Below, piece after piece: positions 1-64,000 of a stretch of DNA of 64,000 nt. A program made the position numbers and the translations under genes. The stretch comes from Akkermansia muciniphila. Its GTDB lineage: Bacteria > Verrucomicrobiota > Verrucomicrobiia > Opitutales > Opitutaceae. A model generated the notes under the pieces. The model saw only the letters and a list, made by a program, of their open reading frames with translations. It was not told the DNA's origin and searched no databases. The stretch covers positions 310,001-374,000 of the forward strand of contig CAMCZZ010000001.1 of assembly GCA_945888375.1 (NCBI GenBank), read 5' to 3'. Each line of letters begins with the position of its first letter. The first letter of the stretch is position 1.

Positions 1-68
1 TTATAGATCGCGCGGATCAGCGCGGGGAAGGTGTCGTTGATGCAGACGACTTTCTGGCCTTTGATCAT
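1..68 (-). CDS. Small conserved hypothetical protein, cut by the window edge
   Basis: The first 22 codons are visible, beginning MIKGQKVVCINDTFP, and the reading frame runs off the left edge. Almost every codon ends in G or C, as in the neighbouring genes, which supports real coding. The opening resembles short conserved proteins of unknown function that I associate with Verrucomicrobia. That is from memory and was not checked. The ATG at 66-68 has no strong ribosome binding site before it, so the start could lie further upstream. No function can be assigned. Confidence 0.5.
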   Translation of the reverse strand, partial: MIKGQKVVCINDTFPALIRAIY

Positions 69-156
69 GACGGTCAGGCTGACAGGAAGGCGGCCGGAGC
101 GGAAGCGGGGAAATCGGGTGCAGTGGATTCCCCCTTCCGTGGCCTGATGGTTGGCT

Positions 157-786
157 TTATCGCAGGCGGCCGTAATCGGCGGCTTTGACGGTTATCAGGT
201 TTGAGCGGACGGCTAACACCAGAGAGCGATGCAGCAGACGGGAAAGTAGCAGGGGCAGGGTCAACAAGAAGCAGGCGGTGGCCAGGGTCTGGTAGTTTTG
301 TTTGAACAACAAACCAAAGCCCCCCGCCGCGACCGCGGTCATGAGGAAGCCCCAGGAGAGGTGGCGGAGGCCGATGGCGGCGAGGATGCCGATGGGTAGG
401 GCAAAGAGGGCGACTTTGAGCGGGAGGATGGCCAGGGCCAGTCCGGCGAGGTAAGCCACCGGCGCGTGCAGGGTGTCGTCTTTCGTGCGGTGCAGGTCAT
501 GCTGGATCAGCAAGCCCGCGGTCATGGCGATCAGTAAAACCAAGCGGGCGGGCCACTGTTGCGGGCCGCTGGGATCAATGGCGGCAAAGGCGGCGTTGAG
601 CAGAGTCGCGCCGGCATAAGCCCGCAGCAGATCCATGGCCTTGAGCGGATGAAGCCACCCGAAGCTAACGCCAGGAAGTTGCAATAGATCGCTCAGGCTG
701 AGCGTTTTGAAATAACGGCGGATGAGCGGGCTGCTGGGTAAGGCCAGTAGTAACACCCCGGATGCGTATAGAAGGTAGGGATACAC
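157..786 (-). CDS. Polytopic inner-membrane protein of unknown function
   Basis: This 209-residue protein starts at a GTG with GGAG placed about ten bases upstream, which decides the start. Hydrophobic stretches near residues 3-18, 82-98, 110-141, 145-161 and 167-185 suggest five or six membrane spans. The segment between about 20 and 80 is more polar. I see no catalytic motif or recognised family signature. The AT-rich 100 bases upstream probably hold its promoter. It lies downstream of the efflux operon but is separated from it by about 100 bases, so it is probably a separate transcription unit. Confidence 0.65.
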   Translation of the reverse strand: MYPYLLYASGVLLLALPSSPLIRRYFKTLSLSDLLQLPGVSFGWLHPLKAMDLLRAYAGATLLNAAFAAIDPSGPQQWPARLVLLIAMTAGLLIQHDLHRTKDDTLHAPVAYLAGLALAILPLKVALFALPIGILAAIGLRHLSWGFLMTAVAAGGFGLLFKQNYQTLATACFLLTLPLLLSRLLHRSLVLAVRSNLITVKAADYGRLR

Positions 787-885
787 GTATATTAACTCCG
801 TAGAAAATAGAAAATCATATGCATTAACCTTGCCAGTTCTGCTTGGTCAAGCCTCTCACTTTGAAAAGCCCGAACCAGGTCAGGC

Positions 886-2019
886 TTAATCAAGCGTCTG
901 CCGGTAGCGCTTCAGGCCTATCGTCATGGCAAGGGCGAGGAAGAGCAGTAGAGGCCAAATTTCGGGGGCGATTTCTGAGAGGCCGTTGCCCTTCAGTAAG
1001 ATGCCGCGGACGATACGCAGGAAGTGGGTAATGGGCAGGCAGGAGCCGATGGCTTGGGCCCACTCGGGCATGCCGCGAAAGGGGAACATGAAGCCAGACA
1101 AGAGGATGGAGGGCAGGAAAAAGAAAAACGCCATCTGGACCGCCTGGAGCTGATTTTTCGCAAGGGTGGAGAAGGTGATGCCCACTGCGAGGTTGGCCGC
1201 GATGAAGAGTAGAGCGACGGCGTAGAGCAGCGGCAAACTGCCCAGCATGGGGATGTGAAAAATGAAATGGGCGACCACCAGAATGAGACTTATCTGAATG
1301 TATCCCACCACGATGTAGGGCAGGATTTTGCCTGCCATGACCTCGAACGGGCGAACCGGCGTGGAGAGCAGGTTCTCCATCGTGCCCCGTTCGCGTTCGC
1401 GGGTGATGGCGAGGGCGGTGATGACCACCATAGTCATGGTGAGCACTACGCCCATCAGGCCGGGCACAACGTTGTATTGGGTGATATTTTCAGGATTGTA
1501 GTGGGCGTGGATGCGGAAATCGACCGGGCCATCCTGCGCCTGCAGCGGGGCGAGCGCACTGGGCAGATCGCGGTTGAAGACGTGGTCGGCGAGTTGCGTG
1601 ACGGCGTTTAGGGCGGGGCCGGTGGCGGCGGGATCGGAGGCATCTGCCTCGATCAGCACTGTGGGGCGTTCGCCGCGAAGAAGGCGGCGGGTGAAATCGA
1701 CGGGGATGTTTACTACGAACTGCACCTCGCCGACTTGCAGCAGGCGTTGGGTCTCGGCCTCGGATTCAGTCTCTTTAATGATCCTGAAATACTCGCTGGT
1801 GCGGAGGGCCTGCACGAGGGTGCGGGCGAAAGGGCCGTTGTCGGCAAGGTGGACGGCGGCGGGCAGGTGACGTGGGTCGGAGTTGATCGCGAAGCCGAAC
1901 ATCATCAACTGCATCAGCGGGATGCCGACCATCATGCCAAAGGTTACGCGGTCGCGTTTCATCTGAATGAACTCCTTCAGCACGACGGCCCAGAGGCGGT
2001 GGAAAGAAAGGCCGCTCAT
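886..2019 (-). CDS. ABC-2 type efflux permease (YhhJ/YbhR-like)
   Basis: This is the membrane subunit of an ABC exporter. The 377 residues have the ABC-2 family layout: one span near residues 25-42, a large periplasmic domain to about 175, then five spans in the C-terminal half. The conserved stretch ITRERERGTMENLLSTP lies in the loop after the second span. The start ATG overlaps the stop of the upstream ATPase gene by four bases, which suggests translational coupling. With the ATPase and the HlyD-like lipoprotein it forms the YbhGFSR/YhiI-RbbA-YhhJ type arrangement, usually linked to drug or small-molecule export. The substrate cannot be read from the sequence. Confidence 0.9.
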   Translation of the reverse strand: MSGLSFHRLWAVVLKEFIQMKRDRVTFGMMVGIPLMQLMMFGFAINSDPRHLPAAVHLADNGPFARTLVQALRTSEYFRIIKETESEAETQRLLQVGEVQFVVNIPVDFTRRLLRGERPTVLIEADASDPAATGPALNAVTQLADHVFNRDLPSALAPLQAQDGPVDFRIHAHYNPENITQYNVVPGLMGVVLTMTMVVITALAITRERERGTMENLLSTPVRPFEVMAGKILPYIVVGYIQISLILVVAHFIFHIPMLGSLPLLYAVALLFIAANLAVGITFSTLAKNQLQAVQMAFFFFLPSILLSGFMFPFRGMPEWAQAIGSCLPITHFLRIVRGILLKGNGLSEIAPEIWPLLLFLALAMTIGLKRYRQTLD

Positions 2020-2942
2020 GAGTAGTTATCCTTAGCGCCGTCCATCAGGCTGATGAATACATCCTCGAGCCCGGCGGGGATGCGTTTCCAATCGTGGCGG
2101 GGCTCGCGCAGGGCCGCGACGGTGGCGTCGAGGCTGGCGGTGTCCCGCCCGCTTACATGCAGGGTATTGCCAAAGGCGGTGACTTGTTCGACCCCGGGTC
2201 GGCCGTGGAGGACGGCGGCAAGGGTGCGGAGGTCGGGGCCGGCCACGCTCCAGGTGAAAAGCTTAGCGGAAGCGAGGACCTCGGCGAGGGAGCCTGCGGC
2301 CAGAAGTCTGCCGTAGGCGAGGTAGGCGAGGCGATGGCAGCGCTCGGCCTCGTCCATGTAGTGGGTGGTGATCAACACGGTCAGGCCGTCGGCGGCGAGT
2401 TGGTGGATCTCGTCCCAGAATTCGCGGCGGGCCTTGGGATCGACGCCGGCGGTGGGTTCATCGAGCAGGAGAAGCCGGGGGGCGTGGAGAAGGCAGGCGG
2501 CGAGGGCGAGGCGTTGTTTCCAGCCGCCTGAAAGCTGGCCGGCGAGCTGGTGGCTGCGTTTGGCCAGGCCGAGGCGGTCCAGGCTGTGCTGCACGGCGGC
2601 GCGCCGGTCCGGAATACCGTAAATCCGGGCTACGAAATCGAGGTTCTCGCGGATGCTCAGGTCCTCGTAGTAGCTGAATTTCTGCGTCATGTAGCCGACG
2701 TTGCGTTTGATGTCGGCCTGTTGGGTGCGGACGTCGTAGCCCAAGCAGGTGCCGGCGCCGGCGTCGGGCGTGAGCAAGCCGCAAAGCATGCGGATAAAGG
2801 TGGTTTTGCCGGAGCCGTTGGGGCCGAGGAAGCCATAGATTTCCCCTCGGCGCACTTGTAGTGCGATGGCCTCGACGACGGTTTTATCGCCGAAGCGTTT
2901 GGTGACGCCAGTCACGTCGATGGCGAAGTCGGGGGCGCTCAT
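2016..2942 (-). CDS. ABC transporter ATP-binding protein of the efflux operon
   Basis: This 308-residue protein has a single nucleotide-binding domain. The Walker A motif GPNGSGKTT is at residues 40-48, the signature LSGGWKQR is near 138, and Walker B LLLLDEPTAGVDP is near 160, followed by a switch histidine in TTHYMDEA. The C-terminal 90 residues are the accessory domain usual for ABC-2 exporters. It begins 16 bases after the HlyD-like gene and overlaps the permease gene by four bases, so the three are co-transcribed. Energising export of an unknown substrate is inferred from the neighbours. Confidence 0.93.
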   Translation of the reverse strand: MSAPDFAIDVTGVTKRFGDKTVVEAIALQVRRGEIYGFLGPNGSGKTTFIRMLCGLLTPDAGAGTCLGYDVRTQQADIKRNVGYMTQKFSYYEDLSIRENLDFVARIYGIPDRRAAVQHSLDRLGLAKRSHQLAGQLSGGWKQRLALAACLLHAPRLLLLDEPTAGVDPKARREFWDEIHQLAADGLTVLITTHYMDEAERCHRLAYLAYGRLLAAGSLAEVLASAKLFTWSVAGPDLRTLAAVLHGRPGVEQVTAFGNTLHVSGRDTASLDATVAALREPRHDWKRIPAGLEDVFISLMDGAKDNYS

Positions 2943-2958
2943 GGTGCGCGGGCGCGGC

Positions 2959-3918
2959 TCAGGGCAGGAGGGTTACATCCACGGGCTGGCCGGGATGCAG
3001 ATCGCGGGCGTCCTCGGGGCGAAGGGCGGCCTCCACGAGATAGACGAGCTTCGCGCGGTTATCGCGATTGTAGAGCACGGGCGGAGTGTATTCGGCCTGG
3101 GGCGAAACGTAGGCGACCACGGCCTCGAGCGGGGTGCGCCCATCCAGTCCCACGCGCAAGCGGACGCCGGGTTTGAGGGTGGCGAGGGCGGGTTCCGGTG
3201 CGAAGAAGCGGACTTTGATGTTTTCCGCCGGCAGCAGGGACACCACGGGGCGTCCGGCGGCGACGAATTCGCCCTCACGATAAAGGGTGTCGTGCACGAG
3301 GGCGGCGCGGGGGGCGCCCTGGGTTTTCTGGGCGACGTGCCAGGAGGCCTGATCGCGCGCGGCCACGGCGGCGGCGACCTCCTGGCTGGCGGCGGTGAGG
3401 GCATCGGCTCGACCGCCGAGGCCGGCGGTGGCCAGTTGGGCCGCGAGGTCATCGATGGCGCGAAGATCTCGTTCGTGGGTCAGGCGGGCGCGGTCGTTAT
3501 CGCTGCCGGGACTGACGCCTTTTTCAAATAGTCCGGCCTGGCGCCCGGCTTCGAGGCCGGAGAGTTCGGCGGCGGCGCGGGCTTGGGCGAGGCGGGCCCG
3601 CAGAGCGTCGAGTTCGTTGACGCGGGAGCCTTTCATCAGGTCCTCGAAGCGGGCGCGGGCCTGGAGCAGGCGAGCTTCGGCCTGGGCGACGGCGGCGGAC
3701 TCGGCGGCGTGTTCCAAAGTAAACAAGGGTGCAGCCGCCTCGACCCGGGTGCCGCGGGTGACCGCAAGGGTGTCGAGCCGGCCGGCCAGGGGGGCGGCGA
3801 TGTAAACAAACTCACCTTCGAGGTAGCCTTGAAAGGAATTTGCGGCGGGTCGGGAGCAGCCAGCCGCGAACAGAAAGGCGAGGACGGGGAGCGACGGGAA
3901 AAGGGCGGCGATTTTCAT
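2959..3918 (-). CDS. HlyD/YbhG-like membrane fusion lipoprotein
   Basis: This is the periplasmic adaptor of the efflux system, 319 residues from the chosen ATG at 3916-3918. The start gives a clean lipoprotein signal, MKIAALFPSLPVLAFLFAAG, followed by Cys. The frame is open further upstream but that part overlaps the divergent phosphatase gene and lacks a signal. After a short biotinyl-lipoyl-like half (residues 40-65), a long alanine/arginine/glutamate-rich coiled-coil hairpin spans about 75-190. The second lipoyl half and a beta-barrel follow. It is first in the operon, and 67 bases separate it from the divergent gene at 3986, so the promoter lies there. Confidence 0.88.
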   Translation of the reverse strand: MKIAALFPSLPVLAFLFAAGCSRPAANSFQGYLEGEFVYIAAPLAGRLDTLAVTRGTRVEAAAPLFTLEHAAESAAVAQAEARLLQARARFEDLMKGSRVNELDALRARLAQARAAAELSGLEAGRQAGLFEKGVSPGSDNDRARLTHERDLRAIDDLAAQLATAGLGGRADALTAASQEVAAAVAARDQASWHVAQKTQGAPRAALVHDTLYREGEFVAAGRPVVSLLPAENIKVRFFAPEPALATLKPGVRLRVGLDGRTPLEAVVAYVSPQAEYTPPVLYNRDNRAKLVYLVEAALRPEDARDLHPGQPVDVTLLP

Positions 3919-3985
3919 GCGAGACGCGGGAGCGGAGGGCGCCCGAAGGCTTGAGCCCTTTGGCGACGGCGGCAACGTGCTTCGC

Positions 3986-4795
3986 ATGACAATCGAACCG
4001 GCCGCGTTGTTGCCTGAAGTCACCGCCCTCGCCCGGGGGGCGGGCGAGATCATGCTCCGGCATTTTGCGGCGCCTATTCCTACGACCAGCAAGACCAGCC
4101 GCATCGACATCGTGACGGCGGCCGACACCGAGGTGGAGAGGTATCTGGTGGGCGAGTTGAGCAGGCGTTTCCCTGACCACCACATTGTGGGCGAGGAAGG
4201 GGGCGGCCAGGGTGCGCCGCGGGAGGGCGCCACTTTCCAATGGTTCGTGGACCCCATTGATGGCACGGTGAATTTCGCGAGCAAGCTGCCGCATTTCTGC
4301 ACGAGTATCGCACTGGCGACCGCGGACCGGGAGCCATTGCTCGGAGTCGTCTATGATCCTACGCGGGATGAGCTGTTCACGGCGGTGCGCGGAGGCGGGG
4401 CCTGGTTGAATGGCCGGCCCATTCACGTCACGCAGACGGCGGAGCTGGTGGATGCGGTCATCACGAGCGGGTTTCCCTATGACAAGCATACCAACCCCGA
4501 CAACAACCTGCGCGAGTGGGGGGCGTTTTTGACCCGTATCCGCGGCGAGCGTCGGCTGGGCAGTGCGGCGCTGGACCTCTGTTATGTGGCGGCGGGGCGA
4601 CTCGACGGGTATTGGGAAAAAGACCTCAAGCCCTACGATGTGATGGCGGGCTTGTTGCTTGTGCGCGAGGCTGGTGGCGTGGTGACGGACTATGCGGCGG
4701 ATGCGGCTCCGCAACGGCGGGAGCGGGGGCGTTACCTAGCCAGCAACGGACGGCTTCACGCGGAGATGGCGGAAGTCTTGCGCCGGGTTTCGTAA
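3986..4795 (+). CDS. Inositol monophosphatase family protein
   Basis: This 269-residue member of the Mg-dependent phosphatase superfamily (IMPase, CysQ, SuhB group) shows the expected metal site: GEEGGG near residue 72, DPIDGTVNFASK near 92-104, and the C-terminal motif DLKPYDVMAGLLLVREAGG in place of the usual WDxAAG. The ATG at 3986 is preferred over an upstream in-frame ATG at 3917 because it begins at the family N-terminus and clears the divergent gene. The substrate (inositol-1-phosphate, PAP or a sugar phosphate) is not decidable from the motifs. It converges on upp. Confidence 0.88.
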   Translation: MTIEPAALLPEVTALARGAGEIMLRHFAAPIPTTSKTSRIDIVTAADTEVERYLVGELSRRFPDHHIVGEEGGGQGAPREGATFQWFVDPIDGTVNFASKLPHFCTSIALATADREPLLGVVYDPTRDELFTAVRGGGAWLNGRPIHVTQTAELVDAVITSGFPYDKHTNPDNNLREWGAFLTRIRGERRLGSAALDLCYVAAGRLDGYWEKDLKPYDVMAGLLLVREAGGVVTDYAADAAPQRRERGRYLASNGRLHAEMAEVLRRVS

Positions 4796-4817
4796 GCCAC
4801 CGCCGTGAGGCGTCCTT

Positions 4818-5432
4818 CTAGGTGCCGTAAAGGCGGTCGCCGAAGTCGCCGAGCCCCGGCAGGATGTATTTTTGGGCGTTCAACCCGCGATCCAGCGCGG
4901 CGGTAAACACCGGCACCGCGGGGTGGCGGGCGGCTACGGTGGCGACGCCTTCGGGGGCGGCTACGAGCACGACGAGGGCGAGATCCTCAGCGCCTTGTTC
5001 GCGCAGCAGATCGAGGGCTTTAACGGCGCTGCCGCCGGTGGCGAGCATGGGGTCCACGCAGAGAACGCGCCGGCCGGCGAGGGGCGGGAGTTTGCAATAA
5101 TAACTACGAGCGAAGGCGGTCTGGTGGTCGCGTTCCAGGCCGATGTAGCCGACGGAGACCTCGGGAAACAGGTCGAGGTAGGGCTGCACCAGGCCGAGGC
5201 CGGCGCGGAGAATGGGCACCACGACCAGACCTTGGGCGAGCACGTCGCCGAGGTGGGGCTCCAGCGGGGTATGAATAGGCTGGGGGCGGAGCGGGAGGTC
5301 GCGGGTCGCCTCCAGGGCGAGCAGCAGGCCGAGGCGGTGGGCGAAGGCGCGAAAGGCGGCGGGCGGCGTATCCGCGGCGCGCAGTTGGGTGATGGCGTGT
5401 GCTGCGAGCGGGTGGCGGAGGACGTGGAGCAT
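4818..5432 (-). CDS. upp: Uracil phosphoribosyltransferase
   Basis: The enzyme makes UMP from uracil and PRPP in the pyrimidine salvage pathway. The 204 residues match the usual family length. Diagnostic motifs are PILRAGLGLVQPYLDLFP near residues 73-90, the PRPP loop DPMLATGGSAVKALDLL near 127-143, and the uracil-binding C-terminus YILPGLGDFGDRLYGT. The cytosolic enzyme sits just downstream of a deoxyribosyltransferase-like gene on the same strand, so a small nucleobase salvage group is plausible. The gap of about 70 bases leaves the operon uncertain. Confidence 0.96.
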   Translation of the reverse strand: MLHVLRHPLAAHAITQLRAADTPPAAFRAFAHRLGLLLALEATRDLPLRPQPIHTPLEPHLGDVLAQGLVVVPILRAGLGLVQPYLDLFPEVSVGYIGLERDHQTAFARSYYCKLPPLAGRRVLCVDPMLATGGSAVKALDLLREQGAEDLALVVLVAAPEGVATVAARHPAVPVFTAALDRGLNAQKYILPGLGDFGDRLYGT

Positions 5433-5504
5433 GGGTGGGGGTTCAGCGAAGCGAGCCTTGGGGCGGAGATTATTCCTGCTGGCCTCTTGCTTCCTCTCCG
5501 CGCT

Positions 5505-6245
5505 CTACAACAGCCCCCGGGAAATTTTTTCGTCGAGCAGGGTGGCGAATTGTTTGCGGAGTTTTTTCGGGTCGCCGCGCAGGTTGGGCAGGAGGGCGAG
5601 CCAGGCGTAAACGTTTTCGCGGAGTGGCTTGGGCAGGGCGGGGGGGAGTTTGGCGGCCCGGTCGAGGCTGCGCACGACGAGCGCGGCGATGTGGTCGCAC
5701 ATGCTCTGGGCGGTGGCGGAGCTGTGTTGTCCGGCGAGCCGGATGACGTCGTCGAGGGCGGCGCGGCGGGCGGCGGCGTAGGCTTTTTTATAAAGTGCGA
5801 GGGCGTTGACCGGAACGGAGATCGCGCGGGGGTAAAAGCTGGCCATCAGGTTCCACGGGTCGTTGCCCGGGCCCTGGTCGCCGGCGGCGCGGAAATCACT
5901 GCGCAGGATGACGCACGGGATGTCGGCGAATTTCGCGAACATGAACTCGACCACGGTGCCGCTATCGAGCTCGGGGCCGTCGAAGTTGAACAGGGCGAGG
6001 TCGCACTCCAGCAGGCTGCGGATATCCTTGTCGCGAATGAGCTGGGGGTGGTGGCCGCGTAGTTCGAAATCTTGGGGTAGGCGGCAGAGGTAGCGCCCGT
6101 GGGACGCGGCGTGAATGGCCTCGGCTAGGTAGGCGTTGCCCACGAGGTGTTTGGCGGAAAAAAGCTCTCCGGCGAAATAGACGGACCGGCTGTTTTTAAC
6201 CGGCTGGGGTGGCGGCGCGGGGCGTGGGCGGAGGGGGCGGGGCAT
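5505..6245 (-). CDS. Nucleoside 2-deoxyribosyltransferase-like protein
   Basis: The 246-residue protein has a core resembling the nucleoside 2-deoxyribosyltransferase fold: SVYFAGELFSAKHLVGNAYL near residues 20-40, then DLALFNFDGPELDSGTVVEF near 85-105. In that stretch the Asp and the Glu of the GTxxE motif are the expected active-site region. Known members swap bases between deoxyribonucleosides, but many relatives act on other nucleotides. The C-terminal 100 residues are helical and not recognised. The proline/arginine-rich first 15 residues look like linker or a mis-chosen start. Confidence 0.75.
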   Translation of the reverse strand: MPRPLRPRPAPPPQPVKNSRSVYFAGELFSAKHLVGNAYLAEAIHAASHGRYLCRLPQDFELRGHHPQLIRDKDIRSLLECDLALFNFDGPELDSGTVVEFMFAKFADIPCVILRSDFRAAGDQGPGNDPWNLMASFYPRAISVPVNALALYKKAYAAARRAALDDVIRLAGQHSSATAQSMCDHIAALVVRSLDRAAKLPPALPKPLRENVYAWLALLPNLRGDPKKLRKQFATLLDEKISRGLL

Positions 6246-6312
6246 GGGGGGCAGATAGCGGTTTGCGTGCCCGGGAGCAAACCGTGTTTTCGAGCGGACG
6301 CGGGCGAAAAAA

Positions 6313-7110
6313 TCAGGCGCGGGCGAGGCGCCAGAAAGCCAGGCACTTCGCGAGCAGGGCTTCCAGTTCGTCGAGCGGCACCATGTTGGGGCCGTCGCTC
6401 AGCGCGTTGGCCGGGTCGGGGTGGGTCTCGATGAAGAGTCCGTCGGCGCCGGCCGCGAGGGCGGCGAAGCACAGGGTGGGCACGAACTCGCGCTGGCCGG
6501 AGCTTTTGCCGCCGCCGGCGCCGGGCAATTGCACGCTGTGAGTGGCGTCGAGGATGACGGGGTAACCGTTTCGCGCCATGATGGGGAAGCCCCGCATATC
6601 GACCACGAGGTTGTTGTAGCCGAAGGTGGCGCCTCGTTCGCATTGCCAGATCTCAGCTGCGCCGCCGTGGGCGAGTTTGCCGACGACGTGGACCATGTCG
6701 TTGGGCGACAGAAACTGGCCCTTTTTCACGTTCACGGTCCGGCCGGTGGCGGCGGCGGCTAGGAGCAGGTCGGTCTGGCGGCAGAGGTAGGCGGGAATCT
6801 GGAGCACGTCGCAAACCTCGGCCACGGGGGCGCACTGGGCGCTTTCATGGACGTCGGTGACGCAGGGCAGGCCGTAGTCGCGTTTCACGAGGGCGTGAAG
6901 GGCGAGGCCGGTTTCCAGCCCGGTGCCGCGGCCGCCGGCGATCGAGGTGCGGTTGGCTTTGTCGAACGAGCCCTTGAACACGAGGTTTAGCTCCGGGTGA
7001 CGCGTGCGCAGGGCGACGAGTTTCTCCGCCACGGCGCGGACCACGGTCTCGTTTTCCAGCGAGCAGGGGCCGGCGAGGACGAGCAATTTTGTGGGATCGA
7101 AGAGAGGCAT
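6313..7110 (-). CDS. kdsA: 3-deoxy-8-phosphooctulonate synthase (Kdo-8-P synthase)
   Basis: The enzyme condenses phosphoenolpyruvate with arabinose-5-phosphate for the Kdo of lipopolysaccharide. The 265 residues show [12 protein letters not shown] at the N-terminus, [12 protein letters not shown] near 45-56, [14 protein letters not shown] near 107, and [17 protein letters not shown] near 158-174. The Cys at residue 16 sits where metal-dependent KdsA enzymes carry their metal ligand and the E. coli type has Asn, so a metal-dependent enzyme is inferred. It lies 65 bases downstream of pyrG on the same strand, a pairing seen in many Gram-negatives. Confidence 0.96.
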
Positions 7111-7117
7111 GGGATTT

Positions 7118-7135
7118 AGCGCAAAGACGTGAAGA
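7118..7135. repeat. GCAAAGACG-type repeat, copy 1 (inverted partner at 7215-7233)
   Basis: AGCGCAAAGACGTGAAGA in the pyrG-kdsA gap is matched, with one mismatch, by the reverse complement of 7216-7233 inside the 3' end of pyrG. The same gap also holds TTAGCG and CGCTAA at 7116-7141, a short inverted pair. Related GCAAAGACCCGAAG text is at 31124-31137. Confidence 0.6.
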
Positions 7136-7175
7136 CGCTAAGGTTGGATCAAAGGTGGAAAGGAAACGTAAGTTT

Positions 7176-8915
<1,740 letters not shown>

Positions 8916-9119
8916 CTATCCGTGCAGCCAGACCGAAAAACCCAGCAGAATCACGGCGCCGACGGTGATTAATATAAGGTAAAGGCTCCACTTGAGTGGC
9001 TTGGCCAAAAGGGTGAGCAGGCCGGCGGTCGCCACCGCCATGCACAGCAAAACCAGCCAACGCGGGTAGGCACGCAGGGGTTCTAGCCATTCGGGAGCAA
9101 GACTGGCGACGGTTCCCAT
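8916..9119 (-). CDS. Small membrane protein, unknown
   Basis: This 67-residue reading frame starts at the ATG at 9117-9119 and has two hydrophobic segments, about residues 20-38 and 43-63, joined by KPLKW, so an integral membrane hairpin is likely. The second half ends in a short tail, SVWLHG. It lies upstream of pyrG on the same strand and could be co-transcribed with it across a 72-base gap. Codons end mostly in G or C. No family is recognised. Confidence 0.55.
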   Translation of the reverse strand: MGTVASLAPEWLEPLRAYPRWLVLLCMAVATAGLLTLLAKPLKWSLYLILITVGAVILLGFSVWLHG

Positions 9120-9217
9120 GCCCGGCCAAGGTGCGGGCAACGATCTCGCGCGCAAATCACTTCCGACTTCCCCTCAGTCATCCCTGCATTCACCTTAAAA
9201 CTCTTTTCCCTCCCAAT

Positions 9218-9607
9218 ATGTCGAACTCCACCAAACCCCAAGTGCTCTGCTGGCTCCTTTGTGACGGCGTGCATATCGATCCCGCCACGGGCAAACACAC
9301 CATCCTCGGTGTCTTCTCCGCCATCCGTGGCCGTCAGTTTCCTTTGACGCATCCCTTTATGATCTGGTTTCTTACGCTCACCGACGTCGCCGCCGGCAAG
9401 CATAAGATCAAGATCTCCCTCGGGCTTGCCGCCGATGCCATGAGCGTGTTGCTCGACCGCGAGTTTGAGTCCCAGGGGCCCCTTCAGCGCATCAACTTGA
9501 TCAACGATGTCCGCAATCTGGCTTTCCCTGCGCCCGGTGACTACACCATCCAAATCGAAGTGAACGACGAAGTGTTGCTGGTTACCAGTCTCACCGTCGC
9601 CAACTAA
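9218..9607 (+). CDS. Conserved cytosolic protein (DUF6941-like)
   Basis: The ATG at 9218 gives 129 residues beginning MSNSTKPQVLCWLLCDGVHI. The pattern 'CDGVHxDPxTGKxTILGVFS' followed by an alternating beta-strand region and PGDYTIQIEVNDE is what I recall of the DUF6941 family of small immunoglobulin-like proteins of unknown function. The assignment is from memory. No signal peptide or membrane span is seen. The gene has its own strong terminator and sits divergently from the small membrane protein, so it is probably monocistronic. Confidence 0.75.
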   Translation: MSNSTKPQVLCWLLCDGVHIDPATGKHTILGVFSAIRGRQFPLTHPFMIWFLTLTDVAAGKHKIKISLGLAADAMSVLLDREFESQGPLQRINLINDVRNLAFPAPGDYTIQIEVNDEVLLVTSLTVAN

Positions 9608-9634
9608 GCCGCGCTGGTTCCGTTTTTAGTTTTT

Positions 9635-9672
9635 GCGCCGCGACCCGTGACCCGGGCGCGGCGCTTTTTTTT
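9635..9672 (+). terminator. Rho-independent terminator of the DUF6941-like gene
   Basis: GCGCCGCG at 9635-9642 pairs perfectly with CGCGGCGC at 9657-9664 and is followed by eight T residues. It lies 27 bases after the stop codon at 9607. Confidence 0.9.
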
Positions 9673-9711
9673 GACCTCCGGCGGAAATGCGCGAGCGTCG
9701 GCGATTTACCG

Positions 9712-10740
9712 ATGACTTCCGCCCCTTTTCCTCCCGCCCTCGATATTCTTGGCCTCGGTTCGCCGATCATGGACCTGACTGCGCATGTGCCGGAGTCCTT
9801 TCTAGCTGGGGTGCGGGGCGACAAGGGTGGTATGGTCTTGGTCGACGCGGCCGAGATGGATGCGATCCTCGCGCGGCTGCCGGAGCCGCCCTCCCTGGCA
9901 CCTGGCGGCAGTGCGGCCAATGTTGTTCGCAACGCTGCCCGGCTGGGTCTGCGGGCCGGGTTTCTGGGCAAACTCGGGGGTGATCACACGGCCGCCGCCT
10001 ACCGCGAGCATGCGCGATCGCTTGGACTTGATGCGACCCGCTTCAAAGCCAGTCCGGACCGCGCCAACGCCCGTTGTCTGGCGCTCATCACGCCTGACGC
10101 CGCCCGCACCATGCGCACGGATTTGGGGGCGGCCCTCACTTTGGCGCCCGGGGAAATCCAGCCGGTGGATTTCGCCGGGGTGCGTCACGCGCACATCGAG
10201 GGTTACCTCGTATTTAACCAAGCGTTGGCGGATGCGGCGCTGGCGGGAGCTCGGGCCTCGGGCGCCACCGTCTCGCTCGACATCGCCTCCTTTGAAGTGG
10301 TGCACGCGGCCCGGGCCTGGATGTTGGCGCAGCTTCGGGCCGGAGGCATCCATCACGTTTTCGCCAACGAGGATGAAATCCGGGCTTTGTATCCGGACGG
10401 CGGTGACGACTATGCCGGCCACGCCCGCCGTTTGGCTAGCGAAGCGCCCGGTCTGGTGGCGGTGGTGAAGGTGGGCAAGGACGGCGCGTGGATCGCGCAT
10501 GGCGGTGAGTTGCACCGGGTGGCGCCGGTGGTGGTCGAGCGGGTGGTGGACACGAACGGTGCGGGCGATGCCTTTGCCGGCGGTTTTCTCTACGCTGCGT
10601 CGCAGGGGTGGCCGTGGGAGCGGTGCGGTGCGCTGGGGGCGGCCTTGGGTGCGGAGTGCGTCCGGCATTCCGGCCCGGCCATACCGGGGACGCACTGGGG
10701 GGAGGTGGCGGCGGCTCGCGACCGGCTGGCGCGCGGTTGA
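9712..10740 (+). CDS. PfkB family sugar/nucleoside kinase (adenosine kinase-like)
   Basis: This 342-residue ribokinase-fold enzyme has an N-terminal GLGSPIMDLTAHVPES, PGGSAANVVRNAARLG near residues 63-78 (PfkB signature 1), and the catalytic DTNGAGDAFAGGFLYA near 278-293 (signature 2). In that last motif the second Asp is the base. Its closest relatives by pattern are the adenosine kinase-like group with an AxxM/GGSAAN opening. Possible substrates are adenosine, ribose or another sugar. It is separated from the preceding gene by a terminator and appears to stand alone. Confidence 0.88.
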   Translation: MTSAPFPPALDILGLGSPIMDLTAHVPESFLAGVRGDKGGMVLVDAAEMDAILARLPEPPSLAPGGSAANVVRNAARLGLRAGFLGKLGGDHTAAAYREHARSLGLDATRFKASPDRANARCLALITPDAARTMRTDLGAALTLAPGEIQPVDFAGVRHAHIEGYLVFNQALADAALAGARASGATVSLDIASFEVVHAARAWMLAQLRAGGIHHVFANEDEIRALYPDGGDDYAGHARRLASEAPGLVAVVKVGKDGAWIAHGGELHRVAPVVVERVVDTNGAGDAFAGGFLYAASQGWPWERCGALGAALGAECVRHSGPAIPGTHWGEVAAARDRLARG

Positions 10741-10755
10741 GTCCCGGGCGCTAGA

Positions 10756-10790
10756 GGCGAAAAATCCCGCCGCGGTTGGCGGCGGGATTC
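10756..10790 (-). terminator. Terminator of the Spy-like gene
   Basis: AATCCCGCCGC at 10763-10773 pairs with GCGGCGGGATT at 10779-10789 around a five-base loop. On the minus strand the stem is followed by a short T run, TTTTTCG, so it ends the leftward Spy-like transcript. It may also stop the kinase transcript coming the other way. Confidence 0.85.
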
Positions 10791-10827
10791 AGACTGGCGA
10801 TGGGGTCGCGCGGTTGCGGGCAACTGC

Positions 10828-11256
10828 TTACTCGGCTGCGGGCGGAGGGCCGCCGGCGCCGGGAGCCTTCGGGCCTTTCGGGCCACGCTCGCGGAGTTTT
10901 TCCATCTTGGCTTTTTGTTCCTCGGTGAGGATGGCGGCGAACTGCGGCTTATATTTCTCGCGGATGGCCTGCATCTTCTCCCGGACCTCGGCGCGATCGG
11001 CGTCCTTGCCGAGTTCTTTGCGGAGAGCGGCGGCCTCCTGCCGCTCGGCGGCGAAGAGCGGCTTTAGTTTTTCAACCTGGTCGTCGGTAAGGGCGAGTTC
11101 CGTCTTGAGCATCTCGAGGCGGTCGCCGCGGCGCTCCTGTTTTTGCTCTTTTCTGGGTTTTTCCGAGGGCTGTTCGTCCTGGGCGCGAAGGGTGGGGGCG
11201 AGGGTGAGGCCGGCGAGAAGCAAGGCGCTGCAGAGCAGGGTGCGGATGTTTTTCAT
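10828..11256 (-). CDS. Spy/CpxP-like periplasmic protein
   Basis: The protein has 142 residues with a signal peptide (MKNIRTLLCSALLLAGLTLA, cleavage after LRAQ or nearby). It is highly charged and helical, with the pattern LALTDDQVEKLKPLF and FAAILTEEQKAKMEKL, that is, the two LTxxQ-type motifs of the Spy/CpxP family. Known members are stress-induced periplasmic chaperones or metal sensors. The Gly/Pro-rich end (residues 125-142) is probably disordered. It ends at its own terminator and stands alone. Confidence 0.8.
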   Translation of the reverse strand: MKNIRTLLCSALLLAGLTLAPTLRAQDEQPSEKPRKEQKQERRGDRLEMLKTELALTDDQVEKLKPLFAAERQEAAALRKELGKDADRAEVREKMQAIREKYKPQFAAILTEEQKAKMEKLRERGPKGPKAPGAGGPPPAAE

Positions 11257-11440
11257 GGGTGGGCGTTGGATTTGAGTTAGCTAACGGGTTGGGATTTCGA
11301 GTTGTTTGCTTGGCGTGGGTCCGCCGGTCTGGCGGTCACGCTTGCATGCAACGGGAGACGCAAACGCGGCCGGGCGGTTACGCAGCAGGTTCGCGCCGGC
11401 CTCGCTTTTTTTTCCGGGACTGGCCAAATGCTTGTTAAAA

Positions 11441-11812
11441 ATGACGCTTGCCCAACGCACCGCCGCCGCTGCCAAGGAGATTGAGAAGACGCTTCGCCGC
11501 CTGCCGGCGCCGGTGCGGGAATTCGCGCTGAAAATCCCCGTGCATTACGAAGCGCGCCCGCCCGCCCATATTTTGGAGGAGGGGTTTGATGCGGATATCC
11601 TCGGGCTCTTCGATGGCTCCGCGCACGGCGAGGAAATCGCGCAGGACCAGCCGATGCCGCCTCAGATCAGCCTCTATCTCGATAACATTTGGGATTTTGT
11701 GGAGCAGGATCGCGAGGCCTTCCTGGGGGAGGTCGGGGTCACTTATCTGCATGAGCTCGGGCACTATTTTGGCTGGGACGAGGACGAGCTGGCCGAGCGC
11801 GATCTGGATTGA
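11441..11812 (+). CDS. Minimal zinc metalloprotease-like protein (zincin, PF06262 type)
   Basis: The 123-residue protein ends in YLHELGHYFGWDEDELAERD, the HExxHxxGxxxxE zinc signature of the small 'metallopeptidase family' proteins found with translation genes in many bacteria. The N-terminal region (EKTLRRLPAPVREFA, then a conserved HYEARPPAHIL) fits that family. The start is the ATG at 11441; longer starts run into the preceding intergenic region. Its stop codon overlaps the TTG start of the TrmO-like gene, which suggests coupled translation. The real substrate of the family is not known. Confidence 0.8.
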   Translation: MTLAQRTAAAAKEIEKTLRRLPAPVREFALKIPVHYEARPPAHILEEGFDADILGLFDGSAHGEEIAQDQPMPPQISLYLDNIWDFVEQDREAFLGEVGVTYLHELGHYFGWDEDELAERDLD

Positions 11813-12702
11813 GGGAGCGCCTGCGCGTGACACCGGAAAAAAAGTGTGACGGGGCGCCGCCGCCGGCCGAAGGGTTGGCGCTGCGGCCGATCGGTTATGT
11901 GCGCAGCGGTAAAGCGGCCAAGTTTGCCGCGCGTCACCAGCCGGACGAAAGGGAACCGGAGGAGAACTTTCTCGAACTCGAGCCGGGGCGCAATTTCGAG
12001 GCGGCGCTGGCCGATCTCGAGGGCTTTGAGCGGATCTGGCTGCTTTGGTGGTTTCACCGCAATGCCGGCTGGCGTCCGCAAGTCATTCCCCCGCGGGGTC
12101 CGCAGCGGCGGCGGGGGGTGTTTGCCACCCGTTCGCCCCACCGGCCAAATGCCCTCGGGCTCACGCCGGTCCGCTTGCTCGGCATAGAGGGGCGCGTGTT
12201 GCGCTTGGGGGCCTGTGATCTGGTCGAAGGCACGCCGGTCTTTGACCTCAAGCCCTACGTCCCGGCCTATGACAGTTTTCCGGGCGCGCGCGCCGGCTGG
12301 ATCGACGAGGTGGATGCCTGGGAGGGTGCGCCGCCGGCTTTTGCGGTGCGGGTCTCGCCGCGCGCGGAGGCGCAGGCGGCGTGGTTGCGGACGGGGTGGG
12401 GAGTGGACTTTCTGGGCCGGGCGGCGGAGTTGCTCGGGCGGGATCCTACGCCGCACCGGACCCGACGAATCCGGCGGACGGAGACGGGTTTTGAAATCGG
12501 TTGCGGCGCGTGGCGGGCGCTCTTCGCGGTGGACGCGGCGGCGGCTCGCGTGGACATCACGGGGTTGGGGCCGGCCTATCCGCGGCGGTTTCTGGAGCGT
12601 GAGGGTGCGGAGGACATTGTAGACCGCGCGGCCCAGCGGGCTTTTCTCGAATGCTGGCCGGACTCCGAGTTGCCCTTAAAGACGCGTCGCGCGCGTGAAT
12701 AA
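11809..12702 (+). CDS. trmO: TrmO-like tRNA m6t6A37 methyltransferase
   Basis: TrmO methylates the threonylcarbamoyl adenosine at position 37 of some tRNAs. The 297 residues include LRPIGYVRSG near 26-35, FERIWLLWWFH near 73-83, and RSPHRPNALGLTPVRLLGIE near 107-126, then DLKPYVPAYD. These are hallmarks of the TrmO/UPF0066 fold, whose E. coli member has about 235 residues. The C-terminal domain extends beyond 200 as in that family. The likely start is TTG at 11809, overlapping the metalloprotease stop, or GTG at 11827, in frame. The gene symbol rests on motif similarity only. Confidence 0.82.
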   Translation: MRERLRVTPEKKCDGAPPPAEGLALRPIGYVRSGKAAKFAARHQPDEREPEENFLELEPGRNFEAALADLEGFERIWLLWWFHRNAGWRPQVIPPRGPQRRRGVFATRSPHRPNALGLTPVRLLGIEGRVLRLGACDLVEGTPVFDLKPYVPAYDSFPGARAGWIDEVDAWEGAPPAFAVRVSPRAEAQAAWLRTGWGVDFLGRAAELLGRDPTPHRTRRIRRTETGFEIGCGAWRALFAVDAAAARVDITGLGPAYPRRFLEREGAEDIVDRAAQRAFLECWPDSELPLKTRRARE

Positions 12703-12764
12703 AGCGGGCGGCGGCGTTTTCCGTCGCCAGCAGCGGCGGGGGGCGGCATGCAGGCGGGTTCATT

Positions 12765-13700
12765 ATGGCCGAGACCCACAGTTATTTTATCCCCGAGGGC
12801 GCACGGCGCGAGCGCGCCGATAAGCTCCTCGCGGCGGCCTTTCCCGAGCATTCCCGTTCGGCTTGGCAGCGGGCTTTTGAGGCGGGACGAGTTACGCGGG
12901 CGGGCCTGGTTTTGGATAAAAAGACCGAGCTTCACGCGGGGGAGACCGTTGAGTTTTCCCATGCGGATGCGGTCCCCTCCGAGTTAAAGCCCTCTGACGT
13001 TGCGCTGGATGTGCTCTATGAGGATGCCCATCTGCTCGCGATCAACAAGGTGGCCGGCATGGTGGTGCACCCGGGCTCTGGAACGACGGATGACACCCTG
13101 GTGCATGCCTTGCTCGGGCATTGTGCCGGATCTCTTTCCGGGGTGGGCGGGGTGGAGCGCCCCGGCATCGTGCACCGGTTGGACAAAGAGACGAGCGGAG
13201 TAATCGTCGTGGCCAAGTCGGATGCGGCCCACCGCGGGCTTTCGGAGCAGTTTGCGGGCAGGCACCTACACAAGGAATACCTCGCGCTTGTGGCGGGCGT
13301 CCCCCGTCTGCTCAGCGGCCGGATCGACAGTGCCATTTCCCGGCATCCGATCCACCGACACAAGATGACTACCGGCGAGGGTGGCAAACCGGCGCGCACG
13401 GACTGGACCCGCGAGCAGGCCTTTGCGCCGCACGCCGCGCTGATGCGTTGTCATATCCTGACCGGGCGGACCCACCAGATCCGGGTGCACATGCGCTCGA
13501 TCGGGCACTCCATCCTGGGCGATGCGACCTATGGTTGGAAGGACAGCGCACCGCTCCCGCTGCGGCCGCCGCGTGTGATGTTGCACGCCGAGTTTTTGCG
13601 TTTCGACCACCCGGTGACGGCCCGCACGATTGAGGTCCGGGCGCCGCTGCCGGCCGATTTTAAGGCCATGCTGGCGGCCTTGGCGGGCGTGACGGCTTGA
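12765..13700 (+). CDS. RluA/RluD-family pseudouridine synthase
   Basis: The protein has 311 residues. An S4 RNA-binding domain (SRSAWQRAFEAGRVTRAG, residues 28-60) is followed by the catalytic domain with GIVHRLDKETSGVIVVAKSD near 136-155, whose Asp is the nucleophile, and GRTHQIRVHMRSIGHSILGD near 229-248. The layout (S4 plus RluD-like catalytic domain) matches 23S rRNA pseudouridine synthases that act on helix 69. It stands between genes with different functions and converges on ppx. Confidence 0.93.
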   Translation: MAETHSYFIPEGARRERADKLLAAAFPEHSRSAWQRAFEAGRVTRAGLVLDKKTELHAGETVEFSHADAVPSELKPSDVALDVLYEDAHLLAINKVAGMVVHPGSGTTDDTLVHALLGHCAGSLSGVGGVERPGIVHRLDKETSGVIVVAKSDAAHRGLSEQFAGRHLHKEYLALVAGVPRLLSGRIDSAISRHPIHRHKMTTGEGGKPARTDWTREQAFAPHAALMRCHILTGRTHQIRVHMRSIGHSILGDATYGWKDSAPLPLRPPRVMLHAEFLRFDHPVTARTIEVRAPLPADFKAMLAALAGVTA

Positions 13701-13707
13701 GGCTGGC

Positions 13708-14649
13708 TCAGGCGAGTAATTCGGCGGCGAGGCCCCAGCGCAGGTTGTGCAGGCTATGGTGAAACCGGTCCAGGCTGGCGGTTTCGGCCACGGCGAGCAC
13801 GGTCAGCAGGGCGGCGGGAAACACGTCGGCGCGGGCTTGGGGCATGCCGGGTATGCTGCGCCTTGCGACGAGATCGAGGGGGGCGATTTCGTCGAGGACG
13901 AAGGATATCTGAGTGACCGGCACGATGGCGGGGGTCTCGGCCAGAGGGACCCCGTGAAGAGCGCCCTTCAGGGCACGAAGGGTCGACATGGTGCCTCCGG
14001 TGAATACGCCGGCGGCCGGGGGCGGCAGATCGAAGCGGAAGCCGGAGTTCTTCAAGCTTTGCCGGACGTGGAGGGCGATGCCGAGGGCGGCGTCGGGGTC
14101 GAGCGGGGCGGCGGGGGCGGCGATAAATTTTTCCGTCAACCGCACGCAGCCCAGGGGTAGGCTTAGGGCTTGGGTGATACGGCGTTCGCGGAAGGCCAGG
14201 CATTCAAGGCTGCCGCCGCCGAGGTCGAAGACGTAGAAATCGCGCAGGTGGGCGAGGGCGGGATCGGAGGTCAGGCCCAGGCCGATCAGGGTGGCTTCAT
14301 CTTCTCCCGAGAGGATGCGGATGGAATGCCCGGTGGCGGCGAGCACGCGGGCGCGGAACTCGCCACCGTTCTCCGCGTCGCGCACGGCGCTGGTGGCGAC
14401 AAGGGCGAGGCGGGCCGGGGCGAAGGGCGAGGCGACGTCAAGGAGTTCGCGGATGGCGGCGAGGCCTTGGCTCATGCCTTCCTCGGCCAGGCGGGGCGAG
14501 GCTGCGGAGATGCCGGCGCTGATGCGGCAATCGAGGGTGCGGTGGGCCAAAGCCTCGATGGTCCCGCCGGCCGCCCGGCGGGCGATCAGGGTTTTTATCG
14601 AGTTACTGCCGATATCGATAACGGCGACGGGAGCGGAAGGGGCGTGCAT
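13708..14649 (-). CDS. Ppx/GppA family phosphatase
   Basis: The 313 residues fit the actin-fold exopolyphosphatase/guanosine pentaphosphatase family. VAVIDIGSNSIKTLIARR is at residues 8-26, SGEDEATLIGLGLTS near 111-125, and FDLGGGSLECLAF near 138-150 is the phosphate-2-like motif. It lacks the C-terminal HD domain of E. coli Ppx, which leaves the short Ppx/GppA core as in many bacterial homologues. It hydrolyses polyphosphate or pppGpp; which one cannot be told. It is the last gene of the leftward series, 43 bases after lspA. Confidence 0.9.
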   Translation of the reverse strand: MHAPSAPVAVIDIGSNSIKTLIARRAAGGTIEALAHRTLDCRISAGISAASPRLAEEGMSQGLAAIRELLDVASPFAPARLALVATSAVRDAENGGEFRARVLAATGHSIRILSGEDEATLIGLGLTSDPALAHLRDFYVFDLGGGSLECLAFRERRITQALSLPLGCVRLTEKFIAAPAAPLDPDAALGIALHVRQSLKNSGFRFDLPPPAAGVFTGGTMSTLRALKGALHGVPLAETPAIVPVTQISFVLDEIAPLDLVARRSIPGMPQARADVFPAALLTVLAVAETASLDRFHHSLHNLRWGLAAELLA

Positions 14650-14692
14650 GGGCGGGGCCGGCCCGAGGCCGGGGGCGCCGGGGGGGCGGGAT

Positions 14693-15253
14693 TCAGGCGG
14701 AGCGCTGGGGGGATTGTGGTTCGTGGAACGAGTGCCAGAGGTAAAGTATCACCCCGACGCAGATGCCGGCATCGGCGACGTTGAACGTGGGGTAGACGTA
14801 GCTGCCGAAGTGGAAATCGAGAAAATCGATCACGTGGCCGTGCAAGATGCGATCGACGCAGTTGCCGGCGATACCGCCGCACAGCAGACCGAAAGCGGCT
14901 TGGGCGTTGCGGTCCTGGAGCCCGAGATGGTGGCGCCAGAAGTAGATCCCGGTGAGGGTGGCGGCCGCCAAAAGGGCGAGGAGAGTGCTTTGACCGCTGA
15001 GCAAGCTCCAGGCGGCACCGGTGTTGCCGACGTGCACGAGGTGGAAAAAGCCTTTGCTAATGATGATAGCGCCTTCCTCCGGCCAATAGGTGGGGAACTC
15101 CAGCTTCTGGCTGATCCAGCTTTTTGTGAGTTGGTCCAGGCTGAAGACCAGCACGCTCAGCAACCACAGCCGCCGGTAAGCGCGAAGGCGGTGGGTCCAA
15201 GGGGGTCGGCGGTCGGGCGTGACACTTGGTGAAGAGCTGGCGTCAACTTCCAC
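14693..15253 (-). CDS. lspA: Lipoprotein signal peptidase (signal peptidase II)
   Basis: This membrane protease removes signal peptides from lipidated prolipoproteins. FSLDQLTKSWI (about 37-47) carries the first catalytic Asp region, GNCVDRILHGHVIDFLDFHF (about 130-149) is the conserved box, and FNVADAGICVGVILYLWH holds the second catalytic Asp. There are four membrane spans. The chosen GTG at 15251-15253 gives 186 residues; the frame continues to a TTG at 15350-15352, which would add a basic extension. The start is uncertain. It lies downstream of the DksA-like gene and ileS, the usual ileS-lspA neighbourhood. Confidence 0.93.
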   Translation of the reverse strand: MEVDASSSPSVTPDRRPPWTHRLRAYRRLWLLSVLVFSLDQLTKSWISQKLEFPTYWPEEGAIIISKGFFHLVHVGNTGAAWSLLSGQSTLLALLAAATLTGIYFWRHHLGLQDRNAQAAFGLLCGGIAGNCVDRILHGHVIDFLDFHFGSYVYPTFNVADAGICVGVILYLWHSFHEPQSPQRSA

Positions 15254-15397
15254 GGCGGGGGGTTCTCTTGTGATCCGGAGGCGGGATTGAGGATAAACAG
15301 TGAACGGAGCTTGGCGTTTTGTTTGCGCCAAGCCGGCTGAACTTTGGAGCAAAGGTCGCGTCGAGCTCCGGTGCAGAGCCCGGCGGATGAGGGGCGC

Positions 15398-16696
15398 TTA
15401 TTCGCCGCTGTCGTCCTCAACCTTGGGGCCGCCTTCTTCGCCCTCGCCGAGGATGCCGGTCTGCCCGCGCACCTTGTAGCGGGTTTTCTCGATCTCCTTC
15501 ATGGCGGCGGCGGTGTAGCGGGTGAAAGGCACGGCGAGCAGACGCTCCTTGTTGATGGGCTGCAGGGTGTGTTCGCACACGCCGTAGCTGCCGGCTTTGA
15601 TGCGCTGGATCGCGGCCTCGATCTCGGCGAGGGCTTCCTGCTCGTTGGCCACGAGGCTGAGTGCGAAATCGCGGTCGAAGGAATCGGTGCCGCCGTCGGT
15701 GCCGTAGCTGGAGAGGTCGCCGCTGTCTTCTTTGGCGGAGCGCTTCAGCGTCTCTTCGCTATGCTGGTCGACTTGACCGGTTACATGATTACGCAACTCA
15801 ATGAGCAGCTTATAATAACGTTTAAACTTATCTGAGATGGCGTCTTCCTCGTTGGCGGCGTGGGAGGCTTTTGCTTTGGGGTTAAAGCCGAGGATATCAG
15901 CGAGAGAGGCGGCCCGGACGGTGGTGGGTTTGGCGGGTTGGAGGGCGTGGGCGGGGAGGGGGGCGGTCTTGCCGGACTTGGTCGCGATCAGGGGGACGGA
16001 AACGGGGGCCGGGGCGGTTTTTTCGACGGTTTTGGCAATGGCGAGCACTTCATCGAGCGAGAAGGCGGCGGGTTTGGCGGGTTTGGCGCGCTGGGCGAGG
16101 ATGCGGGCGCGGACCTCGGCTTTGCCTTTCGGGAGGGGCGTATTCTCCCGTTGCGGGGGCTTTTCTAGCGGGTTTACGGCGTGCGTTTTGGGGGTGGAGG
16201 GCGGAGTTTTGGTTTTAGCCGTGCTTCCCTGGGTTTTGCTGCTGGCCGCGGGACCCTTGGGCTCGGTCTTCGGCGCGACCTTGGAGGCGGATTTCGCGGG
16301 CTTGGGTGCAGGGGCCGGTTTGGCACTCTTGGGGGCCGGTTTGGCGGCGGGTTTGGCGGCTGGTTTTTTAGTCGGAACGGGCGAGCGCGTAGCTTTCGCG
16401 ACGGGCTTGGCAGTTTTGTTGGCTTTGGCCGGGGAGGCTTTGGGCGCAGCGGTTTTGGTGGCGGATTTTTTTGAAGGTTTCACGAGAGACTTGGTTGGCG
16501 TTTTCTTTTTTAACGCCTTGGGCGGGGTCTTTGTGCGCTTGGGCTTGGGGGCGGGGCGCGGGGCCGGCTTTGCTTTGCGAGCGGTCGCAGTGCTCGCTGC
16601 GGGCTTCCGCTTGGCGGCGGGGCGCCGGGTTGGTTTCGAGGGGCGCGCGGGGGACTTTTTTTTGCTGGCGGCGGGCTTGCGGGTGGATTTGGCCAT
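15398..16696 (-). CDS. DksA/TraR-like protein with a long histone-like tail and no zinc finger
   Basis: The 432 residues split in two. Residues 1 to about 280 are a Lys/Ala/Pro-rich low-complexity segment with repeated AKPAPKP-like units, resembling histone H1-like tails. Residues about 290-432 are a TraR/DksA-type coiled-coil domain (DKFKRYYKLLIELRNHVTGQ). Where family members carry two CxxC pairs, this one has GVCEHTLQPI and AVPFTRYTAAAMKEI, so only one of the four cysteines remains, near residue 372. The chosen ATG is at 16694-16696; the frame continues upstream into the ileS end. It lies between ileS and lspA. Regulation of RNA polymerase is inferred from the family, not shown. Confidence 0.83.
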   Translation of the reverse strand: MAKSTRKPAASKKKSPARPSKPTRRPAAKRKPAASTATARKAKPAPRPAPKPKRTKTPPKALKKKTPTKSLVKPSKKSATKTAAPKASPAKANKTAKPVAKATRSPVPTKKPAAKPAAKPAPKSAKPAPAPKPAKSASKVAPKTEPKGPAASSKTQGSTAKTKTPPSTPKTHAVNPLEKPPQRENTPLPKGKAEVRARILAQRAKPAKPAAFSLDEVLAIAKTVEKTAPAPVSVPLIATKSGKTAPLPAHALQPAKPTTVRAASLADILGFNPKAKASHAANEEDAISDKFKRYYKLLIELRNHVTGQVDQHSEETLKRSAKEDSGDLSSYGTDGGTDSFDRDFALSLVANEQEALAEIEAAIQRIKAGSYGVCEHTLQPINKERLLAVPFTRYTAAAMKEIEKTRYKVRGQTGILGEGEEGGPKVEDDSGE

Positions 16697-16751
16697 GATG
16701 TTTTTGGGGGGTAAGAAAATGGATGCCAGACGACCGGAAGCGGGGTGCTGG

Positions 16752-19655
16752 CTAGGGTTGGATCGCCTCCGCGCAACGGGGGCAAACTTCGTGTTCTCCG
16801 GCGGTTTGCAGGGACGGGACCCAGCGCCAGCAGCGCGGGCAGCGCAAGTGGCCGAGTTCACCGGCGGGGCGGGCCGTCACGGCCAGGTCGCCGGAGGCGG
16901 GTGTTTCCGCGAGGAGGACGTGGGAAACGATCAGGAGCTCGGGGAGAAAGGGAGCGTGGCGGCGCAGCACCGGGTCGAGGGGCGAGGAGGAGGCGACTTC
17001 GAGGGTGATGGCGGCGTCGAGTGATTTGCCGAGTTTGCCGTCCTGACGCAGCGGCTCGAGGGTCTCGTTGACCCGGGCGCGGACCTTGAGGAGTTCGCTG
17101 AAGTCGGCGGCGAGGGCGGGATCGCTCCACTCGGGATTGGCGATGGGCCAATCGGCGAGGTGGACGCTGGGATTGGCGGCTCCGGCAGGGGCAAAGTCGG
17201 CCTTGAAGTGGGCATGACACCACGCCTCGTCGGCGCTGAAGGTCAGGATCGGGGCGAGGATCCGAACGAGGACACCGTGGATGGCGTGCACGGCGGTCTG
17301 GGTGCTCCGGCGCTGGGGGTGGTTGACCGCGTAAGTGTAGAGACGGTCTTTACAGACGTCGTTATACACGGAGGAGAGGGTGTTGGAGACGAACTGGGCG
17401 CAGAGGGAGACGACGCGGTGGAATTCGTAGGCGTCGTAGGCGGCGGTGGTGTCGGCCAGCAATTTGGCGGTCTGGTGCAGGGCCCAGCGGTCGAGCACAT
17501 CGAGCGAAGCGTGGGGCAGACTGTGCAAAGCCGGGTCGAAGTCGTGCAGAATCGAGAGCTGGTAACGCAGGGCGTTGCGGAAACCGCGATACTGTTCGGC
17601 GGCGTTATCCAGAATTTTTTTCGAGAGGGTGATGTCCTGGGTGAAGTCCTGCGAGGCGAGCCAGAGGCGGATGACGTCGGCGCCGTAGTCGGCGATGAAG
17701 TTATCCGAGGTCGGGGGTTTTTCGTAGCTGCCGGATTTGGAGATTTTCTTGCCGTCTTCGCCGACGATGAAGCCGTGGGTGAGGACCGCCTTGTAAGGGG
17801 CGCCGCCCTGGGCGATGACGCCGGTCCACAGGGAGGATTGGAACCATCCGCGGTGCTGGTCGGAGCCTTCGAGGTAAAGGTCGGCGGGCCAACTGGTGGC
17901 GCCTTGGTGGTTGCGCAGGACGGCGGCGTGGCTGCTGCCGGAGTCGAGCCAGACGTCGAGGGTATCGCGGCCGTTGATCAATTCAGAGGCGGGTGGCCAA
18001 CCGGCGGGCAGGGTGACGTCGGCGAGCAACTCGGCGGCGGTCTGCTCATACCAAAGATTGGTGCCAGAGGGGTGGGCGGCGATCTTGGCGGCGACGGCGC
18101 GGACGACCGAGGCGTCGAGGTGGGCTTTTTTCTGGGCGTCGTAGAAGGCGATGATGGGAACGCCCCAGGAGCGCTGCCGGCTGATGCACCAATCCGGGCG
18201 GGCCTCGACGGCGCCGGTGATGCGGGCCTGGCCCCAGGCGGGGAACCAGGTGGCGCCCTTGATGGCGTCCAGCGCGGTGGTGCGGGGCGAGGCGGTGCCG
18301 GGCGAGTGGCGATCGAGGCCTACGAACCACTGGTCCACCGCACGGAAGATGATGGGGGTCTTGGACCGCCAGCAGTGCGGGTAGCTGTGGATGTATTTGG
18401 CCTTGGCGAGCAGGGCAACGTGGCCGGAGGAGTCGGGAGTGGCGAGTTTCCTGAGCACGGCGAGGTTGGCCGGGCTGGGTTTTTTCGCGGCGAGGTCCTC
18501 GACCGTTTCGAGGCAGGAGATGCCCACGAGATCGGTGGGGACCTGGCCGTCATCGAGGTAGCGGCCGTCGTCCCCGACGGGGCAGTAGATGGGCAGGCCG
18601 TATTTCAGGCCGGTCAGGTAATCCTCGGCGCCGTGGCCGGGGGCAGTGTGGACGCAGCCGGTGCCGCTCTCGGTCGTGACGTAGTCGGCTAGAACGACCG
18701 GGGAGGCGCGGTCGATAAAGGGGTGGCGCGGGGACAAGCCTTCGAGGCGAGCGCCTGGGATGATCACCGATGGCTGCCCGATGACCGATGCGGGATCGGG
18801 GTGTTTGCTGGCTTCGAGGACGGCGGGGAGGAGGGCTCGGGCGACGAGGATGCGTTCGGCGCCTAGGTCGGCGGCGACGTATTCCGTCTCCGGATGCACT
18901 GCGATGGCGAGGTTGGCCGGGATGGTCCAGGGGGTGGTGGTCCAGATGACGATGCTCAGGGGCTTGTCGGCCGGCAGGCCGAACTTCGTGGCTTCGGGGG
19001 CGGGGACGGCGAACTTTACCCAGATGGCGATCGAGGTGTGCTCGGCGTATTCGATCTCGGCCTCGGCCAGGGCGGTCTCGAAGGGGATGGACCAGTAGAC
19101 GGGCTTTTTGGAGCGATAGACCAAATCCTTTTCGACGAAGGCGGCAAAGGTGCGGAGGATGTCGGCCTCGAAGGCGGGGGCCTTGGTTTTGTATTCGTTA
19201 GCCCAGTCGGCCTGAACGCCGAGGCGCTTGAAGGAGGCGGTCTGTTTTTTAATCCAGCCCTCGGCGAAGGCGTCGCAGCGGGAGCGGAGCTCGGCGGTGG
19301 GCAAGCTGAGGCCGGCGGCTTGCAATTCTTTGGCGACCTTCTGCTCGATGGGCAGGCCGTGGCAGTCCCAACCGGGGACGTAGGGGGTGCGGAAGCCGCG
19401 CAGTGACTTGTAGCGAAGGGTGATGTCCTTAAGGGACTTGTTCAGGGCGGTGCCGATATGCACGTCGCCGTTGGTAAAGGGGGGGCCGTCGTGCAGGATA
19501 AAGGCGGGCGCGGTTGCGCGCTTGGCCTGGATGGCGTGGTAGAGCGCCAGGTTTTCCCAAGCGGCGAGGCGGGAGGGTTCGCGTTTGGGCAGGTCCCCCC
19601 GCATGGGGAAATCGGTCTTGGGGAGGCTGAGGGTGTGCTTTAGGTCGTTCGCCAT
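16752..19655 (-). CDS. ileS: Isoleucyl-tRNA synthetase
   Basis: This 967-residue class I synthetase has the HIGH motif in GDVHIGTALNKSLKD near residues 64-78, the KMSKS motif as KISKSGSYEKPPT near 640, and a C-terminal zinc-binding region CPRCWRWVPSL followed by CPRCAEA. The editing domain includes GTGCVHTAPGHGAEDYL near 330-346. It covers the usual length for bacterial IleRS with a C-terminal zinc finger. It sits in the leftward series between hemG/Y and the DksA-like gene, 56 bases before the latter. Confidence 0.98.
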   Translation of the reverse strand: MANDLKHTLSLPKTDFPMRGDLPKREPSRLAAWENLALYHAIQAKRATAPAFILHDGPPFTNGDVHIGTALNKSLKDITLRYKSLRGFRTPYVPGWDCHGLPIEQKVAKELQAAGLSLPTAELRSRCDAFAEGWIKKQTASFKRLGVQADWANEYKTKAPAFEADILRTFAAFVEKDLVYRSKKPVYWSIPFETALAEAEIEYAEHTSIAIWVKFAVPAPEATKFGLPADKPLSIVIWTTTPWTIPANLAIAVHPETEYVAADLGAERILVARALLPAVLEASKHPDPASVIGQPSVIIPGARLEGLSPRHPFIDRASPVVLADYVTTESGTGCVHTAPGHGAEDYLTGLKYGLPIYCPVGDDGRYLDDGQVPTDLVGISCLETVEDLAAKKPSPANLAVLRKLATPDSSGHVALLAKAKYIHSYPHCWRSKTPIIFRAVDQWFVGLDRHSPGTASPRTTALDAIKGATWFPAWGQARITGAVEARPDWCISRQRSWGVPIIAFYDAQKKAHLDASVVRAVAAKIAAHPSGTNLWYEQTAAELLADVTLPAGWPPASELINGRDTLDVWLDSGSSHAAVLRNHQGATSWPADLYLEGSDQHRGWFQSSLWTGVIAQGGAPYKAVLTHGFIVGEDGKKISKSGSYEKPPTSDNFIADYGADVIRLWLASQDFTQDITLSKKILDNAAEQYRGFRNALRYQLSILHDFDPALHSLPHASLDVLDRWALHQTAKLLADTTAAYDAYEFHRVVSLCAQFVSNTLSSVYNDVCKDRLYTYAVNHPQRRSTQTAVHAIHGVLVRILAPILTFSADEAWCHAHFKADFAPAGAANPSVHLADWPIANPEWSDPALAADFSELLKVRARVNETLEPLRQDGKLGKSLDAAITLEVASSSPLDPVLRRHAPFLPELLIVSHVLLAETPASGDLAVTARPAGELGHLRCPRCWRWVPSLQTAGEHEVCPRCAEAIQP

Positions 19656-19746
19656 GCCGGTGGAATTGGGCGCGGCAGGCTAGGTGCGGAGGGGGGGGAG
19701 TCAAGGGGCGTGTGTGGCGTCCGTAGCGGAAGGGGGCCCAAGGGCG

Positions 19747-21147
19747 CTAGGCGGCGTGGGCGGCGGCGGCCAAGCGTTCGCCGGCGGCGAGGCAGGAGGG
19801 GAGGCTGATGCCGTCGCGCACCGGCCCGCCGATATGCAGTCCGGGCAGGCGTTTCTCGGCGGCGGCAATGACCTCGAGGTAGGTGTCGTGCGTCATCTGG
19901 TATTGCGGGATGGCGCGGGGCCAGTGGGAGCGTTGCACAAAGACCGGCGGGCGCCTTGTGCCGAGTAGGGTGGCGAGTGCCTTTTCCGCGATGGGGAGTT
20001 GGTATTCCAGGGGGTGGCGGGCGAGGTCGGGCTGGCGGACCCCGCCCAGCATGACGGTGAGGGCGACGTGTCCGGCGGGCGCGCGGCCGGGGAACAGGGT
20101 GGAATTGAACAACACGCCGAGCAGCGGGCTTTTTTCAGCGGATGGGCAGAGCAGGCCAAACCCATCCAGCGGGTGTTCCACGTCGGCGCGGCGGTAGCCG
20201 AGGAAGAGCGCCGTCACGGGAGGGTGCTCGAGGAGGTCGAGCGAGGAGAGCGAAGTCCGCGCACCGGGCGGTCCGAGGCTGAGCCGGGCCAACGCGGGGG
20301 CGGGCAGGGCGAGGATGACGCCGGCGAAGCGTTCACCAGGACTGGTGTCGAGAATCCAGCCGCCGGGGCTGGGGTTCAGTTGGTTGACGGCCGTGCCCAA
20401 GCGCAGCGTGCCGGGCGGGAGGGTGGCGGCGAGGGCTTGGGGCAACTCGGCGAGGCCGTTCGGGAAACTGATGATCGGGGGCGGTCCGGCGGGTTCGCCG
20501 CGGGCTCGTTTGGCGCGGGCGGCGGCGAGTTGAGCGCGAAGCAGCGAGCCGTGTTCATGTTCTCCCTTCCACAGCGAGGGAAAGGCGTGGCGGGCGGAAA
20601 GGCGGGCGGGGTCGCCGGCGTAGATCCCGGAAACGAAGGGATCGAGGGCGTAGGCGAGCAATTCAGCACCAAAGTGTTCGCCAAAAAAATCCGCCAGAGG
20701 CAGGTCGTGCAGGCGGGGCCGGCGCGGCCGGAAATATTCGCGTAGGACGAGGAGTTTGGTGCGGGTGGAAAAGAGACCTGAGCGGAAAAAGGCGGGAGGG
20801 GTAGCGGGCAACGTGCGCAGCAGGCCATCACGCAGGATATAGCGGTTCTTGGCGGCGGGGCCGGCAGCCAGGCGGCGGGAGGCCAGGCCGAGTTCACCGA
20901 CAAGCGCGGCGACGGCGGGGGTTTCCTGCAGGGAGTTGGGGCCTGACTCAACCAGCCAGCCGGGTTCGTGGCGTTCGCTGCGGACCACGCCGCCCGGGAT
21001 GCGCGCTGGGTCGAAGACGATCACGCGCCGACCGGCGCGGACGAGGTGGCGGGCGGCGGCCAGACCAGTGATACCCGCGCCGAGGATGGCGATGGGAAGG
21101 CGGGACGAGGGTTCGGTCTGAACGGATTTAGTGCCCACGGAAAACAC
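19747..21147 (-). CDS. hemY: Protoporphyrinogen oxidase (HemY/HemG type, FAD-dependent)
   Basis: The enzyme oxidises protoporphyrinogen IX to protoporphyrin IX in haem biosynthesis. The 466 residues start at a GTG. The FAD-binding Rossmann motif ILGAGITGLAAARHLVRAG is at about 21-39, and GPNSLQETPAVAALV is near 70-84. The C-terminal end has LPGLHIGGPVRDGISLPSC near 434-452, typical of the oxygen-dependent family. It lies 39 bases downstream of hemE and in series with hemF, so the last three haem steps before ferrochelatase are together. Confidence 0.92.
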   Translation of the reverse strand: MFSVGTKSVQTEPSSRLPIAILGAGITGLAAARHLVRAGRRVIVFDPARIPGGVVRSERHEPGWLVESGPNSLQETPAVAALVGELGLASRRLAAGPAAKNRYILRDGLLRTLPATPPAFFRSGLFSTRTKLLVLREYFRPRRPRLHDLPLADFFGEHFGAELLAYALDPFVSGIYAGDPARLSARHAFPSLWKGEHEHGSLLRAQLAAARAKRARGEPAGPPPIISFPNGLAELPQALAATLPPGTLRLGTAVNQLNPSPGGWILDTSPGERFAGVILALPAPALARLSLGPPGARTSLSSLDLLEHPPVTALFLGYRRADVEHPLDGFGLLCPSAEKSPLLGVLFNSTLFPGRAPAGHVALTVMLGGVRQPDLARHPLEYQLPIAEKALATLLGTRRPPVFVQRSHWPRAIPQYQMTHDTYLEVIAAAEKRLPGLHIGGPVRDGISLPSCLAAGERLAAAAHAA

Positions 21148-21186
21148 GGAATAACACGAGGGGCGGAAAGGGCGCGGCGAGGAGGG

Positions 21187-22221
21187 TCAGCGGAAGGTGG
21201 TCACGGTATCCACGAGGGCCTGCATGCATTCGATCTTGGCGTCGGGGGTGATGCCGTGACCCAGGTTGAAAACATGTCCGGGTCGGCCGCGTAGAGACTC
21301 CAGCAGGCGGGTGGCCTGGGTGCGGACGATTTCGGGAGTGGTGGTCATGAGCACCGGATCGAGGTTGCCCTGGATGGCGAGGCTAGACGGCAGGGCGGTG
21401 CGCACGGCGCCGAGGTCGGCGGTCCAGTCGAGGCTGATCGCGCGCACACCGGAGGCGGCTTGGGCGGCGAGGTGGGGCGCGGTGCCCTTGGCGTAGAGGA
21501 TGACCGGAAAGCCGGCGGGCAGGGCGGCAACGATGCGGCGGATCCAGGAGAGCGAAGCGGCTTCGTAATCGGGGCCGGCGAGAATGCCGCCCCAGCTGTC
21601 GAAGATCTGGATGGCGTCAGCACCGGCTTCGATTTGCATCCGGAAATAGGATACGAGGGCGGCGGTCAGTTTTTCCAGCAGCGCATCGAAGGAGGCGCGG
21701 TCAGTGTGGAACAGCACTTTGGCACGAGCAAAGTCATCCGAACTGCCGCCCTCGAGCATGTAGGTGGCAAGCGTCCAGGGCGAGCCGCCGAAGCCGAGCA
21801 AGGTGTGGCCGGTGGAGGCGACCTCCTTCTTGAGCAGGCGGAGGGCGTCGCCGACGTAGGCGAGGCGTTCAGGCACGGCGGCGGCTGGGGCGAGGGCGTC
21901 GATTTGGGCGCGGGTCTCCAGACGATAGGCCATCTGGATGCCGCCGGTTTCGCGAAAGGCGTAGGGCTGGCCGAGGGCTTCGGGGATGACGAGGATGTCG
22001 GAGAACAGGATGGCGGCGTCGAGGCCGGGGAAACGCTTGAGCGGTTGGAGCGTGACCTCGGTGGCGAGCTCGGGGGTCCGGACCATTTCTAAGAAGGATG
22101 ACTTGGCCTTAAGCGCCCGGTATTCGGGGAGGTAACGGCCGGCTTGGCGCATGACCCAGAGGGGAGGGCGCTCGAGCGGTCGGCAGGCGAGGGCGGCAAG
22201 GAAGCGGTCGCGGGAAGTCAT
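21187..22221 (-). CDS. hemE: Uroporphyrinogen decarboxylase
   Basis: The enzyme converts uroporphyrinogen III to coproporphyrinogen III. The 344 residues show RPPLWVMRQAGRYLPEYR near 18-35, FSDILVIPEALGQPYAF near 93-109, FGGSPWTLATYMLEGG near 148-163, and the C-terminal HVFNLGHGITPDAK near 317-330. All are standard HemE boxes. The ATG start is immediate, with little to choose otherwise. It lies between hemF and hemY on one strand with short gaps (45 and 39 bases), so co-transcription is expected. Confidence 0.97.
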   Translation of the reverse strand: MTSRDRFLAALACRPLERPPLWVMRQAGRYLPEYRALKAKSSFLEMVRTPELATEVTLQPLKRFPGLDAAILFSDILVIPEALGQPYAFRETGGIQMAYRLETRAQIDALAPAAAVPERLAYVGDALRLLKKEVASTGHTLLGFGGSPWTLATYMLEGGSSDDFARAKVLFHTDRASFDALLEKLTAALVSYFRMQIEAGADAIQIFDSWGGILAGPDYEAASLSWIRRIVAALPAGFPVILYAKGTAPHLAAQAASGVRAISLDWTADLGAVRTALPSSLAIQGNLDPVLMTTTPEIVRTQATRLLESLRGRPGHVFNLGHGITPDAKIECMQALVDTVTTFR

Positions 22222-22266
22222 CTGGCGGAGGCAGCGAGTGGTGGGTGGCGAGTAGCAGGCAGGCGG

Positions 22267-23292
22267 TCAGATTTCCGAGGCCCAAGGTCGGGGACGGAGG
22301 AAATCGGTATGCAGGCGGTGTTCTTCACTGCCTGGGGCGGGGGTGCGGGCGTAGTCCCAGCGGACGAGGGGGGGCAGGCTCATGAGGATGCTCTCGGTGC
22401 GACCGCCGCTTTGGAGCCCGAACAGTGTGCCGCGATCCTGCACCAGGTTAAATTCCACATAACGTCCGCGCCGATAGAGCTGCCAGTCGCGCTCGGTGTC
22501 GTTCGTGGCGGTGTTTTTCCGGCGCGCCACGATGGGTTGGTAGGCCGGCAGGAAGGCGTCGCCCACCGCGCGCAAAAGGGCGAAAGAGGCGTCGAAACCG
22601 GGGGCGGAGAAATCGTCAAAAAAAATCCCGCCTATCCCGCGCGGTTCGCCGCGGTGTTTCAGGAAAAAGTAGTCGTCGCAGGTTTGTTTAAACTGCGGAT
22701 AGAGCGCGGAGCCATGGGGAGCGAGGGCGTCCCGGGCGGTGCGGTGCCAGTGCACGCAGTCCTCCTCGTAGCCGTAGTAGGGCGTGAGGTCGAAGCCGCC
22801 GCCAAACCACCAGACCGGCGGGGTTTCCGCGCCGCCGGAAATCCGAGCCTCGCGATCCGAGGGAGGAATGCCAGCAGGTTGGGCGGCGGTCGCGGGGCCG
22901 GGGTTGGCCGGCAGGGTGCTGAAGAAGCGAACGTTAGCGTGGCTGGTGGGCACGCGGGGGTTGCGCGGGTGGATGACGAGAGAGACGCCGAGCGCGACCC
23001 AGGGACGTCCTGCGAGCTCGGGGCGGTGGGCCGTGGCGCTGGGTGGCAGCGCGGTGCCGGTGACATGGGAAAAGGCGACGCCGGCCTTTTCGAAGACCGC
23101 GCCCTCGGCGAGAATACGGGTGCGGCCTCCGCCGCCGAGGACCGGGCTGGCCGAGGCGGTGGGGGAATGGCGGGTCCACTCATCCGTGGTGAAAGCGGCC
23201 CGCCCATCCTCGGCGGCGAGACCGGCGCAGATGCGATCTTGCAGGTCGAGCAGGTAGGCCTTGACGGAGGCAAGGTCGGGCTCGGTGGTCAT
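22267..23292 (-). CDS. hemF: Oxygen-dependent coproporphyrinogen III oxidase
   Basis: The enzyme oxidatively decarboxylates coproporphyrinogen III to protoporphyrinogen IX using molecular oxygen. The 341 residues contain [20 protein letters not shown] near 164-183, [20 protein letters not shown] near 269-288, and [12 protein letters not shown], the diagnostic HemF boxes. The N-terminal tail lacks a signal. It is the first of the three haem genes in transcription order and lies 38 bases after the RodZ-like gene. Its oxygen need points to an organism that can respire aerobically. Confidence 0.96.
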
Positions 23293-23330
23293 GGGGTGGC
23301 GGATCCGCGCCGGCGGCGGGGCCCTGCGGC

Positions 23331-24173
23331 TCAGCGTTGGGCGCTGAAGTCGAGGGAGAGGGTGCCGGGGCCGCTGACGTTGGCGCCGGCGGCGCCGTAG
23401 CGGATCTTTTTGAACTCGATCTGCAAAGCTTCGCGGGCGCTGACGTTGACCAGCATGGGCACGTTGGCAACGGGGTAGGTTTGGCCGGTTTCGAGAGAAG
23501 TCGCCGGAACGAGTTCGCGGCTGTCGGATTTGGCTTTTACGGAGAGGATCTGCACCGGCCGGAGCGCTACGAGGTAGACTTGTTCCTCGGTCACGGCGGA
23601 GACGGGGGTGGCGAGGGGGGCGCGGGGCGCGGAGGCGCTAGAGCCGAAAAGGCCGACGATGCCCCAGATCACGAGGCCGATGATGATGACGGCACCGAGG
23701 CCGAGCCAGACGCCGTTCTTGGCGAGGAGGGCGCGGTCGAGGCCGCCGAGTGGCATGCGTGGCTGGAAGGGGGGGCGGACGGGAGGGCGGGGCACTGGCT
23801 CGGAGCCGGGGTTTTTGGCGGCGGCCGAGGGCGCGGGCTCCGCGGCATTGGAGTTTTTGGCGGGGGCGCCGGCGTGGCTGATCTCCATCTTGCCGTAGAT
23901 CTCCCGGTTCAGGGTGCGAGTGCCGGGGCGGCCGCCTTCGCCGAGGCCGAGGGCGAGGTAATCGTTCACCAGTTTCTCGGCGGGCAGTTTCAAGAAGTTG
24001 CTGTAATTCCGGATAAAGCCGCGCACGTAAATTTCGGGCAGCTTGATGTCGAACTGGTTGCTCTCAAATTTATGGAGGTAATCCCCCCGGATTTTGGTGG
24101 CCTCGGCGGCCTCCCGGATGGAGATCCCCTTGCGTTTACGGGCTTCTTCTAGGCGTTCGCCGATCGTCTGCAT
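23331..24173 (-). CDS. RodZ-like protein (HTH plus single membrane span)
   Basis: The 280 residues begin with a helix-turn-helix ([20 protein letters not shown], then [20 protein letters not shown], residues 2-75). A proline-rich linker follows, then one membrane span ([20 protein letters not shown] near 152-171) and a beta-rich periplasmic end (DUF4115-like) ending SLDFSAQR. This is the order of RodZ, which links MreB to the cell wall. Here it opens the leftward series before hemF. RodZ family membership is from the domain order; there is no MreB gene in the window. Confidence 0.82.
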
Positions 24174-24343
24174 GAATAGTCAGTAAGCGGGCGGCGGGGC
24201 GGGAATAAAGGACTAAGTTTTACGGGACTTTTTGTCCGGTGGTGCGGAGGCAAGTCCCGAACGTGGCGGCGGCGGGATTTTGACACGGGATTGCGCTTGT
24301 CGTCGAGCGCTTGGGCGCGATTGCTGGATTGAACTTATCCACC

Positions 24344-24607
24344 ATGAGCCCCGCCGTCTTTTTCCGCACCGTCTTCTTTCTTCTTATTCTCTTTGTGGTC
24401 ATATACATAGGCACGGAGAATACCCAGACCGTGGATTTTCATTTCTCACTCTTGCTGGACAAGCCGGCGCGCACTTCGGCGGCCTTGGTTTACTTCGCCG
24501 TTTTTGCGGTCGGGGTGATTGCCGGGACACTTTTTAACGCCGGCGCGGCCAAGAGCGGTAATGGCAAAGCGGAGGCCGAGGGCGGCCGGGCGAAGAAGAA
24601 GAAGTAG
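24344..24607 (+). CDS. LapA-domain small membrane protein (DUF1049-like)
   Basis: This 87-residue protein begins MSPAVFFRTVFFLLILFVVI and has two membrane spans (about 5-22 and 43-63) separated by the typical ENTQTVDFHFSLLL stretch, as in lipopolysaccharide-assembly protein A and its DUF1049 relatives. The tail is Lys-rich (GGRAKKKK). The ATG at 24344 is chosen over an upstream in-frame ATG at 24311 because it starts at the first span. It is divergent from the RodZ-like gene and stands alone. LapA function in this organism is only inferred. Confidence 0.72.
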   Translation: MSPAVFFRTVFFLLILFVVIYIGTENTQTVDFHFSLLLDKPARTSAALVYFAVFAVGVIAGTLFNAGAAKSGNGKAEAEGGRAKKKK

Positions 24608-24652
24608 GTGCGGGCGGGGCAACCCGTCCAACCGCTCAGCAGGGATCATGCA

Positions 24653-24735
24653 GTGGCCCGGGGCGCGTCGCGGCGACTTGGCGGCTTCTCTCGGCGGGGC
24701 CTCGGCTCGCTGCTTTGCCGTCCAACTGCCCGATG
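24653..24735 (+). repeat. Dispersed intergenic repeat, copy A
   Basis: GGCGACTTGGCGGCTTCTCT and its flanks (24653-24709) are matched by 56389-56445 with clear sequence identity over 57 bases. The following GCCGTCCAACTGC (24717-24729) is also found in the other copy at 56553-56565. Copy A lacks about 100 bases present in copy B. It lies between convergent genes. Confidence 0.65.
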
Positions 24736-24740
24736 CTGGC

Positions 24741-25820
24741 TCAGAGGTCCGGGCAAAACCCGTAGAGCAGGTCGTCGCGGCCTTTTCCGGGCCAATCGAC
24801 CTGGTTGGTGCGCAGACGGCGCAGGACGGCCAAGATAAGATCGTTCAGCGCCGCTTCGTAACCGAAAATAGAGTAGAGCGGTGGCGCCTCCACGCGCACG
24901 ACGAAGGCGGCGAGGCCCACCTGTTGGAGCATGCGCACGGACCGATCCACCATCTCGGCCTCGGCCGTGCCTCCGCCTTGCAGGAAGACGACGGGTTTGG
25001 GCGTCGCATTCATTTGCTGGAAGGGACCGTGGGCGAACTGGAGAAAGTCGCTGATGGGAGGGCACGGCCAGTAGACGCCTTCCATGAATTTGCAGGCGAG
25101 GTTCTGGCTGAAGTCGGAGATCGGGGCGGCGGTGACCAGGTTGAAGCCGCCGGACCAGGCGCTGGGCAGGCGTGTCATGGCGTCGAGGAGGTCGCTCGGA
25201 GCTTTAGTCGCAAGCAGGGTGGCGAGCAGTTCAGGTGGCGGCGGGGTGGCGCGCCCGCCGGGCAGGCGGACGGCAAACTGAAGCGCGGCGAGGTAGCCGG
25301 CCATCGGTCCGACGAAGCGGATGAGGGTGGTGTATTCCTCGGCGAGGGGGAATTCGACCAACTCGGCCCCTTCGTCGAGGAGGCCTTGCAGGAGGGCGGC
25401 GCGGTCGGGTTTGCCGGCGGCACGGGCAGCGGCGGGAGTCGTCGAAGAGAACAAGACAAGGTGTTCGAACTCGTGACGACGGCGCAGGGCGATCTGGGCG
25501 TTGGGGGAGACGCCTTGGGAGAAGACGACGAGGGTTTTTCCTGTGAACGCGCCGGGCGCGGGCTCGACGAAACCGGAGAGCGGCAGGTAGGCGGCGGCGC
25601 GTTCGGAGTAGAGGTTGATCAACATCGCCAGGTAGCGGGCGTGGGCTTCGCTGCTACCGGTGCCGGTGACGATAAAACGGGTGGAGGCGAGGGTTTTGGC
25701 CGCAAGCGGTCCCGGCGGGCGGGCGAGCATGCCGGCCAGGGTGCCGGGTATGCTGGCTATGCGGGCGGCCAGGAGTTCGTGGCCGAGGGGATCGGGGGCG
25801 GCGCCGGAGTTGTTGTCCAC
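24741..25820 (-). CDS. SIS-domain sugar phosphate isomerase/aminotransferase-like protein
   Basis: The protein has 359 residues from the GTG at 25818-25820; a TTG at 25854-25856 is another possible start. Two SIS domains are suggested: FIVTGTGSSEAHARYLAMLI (near 50-69) with GKTLVVFSQGVSPNAQIALR near 96-115, and a second half with PISDFLQFAHGPFQQMNATP. SIS domains bind phosphosugars, as in GlmS, AgaS and KpsF. The specific substrate is not clear from the motifs. It is convergent with LapA and about 80 bases downstream of the di-haem oxidoreductase gene, on the same strand. Confidence 0.78.
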   Translation of the reverse strand: MDNNSGAAPDPLGHELLAARIASIPGTLAGMLARPPGPLAAKTLASTRFIVTGTGSSEAHARYLAMLINLYSERAAAYLPLSGFVEPAPGAFTGKTLVVFSQGVSPNAQIALRRRHEFEHLVLFSSTTPAAARAAGKPDRAALLQGLLDEGAELVEFPLAEEYTTLIRFVGPMAGYLAALQFAVRLPGGRATPPPPELLATLLATKAPSDLLDAMTRLPSAWSGGFNLVTAAPISDFSQNLACKFMEGVYWPCPPISDFLQFAHGPFQQMNATPKPVVFLQGGGTAEAEMVDRSVRMLQQVGLAAFVVRVEAPPLYSIFGYEAALNDLILAVLRRLRTNQVDWPGKGRDDLLYGFCPDL

Positions 25821-25902
25821 GGTTCTACGGAGGGACGGAAGGGCCGTGGACGTCAAGCGGCGCGGGCGGAGCGACGCGGTGTTGGCGGGCGGGTGCGCTC
25901 GT

Positions 25903-28900
25903 TTACAGGCTCTTGAGGAACTTCACCAGCGCGGCGCGGTCGGCGGCGGGGGCGGTGCGGAAACCTTCCTTGGCCGTCTCGCCTTCGCCGCCGTGCCAGA
26001 GGATGGCCTCCTCTAGGGTGCGGGCGCGGCCGTCGTGCAGGTAGGCTTCGCCGCCGCTCACGCCGGCGGTCAGGCCGATGTTCCAGAGCGGGGCGGTGCG
26101 CCACTCGGCGCCGGTGGCTGCCTCCTCGGCGAAGTTGTCGGCCAGGCCCGCGCCGAGATCGTGAAGCAGCAGATCGGTGTAGGGGCTTATGGTCTGGCCG
26201 CGCAACTCGGCGTAAGGGTGGCGGGGGCCGGTGGCGAGGGTCGGCGCATGGCAGCGGACGCAGCCGAGGTCCTTGAAAAGCTGTTCGCCGCGCAAGGCCA
26301 CGGCGTCGTGCAGATTGCGGCGCGCGCCGACGCCGAGGAGCGAGACGTAGCGGTTCATCTGCTCCAGCTCGGCGGTGCTGATCTCGGGAGCGGAGGGCGC
26401 GTTGGCGCCGTCAAGCACGGGGAAGACGGCGGACGCGACGCCCATGTCGCGGTTCAGGGCGTAGGCGATCTGGTGGGTGACGCGGGCCTGGGCGGCTTTG
26501 TAGGTGAAACGGCCGAGGCGGAGTTTGGCCGCGTCCTCCGGGTCGGGCACGAGCTGAGGTCGGCCGGAGATGCCGTCGCCGTCGGCGTCGCTGGGGTCGG
26601 CGAGGGCGAGGATGGTCGTCTCGTCCACCGCCTCCAGCAGGCCGAGGCCGACCAGCGGGGGGGCGAGGCGGACGGAGAAAAAGGCCGGCGACGGGCCGCT
26701 AAAAGCGTAGTTCGGTTTGCGCAGCGAATACGGGGTGCCGTCGCCGTAGACGCCCGGGATCGTGGTGTAACTGGCGAGGGTGGCTGCGCCTTCGGCGACG
26801 CCGCCGGTGACGCGGTGTTGCAGCTCCTCGCCGTAGACCGGATGGGGCGCGCCCGCGTCGTCGGCGGAAACCTTTACCACCGACAACGCAAGGGTGGCGC
26901 CGACGCCCGGAGGCAGGGCGCGGCCGTTGTTCACGTGGCACTCGACGCAGCTCTTCGCGACGAACTTCGGACCGAGTTTGCCGGCCTGGGCGAGGAAAGA
27001 CGGGTTGCCGGGCTCGGTGTGCGCGCCGGTGTCGAACTCGGTGTGGTGCAGGCGGCGTCCTAGCATGAAGGGTTGGCCGCTGGCGGGGGAGATGTTGCCG
27101 GCGGTCTGCTTGAAGCGGTCGGCGGGCTCGTTCGAGTATTGGTAGGGCAGGGTGGTGAGGCCGCCGAGCCAGGCGTTCGCGGGCAGGACGCGGGAGTCGA
27201 TGCTCCCGCCGGGGACGGACTCGTTTTCCTGATACCAGGGGCGCACGCCCTGGCCGACGACGTAGAGGAAGGTGGTGCCGTAGTAGTTCAGGCGGCCGTT
27301 GCGCACGGATTCGAGGAACTGGCTGATCTCGATCTCCACGCGGTCGCCGATCTGGAGCGGGCGGTTTTCAGGGAGCTTATTCTCAATAGTGGCGGTGTAG
27401 TTGTAATCGGTCTCGCCGGGGTAGCGGATGGACGGGTGGCTGCCGAGAAAGGTGGCGATGACGTTGTGGTGGTATTCGGCGACGGCCGAGATGCCGCGGA
27501 AAAAGGCGCGGAACTCGGCAGGGTTGAGCTTGGCCTGGGTGGTGTAGTTGAAAATCAACTTCGTGCCGCCCTTCGCCACTTGGTCGACGATCTCGATTTG
27601 GGCGACGCGTTGCTCCCAGTAAAAGGCCAGGTAGTGGTCGTAGGCGTGGAAAACAGCTTCGCGGGCGTGACGGTCGCGGGCGCGGTCGGCGAGGGTGGTA
27701 ACGAGGGCGGCCGGGGTCTCGACCAGCACGGCGGGCTCGAGCGGGGTTGCGAGGGTGAAGAGCGGGTCCACGCCGGAGCCCGCCTCGGGCTGGCTGGTGA
27801 CCGACGCGGCGGCGGCGGGGCTGGCGGAGCCGGACACGAGGGCGACGACGGTGAGTTGGTAACTCAAGGCGGGGGCGAGCCCGGACACGACGGCGGAGGT
27901 GACCGCGCCGACGTCGAGCGAGCCGGTGAAGCCGCTCCCGACGAGACCGTAGAGGATGCGGTAGCCGGTGACGCCGGGGGTGGGGCTGGCATCCCAGGCG
28001 AGGCCGATGGCGGCGGCTTGGTTGGCGGCGACGATGCGCACGTTGGTCGGCGCCTCGACGGCGATGGGCGTGACGCGCAGGCGGAAAAACTCGGCTGCGC
28101 GGGTGAGCGGCACGACGAGGGAGCGGACCTGGCCGTCGCCGGCGAGGTCGGGCGCGAGGGAATTCCACGTGGTGAGGTCGGGTGAGGACTGGGGTTCGTA
28201 GCGGCTGCCCGCCATGGCGATCCAGGAAAGCCGGCCGGCCGGGCTGGCGGTGACGGGGAGATTGCGGGTGGCGGTGCTGGAGACGGGCGCGGCGCCGACC
28301 GGGGTGACCTCGACGTCGTCGATCAGCACTTCGCCGTGGCCTCCCGAAACGGCGCCGGTGACGAGGCGGAACACGATTTTAACGCCGGCCACGCCGGTGG
28401 GCGCGGTTTGGTGGGCGGCGGAGATCTTGGTCCAGGAGCCGATGGTGCCGTTGAAGTTTTGCAGGCCGGTGCCGCCGATGATGCCGCCGGACGAGTTCAG
28501 CCACTGGAGCCAGTATTGTTGGATGTAGGACGGGCCGCTGCTGACTTGTTTGATCCAAAACGAAAACGCGTAGGTCTGGCCGGCGGTCACGGCGGAGCCG
28601 GCGGGCAGCCGGGTTTGTTCGAGGATGCCCTCGGCCGGTGCGCTGCCGACGTTCAGGAGAGCGCAACGCATGCTGGCGACGCCGCCGTGGGCGGTGGTCG
28701 TAATGCGGGCGGGCGGCTGGCTGGCGAGGGTCGTCCAGCCGGTGGCGACCGTGCCGGAGCCGGCTTCGAAGTCGCCGTTGGCCAGGATCGCGGGCGGGGC
28801 GACGAAGACGGGGTAGGTTTCGACCACCCGAAATTCCCGGGCGGGGTCGCGTCCGGCGTGGTAGGTGGAAAGGGGCGCGCCGGCGCCGGCGACGCTCGCA

Positions 28901-29121
28901 CCGAGATTCCCCCAGGCGTCGGCGGCGGTGGCGCGGGTCTGGAGTTGGTAGGTGTCACCTGAAACACCGGTCCAGCCGAGGGATTGGCCGGTTTCCAAGT
29001 CGAGCCGGGGCAGATCGGCCTGGGCGGGAACGGCGAGGAGGAAGGCGGAGGCGAAGAGCGCGACGCAGGCGCGCCGGAGCGGTAGGGCAAAACGGGCGCG
29101 GGCGGGGAAGGCGAGGGGCAT
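25903..29121 (-). CDS. Large secreted di-haem oxidoreductase (DHOR/DUF1111) with N-terminal carbohydrate-binding-like and FN3 domains
   Basis: The 1072-residue protein starts at the ATG at 29119-29121. A signal peptide (cleavage after AQA near 34) is followed by a beta-rich region with WxxL-type motifs, a CBM-like domain (ILANGDFEAGSGTVATGW onward, about 95-255), a Verrucomicrobia-type SSPDLTTWNSL motif near 290, and one fibronectin III domain (about 330-420). The C-terminal half resembles the DUF1111 thiol-oxidoreductase family. Two haem c sites are visible, CVECH near residue 724 and CVRCH near 953. Family members are often iron-linked. The domain mix is unusual. Periplasmic or secreted location is inferred. 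Confidence 0.83.
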   Translation of the reverse strand: MPLAFPARARFALPLRRACVALFASAFLLAVPAQADLPRLDLETGQSLGWTGVSGDTYQLQTRATAADAWGNLGASVAGAGAPLSTYHAGRDPAREFRVVETYPVFVAPPAILANGDFEAGSGTVATGWTTLASQPPARITTTAHGGVASMRCALLNVGSAPAEGILEQTRLPAGSAVTAGQTYAFSFWIKQVSSGPSYIQQYWLQWLNSSGGIIGGTGLQNFNGTIGSWTKISAAHQTAPTGVAGVKIVFRLVTGAVSGGHGEVLIDDVEVTPVGAAPVSSTATRNLPVTASPAGRLSWIAMAGSRYEPQSSPDLTTWNSLAPDLAGDGQVRSLVVPLTRAAEFFRLRVTPIAVEAPTNVRIVAANQAAAIGLAWDASPTPGVTGYRILYGLVGSGFTGSLDVGAVTSAVVSGLAPALSYQLTVVALVSGSASPAAAASVTSQPEAGSGVDPLFTLATPLEPAVLVETPAALVTTLADRARDRHAREAVFHAYDHYLAFYWEQRVAQIEIVDQVAKGGTKLIFNYTTQAKLNPAEFRAFFRGISAVAEYHHNVIATFLGSHPSIRYPGETDYNYTATIENKLPENRPLQIGDRVEIEISQFLESVRNGRLNYYGTTFLYVVGQGVRPWYQENESVPGGSIDSRVLPANAWLGGLTTLPYQYSNEPADRFKQTAGNISPASGQPFMLGRRLHHTEFDTGAHTEPGNPSFLAQAGKLGPKFVAKSCVECHVNNGRALPPGVGATLALSVVKVSADDAGAPHPVYGEELQHRVTGGVAEGAATLASYTTIPGVYGDGTPYSLRKPNYAFSGPSPAFFSVRLAPPLVGLGLLEAVDETTILALADPSDADGDGISGRPQLVPDPEDAAKLRLGRFTYKAAQARVTHQIAYALNRDMGVASAVFPVLDGANAPSAPEISTAELEQMNRYVSLLGVGARRNLHDAVALRGEQLFKDLGCVRCHAPTLATGPRHPYAELRGQTISPYTDLLLHDLGAGLADNFAEEAATGAEWRTAPLWNIGLTAGVSGGEAYLHDGRARTLEEAILWHGGEGETAKEGFRTAPAADRAALVKFLKSL

Positions 29122-29497
29122 GGGGTGGACCAACCGGGGTGAGGACGGCGGGGGGAGGCGGGCTTGGAGGGAGCGGGGCGAAACGAACTCGCTCGGGCGG
29201 CCGGGCGGAACGGGGTCTTTAGGTAGCGGTAAACACGTTGCAATTTTATGCAACAAATAACACCTTCGGTTGTTCGACGGAAGTTTGTCGGGGCGCGAAT
29301 GCGCGCGGTGACAGCGAAGGCGACGGAGCGAGCGGCTCCAGCCAAGAGGACGGGCAGGCCTACGGTTGCTTCTTCGCTGAGGCCGGGGAGCGCCGGGCGG
29401 GGCGTGCTGGGGACCGCACCTCTTAAAGGCGGCGGGCGTGGTGGTCTAGGATGGTTTGGTCCCGGGCGGGGGCGGACAAACGCGCGGGCGGGCGGGT
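29122..29497. other. 376-base intergenic region between the DHOR and GCHII-like genes
   Basis: No supported gene is seen. It holds the DHOR promoter region, with an 18-base palindrome at 29237-29254, then GC-rich text with no clear signal. An open frame on the plus strand is low-complexity Arg/Gly/Ala and was rejected. Confidence 0.6.
29237..29254. promoter_or_regulatory. Candidate operator palindrome upstream of the DHOR gene
   Basis: GTTGCAATTTTATGCAAC is a six-base inverted repeat (GTTGCA/TGCAAC) with an AT-rich six-base spacer, 116 bases before the DHOR start. The surrounding bases are locally AT-rich, as a promoter would be. A TTGCA-TGCAA palindrome resembles sites of Fur-family or similar dimeric repressors, but the regulator is not known. 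Confidence 0.35.
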
Positions 29498-31075
29498 TCA
29501 GTCGCTCACGGAGTCGTCATCGAGGAAGATCCACTTATCGACGTCGAACTTCTGGCGGTGGAGAGACTGGGCGTATTCCGGCTTTTTCACCAGGCTGCCG
29601 GGGCTGTTCATCACCATTTGGATTTTTTCGTTGGGGATGTGGTGTTTGAGCAGGGTGAAGGACGCGTCGTAGTCGCGGCTGTCGTAGTCGATGCCGAGTT
29701 TGCGGTAGGCCTCGTCGGAGCTGAGGGCCTGGTTGCTCTCGGTCATCATGCGGTCGGCGGCGTAGGCGCCGAAGCCGGCGCCGCGGCCGTCGTTGTAAAC
29801 GAGGAGCATGGCGCCGACGCCGTAGGTGACGATGTGTTTGACCGACTCCTTCATCTTGTCGCGGTTGGACACGACGCGGAGCGGGAAGCGGTTGAAGAGC
29901 GACTCGGAGTGGAGGCGGACTACGGGGATGTCGTAGATGCGGGGGTGACCGTGGGTGAGGACCACGAAATCCTGTGAGGTCACGATGTCGTAATAGACGT
30001 GGACGCGGAACCAGTAGGGCGTGGTGATGAGGTCAAGGATGGGGGCGTCGGGGTTGTCCTTGCGGTGGGCGGCGAGGGCGTCGGGGTTGATTTTGACGAA
30101 GAAGCGGTTGTCCCGTATGAGGCGGTAATCGAGCACGAGGGGGTCGGGACCGGTGGTGTAGCGGTCGATCCGGCCCTGCCCGAAGAGTTCGCTGAACTGA
30201 ATATCTGTCAGCAGGATATCATTGTCCACCGGCTTCATGGGCAGGAAGTAGCTGGCGGAGTAAATGAAGCGTTTCGCGGAGGGCAGGGCGTGGGGCCGGA
30301 AGGGTTTGACGGGTTCGGGCGGGAGGGCGCGTTTGACGGTCGTCTCGGTGGGGCGTTTGAGGATGTGTCCGCCGGCGGCCTTGCTGGTCAGGTAGGCGAG
30401 GTTGAAGGGGGAGGGCTCGAACTCGAGGGCCTCGGTGCCGGCGACGGTCAGGCCCTGGTCGCGCAGGGCGGCGACCTTGTCCGGATTATTGGTCAGGACG
30501 ATCCAGGAGGCTTTGATGCCGAGAAGGTAGCAGATGTGGGAGATGTTCTCGTAGTTGCGGTGGTCCTTGGCCAGGCCCATGGCGGCGTAGGCGGCGAAGG
30601 TGGAAATCTGGTCGAGCGAGGCCTGCACGAGCATACGGTCGCGGGCCTTGCCGACGTAGCCGACTCCGCGGCCTTCTTGAAGGAGGTAGAAGAGCACGCC
30701 GTTGCCTTTTTCGGCGATGACTTTGAAGGCGCCCTCGAGCTGTTGCACGCAGTCGCAATCGCAGCCGCGGAGGGTTTCCGAGGTCACGCAGCTGGAGTGC
30801 AGGCGGGTGTAAAGAGTGGCGGCGGTCGAGATATCGCCGTGGGCGAGGGCGATGATGTAGTGCTTATCGATGATGTCTTGGAAAACGTAGGCGCGAAAAA
30901 GGCCGAAACGGGTATCGAGCAGGCAGTTGGCGATGTAGGCGGTGGTGCCGTAGATCGGACGTTCCTCGAGGGCGTTGGGTTTCAGGACGGCGCCGGCAGC
31001 GTGTTGCAAATCACGCACGAGATGGGCGAATTCGGGCGGAACGGCGCTGGTGGGATCGAAGGTGGCGGCGGACAT
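29498..31075 (-). CDS. Tandem GTP cyclohydrolase II-like protein (one complete, one degenerate domain)
   Basis: The 525 residues hold two GTP cyclohydrolase II-like domains. The first (about 40-235) keeps the zinc motif HSSCVTSETLRGCDCDC near 92-108, FYLLQEGRGVGYVGKARD near 130-147, the KDHRNY region and VLTNNPDKV. The second (about 300-515) follows the same order, HSESLFNRFPLRV, YNDGRGAGFGAYAADRMM, DYDSRDYDAS, VMNSPGSL, but all zinc cysteines are gone. GTP cyclohydrolase II opens GTP in riboflavin biosynthesis. Whether this acts in that pathway or in a pyrimidine-catabolic URC1-like role is open. A purine permease gene lies upstream on the same strand, with a 182-base gap. Confidence 0.85.
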   Translation of the reverse strand: MSAATFDPTSAVPPEFAHLVRDLQHAAGAVLKPNALEERPIYGTTAYIANCLLDTRFGLFRAYVFQDIIDKHYIIALAHGDISTAATLYTRLHSSCVTSETLRGCDCDCVQQLEGAFKVIAEKGNGVLFYLLQEGRGVGYVGKARDRMLVQASLDQISTFAAYAAMGLAKDHRNYENISHICYLLGIKASWIVLTNNPDKVAALRDQGLTVAGTEALEFEPSPFNLAYLTSKAAGGHILKRPTETTVKRALPPEPVKPFRPHALPSAKRFIYSASYFLPMKPVDNDILLTDIQFSELFGQGRIDRYTTGPDPLVLDYRLIRDNRFFVKINPDALAAHRKDNPDAPILDLITTPYWFRVHVYYDIVTSQDFVVLTHGHPRIYDIPVVRLHSESLFNRFPLRVVSNRDKMKESVKHIVTYGVGAMLLVYNDGRGAGFGAYAADRMMTESNQALSSDEAYRKLGIDYDSRDYDASFTLLKHHIPNEKIQMVMNSPGSLVKKPEYAQSLHRQKFDVDKWIFLDDDSVSD

Positions 31076-31217
31076 GGAGGGAGGACGAGAGGCGGGAGAG
31101 ACCGAGATCGGAGGTTTTTAAGGGCAAAGACCCGAAGTGACGCAAAGAGCGCCAAGGGCGAACTTTTGACAAGCGCGGGACGGAACCGGGGCCGGGGCTT
31201 CGCGATCTCTGCGGGTT

Positions 31218-31237
31218 TTAGCGTCTTCGCGCTAAAG
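31218..31237. repeat. Short palindrome between the GCHII-like and permease genes
   Basis: TTTAGCG at 31218-31224 pairs with CGCTAAA at 31231-31237 over a six-base loop. It lies 20 bases after the permease stop. The nearby text GGCAAAGACCCGAAG (31123-31137) is related to the repeat at 7118. No T run follows on the minus strand, so it is a weak terminator candidate at best. Confidence 0.4.
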
Positions 31238-31257
31238 ATCCGGGGTATCGTTGTAGC

Positions 31258-32649
31258 TCAATGGCCGGCGCCGAACGGGGGTATTTTGAAGAATGATAAG
31301 AAAAAAATCACCGCGATCACGTAGCCGACGGGGGTGAAGCCTTTGGGTTTACCGGTGAAAATAGCGATCAAAGCGGCGGTGATGAGGCCGAAGCCTATGC
31401 CTTCGGCGATGCTGAAAGTTAAAGGGATGCCTATGATCACCAGGGCAGCGGGCACGGCGATTTTAAAGTCCCCCATTTCGATTTCTCCCACTGCCTGGAG
31501 CATGAACACGCCCACGATGATCAAGGCCGGAGCGGTGGCGGCGGCGGGTATGATCAAGATCAGCGGCGAGAGAAACAGGGCCAGCAACATGAGCACCGCC
31601 ACGGTGACGGCGGTGAGTCCGGTGCGTCCGCCGGCTTCCACGCCGGAAGCGCTTTCGATGTAGCTTACCACGGTGCTGGTGCCGAAAAGGGAGCTGAGGA
31701 TGGCGGCGATGGAATCGGCCATCAGGGCGTTGCCGGCCTTGGGCAGGTTGCCGTTTTTATCCAACAGGCCGGCGCGTTTGGTGACGCCGATGAGAGTGCC
31801 GATATTATCGAACATATCGACCAGTAGAAGCGTGAGAATAAGCGGGAGCAGTTTGAGCAGGGTGGGCAGGCTGCCGCAGAACGACAGATCCAGTTTCAAG
31901 AACACGGGCTCGAGGGAAGGCGGGGCGGAGAACAGTGCAGTCGGATGGGGGGTAACGGTGCCGCCCCGGCCGTCGGGGATAAAGAAACCTGTGACGGTGA
32001 TCAGGGCGATGCCGACCACGATGGCGGCGGGAACTTTACGCGCCACCAGCACGGCGGTGAAGATGATCCCGGCCAAAGCGAGGGCGACGGGGGGGGAGTT
32101 GAAATTGCCCGGGGCCACGAAAGTGGCGGGATTGGCCACGATTATCCCGGCGTTTTTCATCCCTATAAAAGCGATGAAGATACCAATGCCACAGGTTATG
32201 GCTATTTTGAGCGGGTAGGGGATGGAGCGGACGATTTTTTCGCGCACGCCGGTCAGGGACAGGGCGAGGAAAATGCAGCCGTTCACGAAGACCATGCCGA
32301 GGGCTTGTTGCCACGGCACTCCCGCTCCGAGGCAGATGGAGAACGCGAAAAAGGCATTGATTCCCATGCCCGGGGCGAGGGCCAGCGGGTAGTTGGTGAG
32401 CAGAGCCATCAACAGGGTGCTGAGCGCGGCGGTGATCGCGGTGGCGGCGAGCAAGGCGCCCTTCACGGCGATGAATGAAGCCGAGGTGGGGTCGCTTCCA
32501 ATGGCGGGGTCCACCCCGAAGCCGTTCATCAGGAAGGCGGGGTTCACCGCGAGGATGTAAGCCATCGCGGCGAAAGTGGTCAGGCCGGCCGCGATTTCAC
32601 GACCGAAGGTGGTGCGGTTTTCAGCCAGTTTGAAGAAGCGGGAGAGCAT
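31258..32649 (-). CDS. NCS2-family adenine/guanine permease (AzgA/PbuG type)
   Basis: A 463-residue transporter of the AzgA-like branch of NCS2, which imports purine bases by proton symport. The N-terminus FFKLAENRTTFGREIAAGLT is typical, followed by FAAMAYILAVNPAFL. TM10 carries LFGTSTVVSYIESASGVEAG near 320-339, the substrate-site region of this family. There are twelve or more hydrophobic segments. The ATG at 32647-32649 is the best start because the upstream part of the frame is not conserved. The adjacent GTP cyclohydrolase-like gene may make a purine or pteridine link. Confidence 0.92.
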   Translation of the reverse strand: MLSRFFKLAENRTTFGREIAAGLTTFAAMAYILAVNPAFLMNGFGVDPAIGSDPTSASFIAVKGALLAATAITAALSTLLMALLTNYPLALAPGMGINAFFAFSICLGAGVPWQQALGMVFVNGCIFLALSLTGVREKIVRSIPYPLKIAITCGIGIFIAFIGMKNAGIIVANPATFVAPGNFNSPPVALALAGIIFTAVLVARKVPAAIVVGIALITVTGFFIPDGRGGTVTPHPTALFSAPPSLEPVFLKLDLSFCGSLPTLLKLLPLILTLLLVDMFDNIGTLIGVTKRAGLLDKNGNLPKAGNALMADSIAAILSSLFGTSTVVSYIESASGVEAGGRTGLTAVTVAVLMLLALFLSPLILIIPAAATAPALIIVGVFMLQAVGEIEMGDFKIAVPAALVIIGIPLTFSIAEGIGFGLITAALIAIFTGKPKGFTPVGYVIAVIFFLSFFKIPPFGAGH

Positions 32650-32712
32650 GAGAAGCAGGAGAAAGTTGGGGTAAAGGGACGAGTGCGGGAGCGGTGTGCG
32701 TGGAGCAAGCAA

Positions 32713-32739
32713 GGTGCCAGGGCACGATGCCTTGGCACC
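32713..32739. repeat. Perfect long hairpin, first of a back-to-back pair
   Basis: GGTGCCAGGGCA at 32713-32724 pairs with TGCCTTGGCACC at 32728-32739 with one G-T pair and a three-base loop. It lies downstream of the KDPG aldolase gene and upstream of the permease, beside the second hairpin at 32741-32766. No T run follows on either strand. Confidence 0.6.
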
Positions 32740-32740
32740 C

Positions 32741-32766
32741 GGTCGCCACGCCCGAGCTTGGCGACC
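32741..32766. repeat. Second hairpin of the back-to-back pair
   Basis: GGTCGCCA at 32741-32748 pairs with TGGCGACC at 32759-32766 over a ten-base loop. It sits one base after the hairpin ending at 32739 and 16 bases after the aldolase stop on the minus strand. The two together could act as a processing or termination signal, or as a BIME-like repeat. Confidence 0.6.
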
Positions 32767-32781
32767 CAGGGCTGGGGGGGC

Positions 32782-33420
32782 TTATTTGACCGCTGCTACC
32801 GCAGCCACGAAAGCGCGAGCTTTGGCGGTGATCGCGGCCCAGTTTTTTTCCTTCATCGCCTTGGCCTCGACCAGCGAGCTGCCGGCGGCGGTGGCGAAGG
32901 CGCCCGCTTTGATAAACTCGCCGACGTTTTCAGCCGTTACACCACCGGTGGGGACAAACTCGACTTGGGGCAGGGGGGCTTTGAGTGACTTGATGTAGGC
33001 GGGACCGAAAAACTCGGCCGGGAAAATCTTGGCCGCATCGGCGCCGCAATCCCAAGCGTTGACGACTTCGGTCGGCGTGAGCGCTCCGCTGAACACCGGA
33101 ATACTGTAGCGCTTGCACATCGTGATGACCTCGGGGCGCAGGGCCGGGGTGACGATGAAGCGGGCCCCGGCGAGGATACCGGCGCGGGCGGTCTCGGCAT
33201 CGAGCACCGTGCCTAGGCCAAAAAGAAACTCCGGCAATTCGGAGGTGGCTTTTTCCAGCATACGGATCGCTCCGGGGGTGGTCATGGTCAGCTCGATGGA
33301 CGTCAAGCCGCCCTCGGCCAGGGCCTTGGCGCAGTCGAGCAGGCCGTCGGGATTATCGGCTCGGATCAGGGCGATGACTTTTTCGGTGCTGAGCTTTTGC
33401 AGGATGGCAGCTTTTTTCAT
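32782..33420 (-). CDS. eda: KDPG/KHG aldolase
   Basis: The enzyme splits 2-keto-3-deoxy-6-phosphogluconate to pyruvate and glyceraldehyde-3-phosphate in sugar-acid or Entner-Doudoroff metabolism. The 212 residues begin MKKAAILQKLSTEKVIALIR, followed by SIELTMTTPGA, FGLGTVLDAETARAGI and FIVTPALRPEVI near 90-101, then AKIFPAEFFGPAYIKSLKAP with the Schiff-base Lys. FVPTGGVTAENVGEFIKAGA is the phosphate-binding end. The start is the ATG at 33418-33420. It is divergent from rpsO. The rest of the pathway is not in the window. Confidence 0.95.
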   Translation of the reverse strand: MKKAAILQKLSTEKVIALIRADNPDGLLDCAKALAEGGLTSIELTMTTPGAIRMLEKATSELPEFLFGLGTVLDAETARAGILAGARFIVTPALRPEVITMCKRYSIPVFSGALTPTEVVNAWDCGADAAKIFPAEFFGPAYIKSLKAPLPQVEFVPTGGVTAENVGEFIKAGAFATAAGSSLVEAKAMKEKNWAAITAKARAFVAAVAAVK

Positions 33421-33806
33421 GGTGGAGCGTAGGTAGGGGGAGGCTCGATCTGACCCGCATACAGTCGTTTCGGCAAGTCCCTGCCTGCGCTGTTTATGCA
33501 AATTCAGGACAAAACCCACTTCGCCCCGTCTTTGTCGTGTTGGCCCCCGCGCCTTTGCACCCTTTGGCCGCCCCTGCGTTCGCCACGAAAAAATCCTTGC
33601 GCCGGGTCCTCTGAGTTTAGAACTTGGGACCCTGCGTTAGTGAGACCTCGACGGTTAAGGGGTCGCACCATGACTGGTCCCGCATCCTGCGGGATTGGAA
33701 CGGTGTTATCGGCTCAGGCTCCGTTTGACACCGGGGTTGGGGCGGATGGCACGGAGCCTGCCAAGGTTCCCTACAGTCGTGTAACCTCCCTATAAACCAA
33801 CTCAAC
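33421..33806. other. 386-base intergenic region between eda and rpsO
   Basis: No gene is supported. From 33626 to 33760 it is a highly paired leader (described separately). The first 200 bases hold divergent promoter text, including TTGCGC (33597) and TAGAAC (33618), but the spacing is poor, so no promoter is called. Confidence 0.55.
33626..33760 (+). promoter_or_regulatory. Structured rpsO leader with mutually exclusive pairings
   Basis: Five pairings are visible: GGGACC (33626-33631) with GGTCCC (33676-33681); GACCTC (33644) with GGGGTC (33659); CCCGCA (33679) with TGCGGG (33688); CGGTGT (33701) with ACACCG (33728); CAGGCTCCGT (33715) with ACGGAGCCTG (33751). The first and third share bases, and the fourth crosses the fifth as a pseudoknot would. 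Ribosomal protein S15 regulates its own mRNA through pseudoknot-type leaders in some bacteria, so an S15-binding leader is likely but not shown. It ends 46 bases before the ATG at 33807. Confidence 0.5.
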
Positions 33807-34070
33807 ATGTCCACCGCCGTCAGCACCGAAACCATCGCCCAATTCAAACACCACGAGAAGGATACCGGATCCTCCGAGGTCCAGATCGCGCTCCTCACCG
33901 CGCGCATCAACCACCTTACCGAGCATCTCCGGACCCATCGTAAAGACTTCCACAGCCGCCGTGGCCTCCTGCAGATGGCCAGCCGCCGTCGCAAGCTTCT
34001 CGATTACGTGAAGCGTCACGACGTCAACAAATACGCCGAGTTGCTCGCCAAGCTCGGCCTTCGCAAGTAA
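33807..34070 (+). CDS. rpsO: Ribosomal protein S15
   Basis: The 87-residue small-subunit protein binds 16S rRNA helices 20-22 and helps hold the platform. It begins [20 protein letters not shown] and contains the conserved [20 protein letters not shown] and [20 protein letters not shown]. It ends in [19 protein letters not shown]. Length matches the family. It has its own terminator and lies 369 bases before pnp, the conserved rpsO-pnp order. Confidence 0.99.
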
Positions 34071-34439
34071 TTGCCCACTCAAAGAGGCGACCCGATCCGC
34101 GGGTCGCCTCTTGTCTTTACCGACAGCGCCGCGCCCCGGATTGAGATGTTTCCATAGGCCGCCCGACCCCTAAATCGGTCTCCCTCTCGAAATCTCTCGT
34201 CCCGCCGACGCACCGAGTGACCGGCATCGGACCGCCCCGCCGGGCTCCGCCCGCTCCTTCCAGATTTCCAGTTTTCCGTCCCTTTGGGTCTGAACGCCTG
34301 CACTGCGCCCTTTGTGGCCGTCACGCGGTAAGACCAAAAACCCAAACCCCGAACCCGCGGCTGCGCGTCGCCGCCCGTTCGCTCAAAACGTGGCGCGCAA
34401 CCGTATCCGATCGCTAAAACCTACCGAGAAAGCCCAGCC
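34071..34439. other. 369-base rpsO-pnp spacer
   Basis: The rpsO terminator is at 34082-34116. The rest (34117-34439) has no supported gene; it is C-rich and has several CCG runs. pnp is known to be autoregulated through its leader in E. coli, so this part may matter for control, but I see no clear paired element. Confidence 0.55.
34082..34116 (+). terminator. rpsO terminator
   Basis: GAGGCGACCCG at 34084-34094 pairs perfectly with CGGGTCGCCTC at 34100-34110 and is extended by AA/TT; TTGTCTTT follows. It lies 13 bases after the rpsO stop. Confidence 0.88.
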
Positions 34440-36665
34440 ATGTCCCTGATTCAAAAACACACCGTCACCGTCCCGTCTCTCGGGATCACCTTCTCCACCG
34501 GCACCTACGCCGCCCTCGCCAACGGCGCGGTCAACGTCTGCGTCGGCGAGACCAACCTCTTCGTCACCGCCTGCGTCTCCGCCTCGGTGAAGCCCGGCCA
34601 GGACTTTTTCCCCCTGACCGTCGACTACCGCGAGAAATATGCCGCCGCCGGCCGTTTCCCCGGTGGTTATTTCAAGCGCGAAGGCCGCCCATCCGAGAAG
34701 GAGATCCTCACCTCCCGCCTTTGCGACCGTCCCTGCCGCCCGCTTTTCCCGGAGGGTTTCCTCAATGAGGTCCAGATCATCGGCCAGCTCCTGTCTGCCG
34801 ACCAGCTCAACGACGCCGACATCCCGATGATCAACGGCGCCTCCGCCGCCCTCGCCATCTCCGATATCCCCTGGGCCGGCCCCATCGCCGGCGTGCGTGT
34901 CGCCGAGATCGACGGCCAGTTCGTCGCCAACCCTAACCTCGACCAGATGGCGACCAGCACGCTCGACCTCATCTACGTGGGCACCGAGAAGGACATGCTC
35001 ATGATCGAGGGCTCCGCCGACCAGATCACCGAGGAGCGCTTCATCGAGGCCCTCGCCTTCGGCCAGCAAGCCATCCAGCCCATCATCGCCGCCATCAAGG
35101 AGCTCGTCGCTGTCGCCGGCAAGCCGAAGGCCACCTTCAACCTCGTCGGCGCCACCGCCGAGGCCCGCGCCATCATCGAGCGCGTCGTCCCCGCCGAGCG
35201 CCTTTCCGCCGCCATCTTCGGCAAGGAAAAAGCCGCCCGCGGCGCCGCCGTGAAGGCCCTGAAGGAAGAGGCCAAGGCCGCCCTCGTCGCCGAGCTCGGC
35301 GCGGACAAGTTCACCGACGTCGATCTCGCCGTGGTGTTCGAGGACCTGCAATACACCGCTTACCGCAACGCCGTTCTGGAAAAGGGCGTGCGCGCCGACG
35401 GCCGCGGCAAGACCGACCTGCGTCCCCTCCAGGCCGCCGTCGGCGTCCTACCCCGCGTGCACGGTTCAGCCATGTTCCAGCGCGGCGACACCCAGAACAT
35501 CGCCATCACCACCCTCGGGCCGACCAAGGAAGCCCAGGAGATGGACGGCCTCACCGGCGGAGCGACCTCGAAGTCGTTCATCCTCCATTACAACTTTCCT
35601 CCGTTCTCCGTCGGCGAGACCGGCCGCTACGGCTCGCCCGGCCGCCGCGAGGTCGGGCACGGCGCGCTCGCCGAGCGCTCCCTCGTCCCCGTCCTCCCGC
35701 CCGAGGACGTGTTCCCTTATTCTATCCGCGTCGTCTCCGAGATCATGGCCTCCAACGGCTCGACCTCGATGGCCTCGATCTGCGGCGGCTGTCTCGCCCT
35801 CATGGACGCCGGCGTGCCCATTATCGCCCCCGTCGCCGGCATCTCCTGCGGCCTGATGACCAAGAACAACGCCGACGGCTCCATCGCCCAGTGGACCACC
35901 ATCACCGACATCCTCGGCGAGGAAGACCACTTCGGCGACATGGACTTCAAGCTCGCCGGCACCACCAAGGGCATCACCGGCTTCCAGCTCGATTTGAAGA
36001 TCAAGGGTCTGCCCTTCGAGATCGCCACGGTCGCCATTCACCAGGCCCGCGAGGCCCGCGTCGAGATCCTGAAGGTCATGCTCGGCAGCCTGCCCGCGCC
36101 CCGCAAGGACCTCAGCACCTACGCGCCCCGCATCCAGACCATCCAGATCGACCCCGAAAAGATCGGCGCGCTCATCGGCCCCGGCGGCAAAAACATCCGC
36201 CGCATCGTCGAGACCACCGGCGCGCAGATCGACATCTCGGATGACGACTCGGGCAAGGTCTTCGTTTACTCCAACAACGGTGCCGCCATGGCCCGCGCCA
36301 TCCAGGAAATCGACGCCGTTTGCGGCGGCGCGGGTGGCGGTGGAGGACGCGGCGGGAATGCCGGTGGCGCTCCGATCGAAATCAATAAGATCTACACCGG
36401 TCGCGTGACCGGCGTGAAGGATTTCGGCGCCTTCGTCGAGTGCACCCCGGGCAAGGAGGGTCTCTGCCACATCAGCGAACTCGCCGACTTCCGCGTCCGC
36501 CGCACCGAGGACGTGGTCAAGATGGGCGACAGCATCACCGTGAAGTGCATCGGCATCGACGAGCGCACCGGCAAGGTCCGCCTCTCCCGCAAGGCCGCCA
36601 TGGCCGAGCTCGAGGCGGCGAACGGCTCTGCCCCCGCAGCCGCCCCCGAGGCCCCGGTGGCCTAA
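34440..36665 (+). CDS. pnp: Polyribonucleotide nucleotidyltransferase (PNPase)
   Basis: The enzyme degrades RNA by phosphorolysis and is part of the RNA decay machinery. The 741 residues hold two RNase PH-like domains (about 1-215 and 315-545), a KH domain with [20 protein letters not shown] near 581-600, and an S1 domain with [17 protein letters not shown] near 659-675. The last 20 residues are Ala/Pro-rich. The first RNase PH domain has [20 protein letters not shown], the second has [20 protein letters not shown]. It follows rpsO, as in many bacteria, and has its own terminator. Confidence 0.98.
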
Positions 36666-36675
36666 GGTCTAAGCG

Positions 36676-36702
36676 AGGCCGCCGTCGCAACGGCGGCCTT
36701 TG
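36676..36702 (+). terminator. pnp terminator
   Basis: AGGCCGCCGT at 36676-36685 pairs with ACGGCGGCCT at 36690-36699 over a four-base loop, followed by TT. The T run is short. It lies 10 bases after the pnp stop. Confidence 0.75.
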
Positions 36703-36760
36703 GGTCCAGCCCGCGGGCGCGTTTCACGCCTCGCGGGTTTTTTGCGTCCTGATTCCAGCT

Positions 36761-37882
36761 TCAGCGCGGCGATGCCGTGAGCTCGCGGTAGAGGTGGAGG
36801 GTGCGTTCAAGCATGCGGTTGAGCGTGAATTCCCGGTTGAGGCCGGGGGTGCTGTGCGGACCGCCTCCGGGGCGCAGCCACTCGGCTAGTTTGTCCGCCA
36901 TCGCCCTCCGGTCGCCCGCCGGCACCGCGCCCTCGGGAAACAAGGCCGCCAGTTGCTCGCCGACTCCACCGTGGGCGTAGCCTGCCAACGGCCGTCCGAG
37001 GCACAGCGCCTCTAGCGTCGTCCGGCCGAAAGCCTCCGGTTCGAGCGAGAGCGAGAGCACCGCCGCCGATTCGGCCATGATCTCGCGCAGGTCGCCCCGC
37101 ACCCCGGTCAGGGATAGGTGGTCGCTCAAGCCGGCCGCCGCGATCGTTTTGCGCAGCTCGCCTTCGTAGGCCCGTTTTTTCGGATGGGTTTCCCCCACCA
37201 GCGCCCCATGCACCGCAAGGCCTCGGGCCCGCAGCTCGGCCAGTATGGCGATAAAATCCTCCGCCCCCTTCCAACGCGTCAGCCGTCCGGGGAGGGTGAG
37301 CAGCGTTTTCCCCTTGGCGGCGGGAAACTCTTCCGCCCAGCGCGTGCGCCAGACTTCCGGCGCACGCCAGCCCGCCGGGTAGGCCGCCGGGTCCACGCCG
37401 CGATGAATAGTGGTCAGGCGCGCCGGATCGACCCCTTGGTAGTTGGCTAAAACATACGCCCGCACGCTCTCGGAGACCGCGATCAATCGCTCGCCGCGGG
37501 TCATCACCGCCGAGTAGGCGTTGACCGAGTAAAAGCCGTGCACGGTGCAGACCAGCCGCGGCCGGGTCGCCGGATCCATTTTTCGCCAGGCCAGCCAAGC
37601 CACCCAGGCCGGGGCGCGCGAACGGAGGTGGAGAATGGCGGGGCGCTCGGCCTCGAGCAGGCGCCGCAGAGGTGCGATTTGGAGCAGGGTCGCGAGGCGT
37701 TTGCGGTGCACCGGCCGCGCGAGGTGGCGTGCGCCCGAGCGCTCCAGCTCGGCGACGAGGCGGCCGCCGTTTGAGACGACTAGCGCCTCGTGGCCTTCGG
37801 CCACCAGACGGCCCGCCACCTCGAGCGTGCCGCGTTCCACGCCGCCGGAATTCAGTTCGGGCAGGATTTGCAGGACTTTCAT
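36761..37882 (-). CDS. Glycosyltransferase family 4 (GT-B) of the envelope operon
   Basis: The protein has 373 residues. MKVLQILPELNSGGVERGTL is the typical N-terminus, AVSESVRAYVLANYQGVDPA lies near 146-165, and the donor-site region contains LSLSLEPEAFGRTTLEALCL near 296-315, with the family EX7E pattern. The start is the ATG at 37880-37882, which overlaps the stop of the ELM1-like gene by four bases. It is last of a three-gene envelope operon, so a lipopolysaccharide-core or glycolipid sugar transfer is likely. The sugar is not known. Confidence 0.87.
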   Translation of the reverse strand: MKVLQILPELNSGGVERGTLEVAGRLVAEGHEALVVSNGGRLVAELERSGARHLARPVHRKRLATLLQIAPLRRLLEAERPAILHLRSRAPAWVAWLAWRKMDPATRPRLVCTVHGFYSVNAYSAVMTRGERLIAVSESVRAYVLANYQGVDPARLTTIHRGVDPAAYPAGWRAPEVWRTRWAEEFPAAKGKTLLTLPGRLTRWKGAEDFIAILAELRARGLAVHGALVGETHPKKRAYEGELRKTIAAAGLSDHLSLTGVRGDLREIMAESAAVLSLSLEPEAFGRTTLEALCLGRPLAGYAHGGVGEQLAALFPEGAVPAGDRRAMADKLAEWLRPGGGPHSTPGLNREFTLNRMLERTLHLYRELTASPR

Positions 37883-38808
37883 CGCGATTGTTCCGGTTTG
37901 AACCAAGCGGCCAACAGGCGGTCGGCGCAACGGCCCGCTTCGTGCAGAGCCGGTCCGCAGTCCAGTGCCCCCGCACCCGCCGCGAGCCAGGTTTCGTAGG
38001 CGGTCGCGTAGCCGTCGGCGATCAAACCGGCCACCGCGCGCGCGGGCCGGCCTGGCTTGGCTCCGCGAAGCGGCACCGGGAGCACGCCGGTCGCGGCACG
38101 TGCGGTCACCGCTTCATGGACCATGGAGACACTGTCTTCCGTGGCCCAGACCACGGCGGCACGAGCCAGTTCGCCGGCCAGCCAGCCGGGCGAGGTTTCC
38201 TGCCAAGGCACGCGCCGGGCGTGGCCCGGCATTTCCAGCGCGGCTAGAAATTTTTCCGGAGTGCGGCGGGAATCCGCCACTGTCCATGACAGGTCGGGCC
38301 GGGCGGCGATTACCCTTAAAATACCCGGCGTGAGCGCGGCGGCGTCCCAGCCATGATGTTTCGAGGGGCCGCCCAGCAGCACTAGTCCGCTGGCGGTTTT
38401 CGCGGGCAGCGTCTCCGGCACGCGGTTTAAGGCGCCCCGGGTCAGAATGCGCCTCGGGGAGTCCCCGGCGGCGGGGGCAAGGTCGTGGCGGGGGATCAGG
38501 GCAAGGTCAAAAAGGGTTGCGGGCAGGCTCGGCCGCATGATGACCACCGAGCGTGCGCCTGCTCGGCGGGTCGCCCACCAAAGAGGTAGGTGGGTGCGGT
38601 GTCCGGTGCCTATGATGAGTTGCGCCGGCGATCCTCTTGCTGCCGCCCGGAGTCGGAGCCAGAGGGATGCCCTGGGGTCGAGTCGCACGATCTCGTGGCT
38701 CGCGCCCGTGCGGGAGGCAAGGGCGAGGGCGAGGCCCACACTTTGGTTTTCGTGGCCGGCCCGGCCGTCGGAGAGCACCCGGATATGGCGTAGCCCAAAT
38801 GCGTTCAC
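37879..38808 (-). CDS. ELM1-like protein (mitochondrial fission ELM1 family)
   Basis: The 309 residues contain IRVLSDGRAGHENQSVGLAL near 9-28, VLLGGPSKHHGWDAA near 142-156, and VVWATEDSVSMVHEAVTARA near 220-239, the pattern of the ELM1 family. Bacterial members are found in lipopolysaccharide clusters and look like glycosyltransferase-B folds with unclear role. The gene overlaps both neighbours by four bases (ATGA), so all three are translationally coupled. That context suggests a part in core-oligosaccharide or lipid A processing. No function is proven. Confidence 0.78.
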   Translation of the reverse strand: MNAFGLRHIRVLSDGRAGHENQSVGLALALASRTGASHEIVRLDPRASLWLRLRAAARGSPAQLIIGTGHRTHLPLWWATRRAGARSVVIMRPSLPATLFDLALIPRHDLAPAAGDSPRRILTRGALNRVPETLPAKTASGLVLLGGPSKHHGWDAAALTPGILRVIAARPDLSWTVADSRRTPEKFLAALEMPGHARRVPWQETSPGWLAGELARAAVVWATEDSVSMVHEAVTARAATGVLPVPLRGAKPGRPARAVAGLIADGYATAYETWLAAGAGALDCGPALHEAGRCADRLLAAWFKPEQSR

Positions 38809-40043
38809 GGTGCCCTTTCGTTGACCAAGCCGAGGCCGAGTTTGCGGCAGGCTCGGGCCAGTTCGGGGTCGGGAGAGGCAGCCACGACGTAATCGAGTGG
38901 CAGATCGGCCAATGCATCAATCCGGCGCAGGTATGCCTCCGTGTCTTCTCCAGCGGCGCGGGGCGGGGCTTCGGGCGTGACGTCATCGGGGGTCGCGGCG
39001 GGTGAAGCGGGTAGGTGGCCTTGCGCATCGGGCCAGAGCAGGGCGCGGCGGCGCTTGGTGGCGGGTGGGCAGAAACCGCGCGGCAGTTTGCCCGGCGGGC
39101 GATGGGGACGGGTGCGGGACACCTTCCAGCGGTCCTGCATCCAGAAAACATCTTCGGGACTCACCCGCATGACCCGCTCCAGTAGTTCCATGACCCGACC
39201 GGTGGTCGGTTCGGCTTGGTCGCAGGTGTGGAAACCCAGTTCCCAGCGTCCGGGCGCGACGGTGCGCAGGGAGACCCCGATCAGGGCCGCGCCGGTGCGG
39301 CGCGCGAGCACGGCGGGTAGTGGCGTGGCGCTGGCGTTGCGGCCAAAGAGCGGGGCGATTTCACCGATTTTCCCCGCGCGCTGGTCGGAGAGGATGGACA
39401 GCACGCCACCCGTCCTCAAGAACGCGGCCATGGCGAGGGGGTTGTCGTCCTTGGAGAACATCCGCAGGCCGTGTTGCTGACGTTTTGCCAGGACGCGTTG
39501 ATCCATCAGCGGATTGTTCAGTGGGCGGTAGATGTTGGCTACCTTCACCCCGGGGGGCAGGAGGCGGGGAATCCACTGGGCGAGGGCCTCCCAGTTACCC
39601 ATGTGAGCCAGCACGGCGATGACGCCTTTTCCGCGTGCCTGGGCTTCCCAGAGAATCTGCTCGTCGCGCATGGTGATGGCTGCCTCGACGTGGCGGCCAT
39701 CGTTTGCGGCCGTCCCGAGTGAGCAGATCAGGTTGGCGCCGCTCCGTCGGAAAACCTCCCGGGCCAGCGTGGTTTGCTCCTCGGCTGTGCGCTCGCCGGC
39801 GAAGGCGATGCGCAGATTGCGTTCCACGATCCGCCGGCGTTTCCCGAGCAACGCGTAGGCGGCTCCTCCCGCGGCCCGGCCGAGGCTTGCCAGCCAAGGG
39901 AGAGGCAGAAGACGCAGGCCCTGCTCGAACACCCGAAAGGCCAACGTTTCCAGATGCCATTGCAACCGCCGCGCAGGGGTGGGCCGGATCGGTTCGCGCT
40001 GATACGCGTTCGGATGGGTGGCGGCGTTTTCTTCGGGCGACAT
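38805..40043 (-). CDS. LpxL/HtrB-type lipid A acyltransferase with a C-terminal extension
   Basis: The 412 residues hold a lysophospholipid acyltransferase-like domain (about 40-310) with the catalytic HxxxxE pattern in AHMGNWEALAQW near 145-156. GVLSILSDQRAGKIGEIAPL near 212-231 and PEDVFWMQDRWKVSR near 296-310 are typical LpxL/HtrB features. A secondary acyl chain is transferred to lipid A. Residues about 315-412 are Pro/Ala-rich and then end in EAYLRRIDALADLPLDYVVA, which I cannot place. It is first in the operon; a promoter lies between 40043 and the divergent gene at 40178. Confidence 0.83.
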   Translation of the reverse strand: MSPEENAATHPNAYQREPIRPTPARRLQWHLETLAFRVFEQGLRLLPLPWLASLGRAAGGAAYALLGKRRRIVERNLRIAFAGERTAEEQTTLAREVFRRSGANLICSLGTAANDGRHVEAAITMRDEQILWEAQARGKGVIAVLAHMGNWEALAQWIPRLLPPGVKVANIYRPLNNPLMDQRVLAKRQQHGLRMFSKDDNPLAMAAFLRTGGVLSILSDQRAGKIGEIAPLFGRNASATPLPAVLARRTGAALIGVSLRTVAPGRWELGFHTCDQAEPTTGRVMELLERVMRVSPEDVFWMQDRWKVSRTRPHRPPGKLPRGFCPPATKRRRALLWPDAQGHLPASPAATPDDVTPEAPPRAAGEDTEAYLRRIDALADLPLDYVVAASPDPELARACRKLGLGLVNERAP

Positions 40044-40177
40044 CGGGCTGGTAATAGACGTTTGGGCCCCTCCTGCCCGCCCGCAAGCCCTGGCGTGGGG
40101 CGGGTAATCTCGGCGTAGGCGGGCTTCGCGTGGCTTGCGCCGGTCTGTTTTCCGCTGTTACGACCTCTCTCCTCCAG

Positions 40178-41155
<978 letters not shown>

Positions 41156-41174
41156 ATCGCAGCCCCCGTTTTCC

Positions 41175-42155
41175 ATGTCCGCCCCCATCCTCGAACTCCG
41201 CGATGTCCAAACCCATTTCCCGGTCGAGAGCGGGTTGTTTTTTAAGCGTCGCACCGGCACGGTGAAGGCGGTCGATGGCGTGTCGCTCACTCTGGCGCAG
41301 GGCGAGGTTCTCGGCTTGGTCGGCGAGTCCGGCTGCGGTAAATCCACCCTCGCCCGCACCATCATGGGGCTTCTGCCGGCGACCGGGGGTAGCGTCTGGC
41401 TGGAGGGAAAAAATCTCACCGTCGAGGCCGCGACCGGCGAGGCCCGGCGCGCGTTGCAGATGGTTTTTCAGGACCCTTTCGCTTCGTTAAATCCCCGTCT
41501 GAGCGTCGGTGAAGCCCTGGCCGAGCCGTTGCGGGTGCACCGCCTCCGGCCTGCCTCCGATATCCCTGCGCGCGTCGCCGAGCTGGCGGCCCTGGTCGGC
41601 ATTCCGGCTCGGTCGCTCGCCAAATACCCGCACGAGTTTTCCGGCGGCCAGCGTCAACGCATCGCCATCGCCCGGGCCCTCGCGCTTGAGCCCCGGGTCA
41701 TCGTGGCGGACGAGCCGGTGTCCGCGCTCGACGTGTCCATCCAGGCGCAGATTTTAAACTTGTTGGCCAAACTGGTGCGCGATCTGGGCCTGAGCCTCGT
41801 CTTCATCGCGCATGACCTCTCGGTGGTGAAACACCTCTCGGACCGCGTCGCGGTGATGTATCTTGGCCGCATCGTCGAGCTCGGCTCGGCCTGCGACGTG
41901 ATTGAGCGTCCCCAGCATCCCTATACGAGGGCCTTGGTAAGCGCCGTGCCCCGACCCGATCCGGAAGGCGAGCGCGCCCGCCGCCGCATCGTGTTGGCCG
42001 GTGATCCGCCCAGCCCGCTCGATCCGCCGGGCGGGTGTCCCTTTCATCCTCGTTGCGCCCACGCGGTCGAGGCTTGCCGCTCGGTGGTGCCTTCGCTTGC
42101 ACCCTGCGCCGGCCGCGAGGTCTCCTGCCTTCGCGCCGGTGAATTGCCGTCCTGA
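41175..42155 (+). CDS. Peptide ABC transporter ATP-binding protein (DppF/OppF type)
   Basis: The ATPase has 326 residues beginning MSAPILELRDVQTHFPVESG. Walker A GESGCGKSTLARTIMG is near 52-67, the signature FSGGQRQRIAIARALALEPR near 155-174, and Walker B VIVADEPVSALDVSIQAQIL near 175-194. The tail PPGGCPFHPRCAHAVEACRS gives the cysteine-containing OppF end. The start ATG is at 41175, 19 bases after the partner gene, so the pair is co-transcribed. The pair would form a heterodimer with peptide permeases encoded elsewhere. Confidence 0.93.
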   Translation: MSAPILELRDVQTHFPVESGLFFKRRTGTVKAVDGVSLTLAQGEVLGLVGESGCGKSTLARTIMGLLPATGGSVWLEGKNLTVEAATGEARRALQMVFQDPFASLNPRLSVGEALAEPLRVHRLRPASDIPARVAELAALVGIPARSLAKYPHEFSGGQRQRIAIARALALEPRVIVADEPVSALDVSIQAQILNLLAKLVRDLGLSLVFIAHDLSVVKHLSDRVAVMYLGRIVELGSACDVIERPQHPYTRALVSAVPRPDPEGERARRRIVLAGDPPSPLDPPGGCPFHPRCAHAVEACRSVVPSLAPCAGREVSCLRAGELPS

Positions 42156-42171
42156 GCCCGGCAGGGCCGGC

Positions 42172-43335
42172 TCACTCCACCCGCAGGATGTAGCCGCGCA
42201 GATACTCGCTCTCCGGCATGGTCACCAGCACAGGGTGATCGGCCGGTTGGTGGCAAAATTCCACCACCTGGACCTTGCGTTTGGCGTCATTGGCCGCGTC
42301 GGCGAGCACGCCACGCAATTCCGCGTCCTGCATGTGGTGGGAGCAGGTGTAGGTGGCGAGCAGGCCCCCGGGTGAAAGGGCCTTCATGGCGCGGAGGTTG
42401 AGTTCCTTGTAACCGCGCAGCGCACCTTCGAGCGCGCTCTTCGATTTAGCGAAGGGCGGAGGATCGAGCACGATCAGGTCCCAGGTTTCGGCGTGCTTGG
42501 CCCCGAAGTAGTCAAAGACGTTCACGCTCTCAAACTCTGCCGCCACGCCGTTGCGCTCGGCATTTCGCTGGGCCTGAGAGATGGCGTCAAAGGCGCTGTC
42601 CAGTCCGCGCACCTGCGCGGCGCCGGCCCGGGCGGCGTGCAGCGCGAAGGAGCCTTGGTTGCAAAAAGCATCCAGCACCCGGCGCCCCCGGGCGTGGCGC
42701 GCGACGGCCGCGTGTTGTTCCCGCTGGTCGAGGTAGAAGCCGGTTTTTTGACCGTTTTGGAGGTCCAGCCAGTAATCAAAGCCGTCGATCGATTGCCAGC
42801 GGGGCGCCCAGTCGCGGCCGCTGCGCGTGGACACGGCCAATTCCAGGCCCTCGAGGCGGCGGATGTTGGCGTCGTTGCGCAGGATGATCTCGGCCGCGCC
42901 GCTCATTTCTGCGAGCAGCTCGACCACGAGTGCGGCGCGTTTATCCAGCGCCAGAGTCTGGATCTGGACGACGAGAGTATCGCCGAACTGGTCGGCGACC
43001 AGGCCGGGCAAGTCATCTGATTCGGACCAGACGAGGCGCCGGTTGGCGGTGGGATCAATGCCGCCGCGGCGGGCAAGGGCGCGGCTCAGAGCGCCCCGCA
43101 GGTAGGCCTCGTCCAGCCCCACTCGATCCCGGCTCAGCTTGCGCCAGACTATCTGCGAGCGGGAATTGTAGATGCCGGTCCCGAGGAAGCGGCCGGTGCG
43201 GTCGCGTAGCTCAATGACCTCGCCGTCGTGCTCCGCCGGGGCGAGGGCCTCGACCTCGTTGGCGAAAACCCAGGGGTGTCCGTTGAGCACGCGCGAGCGG
43301 ATGTTGGCTTTTAATTTCAGCGAAGCTTCGGCCAT
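42172..43335 (-). CDS. RlmI-like class I rRNA methyltransferase
   Basis: The 387 residues hold an N-terminal PUA domain (about 1-75, MAEASLKLKANIRSRVLNGH then VFANEVEAL) and a Rossmann methyltransferase domain with RRVLDAFCNQGSFALHAARA near 220-239, and the active-site LIVLDPPPFAKSK near 286-298. The PUA-plus-SAM layout and the DPPPF box match RlmI (23S rRNA m5C1962 methyltransferase). The position modified was not checked. It converges on dppF-like, and its promoter probably lies in the 172-base gap before prfC. Confidence 0.87.
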   Translation of the reverse strand: MAEASLKLKANIRSRVLNGHPWVFANEVEALAPAEHDGEVIELRDRTGRFLGTGIYNSRSQIVWRKLSRDRVGLDEAYLRGALSRALARRGGIDPTANRRLVWSESDDLPGLVADQFGDTLVVQIQTLALDKRAALVVELLAEMSGAAEIILRNDANIRRLEGLELAVSTRSGRDWAPRWQSIDGFDYWLDLQNGQKTGFYLDQREQHAAVARHARGRRVLDAFCNQGSFALHAARAGAAQVRGLDSAFDAISQAQRNAERNGVAAEFESVNVFDYFGAKHAETWDLIVLDPPPFAKSKSALEGALRGYKELNLRAMKALSPGGLLATYTCSHHMQDAELRGVLADAANDAKRKVQVVEFCHQPADHPVLVTMPESEYLRGYILRVE

Positions 43336-43507
43336 AGCCCCCCACCCTCAACCGCCGCCTCCGGGGTCGAAAGCACAAAAACTATCCGCCTGTGCCGCCC
43401 TTGCGGAGTAGTTGCCGGCCAAACCAGGCTTCTTTTGGAGATTTCACCCCCCGCTCGCGTTTTCCCTTCCCCTCGCCGCCTGCGGGTCGTGTGCTCCTTT
43501 TTTCGCC

Positions 43508-45145
43508 ATGACGTCCGCCCAGGAAATCGCCCGCCGCCGCACCTTTGCCATCATCTCGCACCCCGACGCTGGTAAAACCACGCTTACCGAGAAGTTCCTT
43601 CTCTACGGCAACGCCATCCACCTCGCCGGCTCCGTCACCGCCCGCAAACAGCAGCGCGCCACCACTTCGGATTGGATGGAGCTGGAGAAGCAGCGCGGTA
43701 TCTCGATCTCCTCCACCGTCCTGCAGTTCGATTATCAGGGCTACGCGGTCAACCTGCTCGACACCCCCGGCCACAAGGATTTCTCCGAGGATACCTACCG
43801 CGTGCTGACCGCCGTTGACGCCGCCCTGATGGTGATCGACTCGGCCAAGGGCATCGAGCCCCAGACCCGCAAACTGTTTGAAGTCTGCCGTCGCCGCGGC
43901 ATCCCGATTTTCACGTTTTTCAACAAGTGCGACCGCCCGACGCAGAACCCCCTCGAACTCATCGACGAACTCGAGAGGATTCTCGGCCTCGCGCCTTGCC
44001 CTCTGACCTGGCCGTTGGGTAACGGCCCCGGGTTTCGCGGGGTCTATGACCGCCGTGTCGGCCAGGTGCACCTCTTTGAGCGCGTCCCCGGCGGCGCCTT
44101 CCGCGCTCCGGTCAACGTCACCGGCCTCGATGATCCCCTCGTGCGCGACAAGTTTGATGACCTCACCTACGCCGAGGTGACGGAGCAGATCGCCATGCTT
44201 GATGGTGCCACCGCCGCCTTCGACCTCGCCGCCGTGCATGCCGGCAAACAGACGCCGGTCTTCTTCGGCTCGGCGGTGAACAACTTCGGCGTGCAACTGC
44301 TGCTGGAGGGCTTTCTCCAAAACTCCATCCCCCCGACCCCGCGCCGCTCCGTCACGATTACCGCCCCCGGCGCACCCGCGCCGACCGAGACCCGCGTCGT
44401 GCCTATCGAGCACCCGAAGTTCTCCGGCTTCGTTTTCAAGATCCAGGCCAACATGGATCCGAAGCATCGCGACCGTATCGCTTTCATCCGCGTCTGCTCC
44501 GGCAAGTTTGAGCGCGACATGGTCGTCACCCACCAGCGAACCGGCAAGCAGGTGCGCCTCTCCTCCTCCCACAAGCTCTTCGGCCAGGAACGCGAGACCG
44601 TGGACGTGGCCTGGCCGGGTGATGTGATCGGTCTGGTCGGGCATGACGCCTTCGGCATTGGCGACACTCTTACCGAGGACCGCACCCTCGCCTACGACGA
44701 GATCCCGCGTTTCCCGTCGGAGGTCTTTGCCTATATTTTCAATCCCACCAGTTCCGACGCCAAAAAATATCGCACCGGCCTCGAGCAGCTCCTCCAGGAG
44801 GGTGTCGTGCAATCCTTCATGCCGCGCAACGCCCCGCCGGGGGCGACCCTCCTCGCGGCAGTCGGCCCGCTGCAATTCGAGGTGGTGCAGTCGCGCTTAA
44901 AATCTGAATACAACGCCGAGTGTCGCATCGACCCGACCCCTTGGACGCAGCTCCGCTGGGTCTCGCCGCACCCCGCCTTGGAGAATCCCAATGCCATTGT
45001 AGTCGCCAGCGGCGTCGCCTTCGGCACCGACAAGTTTGGTCACCCCGTGGTGCTCTTCCCGAATGACTGGACGCGAGATTATTTCGTCGAAAAAAACCCT
45101 GAGTTAAAGCTCCACGAGATGCCCATCGAGCAGACGGGGGCCTGA
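43508..45145 (+). CDS. prfC: Peptide chain release factor 3
   Basis: This GTPase recycles RF1/RF2 after termination. The 545 residues begin MTSAQEIARRRTFAIISHPD, with the P-loop SHPDAGKTTLTEKFLLYGNA, switch II DTPGHKDFSEDTYR near 86-99 and NKCDRPTQNP near 141-150. The length matches E. coli RF3. The C-terminal end has LQFEVVQSRLKSEYNAE near 458-474. The ATG at 43508 is the family start; the upstream frame (from 43412) encodes an improbable hydrophobic leader and is rejected. Confidence 0.97.
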   Translation: MTSAQEIARRRTFAIISHPDAGKTTLTEKFLLYGNAIHLAGSVTARKQQRATTSDWMELEKQRGISISSTVLQFDYQGYAVNLLDTPGHKDFSEDTYRVLTAVDAALMVIDSAKGIEPQTRKLFEVCRRRGIPIFTFFNKCDRPTQNPLELIDELERILGLAPCPLTWPLGNGPGFRGVYDRRVGQVHLFERVPGGAFRAPVNVTGLDDPLVRDKFDDLTYAEVTEQIAMLDGATAAFDLAAVHAGKQTPVFFGSAVNNFGVQLLLEGFLQNSIPPTPRRSVTITAPGAPAPTETRVVPIEHPKFSGFVFKIQANMDPKHRDRIAFIRVCSGKFERDMVVTHQRTGKQVRLSSSHKLFGQERETVDVAWPGDVIGLVGHDAFGIGDTLTEDRTLAYDEIPRFPSEVFAYIFNPTSSDAKKYRTGLEQLLQEGVVQSFMPRNAPPGATLLAAVGPLQFEVVQSRLKSEYNAECRIDPTPWTQLRWVSPHPALENPNAIVVASGVAFGTDKFGHPVVLFPNDWTRDYFVEKNPELKLHEMPIEQTGA

Positions 45146-45186
45146 GCTTTCCGTCCGGCGACAAGGTCCGGCCCCTGCCCACGCCC

Positions 45187-46101
45187 ATGCCCGCCGCCGT
45201 GCCACGCCCGCCCGATGGATTGCATCCGCTAAACCCGCACCGCGGGCGCTACGATTTCCCCCGGCTCGTCGCCGCCCTGCCGGCGCTCGCGGCGCATGTG
45301 CGGCCTCATCCGATTGAGGGCGACACCATCGACTTTGCCGATCCGGCTTCCGTGCTGGCCTTGAATCGCGCCCTCCTGCTTGCCCACCACGGGCTGGCCC
45401 GGTGGGACCTGCCGCCCGGAGCGCTCTGCCCTCCGGTGCCCGGCCGGGCCGATTACCTCTGCCACGTTGCCGATCTGCTGCCGCCCGGCGCGGTCTCCGC
45501 CGACGTCCCGGTGTTGGAGATCGGCACCGGGGCTGGGTGCATCTACCCTTTGCTGGGAGCACGCATGCTGGGCTGGAGCTTCGTCGCCTCCGATATCTCG
45601 CCCGAGTCCCTGCGCTGGGCGTCCGATTTGCTTGCGGCCAACGCCCTCGCCGGCCGCATCGAGCTGCGTCTGCAACCAGAACCGTTGGCTGTATTTGAGA
45701 ACGTTGTCCGATCGGGTGAACGCTTCGCCCTCTCGATCTGCAACCCGCCTTTCCACGCCTCCGCCGCCGAGGCGGGGGCCGGCACGCTGCGCAAACTGCG
45801 CAATCTTGGCGCCGTCGCCGGCCGGCGCGACGCCCGCGGCCGCCCGGTTCTCAATTTCGGCGGCCGGGCCCACGAGCTCTGGTGCCCCGGCGGCGAGCTC
45901 GGTTTTGCCGGCCGGATGATCGCCGAGAGCGCGCGTCGCCCCGGCTTGTGCGGCTGGTTTACCTGCCTCGTCGCCAAGAGCGCCCACCTCCCCTTGTTGG
46001 ACGCTGCGCTGCGCCGGGTTTCCGCCGCCGAGGTGCGTGTGCTGCCCATGCGCCATGGGGAAAAACATTCCCGCATCCTCGCCTGGCGTTTTGCGAGTTG
46101 A
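45187..46101 (+). CDS. rlmF: RlmF-like 23S rRNA (adenine1618-N6)-methyltransferase
   Basis: The 304 residues begin with GLHPLNPHRGRYDFPRLV near 11-28, as in E. coli YbiN/RlmF, and contain VLEIGTGAGCIYPLLGARML near 109-128, the SAM-binding loop. SICNPPFHASAAEA near 184-197 is the NPPF catalytic box. The family methylates A1618 of 23S rRNA. The ATG at 45187 lies 41 bases after prfC on the same strand, so co-transcription with prfC is likely. Gene symbol rests on motif match. Confidence 0.92.
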   Translation: MPAAVPRPPDGLHPLNPHRGRYDFPRLVAALPALAAHVRPHPIEGDTIDFADPASVLALNRALLLAHHGLARWDLPPGALCPPVPGRADYLCHVADLLPPGAVSADVPVLEIGTGAGCIYPLLGARMLGWSFVASDISPESLRWASDLLAANALAGRIELRLQPEPLAVFENVVRSGERFALSICNPPFHASAAEAGAGTLRKLRNLGAVAGRRDARGRPVLNFGGRAHELWCPGGELGFAGRMIAESARRPGLCGWFTCLVAKSAHLPLLDAALRRVSAAEVRVLPMRHGEKHSRILAWRFAS

Positions 46102-46194
46102 GCGCAACGGGGGGGCAGAAGGTTTTCGGAATGCTGGTTTCTGGCTCGCCCAGGACGGAGGAACCTTGCTCGCTCGCCACGTTCCCTTCCTTCC

Positions 46195-47145
46195 GTGCGA
46201 CTCTTTTTTTTACCCGCTCTGCTGCTGTCCATCGCCGCGCTCCTGGCGCCTGCCCTCCGCGCCGATTATAAGGGCGCCGTCGTGGTCGATGCCGCCACCG
46301 GCTCCGTGCTTTCGGAGGAAAATGCCGATGTCGTCTCGCCGCCGGCGAGCGTCACGAAGCTCATGACCTTCCTCGTGGTCCACGATGCTCTGACGGCCGG
46401 CAAGATCCGGCTCGATACGCCCGTGCCAGTGGCGCTTGAGGATGCCAAGACCGGCGGCACCCAGGTCTGGCTCGACCCGCGCGAGACCTTTTCCGTGCAG
46501 GATCTGCTTTATGCACTGATGATCCAGTCGGCCAACGACGCTGCCAGCGCCCTCGCCCGCGCCTCCGCCGGCTCGCGTGAGGCCTTTGTAGCGCAGATGA
46601 ATGCCCGCGCTGCGGCCCTCGGGATGACCCAAACCACCTTCCGCTCGCCCCATGGCCTGCCACCCGCTTCGCGAAAAATCGCCGAGGGCGATCTCACCTC
46701 GCCGCGTGACCTCGCCCTGCTTGCCCGCGAACTCGTGCTCCACACCGACGTCCTTAACTACACGTCGGTGAAAACTCGTGAATTCGGAGCCGGCGTGCGA
46801 CCCCAGGCCGTGGTGATGAATAATCACAATCACCTGCTCGGTGCAGTCACGGGGTGCGATGGCCTGAAGACGGGCTTCACCAACGCGGCCGGCTTTTGCC
46901 TTGCCGCGACCGCCCAGCGCGACGCCAAACGCGTGATTGTAGTCGTGATGGGAAGCCCGGATCGCAAGACCCGCGATGCCCACGTGCGCCGCCTGATCGA
47001 GGAGGGATTTGCCAAAGTGCCCGCTACCTCGGTTTTCACCGGACCGCCCGTGGCGGTGACGCCGGTCGCCGCGCCGGCCGCCCCGGGCGTCGCGCCGGTA
47101 TCTAATGAGCCGCCGGCGGTGCGCTTTGTTTTGCCCAAGCGCTGA
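46195..47145 (+). CDS. D-alanyl-D-alanine carboxypeptidase (PBP5/6, peptidase S11)
   Basis: The enzyme trims the terminal D-Ala of peptidoglycan stem peptides. The 316 residues begin with a signal peptide (MRLFFLPALLLSIAALLAPA, cut after LRA). The serine is in PPASVTKLMT near 49-58, SAN in QSANDAASAL near 108-117, and KTG in CDGLKTGFTNAAGFCLA near 220-236. The start is a GTG at 46195. It lacks the long C-terminal anchor of PBP5; the end is Ala/Pro/Val-rich. It converges on the membrane-transporter gene. Confidence 0.93.
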   Translation: MRLFFLPALLLSIAALLAPALRADYKGAVVVDAATGSVLSEENADVVSPPASVTKLMTFLVVHDALTAGKIRLDTPVPVALEDAKTGGTQVWLDPRETFSVQDLLYALMIQSANDAASALARASAGSREAFVAQMNARAAALGMTQTTFRSPHGLPPASRKIAEGDLTSPRDLALLARELVLHTDVLNYTSVKTREFGAGVRPQAVVMNNHNHLLGAVTGCDGLKTGFTNAAGFCLAATAQRDAKRVIVVVMGSPDRKTRDAHVRRLIEEGFAKVPATSVFTGPPVAVTPVAAPAAPGVAPVSNEPPAVRFVLPKR

Positions 47146-47160
47146 GCCGTGGCGGGGGCC

Positions 47161-47886
47161 TCAGTGTCCGTGTTCCAGGAAGAGCATCAGCACGCCTAGC
47201 AGACCGAAGACGGCGGACAGCAGGCCGGCTTCGTGGCGTTCCAGCCGTTTCAGATCGATGCCACGCAGGCCGCGCAGGGTCAGCCAGGTGAACAACGCCA
47301 TGCCCCCGAGCGTTCCCGCGGCGAGGATGCCGCTGAGCACGAAAAAGCCGGGCCAGCCGAACTGCACTCCGGAGAGGTAAACCGGCAGAAAGGCCTCGCA
47401 GGGCGAAAGGGTCAGCATGACCAGCAAGCCACTGATCGCGGCCCAGTCGCCGGTTTCTGTTTTCCCCAAAGGGCTCTCGCGCAGTTCGTGTTCGAGGTGG
47501 GTGGCATCCTGCTCCCGCCCGCAGGCCGGGCTGGCGTGGTGATGGCCGCCGGGCAGGTGGTGATGGCGCAGGCCGGAGCCACGCAGCTCCTGAATGGCGA
47601 AATAGGCGGCGACTACGAGGAGCAGGCTACCCGCGATGGTTTTGAATAGTTCGCCGAAATGCTCGTCCAAGGCGAAGCCCAGCCAGGCCACGCCCAGACC
47701 GAGCAAGGAAGTCAGCGCCACGTGGCCAAGACCGGCGGCGAGGGCTACGCCCATGGTCTTCCCCTCGCGCCAACCACGCGCCCGCGCGACCAGCACGAAC
47801 GGCAGCCAATGCGTCGGCAGCGCGGCGTGGAAAAACGCCACCGTAAAGCCGGTCGCAGCGAGGGTCGCGAGGACGGTGGTGTTCAT
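47161..47886 (-). CDS. His-rich membrane transporter (NicO/UreH-like)
   Basis: The 241-residue protein has about six spans. TM1 holds VAFFHAALPTHWLPFVLVAR, TM2 is VALAAGLGHVALTSLLGLGV, and a loop near 110-130 is His-rich (LRHHHLPGGHHHAS). A central segment has TLSPCEAFLPVYLSGVQFGW. This resembles metal (Ni/Co) or UreH/TauE-like exporters. The start is the ATG at 47884-47886; the upstream frame is rejected because it is low-complexity. The metal is not identified. Next upstream is a thin ferredoxin-like gene. Confidence 0.68.
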   Translation of the reverse strand: MNTTVLATLAATGFTVAFFHAALPTHWLPFVLVARARGWREGKTMGVALAAGLGHVALTSLLGLGVAWLGFALDEHFGELFKTIAGSLLLVVAAYFAIQELRGSGLRHHHLPGGHHHASPACGREQDATHLEHELRESPLGKTETGDWAAISGLLVMLTLSPCEAFLPVYLSGVQFGWPGFFVLSGILAAGTLGGMALFTWLTLRGLRGIDLKRLERHEAGLLSAVFGLLGVLMLFLEHGH

Positions 47887-48004
47887 GGAAAGGGTTATTG
47901 GGGGACGGCCCGTGTGTCCGGCGGGAAACGCGGAACGCAAGGCATCGCTCGCCCAGCGCGCGCTGTCGAGCGTGCGCTGGCCGGATCTTACCGTAGCAAA
48001 GTCG

Positions 48005-48394
48005 TCAAGCCCCCGGCTCGCCGCCGCCGGCCAGCGGTTGCACCCGCACCGCCCACTCGGCCACAGGCATGCCGCCGACCACGTGTTCGCGCACGATACG
48101 TTCCACCCGCGCCGGGGTGGCCTCGCCATACCAGACGCCCTCGGGGTAAACCACCAGCCAGGGCCCGCCGGCGCAGACGCGCAGGCACTCGGCCTTCGAA
48201 CGGAGGGCGTCGGCACCAGGAAACTGGCAGGCGGTTTTCAACGCCGCCCAGGATTCCAAACCGGCAGCGCGGTCGCAGCACTCCGGGCCGGGACAGAGAA
48301 ACACGTGCCGGCGCGCGCCGGGCAGGCCCATTTTGGCGAAGGCGGCATCAATCTTGGTCGTCTCGGGCGGGCGCGCGGTCGGGGTCTGCTCCAT
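48005..48394 (-). CDS. Thioredoxin-like [2Fe-2S] ferredoxin
   Basis: The 129 residues contain [15 protein letters not shown] near 28-42 and [20 protein letters not shown] near 62-81. These give the first Cys plus the C-x3-C pair of thioredoxin-like [2Fe-2S] ferredoxins. The protein is cytosolic, with no signal peptide. The start ATG is at 48392-48394. It lies between the metal-transporter gene and the divergent secreted gene; it may supply electrons or bind metals. The exact role is not known. Confidence 0.8.
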
Positions 48395-48470
48395 GCGTGA
48401 CTTCTTGCGGCGGACGGCGGCGGACGCCACCTTTTCGTGGCGAATCCACTGCCCCGTCCACTTTCGCGTC

Positions 48471-49166
48471 ATGCGCTGCGCCCGGTTTTTACTGCTTATC
48501 CTTTTTCTCGCGGCCGTGTCCGGCTCGCGGGCGGAGGAGGTGCAGGCGCACGGCCTGATTTTCGAGCACTGGGTTTGTGACACTTTTTTCGGTGGCTACC
48601 GGCCGCCTGTTTACACCCAGAAGTGGGATATACCGGCGGCGGCGAATTCCGCGCACGGCGGGGTGCCGGCCAATCCCAAGGCGACCCGCTTCGGCACGCC
48701 GGTGGGACTGGGCGACGCGCTGCGGCAATACGACATCGAGGAGCCGTTTCTCCTCATTTTGGGCTATTGGGAGCAGGTCGCACCGACGGAGAAACGTTTC
48801 GTTAAACTCCTCGGGCTCCGCGTGGAGCCGGCGGCATGGCGTGGCTTGTGGGGGCCGGTTACCCGGGCTGATCTGGAGCGACTCGATGCGTTGATCAAAG
48901 ACCGCTCGCTCTCCCCGGTGGAAGCGCGGTTGCGTGCGCAGGAGCTAAAGACCCAGCTGCCGTTTTCCCGGGCCGTCTTTGTGCTCAATCCGAAGATCGA
49001 CGCCCAAGGGCAGCGGCGTCTTCAATGCAGTCTGCGCTTCGCGGATGTTCTCAAATACCTCGCACCCGAGGTCTCACCCGAACCGGAGACACATCCTGCG
49101 CTCTGGGGCGTGGCCTTCCCAGGCCCGGTGGTCTCCGGACCAAGGCGATTCGGGGAGGCGGAGTAA
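48471..49166 (+). CDS. Secreted protein of unknown function, possibly nuclease-related
   Basis: The 231 residues have a signal peptide ([20 protein letters not shown], cut after SRA). The middle part has [20 protein letters not shown] near 27-46, YTQKWDIP near 49-56, and [20 protein letters not shown] near 71-90. The order of conserved Glu, Asp and then a strand-turn-strand is compatible with a PD-(D/E)XK-like fold, but this is weak and no catalytic Lys is clear. The ATG at 48471 matches the signal peptide. It is divergent from the ferredoxin gene and borders the AT-rich island. Confidence 0.65.
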
Positions 49167-49310
49167 GATGTTTCGTTTGAAGACACTTTGCCCGACGACC
49201 GTGCATCGTTTTATTTGAGCTTATCCAGATAACGCCCCTTCTGAGTGCTCAACGAGCGCGCCCCGTTAGAAAGTAGGCCGAAGTGTGAATTTCATTTAGT
49301 TCTAAGTTTT

Positions 49311-49337
49311 TAACATTTCTCGGCCTGACCCCTTTTG
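49311..49337 (-). repeat. Boundary motif, left of the LRR unit (inverted)
   Basis: On the minus strand this reads as the GGGGTC-AGGCCGAGAAATG form of the shared motif, flanked by CAATCAAAA. It is oriented opposite to the copies at 51179-51276 on the right of the LRR gene. It lies 63 bases beyond the LRR stop codon. Confidence 0.8.
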
Positions 49338-49399
49338 ATTGTCGGCACGGTTTCTTCCTTATCTGCGTCTCATGTTATCAGCCCCCTTTTTATTGGCCG

Positions 49400-50914
49400 T
49401 TACTTTGCTTTTATGCGGACAAATAATTTATCAATTGGTAAAATATTTAGAGGCATAGACATTGGAGTGTAGACGGTCCAATTAACCAGATCGTCACTTT
49501 GTTCTATATTATAGTTTAGAATGAACCGGCCATCTTGCTGTCGGCTTAAAATAAGGTCGCCGATTGCCATATTATGAATTTGCGAAGCTGTAAACAAACT
49601 CCAAGTGTTTGGTGCTGAGATAACGCTGGCAATACCTGCCGTTTTGCCTTCGTTTACGATAGTAGTTAGTTCGCCTTTCGTAGCTAGGCTAGCAATTGTT
49701 GATGTTAATAGAGTATTAACACCAGTTTGGGTGGCTATTCCATAGTTTCCATTGGATGTAAGTATGGATTGCGAAAGATTCCTAATAAACGTAGCATTTG
49801 AAGATAGGGCATCTGCTATAGCTTCCACCATTGCTTTAGATGCAACCTGCGTCTTGAAGCCGATTAAATTTAGTGAAGCAATATATACTATTGGGATATT
49901 TAGGCTAGCTAAGTTTACGCAGTCCAAAAAGGCAGAGTTTCCGATATAAGTCACACTGTTTGGTATGGTGAGGGTAGTGAGGCTGGAGCAGCCTTGGTAT
50001 GATGAAATACCAATGGTAGTAACATTAGGGGGGAGCGTGATATCACCTAAACTAACGCAATCCTTAAATGCTGAATTACTTATAGTTGTAAATATTTCAG
50101 GATCTCCTACAGCGGGAATGCTAATAGGAATGGTGAATTTGCGTAAGCTTGAGCAATTTTGAAAAGCGGAAACACCAATAGTCTTCAGTTTGTTTGGGGT
50201 GTTTAAGTTGTTTAAATTTAGACAGTTATGGAAAGCAAAGTCACCTATGTCTCTTAATGTGTTCGGTAGCGTAATATTGGTTAACTTACCGCAGTCTTGG
50301 AAGGCATTGTTGCCTAAATATAATAAGTTACTTGGTAGGCCAACAGTTGTTAAACTACTACAGCCTTTAAATGCATTCCAACCGATGGTTTTTACGGAAT
50401 CAGGAATGCTAATGGTGAGTAGACTAGTGCAATTTTGAAATGCGTTGCCACCTATGTTAATTATGCTAGCTGGCAAGTTTACGCTAGTTAGACCACTACA
50501 ATTAATAAATGCACCATTCCATACTCCTGCTATTCCATTTTCGAGTGTGACTGTTGCGAGTTTTGTGCAGCCGTCAAATGTTGCCCAACCTACGTTTTTT
50601 ATAGTATTCGGAATGGTGATACTCGTTAGGTTGTTGCACCCTTGAAATGCATTGCTCGAGATATCAGTCACGCTAAACGGAAATGAAATGCTCACCACGT
50701 TGGAGGGTGTTGCAAATATGGGATTGTATTGAATCCCTACTTTAACAACAGGATAACCGTTCAGAATCTCGGGTATTGCTACTTGTCCTGTCGCTGTTGA
50801 TCTAGTAATTGTTGCGCCGCCATTTTCAACTAGGTAAGTCCAATGTCCACTTACTTGGGCTTTCGCAATTATTGTTGCCAGCAGGAAGAAAATTAAATTT
50901 ATCGAATTTTTCAC
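49400..50914 (-). CDS. Secreted BspA-type leucine-rich-repeat protein
   Basis: The 504 residues begin with a signal peptide (MKNSINLIFFLLATIIAKAQ). There are eleven LRR_5/BspA repeats of about 23 residues, each like NAFQNCTSLLTISIPDSVKT, from about 95 to 350, one of them with a longer insert. A less clear C-terminal region holds IEQSDDLVNWTVY near 474, a motif common in Verrucomicrobia secreted proteins. The gene is AT-rich compared with its neighbours and sits alone between inverted boundary motifs. BspA-like proteins bind surfaces or host factors in other bacteria; here the target is unknown. Confidence 0.88.
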   Translation of the reverse strand: MKNSINLIFFLLATIIAKAQVSGHWTYLVENGGATITRSTATGQVAIPEILNGYPVVKVGIQYNPIFATPSNVVSISFPFSVTDISSNAFQGCNNLTSITIPNTIKNVGWATFDGCTKLATVTLENGIAGVWNGAFINCSGLTSVNLPASIINIGGNAFQNCTSLLTISIPDSVKTIGWNAFKGCSSLTTVGLPSNLLYLGNNAFQDCGKLTNITLPNTLRDIGDFAFHNCLNLNNLNTPNKLKTIGVSAFQNCSSLRKFTIPISIPAVGDPEIFTTISNSAFKDCVSLGDITLPPNVTTIGISSYQGCSSLTTLTIPNSVTYIGNSAFLDCVNLASLNIPIVYIASLNLIGFKTQVASKAMVEAIADALSSNATFIRNLSQSILTSNGNYGIATQTGVNTLLTSTIASLATKGELTTIVNEGKTAGIASVISAPNTWSLFTASQIHNMAIGDLILSRQQDGRFILNYNIEQSDDLVNWTVYTPMSMPLNILPIDKLFVRIKAK

Positions 50915-51178
50915 GGCGTAAAATATTGTATATTATATTTATTTACTTCTTGCTTATTGGTAATTTGGAACTAAAATTATGTGCTTATCGCATGGCTTCT
51001 AACCGTAGAATTCTCAGGGGGAATGAACGCAACTATTGCATTTTGTATGGCTTTAATCACCTACTATGATTCATTGTCATTATCTGGCACTATCGCTGCA
51101 TTAATGTCTTTTAGAGTGATGTATCGTTAATCATGCTGGAAGTTTTGCATGCTTTGCAAGCAAATACGTAGCTGAAAT

Positions 51179-51276
51179 GGGGTCAGGTAAAATGATGGTC
51201 AGCTAAGGGCCAAATCAAAGGGGTCGGGCCGAGAAATGCTAAATTGGGGGTCTAGCCTATGGGGTCGGGCCGAGAA
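51179..51276 (+). repeat. Three GGGGTC motif cores with exact 41-nt spacing
   Basis: GGGGTC begins at 51179, 51220 and 51261, each 41 bases from the next. The second and third continue GGGCCGAGAA, the first diverges as AGGTAAAATG. The second lies in the 44-base repeat described separately. The exact spacing suggests a tandem array. Confidence 0.75.
51208..51251 (+). repeat. 44-base direct repeat, copy 1 (copy 2 at 52486)
   Basis: This stretch, beginning GGCCAAATCAAAGGGGTC and ending AAATTGGGGGT, is identical over 44 bases to 52486-52529. It lies right of the LRR unit. The two copies have the same orientation and enclose the LamG gene. Confidence 0.9.
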
Positions 51277-51416
51277 TCGTTGATTTTAGGCGGCATGTGA
51301 TAGTTCTGTTGCCTGGAGGATTTCAACCAACATTCCCGGGCAACTTGTTCCGTATATCCCTGTATCATAACAATCAACGGTTGCACGCTCACGAACACCT
51401 TTCAGGTCAACTTTTC

Positions 51417-51440
51417 AGCATTTCTCGCCAGACCCCTTTG
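51417..51440 (-). repeat. Boundary motif, left of the LamG unit (inverted)
   Basis: On the minus strand it reads CAAAGGGGTCTGGCGAGAAATGCT, a one-base-deleted form of the shared motif. It faces opposite to the copy at 52486 on the right of the LamG gene, which starts 37 bases away at the stop. Confidence 0.75.
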
Positions 51441-51477
51441 GCTTGGTCGTCCAGACACCACTTACCTTTACAATGTT

Positions 51478-52203
51478 TCACTTGACTCGCTTTCTTCTCT
51501 TGATCGACAGAAACAGGGAAAAAGCGCCGATTATTGACGTAGAGGAGGATGGCTCCGGAATGGTTATAAGTGCAGATACTTCGCCAGATGACAACGAGCG
51601 ATTGTATATCCTAACGTCATCCATGGTAAGTCCATTCATCCCAAATCCCCAATCACTATTCCCGCTGAACCCCTCTGGCGCAACGCCTGAAATAACCTCA
51701 TACCCATCAATATATATTCTCCTCACGCCTGCGACTGCCTCATATGTTGCCGCAATATGATACCATATGGATGTGGCTTGTGGGGGTGCAGCAGTGTAAT
51801 CAAGGTCATTATAGAAAAACGAGAATCTAACATCATTAGGATAATCAATGGCAATAGCCGTAGATTTTCCACTAGCGCTCTCGGAACCAATGCCAAGCGC
51901 CCAAGTGTCAATAGGATCGAACGCTTTTAAATACCAGAAGGCTATCGTCATTGAACTACCGGTAAGATTGATGCCGGTTCCCGTAACTGGAGGGAACATA
52001 TCGGTGCAAGAGAGTGCAGAAGAGGCGACATTGAATCTATCTGCTACATACGTGGAACTTCCAGCGAATGAACCGTGGTGCCCGTTTCCACTTGAATCGA
52101 GGACGTTTCCATTGAGTTCAAAGTGTGCCACAAGCCCAGTCGTGATGTCCTGAGCCGACAAAGTAGATGCAACGAATAATATCGTGGTAATGAATTTTTT
52201 CAT
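51478..52203 (-). CDS. Secreted LamG-domain protein with PEP-CTERM-like tail
   Basis: The 241 residues have a signal peptide (MKKFITTILFVASTLSAQ), then a LamG/concanavalin-like domain (about 20-205) starting GLVAHFELNGNVLDSSGNGH and holding IAATYEAVAGVRRIYIDGYE near 152-171. The end, IPEPSSSTSIIGAFSLFLSI followed by KRRKR, is a PEP-CTERM-like sorting tail: the PEP motif, one hydrophobic span and a basic end. The gene is AT-richer than its surroundings and lies alone between inverted motif copies. Confidence 0.87.
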   Translation of the reverse strand: MKKFITTILFVASTLSAQDITTGLVAHFELNGNVLDSSGNGHHGSFAGSSTYVADRFNVASSALSCTDMFPPVTGTGINLTGSSMTIAFWYLKAFDPIDTWALGIGSESASGKSTAIAIDYPNDVRFSFFYNDLDYTAAPPQATSIWYHIAATYEAVAGVRRIYIDGYEVISGVAPEGFSGNSDWGFGMNGLTMDDVRIYNRSLSSGEVSALITIPEPSSSTSIIGAFSLFLSIKRRKRVK

Positions 52204-52677
52204 ATTTTCTCTCCCTAAGGTTGTGTAGTTAGTTTAAGGTTGTAGATCGCGTCTCGAAGAATCCTGTTAGTGAGGAGTTTAGGCTTCCCCAGCGAAATTG
52301 GTTAGGCGGGCCGCAAAGGGTATTAAATCCCCAAAAAGGATTGTTCCGAAGCTGATCTATTGAACCGCTGCACCCCTAATCACCCCGAAGGCCGCCGACG
52401 AGGTCGTGCTAATCAGATGCATGCTTTGCATGTCTTTTCCAAGACAGCTTTTTTGCGAATGTCGAAGCCAAAAATTTGCGGCAGCGGCCAAATCAAAGGG
52501 GTCGGGCCGAGAAATGCTAAATTGGGGGTTGCCGACTTGGATTTTGAGGGAAGTTCCTTTGGCAAAACTTGGCGGGCAAGCTATGTATTTTGTTCGAAAT
52601 ACGGCACATGGGTGTGGCCGGTTTTTGTTAGTTTAAAACCAGCTACTGAAGCGAAGTAACCCCTTGGGGCTGCTGTT
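52204..52677. other. 474-base intergenic region after the LamG gene
   Basis: AT-rich text with copy 2 of the 44-base repeat (52486-52529), the palindrome CATGCTTTGCATG (52420-52432) beside TGTCTTTTCCAAGACA (52431-52446), and a plus-strand open frame (52360-52659) judged non-coding. GC content rises again from about 52680. Confidence 0.6.
52486..52529 (+). repeat. 44-base direct repeat, copy 2
   Basis: Identical to 51208-51251 and right of the LamG unit. It carries the core GGGGTC at 52498. Only one core is present here, unlike the three at 51179-51276. Confidence 0.9.
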
Positions 52678-54177
52678 TTATGCGGCGGCGGGCTCGACGC
52701 CGGCCATGAGGCGCATGAGGGCGGTTTCGCTGAAGTCGGTGCGGGGGACCTCGCCGGCGAGGCGGCCGGCGCGGAGCACGAGGATGCGGGTGCAGAGGCC
52801 GAGCAGCTCGGGCAGTTCGGACGACACGACGAGCAGGGCTTTGCCTTCGCAGGCGAGCTCGTCGAGGAGCGCGTAGATCTCGGCCTTGGCGCCGACGTCC
52901 ACGCCGCGGGTGGGCTCGTCGATCAGCAAGATGTCGCAGTCGCGGGCCAGCCATTTGGCCAGGGCGATCTTCTGCTGGTTGCCGCCGGAGAGGCCGCCGA
53001 CGATCGTTTCGAGGGAAGGGGCTTTGACGCGGAGGCGTTTTTGGTAGCGGTCGGCCAGCGAACGTTCGAGGCCGCGGCGCACCCAGCCGAGGCGGGACAG
53101 GACGGGGAGCGAGGCGAGGGCGGTGTTTTCGCGGCAGTTGAGACCGAGGACGAGGCCCTGGCGTTTGCGGTCTTCGGGCAGGAGGCCGAGGCGGGCGGCG
53201 AGGGCGGCTTCGATGGAGCGGGGGGCGATCGGGCGGTCATTGACCAAGACCCGCCCGGTGGCGGCGGGGTCGAGGCCGAAGGCGGCTTGCACGGTCTCGC
53301 TGCGGCCGGCGCCGACTAGGCCGGCGAGGCCGACGATCTCGCCGGCGCGCACGCTGAGGGTGATGTCGGAAAACTTGCCGGGGGAGCTGAGCGCTTCGAG
53401 CCGGAGGCGTTCGCGGCCGGCGGGGCGGGCGAGGTGAGCCGGGGTTTGGGCGCGGAGTTCGCGGCCGATCATCTGCGAGACGACGCGGGCGGGGGTGGTG
53501 GCGGGGATGGCCTCGGTGGCGACGTGGCGGCCGTCGCGCAGGACGGTGATGTGGTCGCACAGCTCGAAGAGTTCCGACATGCGGTGCGAAACGTATATAA
53601 GGGTGAGGCCGCGGGCTTTGAGTTTACGGACAAGGGTGAACAACTCGCGCGTCTCGCCGGCGGAGAGGGAGCTGGAGGGCTCGTCCATGACGATGACTTG
53701 CGCGCCGGTGCCGACGGCGGCGGCGATCTGGACAAGTTGTTCTTTGCCGGTGGAGAGGGTGCCGATGAGGGCGTCGGGATCGATGTCGGCGTGGATGGAG
53801 GCGAGCATCTCGCGGGCGCGGGCGCGAAGGGCGGGGCGGTCCACAAAGCCGCCGGCGCGGAGGGGGAGGTCGCCGAGGCAGAGGTTCTCAGCGACCGACA
53901 TATTGGGGCAGAAGGCGAGTTCCTGGTGCACCATGGCGATGCCGAGCGCGCGGGCGGCGAGGGGATCGGCGGGCGCGATGGGTTTGCCGTCCAACCGCAT
54001 CTCGCCGGCGTCGGCGGTGTAGACGCCGGCGAGGATCTTGCCGAGGGTGCTCTTGCCGGCGCCGTTCTCGCCGATGAGGGCGTGGCAGGTGCCACGCGGG
54101 ATGGCGAACGAGACCCCGTCGAGCGCGAGCACGCCGGGGAAACGTTTGGTGATGGATTGGAACTCGAGGTGGGCCAC
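52678..54177 (-). CDS. Sugar ABC transporter ATP-binding protein (RbsA/MglA type)
   Basis: The 499-residue protein has two nucleotide-binding domains. The first has Walker A GENGAGKSTLGKIL near 36-49. The signature is IGTLSTGKEQLVQIAAAVGT near 132-151, and Walker B is VIVMDEPSSSLSAGE near 154-168. The second domain's Walker A is degenerate (AGLVGAGRSETVQAAFG), as in RbsA and MglA. The start is the GTG at 54175-54177, which begins at the conserved HLEFQSITKRF. It is last of a three-gene operon, 19 bases after the binding-protein gene. The sugar is not known. Confidence 0.93.
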   Translation of the reverse strand: MAHLEFQSITKRFPGVLALDGVSFAIPRGTCHALIGENGAGKSTLGKILAGVYTADAGEMRLDGKPIAPADPLAARALGIAMVHQELAFCPNMSVAENLCLGDLPLRAGGFVDRPALRARAREMLASIHADIDPDALIGTLSTGKEQLVQIAAAVGTGAQVIVMDEPSSSLSAGETRELFTLVRKLKARGLTLIYVSHRMSELFELCDHITVLRDGRHVATEAIPATTPARVVSQMIGRELRAQTPAHLARPAGRERLRLEALSSPGKFSDITLSVRAGEIVGLAGLVGAGRSETVQAAFGLDPAATGRVLVNDRPIAPRSIEAALAARLGLLPEDRKRQGLVLGLNCRENTALASLPVLSRLGWVRRGLERSLADRYQKRLRVKAPSLETIVGGLSGGNQQKIALAKWLARDCDILLIDEPTRGVDVGAKAEIYALLDELACEGKALLVVSSELPELLGLCTRILVLRAGRLAGEVPRTDFSETALMRLMAGVEPAAA

Positions 54178-54196
54178 GAAAGGCGGGGTAGCGGGT

Positions 54197-55165
54197 TTAG
54201 CGCTTGGGCAGCCAGGTTTCCCAGTTCTTGGCGAAGGCATCCACGGTGTCCTTGGTGACGGGGATGAGGGCGCTCACGTCCACGACGGCGGCGGGATCCT
54301 TTTTTAGGACGATCTTGTTGATGAGGTGTTCCACGGAGCGGTAGCCCCACTGGTAGCACTGCTGGGCGAGGAGGACGGGGACGTGGCCGGAGCGGATATA
54401 GGCGAGCTGGGCGGGCAGGGCGTCCACGGAGACGCACTGGACGGTGCCGGGGGCCCACTTCAGGGCGTTCTCGGTGAAGAGGGGCCAGCCGCCGATCATG
54501 GCCCAGCCGGTGATGTCGGGATTGGCCTGCATGACCTGCTCGACCTTCGCGGCGGAGTCCTGCGGGGTCTCCTTGTGGTAGTAGACGTCGCGGATGGTGA
54601 GGCCGGGGTGTTTTTTGGCTTCTTCGCGGGCGCCCTGGACGCGTTTCTGGAGGTTGGGGGCGGTCTGGTTGCCGGCGAGGATGGCGACGACGCCCTGGCC
54701 GTGCATGACCTTGGCGAGTTCAGCCATGGTCTGGCGGCCGCACTCGAGGTCGTCCACGCCGTAGGTCACGAAGCGTTTGGAGGCGGGGGCGTCGGAATCG
54801 AAGGTGGCGACGGGCACGCCGTTCTCGACGGCGCGGTCGATGGTGGCGGTGAGTTTATTGGCGTCGGTGCAGGAGACGGCGATGCCCTCGGCGCCGGCGA
54901 GGACGAGTTGCTCGATGGCCTCGGCTTGTTTCTGGGCGTCTTCCTCGTTGGGGGTGCGCCAGTCGATCTTGATCTTCAGGCCGTGCTGTTGGCCGAGGGC
55001 CTTGGCGGCGTCTTCGGCGCCGACGCGGGCGGCCTGGAAGACGGGGTTGCCTTGGGACTTGGCGACCAGGCCGAGGGTGAGCTCACGCTCGGCGCGGGCG
55101 GGCAGGGCGAGGGCGGCGGCGGCGAGCAGGCCGGCCGCGAGTTGGAGGAGGTGGGTGGTTTTCAT
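54197..55165 (-). CDS. Periplasmic sugar-binding protein of the ABC transporter
   Basis: The 322 residues start with a signal peptide (MKTTHLLQLAAGLLAAAALA, cut after ARA). The type I periplasmic-binding fold of the RbsB family is indicated by LTLGLVAKSQGNPVFQAARV near 29-48, GIAVSCTDANKLTATIDRAV near 92-111, and VPVATFDSDAPASKRFVTYG near 115-134. The sugar is not known. It lies between the permease gene (41 bases upstream) and the ATPase gene (19 bases downstream) on the same strand. Confidence 0.9.
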   Translation of the reverse strand: MKTTHLLQLAAGLLAAAALALPARAERELTLGLVAKSQGNPVFQAARVGAEDAAKALGQQHGLKIKIDWRTPNEEDAQKQAEAIEQLVLAGAEGIAVSCTDANKLTATIDRAVENGVPVATFDSDAPASKRFVTYGVDDLECGRQTMAELAKVMHGQGVVAILAGNQTAPNLQKRVQGAREEAKKHPGLTIRDVYYHKETPQDSAAKVEQVMQANPDITGWAMIGGWPLFTENALKWAPGTVQCVSVDALPAQLAYIRSGHVPVLLAQQCYQWGYRSVEHLINKIVLKKDPAAVVDVSALIPVTKDTVDAFAKNWETWLPKR

Positions 55166-55206
55166 GGGGGATGGAGTGGGGGAGGGGAAAAGGGCCGGGA
55201 GGGAAC

Positions 55207-56313
55207 TCAGGCGCGGGTGAGGCGGCGTTTGGCGAGCCAGGTGTTGACGTTGTCGAGCACGACGGCGGCGATGACGACGGCGCCGATGATGATCTGGCTG
55301 TAGTTTTGGTCGATGCCGAGGATGACGATGCCGCTGGCGATCATCTGGATGATGAGGGCGCCGAGGACGACGCCGAGGGCGGAGCCGCGACCGCCGGTCA
55401 GGCTGCAACCGCCCACGACGGCGGCGGCGATGACATTGAGTTCGTAGCCCTGACCGTCGCCCGAGGTGGCGGCGCCGTAGTAGCCAAGCGAAAGCACTGC
55501 GGAGACGCCGGCGGCGAGACCGGCGAGGACGTAGACCCCGAGCTTGACGCGGCCGACGCGGATGCCGCTGAAGCGGGCGGCCTGTTCGTTGCCGCCGATG
55601 GCGTAGACGCGGCGGCCGGCGGCCAGGCGTGAGAGGTAGATCCAGCCCAGAACGGTCACGACCACCATGACCAGCAGGGGCACCACGCTCAGGCCGTTGC
55701 CCAGTTCGAAGCGCACAAACTCGCGCAGGTCGGCGGGGAAGCCGCCGATGGATTGGCCCTTGGTGGCGACGAAGGCGATGCCGCGCAGGATGGCCATGGC
55801 GCCGAGGGTGATGATAAACGGGTGCACGCCGAGGGCGACGATGAGGCCGCCGTTGGCCAGACCGCAGAGCGCGCCGGTGGCGAGGCAGACCAGCACGCCC
55901 AGCGCGCAGGCGGCGAGCGGGGCGAGGGCGGTGCCCTCGGGACCGAAGTGGTGGAGGACCATCGCGCCGAGCACGGAGGCCAGCGCGTAGATGGAGCCGA
56001 CCGAGAGGTCGATGCCGCCGGAGATGATCACGATGGCCATGCCCACGGCCATGATGGCGATGAAGCTCGTATCCTTGGCGAGCTGGGCGAGGTTCTGGGC
56101 GTTGAGAAACTTGTTTTTAACCTCGAAGGCGGGGGTGCGATTGCCCTCGGCGTCGGTGGTGAAAACGCGCTGGCGGCCGCCGTCGGCGGTGCGCTCAAAC
56201 TTCGGGGTGCGGACGGTCCCGGCGAAGGCGGTCAACAACACGCCGAGGACCAGGATCACCAACAGAAGGCCGCTTTCTTGGAAGCGGAAGAGGTTGCGAA
56301 GGAAGGGGGGCAT
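55207..56313 (-). CDS. Sugar ABC transporter permease (RbsC type)
   Basis: The permease has 368 residues. After the first span (GLLLVILVLGVLLTAFAGTV), an unusual 50-residue polar insert, then TSFIAIMAVGMAIVIISGGI near 88-107, DLSVGSIYALASVLGAMVL, and GGNEQAARFSGIRVGRVKLG near 245-264, the typical EAA-like loop of the RbsC family. The ATG at 56311-56313 starts close to the first span. It is the first gene of the C-B-A ordered operon. The sugar is unknown. Confidence 0.92.
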   Translation of the reverse strand: MPPFLRNLFRFQESGLLLVILVLGVLLTAFAGTVRTPKFERTADGGRQRVFTTDAEGNRTPAFEVKNKFLNAQNLAQLAKDTSFIAIMAVGMAIVIISGGIDLSVGSIYALASVLGAMVLHHFGPEGTALAPLAACALGVLVCLATGALCGLANGGLIVALGVHPFIITLGAMAILRGIAFVATKGQSIGGFPADLREFVRFELGNGLSVVPLLVMVVVTVLGWIYLSRLAAGRRVYAIGGNEQAARFSGIRVGRVKLGVYVLAGLAAGVSAVLSLGYYGAATSGDGQGYELNVIAAAVVGGCSLTGGRGSALGVVLGALIIQMIASGIVILGIDQNYSQIIIGAVVIAAVVLDNVNTWLAKRRLTRA

Positions 56314-56388
56314 GCGAGCGAGGAGGATTCTACCGAAGGTGTCTGGCCGCGAAAGGCAAAGATAGTTTACCGGAGCCGGCAGCATTCT

Positions 56389-56570
56389 GTTGCCCGGGTC
56401 GCGTCGAGGCGACTTAGCGGCGTCTTTCGACGGGGCCCGCGCTCGAAATACTCTTCGAGTATTGTCCGCCCTGCGGGCTCACCCTCCGTCTTCGGCTCCG
56501 TCCTTTACCCGGTCCGCACCGAAATGTGCTGGCCCCCTCGCCACGCTGCACCGCCGTCCAACTGCATGAT
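56389..56570 (+). repeat. Dispersed intergenic repeat, copy B (longer form)
   Basis: The first part (56389-56445) matches copy A at 24653-24709. The end GCCGTCCAACTGC (56553-56565) matches 24717-24729. Between them copy B has about 100 extra bases, including a hairpin AATACTC/GAGTATT at 56447-56463. Both copies lie in intergenic DNA and read the same way. Confidence 0.6.
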
Positions 56571-56597
56571 CGAGGCTCTATCCTGAAGGGGCCTGGC

Positions 56598-57443
56598 TCA
56601 GGCCGGGTTCGAGGCGGGGTTGGCGGCGGGGTGTTCGACGGGTTCGAGGTGCTCGGCGGCCTCGCTTGATTCGTCTTCGAGGGGGTATTGTTTACGGAAG
56701 TCGGCGAAGTCGATCAGCTCCATGCGGCCGTCGAAGTGTTCGACGATGGCGGTGAGGCTCTCGACCCAGTCGCCGCTGTTCAGGTAGTGCACGTCGCCCA
56801 TCATGCGGTCGGCGGCGGTGTGGATGTGACCGCACATCACGCCGGTGCAATCGCGGCTCTTGGCGAGGTCGGAGATGTGTTCCTCGAAATGCGAAACGTG
56901 GCTGACGGCCTGCTTTACGCGGGCCTTGACCGCCTTGGAAATGGAGTAGTATTCCTTACCGCGCCAGGCTCGGTAGTTGTTGTAGAGGCGATTGATGCGC
57001 ATGAGCACTCGGTAGCCCCAGTCGCCGGCGTAGGCCAGGAAAACGAAGTTCTTGGTCACGGTATCAAACACGTCGCCGTGGAGCACGAGGTAGCGGCGGC
57101 CGTTGGCGCCCTCGTGGATGTGGTCCTCGGCGATCTCGAGATTCTCGAAGGTGACGGGGATGAACTTGGAGAGGATATCGTCGTGGTTGCCGCGGAGATA
57201 GATCACCTGGGTGCCGCGCTTCTCCAGCTTCTTAAGGACGAGGCGGATGAAGCGGCTGTGGGTCTTGGGCCAGAAGGTGGCCTGCTTCAGGCGCCAGCCG
57301 TCGATGATGTCGCCGTTCAGGATGAGTTTCTCGCAGCGGGTGTATTTTAGGAAGTGATTAACTTCCACGGCTTTGCAATCGTGAGTCCCCAGGTGGACGT
57401 CGGAGATTATCACGGTGCGGACCTTGAGCGTGCGTTTATCCAT
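56598..57443 (-). CDS. LpxH-like UDP-2,3-diacylglucosamine diphosphatase family phosphoesterase
   Basis: The 281 residues contain metal-ligand motifs of calcineurin-like phosphoesterases: IISDVHLGTHDCKA near 12-25, NGDIIDGW near 43-50, LRGNHDDILSK near 82-92, HGDVFD near 121-126, and GHIHTAADRM near 205-214. The pattern is close to LpxH and its relatives. LpxH makes lipid X in lipid A synthesis. The C-terminal 30 residues are Glu/Pro-rich. It is third in the lipid trio. LpxH identity is not certain; other phosphoesterases look alike. Confidence 0.8.
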   Translation of the reverse strand: MDKRTLKVRTVIISDVHLGTHDCKAVEVNHFLKYTRCEKLILNGDIIDGWRLKQATFWPKTHSRFIRLVLKKLEKRGTQVIYLRGNHDDILSKFIPVTFENLEIAEDHIHEGANGRRYLVLHGDVFDTVTKNFVFLAYAGDWGYRVLMRINRLYNNYRAWRGKEYYSISKAVKARVKQAVSHVSHFEEHISDLAKSRDCTGVMCGHIHTAADRMMGDVHYLNSGDWVESLTAIVEHFDGRMELIDFADFRKQYPLEDESSEAAEHLEPVEHPAANPASNPA

Positions 57444-57510
57444 CTCGAATTGTTTTTAGGGTGGGTTAGGGGGAGGTGGCTAGGGTGGAAACGTAGGCGT
57501 CACGCAAATG

Positions 57511-58464
57511 TCACGCAACTGCCACCGGGGTGGCGGCAAGGTTGGGGGACGGGGTGGTGGTGGTTTCCGGGGCGTGGCGCAGGGGGGCAGGGACGGCGAT
57601 GCGGAGGCTGGCGGGCAGGACCTTAACTTCGATCTGGGCGCCGCAGGGGCGGACTTCGCCGTCGGTGTGGATGAAGCCGGGGGTATCGCGCTCGATGCTG
57701 AAGGCGGCGGCGCGCAGGCGGGTGACGCTGGGGGAGCCGTCGAGGCGTTTGGTAAACAGGCGCTCGGCGAGGGGGAGGACGTTGAAGGGGGTGAGTCGGC
57801 GGATGATGGTGAGATCGAGCAGGCCGTCATCGACGCGGGCGTGGGGGGCGATGAAGCAATCGTTACCGTATTGGTCGGAATTCGCGATTGCGACGATGAA
57901 GCCGGGGGAGCGGAGCACCTGGTCGCCGCAGCGGATGCGGTAATCGGCGGGGTGGTAGCCGAAAAGGGTGCGCCAGGTGGTGCGCGCGTAGGCGGTGAAG
58001 CCGCGGGTGGTCAGCGCGTTAAAGCGGGCGCTGATCTCGGCGTCGAAGCCCAGGCCCATGGCGTTGAAGAAGGGGTGGTTATCGGCTACGCCGGTGTCGA
58101 TGGTGCGGATGTGGCCGGCGAGGAGGGCGCGGAAGGCGCCTTTGCCGGGGCCGGGCAGGCCGAGGTGGCGGCCGAGGCCGTTGCCGGAGCCGCAGGGGAT
58201 CAGGCCGAGGGCGGCGGGGGTGCCGACGAGAGCGGCGGCGACTTCGTTCATGGTGCCGTCGCCGCCGATCGCGACCACTAGATCGCAACCGTCATCGAGG
58301 GCGCGGCGGGCGAGCTCGGTGGCGTGGAGCGGGTGCTCGGTGGGGACGACGGTGGCGTCGAGCCGGTGTTCGGCGATGAACTCGCGGGCGCGCTGGAGGA
58401 GCCAGGGGTTGCGGGCGTTGTGCCCGGAGTGCGGGTTGAAGATGAAACGGGCGCGGGAGTGCAT
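57511..58464 (-). CDS. Diacylglycerol/lipid kinase family protein (YegS/DgkB type)
   Basis: The 317 residues start MHSRARFIFNPHSGHNARNP, the typical DAGK catalytic opening. DGCDLVVAIGGDGTMNEVAA near 57-76 is the nucleotide-binding GGDGT motif, and IPCGSGNGLGRHLGLPGPGK near 88-107 the conserved box of this family. ATP-dependent phosphorylation of a lipid such as diacylglycerol is expected. The ATG at 58462-58464 is chosen over the longer frame because it opens at the family start. It lies between the GT4 and the phosphoesterase genes. Confidence 0.88.
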   Translation of the reverse strand: MHSRARFIFNPHSGHNARNPWLLQRAREFIAEHRLDATVVPTEHPLHATELARRALDDGCDLVVAIGGDGTMNEVAAALVGTPAALGLIPCGSGNGLGRHLGLPGPGKGAFRALLAGHIRTIDTGVADNHPFFNAMGLGFDAEISARFNALTTRGFTAYARTTWRTLFGYHPADYRIRCGDQVLRSPGFIVAIANSDQYGNDCFIAPHARVDDGLLDLTIIRRLTPFNVLPLAERLFTKRLDGSPSVTRLRAAAFSIERDTPGFIHTDGEVRPCGAQIEVKVLPASLRIAVPAPLRHAPETTTTPSPNLAATPVAVA

Positions 58465-58472
58465 CCGGACTT

Positions 58473-59663
58473 TCAGGAGGCGGCGGGCTGGGCGGGGGGC
58501 GGGGACGGAAGGTGTCGGGTCGGGCCGGAATTGGCGACTTCGCGAAGATCGCGGGCGAAACCATCGATCACGCGGCTCCAAGGGATGTTTTCGGCGGTGG
58601 CGCGCGCGATCAGGCCGAGGCTCTGGCGGAGGCGGGCATCGCGGGCGAGCTCGACCGAGCGGCCGATGAAGTCGGTCTCGTCGCCGAGGGCCACTACCAG
58701 GCCGTTTTCGCGGTGGCGGATATAGCGCGCGGCGGCGGCGTAATTATAGGCGCAGACGGCGAGGCCGGAGGCCATGCTCTCGGTCACGACATTGCCAAAG
58801 GTCTCCGTCAGGCTCGGGTAAAGGAAGGCGTCGGCCGAGGCGTAGTGGCGGGCGAGATCCTCGCGGCTGAGGAACCCGGTGAACACCGCCCAGGGGTGGC
58901 GGCGTTCGAGCTTTTTGCGCAGGGGGCCGTCGCTCACCAAGACGAAGCGGGCGCGGGGCTGGACCGAGCGGATGGCCTCCCAGGAGCGGAAGAGGAGCGC
59001 ATAGTTCTTCTCGGCGGCGAGGCGGCTGACGTGGATGAAGACGGGGTCCTCGGGGCCGGCACCCCATGACTGGCGGAGGGAGAGGTCGCGGCGGGCCGGG
59101 GAAAACAGGTCGGTATCGACCCCTCGCGAGAGCAGGCGCATACCCTTAAAGCCATCGCGGGCAAGCTCTTGGTTAAGCTCGTCGGTGGGGGAGAGGGTGA
59201 TGCGGGTGCGGTTGTGGAACCACCGTAGATAGGCGAGCGCGGGCCGGGTGAGGAAATCGAAGCCGTAGTGTTTCGAGTAGCTGTGGAAATTGGTGTGGAA
59301 AGAGGACGCCAGGGGGATGCCGAGGGCATCGGCGGCGGACAGGGCGGACCAGCCGAGCGGGCCCTCGGTGGCGACGTGCACGACCTCGGGACGCTCGGCG
59401 CGCCAGGCCTGGAGCAGGCGGCCACGGGCGGGCAGGCCGGCGCGCAGCAGCGGATAGCCCGGGATAGGCACGCCGGGGTAGAGCACCTCGGTAAAAGGGC
59501 GCGGGCCGGCGGCGTGGGCGGCGTTTTCGGCCTCGCCCTGGCGGGGGCGGTGCACGGTGACGGCGAAGCCCCGGCTGGTCAGGCCGGCGGCGAGATGGCC
59601 GAGAGTCATGGCGACGCCGTTGATCTCGGGGGGGAAGGTTTCTGTGACTAAGGCTAGTTTCAC
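58473..59663 (-). CDS. Glycosyltransferase family 4, glycolipid type
   Basis: The 396 residues begin KLALVTETFPPEINGVAMTL, followed by SSFHTNFHSYSKHYGFDFLT near 120-139, and PSLTETFGNVVTESMASGLA near 284-303 (the EX7E region). It resembles glycosyltransferases that make diacylglycerol or phosphatidyl glycolipids (SQD2/MgtA group). It precedes the lipid-kinase gene (8-base gap) and the LpxH-like gene, so the trio may act in glycolipid or phospholipid metabolism. Substrates are not known. The gap before miaA is divergent. Confidence 0.88.
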   Translation of the reverse strand: MKLALVTETFPPEINGVAMTLGHLAAGLTSRGFAVTVHRPRQGEAENAAHAAGPRPFTEVLYPGVPIPGYPLLRAGLPARGRLLQAWRAERPEVVHVATEGPLGWSALSAADALGIPLASSFHTNFHSYSKHYGFDFLTRPALAYLRWFHNRTRITLSPTDELNQELARDGFKGMRLLSRGVDTDLFSPARRDLSLRQSWGAGPEDPVFIHVSRLAAEKNYALLFRSWEAIRSVQPRARFVLVSDGPLRKKLERRHPWAVFTGFLSREDLARHYASADAFLYPSLTETFGNVVTESMASGLAVCAYNYAAAARYIRHRENGLVVALGDETDFIGRSVELARDARLRQSLGLIARATAENIPWSRVIDGFARDLREVANSGPTRHLPSPPPAQPAAS

Positions 59664-59747
59664 GCTTGCGACCGGGTGTCGTCATGCGTGCTTGGATACG
59701 CAACCGCAAAGCCTTTACCCAGCGACCCTATCACCGCACCGTAACCT

Positions 59748-60680
59748 ATGTGTCATTCCCTTTACGTCCTCACTGGCCCGACTGCGGTCGGCAAGACTGC
59801 GCTGGCGCTCGAATGGGCGGAGGCGAACGGGGCGGAAATCGTCTCGTGCGATGCCAGTTTGTTCTACCGGGGCCTGGATATCGGCACGGCCAAACCGACG
59901 GTGGCGGAGCGGGCGCGGGTGCGGCACCACTTGATCGATGTCTGTGCGGTGGGGGAGCGGATGGATGTGGCGCGCTACGTCGAGGCGGCGCGGTCGGTCT
60001 GTGCCGACATCGCCAGCCGGGGGCGGCGGGTATTGGTCACGGGCGGGAGTGGATTTTATTTAAAGGCCTTTTTCGGGCCGGTGGCGGACGATATCGCGAT
60101 CCCGGAGGCTTTGCGGGCGGAGGTGATGGAGGTGGAGCGGGGAGCGGGCCTGGCTGGCCTGGTGGGCCGGTTGCGGCAGCTCAATCCGGGCGTGGATGCG
60201 CTGGCGGGCGTCGATCTGGCCAATCCCCGGCGGGTGGCGCGGGCACTGGAGCGGTGTCTGGCCACGGGGCGGACGGCGGCCGCGTTGGCGGAGGAGTTTT
60301 ACGCCCGGCCCGGCCCTTTTGCGGATTGGGAGGCGCGGGCGGTCGTCTTGACGCGGGCCGATGAGGAATTGCGGAGCCGCATCGCGGGGCGGGTGGAGGC
60401 CATGCTGGCGGCCGGTTTGGTGGACGAGGTGCGGCGGCTGCGAGGGGAGGGACTGGAGGGCAATCCCAGTGCGGCCAGTGCGATCGGTTACCGGGAGACG
60501 CTGGCGGTGCTGCGCGGCGAGCTCGCCGAGGCCCGGCTGGCGGAGGAAATCGCGGGCAACACCTGGCGCTTGGTGCGCAAGCAGAAGACCTGGTTTCGCA
60601 CCCAGTTGCCGCCGGGCGGATTCCGCGTGCTCGAGGCGGCGGGGGCGCGGGCGGCGGATTTGTTTGCGGCTGGCGGCTAA
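59748..60680 (+). CDS. miaA: tRNA dimethylallyltransferase
   Basis: The enzyme adds a dimethylallyl group to A37 of tRNAs reading codons beginning with U. The 310 residues begin MCHSLYVLTGPTAVGKTALA, with the P-loop GPTAVGKT and DASLFYRGLDIGTAKPT near 36-52. GGSGFYLKAFFGPVADDIAI near 100-119 and ASAIGYRETLAVLRGELAEA near 243-262 are typical MiaA boxes. The gene is divergent from the GT4 gene and its last bases overlap the AsmA-like gene on the opposite strand by four. Confidence 0.95.
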   Translation: MCHSLYVLTGPTAVGKTALALEWAEANGAEIVSCDASLFYRGLDIGTAKPTVAERARVRHHLIDVCAVGERMDVARYVEAARSVCADIASRGRRVLVTGGSGFYLKAFFGPVADDIAIPEALRAEVMEVERGAGLAGLVGRLRQLNPGVDALAGVDLANPRRVARALERCLATGRTAAALAEEFYARPGPFADWEARAVVLTRADEELRSRIAGRVEAMLAAGLVDEVRRLRGEGLEGNPSAASAIGYRETLAVLRGELAEARLAEEIAGNTWRLVRKQKTWFRTQLPPGGFRVLEAAGARAADLFAAGG

Positions 60681-63460
60681 CGCGACCCCGTTTGGGCCGG
60701 GCTGCCGATGATGCGACGAAGGAGGCGGCCGGGGCCGTAGGCAAAGGTCCACTCCGGTTTTTCGAGGGTGCCGGAGAGCTGGACTTCGAGGGCGCTGGAA
60801 AGCGGGGTCAGCACCAGGCCGGCGGTGGAGGAGAGCAGTCCGGTGCTTTGCTCGAAGGGCCGGACGCGGGCATTGAAGGCGAGGCGGCCGGTATCGAGGG
60901 TGTAGTCGCCCCTGGCTTCGACCAAGGCGGAGGGGCCGGTGAGGCGCAGGGATTGGAAGGCGAGCCGGTTCCGGTCGAGCTGGAAGCCGGCCTGGGCGCC
61001 ATTGAGGCGGACAGTGCCTAGGCCGATGCCGAGATCGGAGAGCAGTCCCGACAGCCCACCCAGTAGGCGGATGCGGGCCAGATCGGCGCCGCTCACCACG
61101 CCCTCGCCCTGCCCGGACAGGCCGAGCGGGTCGGCGAGCGGCCCGGTGGCCTTCAAGCTGAGGGCGAGGCTGCCGCCGAGCGGGCGGGTTTTTTCAGGCT
61201 CGGGGCGGGCTTTGGTCGCGGGCGTGTCTGGGCTGGGCGGGGCGGGGCGGGTGGCTTGAAACTCGCGCCAGCGGACTAGAGTGAGGTCGAGATTCGCCGC
61301 GGCCAGGCGCATATCGAGGGCGAGCCAGCGTTGCTCTTCGGGGCCGGAAAGCACGGCGCGTCCCGTGGCGAGGCCGTCGGCAAAACCGGCGCGGATATCC
61401 TCCAAAAACAGCTCCTCGCCGTGTCGCTCGACCCGGAGCGAGAGGTGGTCGAGGGGGAAGCCCTGGTAGTGGAGCGGGGCGGCGGTCGCGACTTCGAGCA
61501 CGTAGTCCTGACTTTGGTTTTTCTCCGGCCGGCCGGGGCCGAACAGTTCGCCGGCGAGGTGGAGGCTGGGCGGGGCGGTGAGGGTGAGCGGCTCGACCAG
61601 GGCTGGGCCCTCAACCGGGAAAAGGAGAGGGATCGACTCGATGGGCAGGTCGGACCGGATGTCGAAAGCCATGTGTGCCCAGGTGTCCAGGATGGGATTG
61701 TAAATGCGGGTGAAGGTGCCGCTGGCGGCCCGGTCCCGGGCGGTGGCACGGAAGCCGTGCACCTCCACCCGGTGCTCATGGGTGCGGATGCGGGTAGCCA
61801 GCGAGTCGATTGACAAGCCGCGCAGGCGCATCGGGCCGGAGTGGACGCCCACGAAAACATCGCTGCGATCGGGCTCGCCCCAAGTGCCCCGAATATCGAT
61901 TTCCGCCTCCGGTGGATGCGGGCCGAAAGTGAAGTTGCCCCACAAGTCGTCCCACCACTCGGTGAACCAGCCTTGGATCAACATCGGGCGCAGGCTGCCG
62001 GCGAGGAGGAAGCGGTAGTCCAGGGTGTCGACGTCCATCTCATAGGTGCCGCTGGCGCCGCAATCGGCCAGCATCAGGCGGGCGGGGTCGGCGACGATGC
62101 GGCGGGTGGCGGCATCGTAAACGATGTCGGCCGAGGCGCGGTCCCAATCGACGGCGTGGGCGGTGGCGCGGCCGGTGGTGAAGCGCAGGCGGGCGTGTTC
62201 AGGGTGGCCGCCGGGGGTGAGGGTGATGGTGGCGGCGAGGGCGATCGGATCGGAAATACTGAAGAGGCTGCGGGCCTTGGCGGGGAGGAAGGGGCGGGCG
62301 ACGGCGAGCAGGGCGGGGGTGAGGGCGCCTTGCGCGGAGATTTCTCCGGCGCGGGCGGCGGGATCGCCCGTGAGGTCGAGCGACCAGGGGGCATCGGCAA
62401 GGCGGGTGGAGACCCAGGCTTCGAGGCGGGGCATCGCTGGGTCCCCGCGGTAGCGCACGGTGGCGACGAGCGGAATCGGTGGCACGGCGAGGCCGGTTTT
62501 TTGCAGGCGGTCGAGGGTGAGATCGGCGAGGTAGGTGGCGGGGGTGTCGGAGCGGAGGCGGAGGGAGAGTTGTTCCCCGGCTAGGGCGAGGGCGGCGGGG
62601 GTGGAGAAGCGTTTGGCCTGGAGTCGAATATCGGGGGTATCGGTCAAGGCTCCGTCCGGAGCCAGGGGCAGGTTAAAGGTGAGCTGCACTTCTTCCAGGC
62701 TGGTCCCGGCGAGGGCGGCGGGGATGGCGGGCTGGGCGGGTGCGAGCAGGTGGGGGATCTCCGCCGTGACGCTGAGACTGCCGGGGGCTAGGTCGATGTG
62801 CAGGCTGCGGATGGAATCGAGCGGCAGGGCGGCGAGGGAACGGTAGATACCGGCGGCGCGGGCCAGGATGTCGCGCACGTTTCCGGCGACTGGAGGGCGG
62901 GGGGCCGTGGAGGGCGAGAGCGACGGCGGGGCCCCGGAGAAATTCGTGGGCACGCCGAGGATCCGGGCGCTGGATTGCGTGAGCAGCCAGGCCACTCCGC
63001 CGGCAGGGCGGGCGAAACGGAATTCACCGCCGGTGAGCAGAGGCTCGGCAATGCCCGAGGGAGAAAGGGGAGCGGGCAGGCTGAGGCGGAGCCCGGAGAT
63101 TTCCAGGCCGGTCGGGACGACGCGGCCGCGGAGTAGCTCGCGGCGGCGCAGCTGAAGCGAGATCGTCTCGGTGCTGGCAAAGGCGTCGTTTTGGCCGGCC
63201 AGTCCTAGGCGGGCATCGCGGACGAGCACACGGCCGTGCGGATCGAGCCAGACTTCGCCGGCGGCCAGGTAAAGGCCCTCGCTGGCGAGACGCTGCGTGA
63301 TCAGTTCCAGCGCGGGCCCGGGGACGCGCAGGCCGCCGTCCTGCAGGATGCGGACTTGGAAAACCAACGCGGCGGCGAGGATCAGCCACAAAGACCAAAG
63401 CAGCAGCCGGCCGCACAGGCGGCAGGCGCGGAAAAAAGGCCGGAGGGGCAGTGTGGCCAC
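60677..63460 (-). CDS. Large AsmA/DUF3971-like envelope protein
   Basis: The 927 residues start at the GTG at 63458-63460. A single N-terminal span (LLLWSLWLILAAALVFQVRI, near 19-38) anchors a very long beta-rich chain. Motifs include LRLTGPSALVEARGDYTLDT and FNARVRPFEQSTGLLSSTAG near the C-terminus (residues 845-905), as in AsmA/YhdP/TamB-type proteins. Such proteins bridge the envelope and move lipids. The first 96 codons of the longer open frame overlap the upstream DUF4340-like gene and are rejected. Function is inferred from the fold only. Confidence 0.72.
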   Translation of the reverse strand: MATLPLRPFFRACRLCGRLLLWSLWLILAAALVFQVRILQDGGLRVPGPALELITQRLASEGLYLAAGEVWLDPHGRVLVRDARLGLAGQNDAFASTETISLQLRRRELLRGRVVPTGLEISGLRLSLPAPLSPSGIAEPLLTGGEFRFARPAGGVAWLLTQSSARILGVPTNFSGAPPSLSPSTAPRPPVAGNVRDILARAAGIYRSLAALPLDSIRSLHIDLAPGSLSVTAEIPHLLAPAQPAIPAALAGTSLEEVQLTFNLPLAPDGALTDTPDIRLQAKRFSTPAALALAGEQLSLRLRSDTPATYLADLTLDRLQKTGLAVPPIPLVATVRYRGDPAMPRLEAWVSTRLADAPWSLDLTGDPAARAGEISAQGALTPALLAVARPFLPAKARSLFSISDPIALAATITLTPGGHPEHARLRFTTGRATAHAVDWDRASADIVYDAATRRIVADPARLMLADCGASGTYEMDVDTLDYRFLLAGSLRPMLIQGWFTEWWDDLWGNFTFGPHPPEAEIDIRGTWGEPDRSDVFVGVHSGPMRLRGLSIDSLATRIRTHEHRVEVHGFRATARDRAASGTFTRIYNPILDTWAHMAFDIRSDLPIESIPLLFPVEGPALVEPLTLTAPPSLHLAGELFGPGRPEKNQSQDYVLEVATAAPLHYQGFPLDHLSLRVERHGEELFLEDIRAGFADGLATGRAVLSGPEEQRWLALDMRLAAANLDLTLVRWREFQATRPAPPSPDTPATKARPEPEKTRPLGGSLALSLKATGPLADPLGLSGQGEGVVSGADLARIRLLGGLSGLLSDLGIGLGTVRLNGAQAGFQLDRNRLAFQSLRLTGPSALVEARGDYTLDTGRLAFNARVRPFEQSTGLLSSTAGLVLTPLSSALEVQLSGTLEKPEWTFAYGPGRLLRRIIGSPAQTGSR

Positions 63461-63488
63461 GGGCGGGCGGGGCGGTGGAGCTGCGGGC

Positions 63489-64000
63489 TCAGGGAGCGGA
63501 GGCCGGTTGCAGCAGCGACCAAAGGGCGTCGAGCAGGCTTTGCTCCAAAGAGAAGACAAGGCCCAGCCGTTCGCTCCCCGCGAGCTGGGTGCCGCCGCCG
63601 GCGCGAGCGGCGATGGACAGCACCAGCGGCCCGTCGCCCGGGGGCGCGAGAGTGGCCTCCAGGCGGTAGGACCAGGGCTTTTCCACGCCGTCCACCGGGA
63701 CGGTGGCCGGGAAACCCTCGCGCACGATGCGGCTGGCCCGCAAGTCACGCAGGCTGGCGAGCAGGGTGGCGATCGCGGCCGGGGGCGGGATGTCGGAAAC
63801 GGTGTGGTCGAGCAAGGGCGGGGCGTCGGGGGAGGCGGTGGAGCGGATGACCAGCCGCGTGATGCGGGTCGCTTCGGGTAGGCGGGCGAGTTCCCGGTCG
63901 CGGTAGGAAAGCGGGGCGATGTCGAGCAGCAGAAGGGTCTCTGGCGGCACGGCGTAGATGAAGGGCTGCCCGGCCACGCGGGCGTAGAGGCCGGGGTCGG
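63489..64000 (-). CDS. DUF4340-like protein, cut by the window edge
   Basis: The C-terminal 170 residues are visible and the frame continues off the right edge. The repeated strand pattern (PGLYARVAGQPFIYAVPPET, TRLVIRSTASPDAPPLLDHT, then PWSYRLEATLAP) fits beta-rich DUF4340-type proteins. It ends 28 bases before the GTG of the AsmA-like gene, with which it is probably co-transcribed. The function is not known. Confidence 0.6.
   Translation of the reverse strand, partial: DPGLYARVAGQPFIYAVPPETLLLLDIAPLSYRDRELARLPEATRITRLVIRSTASPDAPPLLDHTVSDIPPPAAIATLLASLRDLRASRIVREGFPATVPVDGVEKPWSYRLEATLAPPGDGPLVLSIAARAGGGTQLAGSERLGLVFSLEQSLLDALWSLLQPASAP

Follow-up and report, generated by a model that had tools for sequence, protein, structure and literature searches.

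An AT-rich island with two genes lies within the window, the whole stretch of 64,000 nucleotides that was analysed. Local GC in the island is 0.38-0.46 versus about 0.67 in the surroundings. Outside the island lie two native neighbours, a gene on the left (48333-49166, plus strand) whose 3' end is duplicated together with the island in the sister genome G044, and on the right a sugar ABC transporter ATPase gene (52678-54240, minus strand). Both island genes are on the minus strand. The first (49400-50914; GC 0.40) encodes a secreted LRR_5 (BspA-type) protein of 504 aa (Pfam LRR_5, E 3.5e-80) and is the sole full LRR_5 gene in the genome. The second (51478-52203; GC 0.46) encodes a secreted LamG protein of 241 aa (Laminin_G_3, E 1.1e-13). 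By eye, both proteins have signal-peptide-like N-termini, and the LamG protein has a PEP-CTERM-like tail at its C-terminus. An earlier note on this DNA had described both genes as AT-rich relative to the surrounding chromosome, and their GC values agree with that description.

The island is punctuated by copies of a terminal inverted repeat (TIR) motif, which were scored with a weight matrix 41 nt long (-14 to +26 around GGGG). A subtype A copy (49309-49346, minus strand; GGGG at 49332, score 50.7) forms the left edge of the LRR segment and points to the LRR gene. Two further subtype A copies on the plus strand (51208-51251 and 52486-52529; score 47.8 each, at 51220 and 52498) are a perfect 44-nt direct repeat, GGCCAAATCAAAGGGG...TTGGGGGT, enclosing the LamG gene and a MITE-like element (51249-51446, plus strand). 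A degenerate TIR of subtype B, GGGTGTGGCCGGTTTTTGTTAGTTT (52599-52635, plus strand; score 13.4 at 52609), lies on the side of the hot spot that adjoins the ABC-transporter gene. In G044 its counterpart at the orthologous position (L041:7225) is intact, and a related copy occurs in G150 (L111:11298).

The earlier note had drawn two independent units, each consisting of one gene between inverted motifs. The LRR content has indeed been swapped, at the edges of the motifs, from one sister genome to the other, but the two-unit drawing is rejected, because the motifs assigned to the right end of the LRR unit, 51261(+), and to the left end of the LamG unit, 51417-51440(-), are both ends of one element of about 190-195 bp. 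The inverted ends of this MITE (51261(+), score 48.6; 51436(-), score 8.1) have GGGG outermost, as in the transposase element, and its right end is degenerate through the loss of one base (GGCGAG for GGCCGAG). A 97% identical copy is found in the same genome (L009:3999-4197), a 95% copy in G044 (L040) and two more distant copies, at 77-79%, in L051 and L052. The LamG gene with the MITE is best described as enclosed by direct motif copies. A further motif noted at 51179 amounts to GGGGTCAGG only.

The motif and its transposase

The motif is real and repeated, as the earlier note had claimed. Exact GGGGTCRGGCCGAGAA occurs seven times in the 3.22-Mb genome, four times in the island and three times around the sole Y1 transposase gene. 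GGGGTCGGGCCGAGAAATG is found in the window at 51220(+) and 52498(+), and inexactly at 49314-49332(-) with one mismatch and 51261(+) with two; at <=3 mismatches there are four window matches, versus 0.08 expected from shuffles. Across 863 kb of loci, the matrix detected 190 sites; shuffled sequence yielded none, which rules out a chance origin. Copy number is low, about 10-20 per genome, with 12 sites in the whole 3.2-Mb genome of the window. A weak variant, GGGGTCGCTCC, present as direct repeats in contig C2 of G000, belongs to a duplicated GC-rich region and was put aside.

The window contains no transposase, as noted earlier, and the only Y1_Tnp (IS200/RAYT-like) gene in the genome lies on contig C5 (135441-136373), flanked by the motif as terminal inverted repeats. 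Its product scored 49.8 bits with the Y1_Tnp profile and 73.7 bits with NCBIfam REP_Tyr_transpos, below the cut-off of 80. The proteins of the genus carry the catalytic signatures HYH (residues 60-62) and Y119-I-H-L-N-P124 (Y-x3-NP, class-2 Y---NP), with H60, H62, Y119, N123 and P124 invariant across eight relatives. The best PDB match of the transposase fold is 4er8, the E. coli RAYT, and IS608 was also matched. A C-terminal extension is present and predicted to be helical (pLDDT 65-94 from residue 231 on).

Both ends of the transposase element in the window's genome carry GGGGTCAG, which is of the GGGGWSAS type. Other elements of the genus have similar ends, GGGGTCNG, and GGGGTCAG-type ends are also present in most of the Verrucomicrobia and Kiritimatiellae relatives scanned. 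Ten full elements in the genus have matched inverted ends with GGGG outermost, and among genus elements the inner part of the TIR tracks the transposase protein (Mantel rho 0.40, p 0.01). Eight motif sites folded as single-stranded DNA gave no stable hairpin (z -1.0 to +1.0); a REP hairpin element was rejected, since there is neither a fold nor a GTAG tag. With GGGGWSAS TIRs and no REP hairpin, the transposase belongs to the known TIRYT group, and the motif of the island represents the terminal inverted repeats of this TIRYT/RAYT-kind Y1 transposase, encoded on another contig of the same genome. The link to REP-associated transposases made in the earlier note was right.

Foreign AT-rich genes on one side of stray motif copies

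Foreign AT-rich genes beside stray motif copies show a fixed side preference across the genus: they tend to lie on the outer side, the one that GGGG faces. The survey covered 15 genomes of the genus, mostly metagenome-assembled, and proceeded by comparative inference throughout. Among 51 non-redundant, non-transposase motif pairs 350-5000 bp apart, GGGG pointed inward in 20 and outward in one, and 30 were direct (p 2e-5). At solitary motifs, in 58 independent clusters, the outer side was the AT-richer by 45:11 (p 5e-6), and the majority direction was the same in each of the seven genomes counted. Survey windows with GC<0.50 amounted to 23% on the outer side, 5% on the inner side and 1% in the background. 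The preference is not universal: there are the single GGGG-outward pair, many direct pairs and some outer flanks that are not AT-rich. Inner flanks are somewhat AT-richer than background (GC 0.612 versus 0.641). Outside the genus, short TIR queries gave 16:10, mostly noise, and the side preference is not established there. In relatives, the motif tends to bracket AT-rich genes, so the refuting condition set in the earlier note, a motif confined to this locus or scattered at random, does not hold.

The earlier note had raised the possibility that each gene with its inverted motif pair is a non-autonomous two-ended cassette, moved by an enzyme encoded elsewhere, which would here be the RAYT/TIRYT. 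The motif is indeed the transposase's own end, and the full LRR gene is bracketed by motifs in all three genomes that have it, at two different chromosomal sites. Matched brackets also occur (the LRR A-A pair, a G044 lipoprotein B-B pair and a three-gene span in G153, each with a similarity of 0.92, the value of transposase ends). On average, however, subtype similarity within brackets is 0.63 versus 0.61 for random pairs, so matched ends are rejected as a general rule and matched two-ended cassettes are not supported in general; brackets with unmatched subtypes have little in common beyond GGGGTCNGGCCG. Polarity also argues against such cassettes: the LRR and LamG genes sit outside the element tips, and GGGG points inward around genes but outward in the transposase element and the MITE. 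In addition, the left LamG motif belongs to the MITE, and no clean two-ended empty site was found in the relatives compared. The cassette proposal is unlikely. For most brackets, the reading that a gene simply lies between two complete MITEs was also rejected: in 12 of the 21 with GGGG inward, neither side holds a complete element.

Break points, gene swaps and a proposed explanation

Homology breaks between relatives concentrate at the outer edge of the motif. Inner-side homology blocks that end near a motif do so from -15 inward and never between -150 and -20; some junctions lie instead at the inner edge, at +14 to +38. Homology of the window to G044 stops at 49346, the outer edge of the left motif. 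At the LRR site of this sister species both motifs are kept, with a diverged LRR gene in place, and no empty LRR site was seen in the relatives compared. The LamG gene has no match in G044, and the MITE is also absent from that site; a single motif copy in G044 corresponds to the two of the window, and because the flanking bases differ, the join can be placed only approximately. A second precise swap is found in G000, G044 and G150, at a tip at the transposase locus. A third involves a beta-helix gene with its motif, which G044 and G075 carry at different loci with 98% identity; here the gene is on the inner side, against the side rule. The LRR protein is 83% identical (aa) between G044 and G075 but 49% between G044 and G000, whereas the transposase is 99% identical between G000 and G044 and 73% between G000 and G075; thus, the LRR gene tree conflicts with kinship. 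IS481 remnants are found at several of these same junctions, which indicates that other elements also shape the hot spots.

The explanation preferred here, put at roughly even chances, is that TIRYT tips are polar attachment points for foreign DNA and that the flanked genes are not generally matched two-ended transposons. Judging from the sequence comparisons, TIRYT would cut single-stranded motif copies, and other DNA would be joined to the outer edge of the motif by one-ended or aberrant strand transfer. Joining at the outer edge would make each stray tip a polar attachment point, where genes may accumulate and be swapped. The LRR gene would fill a span flanked by two tips facing each other, and the LamG gene with the MITE a later insertion beside a tip, bringing the second 44-nt motif copy.

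It is unlikely that the motifs are dispersed short repeats at which recombination, either homologous or through short homology, swaps content, for instance following DNA uptake, with the transposase having merely spread the repeats. The swaps do stop at motif edges, about 41-44 nt suffices for some homologous exchange, the MITE and LamG gene are flanked by direct repeats, and 10-18% of variable segments in other species are repeat-flanked (PMC2884548). Recombination does not explain, however, why AT-rich DNA has a fixed polarity relative to solitary motifs or why 20 pairs point inward versus one outward, and unmatched subtypes offer it little shared sequence. Coincidence, with AT-rich foreign genes and insertion elements both gathering in permissive intergenic hot spots, would accommodate the IS481 remnants and MITEs in the same spots and the AT-richer inner flanks, but is very improbable, as it predicts neither the side preference, nor breaks exactly at the outer edge, nor the bracketing of each of the three full LRR genes, at two sites, and the 12 inward-GGGG brackets in which neither motif is part of a complete element also count against it.

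The side preference suggests that the TIRYT enzyme helps bacteria to gain and swap genes. A broader version is possible but doubtful: TIRYT-driven gene exchange in which TIR copies would serve as polar single-strand sites, and LRR, LamG, PEP-CTERM, beta-helix and restriction-modification genes would be added or swapped between species, in an integron-like role. RAYT and TIRYT genes are widespread, mostly low in copy number and without a known cellular role (tnpA-REP is given as present in about 25% of species in the survey PMC6006769), and the side preference would provide a concrete role in gene acquisition. If true, it would also offer a simple sequence criterion by which recent gene acquisitions could be recognized in these genomes. 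The role is testable in IMCC26134, an isolate that belongs to this genus and whose genome is complete.

Comparison with known systems

TIRYT or TIRtron elements (Di Nocera, 2013; PMC3733652) correspond to TnpA-Y1 subclass 2.1, or RAYT group 1 (Quentin, 2018; PMC6006769). The elements described in these papers and the present ones have in common a Y1 HUH transposase (about 310 aa) that carries a C-terminal extension and is present in few copies. In both, the gene is flanked by long inverted repeats that contain GGGGWSAS (GGGGTCAG here) and lack a REP hairpin, and such repeats also occur singly or in groups. TIRYTs are described with a C-terminal helix-turn-helix extension; the extension found here is predicted to be helical and had no Pfam HTH match up to E 5. 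The side preference at solitary TIRs, the gene swaps at TIR edges and the MITEs of about 190 bp appear to go beyond what the two papers report in their accounts of these elements.

REPtrons and REPINs with their RAYTs (Nunvar, 2010, PMC2817692; Bertels and Rainey, 2011, PMC3116915) similarly form inverted pairs whose outermost part is a conserved 5' tag, and have a cognate transposase and short non-autonomous copies. In contrast, the tag here is GGGGTC and not GT[AG]G, a stable hairpin is absent, and foreign genes are attached to about 10-20 copies per genome, not hundreds. No publication linking GGGGTC to REPs and a transposase was found in the literature search.

IS91 and ISCR elements undergo one-ended transposition by a Y2 rolling-circle transposase and have ori and ter ends. 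The outcome here would be analogous, with foreign DNA beyond one defined tip, but the enzyme is Y1, and ori/ter ends are not part of the present picture. Integron cassettes have recombination sites that act in single-stranded form, a tyrosine-recombinase integrase and an attC fold. The integrase and the attC fold are absent here and the sites point either way, but the arrangement may be compared with integrons in having single genes between sites and exchange at defined edges.

The motif and its transposase

The repeated motif GGGGTCGGGCCGAGAAATG, which the earlier note had described around the LRR and LamG genes, is real and far above chance expectation. An alignment of 181 unique sites gives a length of about 41 nt (GGCCAAGCCAAA-GGGGTCNGGCCG-AGAAATGTTAATTTT), with conserved positions extending from -14 to +26 relative to the first G; GGGGTCNGGCCG is constant across sites and the next 12 or so bases vary by subtype (A and B among them). 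Exact GGGGTCRGGCCGAGAA occurs seven times in the genome (G000), with four copies in the island and three at C5:134009-136392. The genome's single Y1_Tnp gene (C5:135441-136373) is tightly flanked by inverted motif copies with GGGG outermost (locus L009:5373-5399 and 6369-6395). Its 310-aa product contains HYH, Y-I-H-L-N-P and a helical C-terminal extension, and the nearest PDB structures are E. coli TnpA-REP (4er8) and IS608. Terminal inverted repeats (TIRs) of the GGGGTCAG type also accompany relatives from Chthoniobacterales, Spartobacteria, Pontiella and Kiritimatiellae. TIRYT/TIRtron ends are given as GGGGWSAS (PMC3733652), and the transposase and the TIRs of its relatives fit that description; a second source equates TIRYT/TIRtron with its subclass 2.1, or RAYT group 1 (PMC6006769). 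What the earlier note observed is confirmed, and its interpretation is supported in part: a candidate for the suggested enzyme encoded elsewhere lies on C5, with the motif as its end, and the two gene units, as drawn, did not survive.

The inner part of the TIR differs from one transposase of the genus to another, is similar at the two ends of any one element and tracks protein distance (rho 0.40, p 0.01). A second enzyme in the related genome G044 has ends GGGGTCTGGCCGATTTTTGTTAGTTTT (subtype B), solitary copies of which recur there. In G075 (IMCC26134), three tandem transposase copies with a motif-to-motif spacing of 836 bp lie at L105:7144-9835 (C1:723144-725835); the two extra copies are near-identical and match residues 1-251 only, as if a motif-bounded unit had been duplicated. 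Transposase remnants adjoining motifs in G150 (L111:1383-1593 and L110:1328-1529) retain only the first 43-45 codons and are internal deletion derivatives en route to MITEs (short non-autonomous elements).

Anatomy of the island

The window spans C1:310001-374000 of a 3.22-Mb genome from Verrucomicrobia, read here as family Opitutaceae, with IMCC26134 in its genus. The AT-rich, 3.5-kb island holds two minus-strand genes, LRR_5 and LamG, and is bordered by a native gene on the left (48333-49166) and a sugar ABC ATPase gene on the right (52678-54240). The LRR gene is bracketed by motifs at 49332 (-) and 51220 (+). Motifs 51261 (+) and 51436 (-), formerly taken as ends of separate LRR and LamG units, are the two ends of one MITE of about 195 bp, which has copies beside the transposase (97% identity) and in G044 (95%) and has lost one base at its right end. 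The A(+) motif is present twice (51208-51251 and 52486-52529), with identity that spans exactly 44 nt and ends there, so the MITE and LamG lie between direct copies. Around the LRR and LamG genes GGGG faces inward, whereas in the transposase element and the MITE it is outermost.

Some 215-230 bp upstream of each of the two genes is the sequence TGCATGCTTTGCA (51146-51158 and 52418-52430), which precedes both A(+) copies by 62-68 bp and, in G044, forms a tandem repeat close to a motif (L234:7304-7334). An additional weak motif is found at 56338 (+); G044 synteny breaks directly beside it (56372-56583 differ), which marks a second small variable spot.

Gene exchange among sister genomes

G044 is close kin of G000 (transposases 99% identical; that of G075, 73%) and shares the chromosomal site, its left flank matching at 98% up to 49346, the left motif's outer edge. 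Beyond this point lies a different LRR gene, which itself runs across a contig break; the ABC gene comes after it, separated from it by an A(+) and then a B(+) motif. The MITE and LamG are absent from this site, and no part of G044 matches LamG. The LRR protein of G044 shares 83% identity with its G075 counterpart, whose likewise bracketed gene is at another locus, and only 49%, in the C-terminal region, with that of G000. Full LRR_5 genes of this kind occur in only three genomes of the genus, one each; they occupy two chromosomal sites, and each is set between motifs whose GGGG faces inward. G044 also carries (C22, L042:825-1403) a second copy of a 567-bp piece comprising the left neighbour's 3' end, intergenic DNA and the A(-) motif, fused to a B(-) motif. 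This piece is 98% identical to the window, against 88% for G044's own native gene end, and looks like DNA that was transferred out of a donor resembling G000 together with captured flanking sequence.

Synteny at the transposase locus ends at the tips in G000, G044 and G150, and the three genomes differ in what lies past the left tip: G000 has a PEP-CTERM gene; G044 has an IS481 fragment, a lipoprotein-like gene that is AT-rich and B-bracketed, and the remnant of a truncated gene; G150 has that truncated gene at full length (747 aa, by eye GH2-like). A beta-helix gene (549 aa) with one motif is 98% identical between G044 and G075 at different loci, both ends of the match falling at motif edges. 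IS481 remnants are common to several motif junctions.

Further cases were observed. In G044 (C18, L236:656-3538), an AT-rich gene pair (GC 0.41-0.43), one member of which encodes an Eco57I-type restriction-modification methylase, adjoins a solitary B motif on its GGGG side. G000 C7 (L049:9740-14091) and C97 of the distant genus member G135 (L228:1-4352) share 4.35 kb at 99.5% identity, stopping at a motif's outer edge, which points either to a transfer in recent times or to a contig assigned to the wrong bin. A recurring end of about 50 bp (CCTACG...CTGTCACCTAGGTCTCCGGATCATACC) lies at several of the same junctions (L109:9775-9830, L042:1440-1530, L234:3425-3475, L242:7860-7920 and L244:8625-8680) and apparently derives from an IS481-type element with full copies in L108.

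Polarity and a proposed mechanism

The genomes are mostly metagenome assemblies, with contigs ending within repeats, and loci were picked for containing motifs, so the statistics address polarity, not overall abundance. Among 51 non-redundant, non-transposase neighbouring motif pairs 350-5000 bp apart, GGGG faced inward in 20 and outward in 1, and the other 30 were direct (sign test 2e-5); transposase elements otherwise make up 11/12 of the outward class. Mean GC was 0.523 in inward spans versus 0.591 in direct ones (p 0.0017). Comparison of the 400-bp flanks at 58 independent solitary motifs gave a higher AT content past GGGG than on the inner side in 45/56 (p 5e-6), and the bias was still present at 800 and 1200 bp. 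Windows with GC below 0.50 made up 23% on the outer side, against 5% on the inner side and 1% in the background. In 12/21 inward brackets neither motif belongs to a complete element. Inner-side ends of cross-genome homology blocks cluster at -15 to +7, with none between -150 and -20, and again at +60 to +100, the start of transposase coding homology; five outer-side ends fall at -12 to -14.

Comparison of the genomes shows the motif as a TIRYT end with foreign DNA on its outer side, the content being swapped, as judged from sequence, at the outer edge. Simple two-ended cassettes are argued against, since matched ends are generally lacking: motif likeness within a bracket is 0.63, versus 0.61 for random same-genome pairs and 0.92 for transposase ends. 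Neither plain homologous recombination nor coincidence sits well with the motif polarity. We infer as most likely that TIRYT nicks single-stranded motif copies and attaches other DNA at the outer edge, whereby stray tips would turn into polar attachment points. Such a one-ended product is plausible because E. coli TnpA-REP cuts either side of REP and rejoins (PMC8266576).

The transposase and its TIR are of a known kind; the polar association with exchanged foreign genes is apparently unreported.
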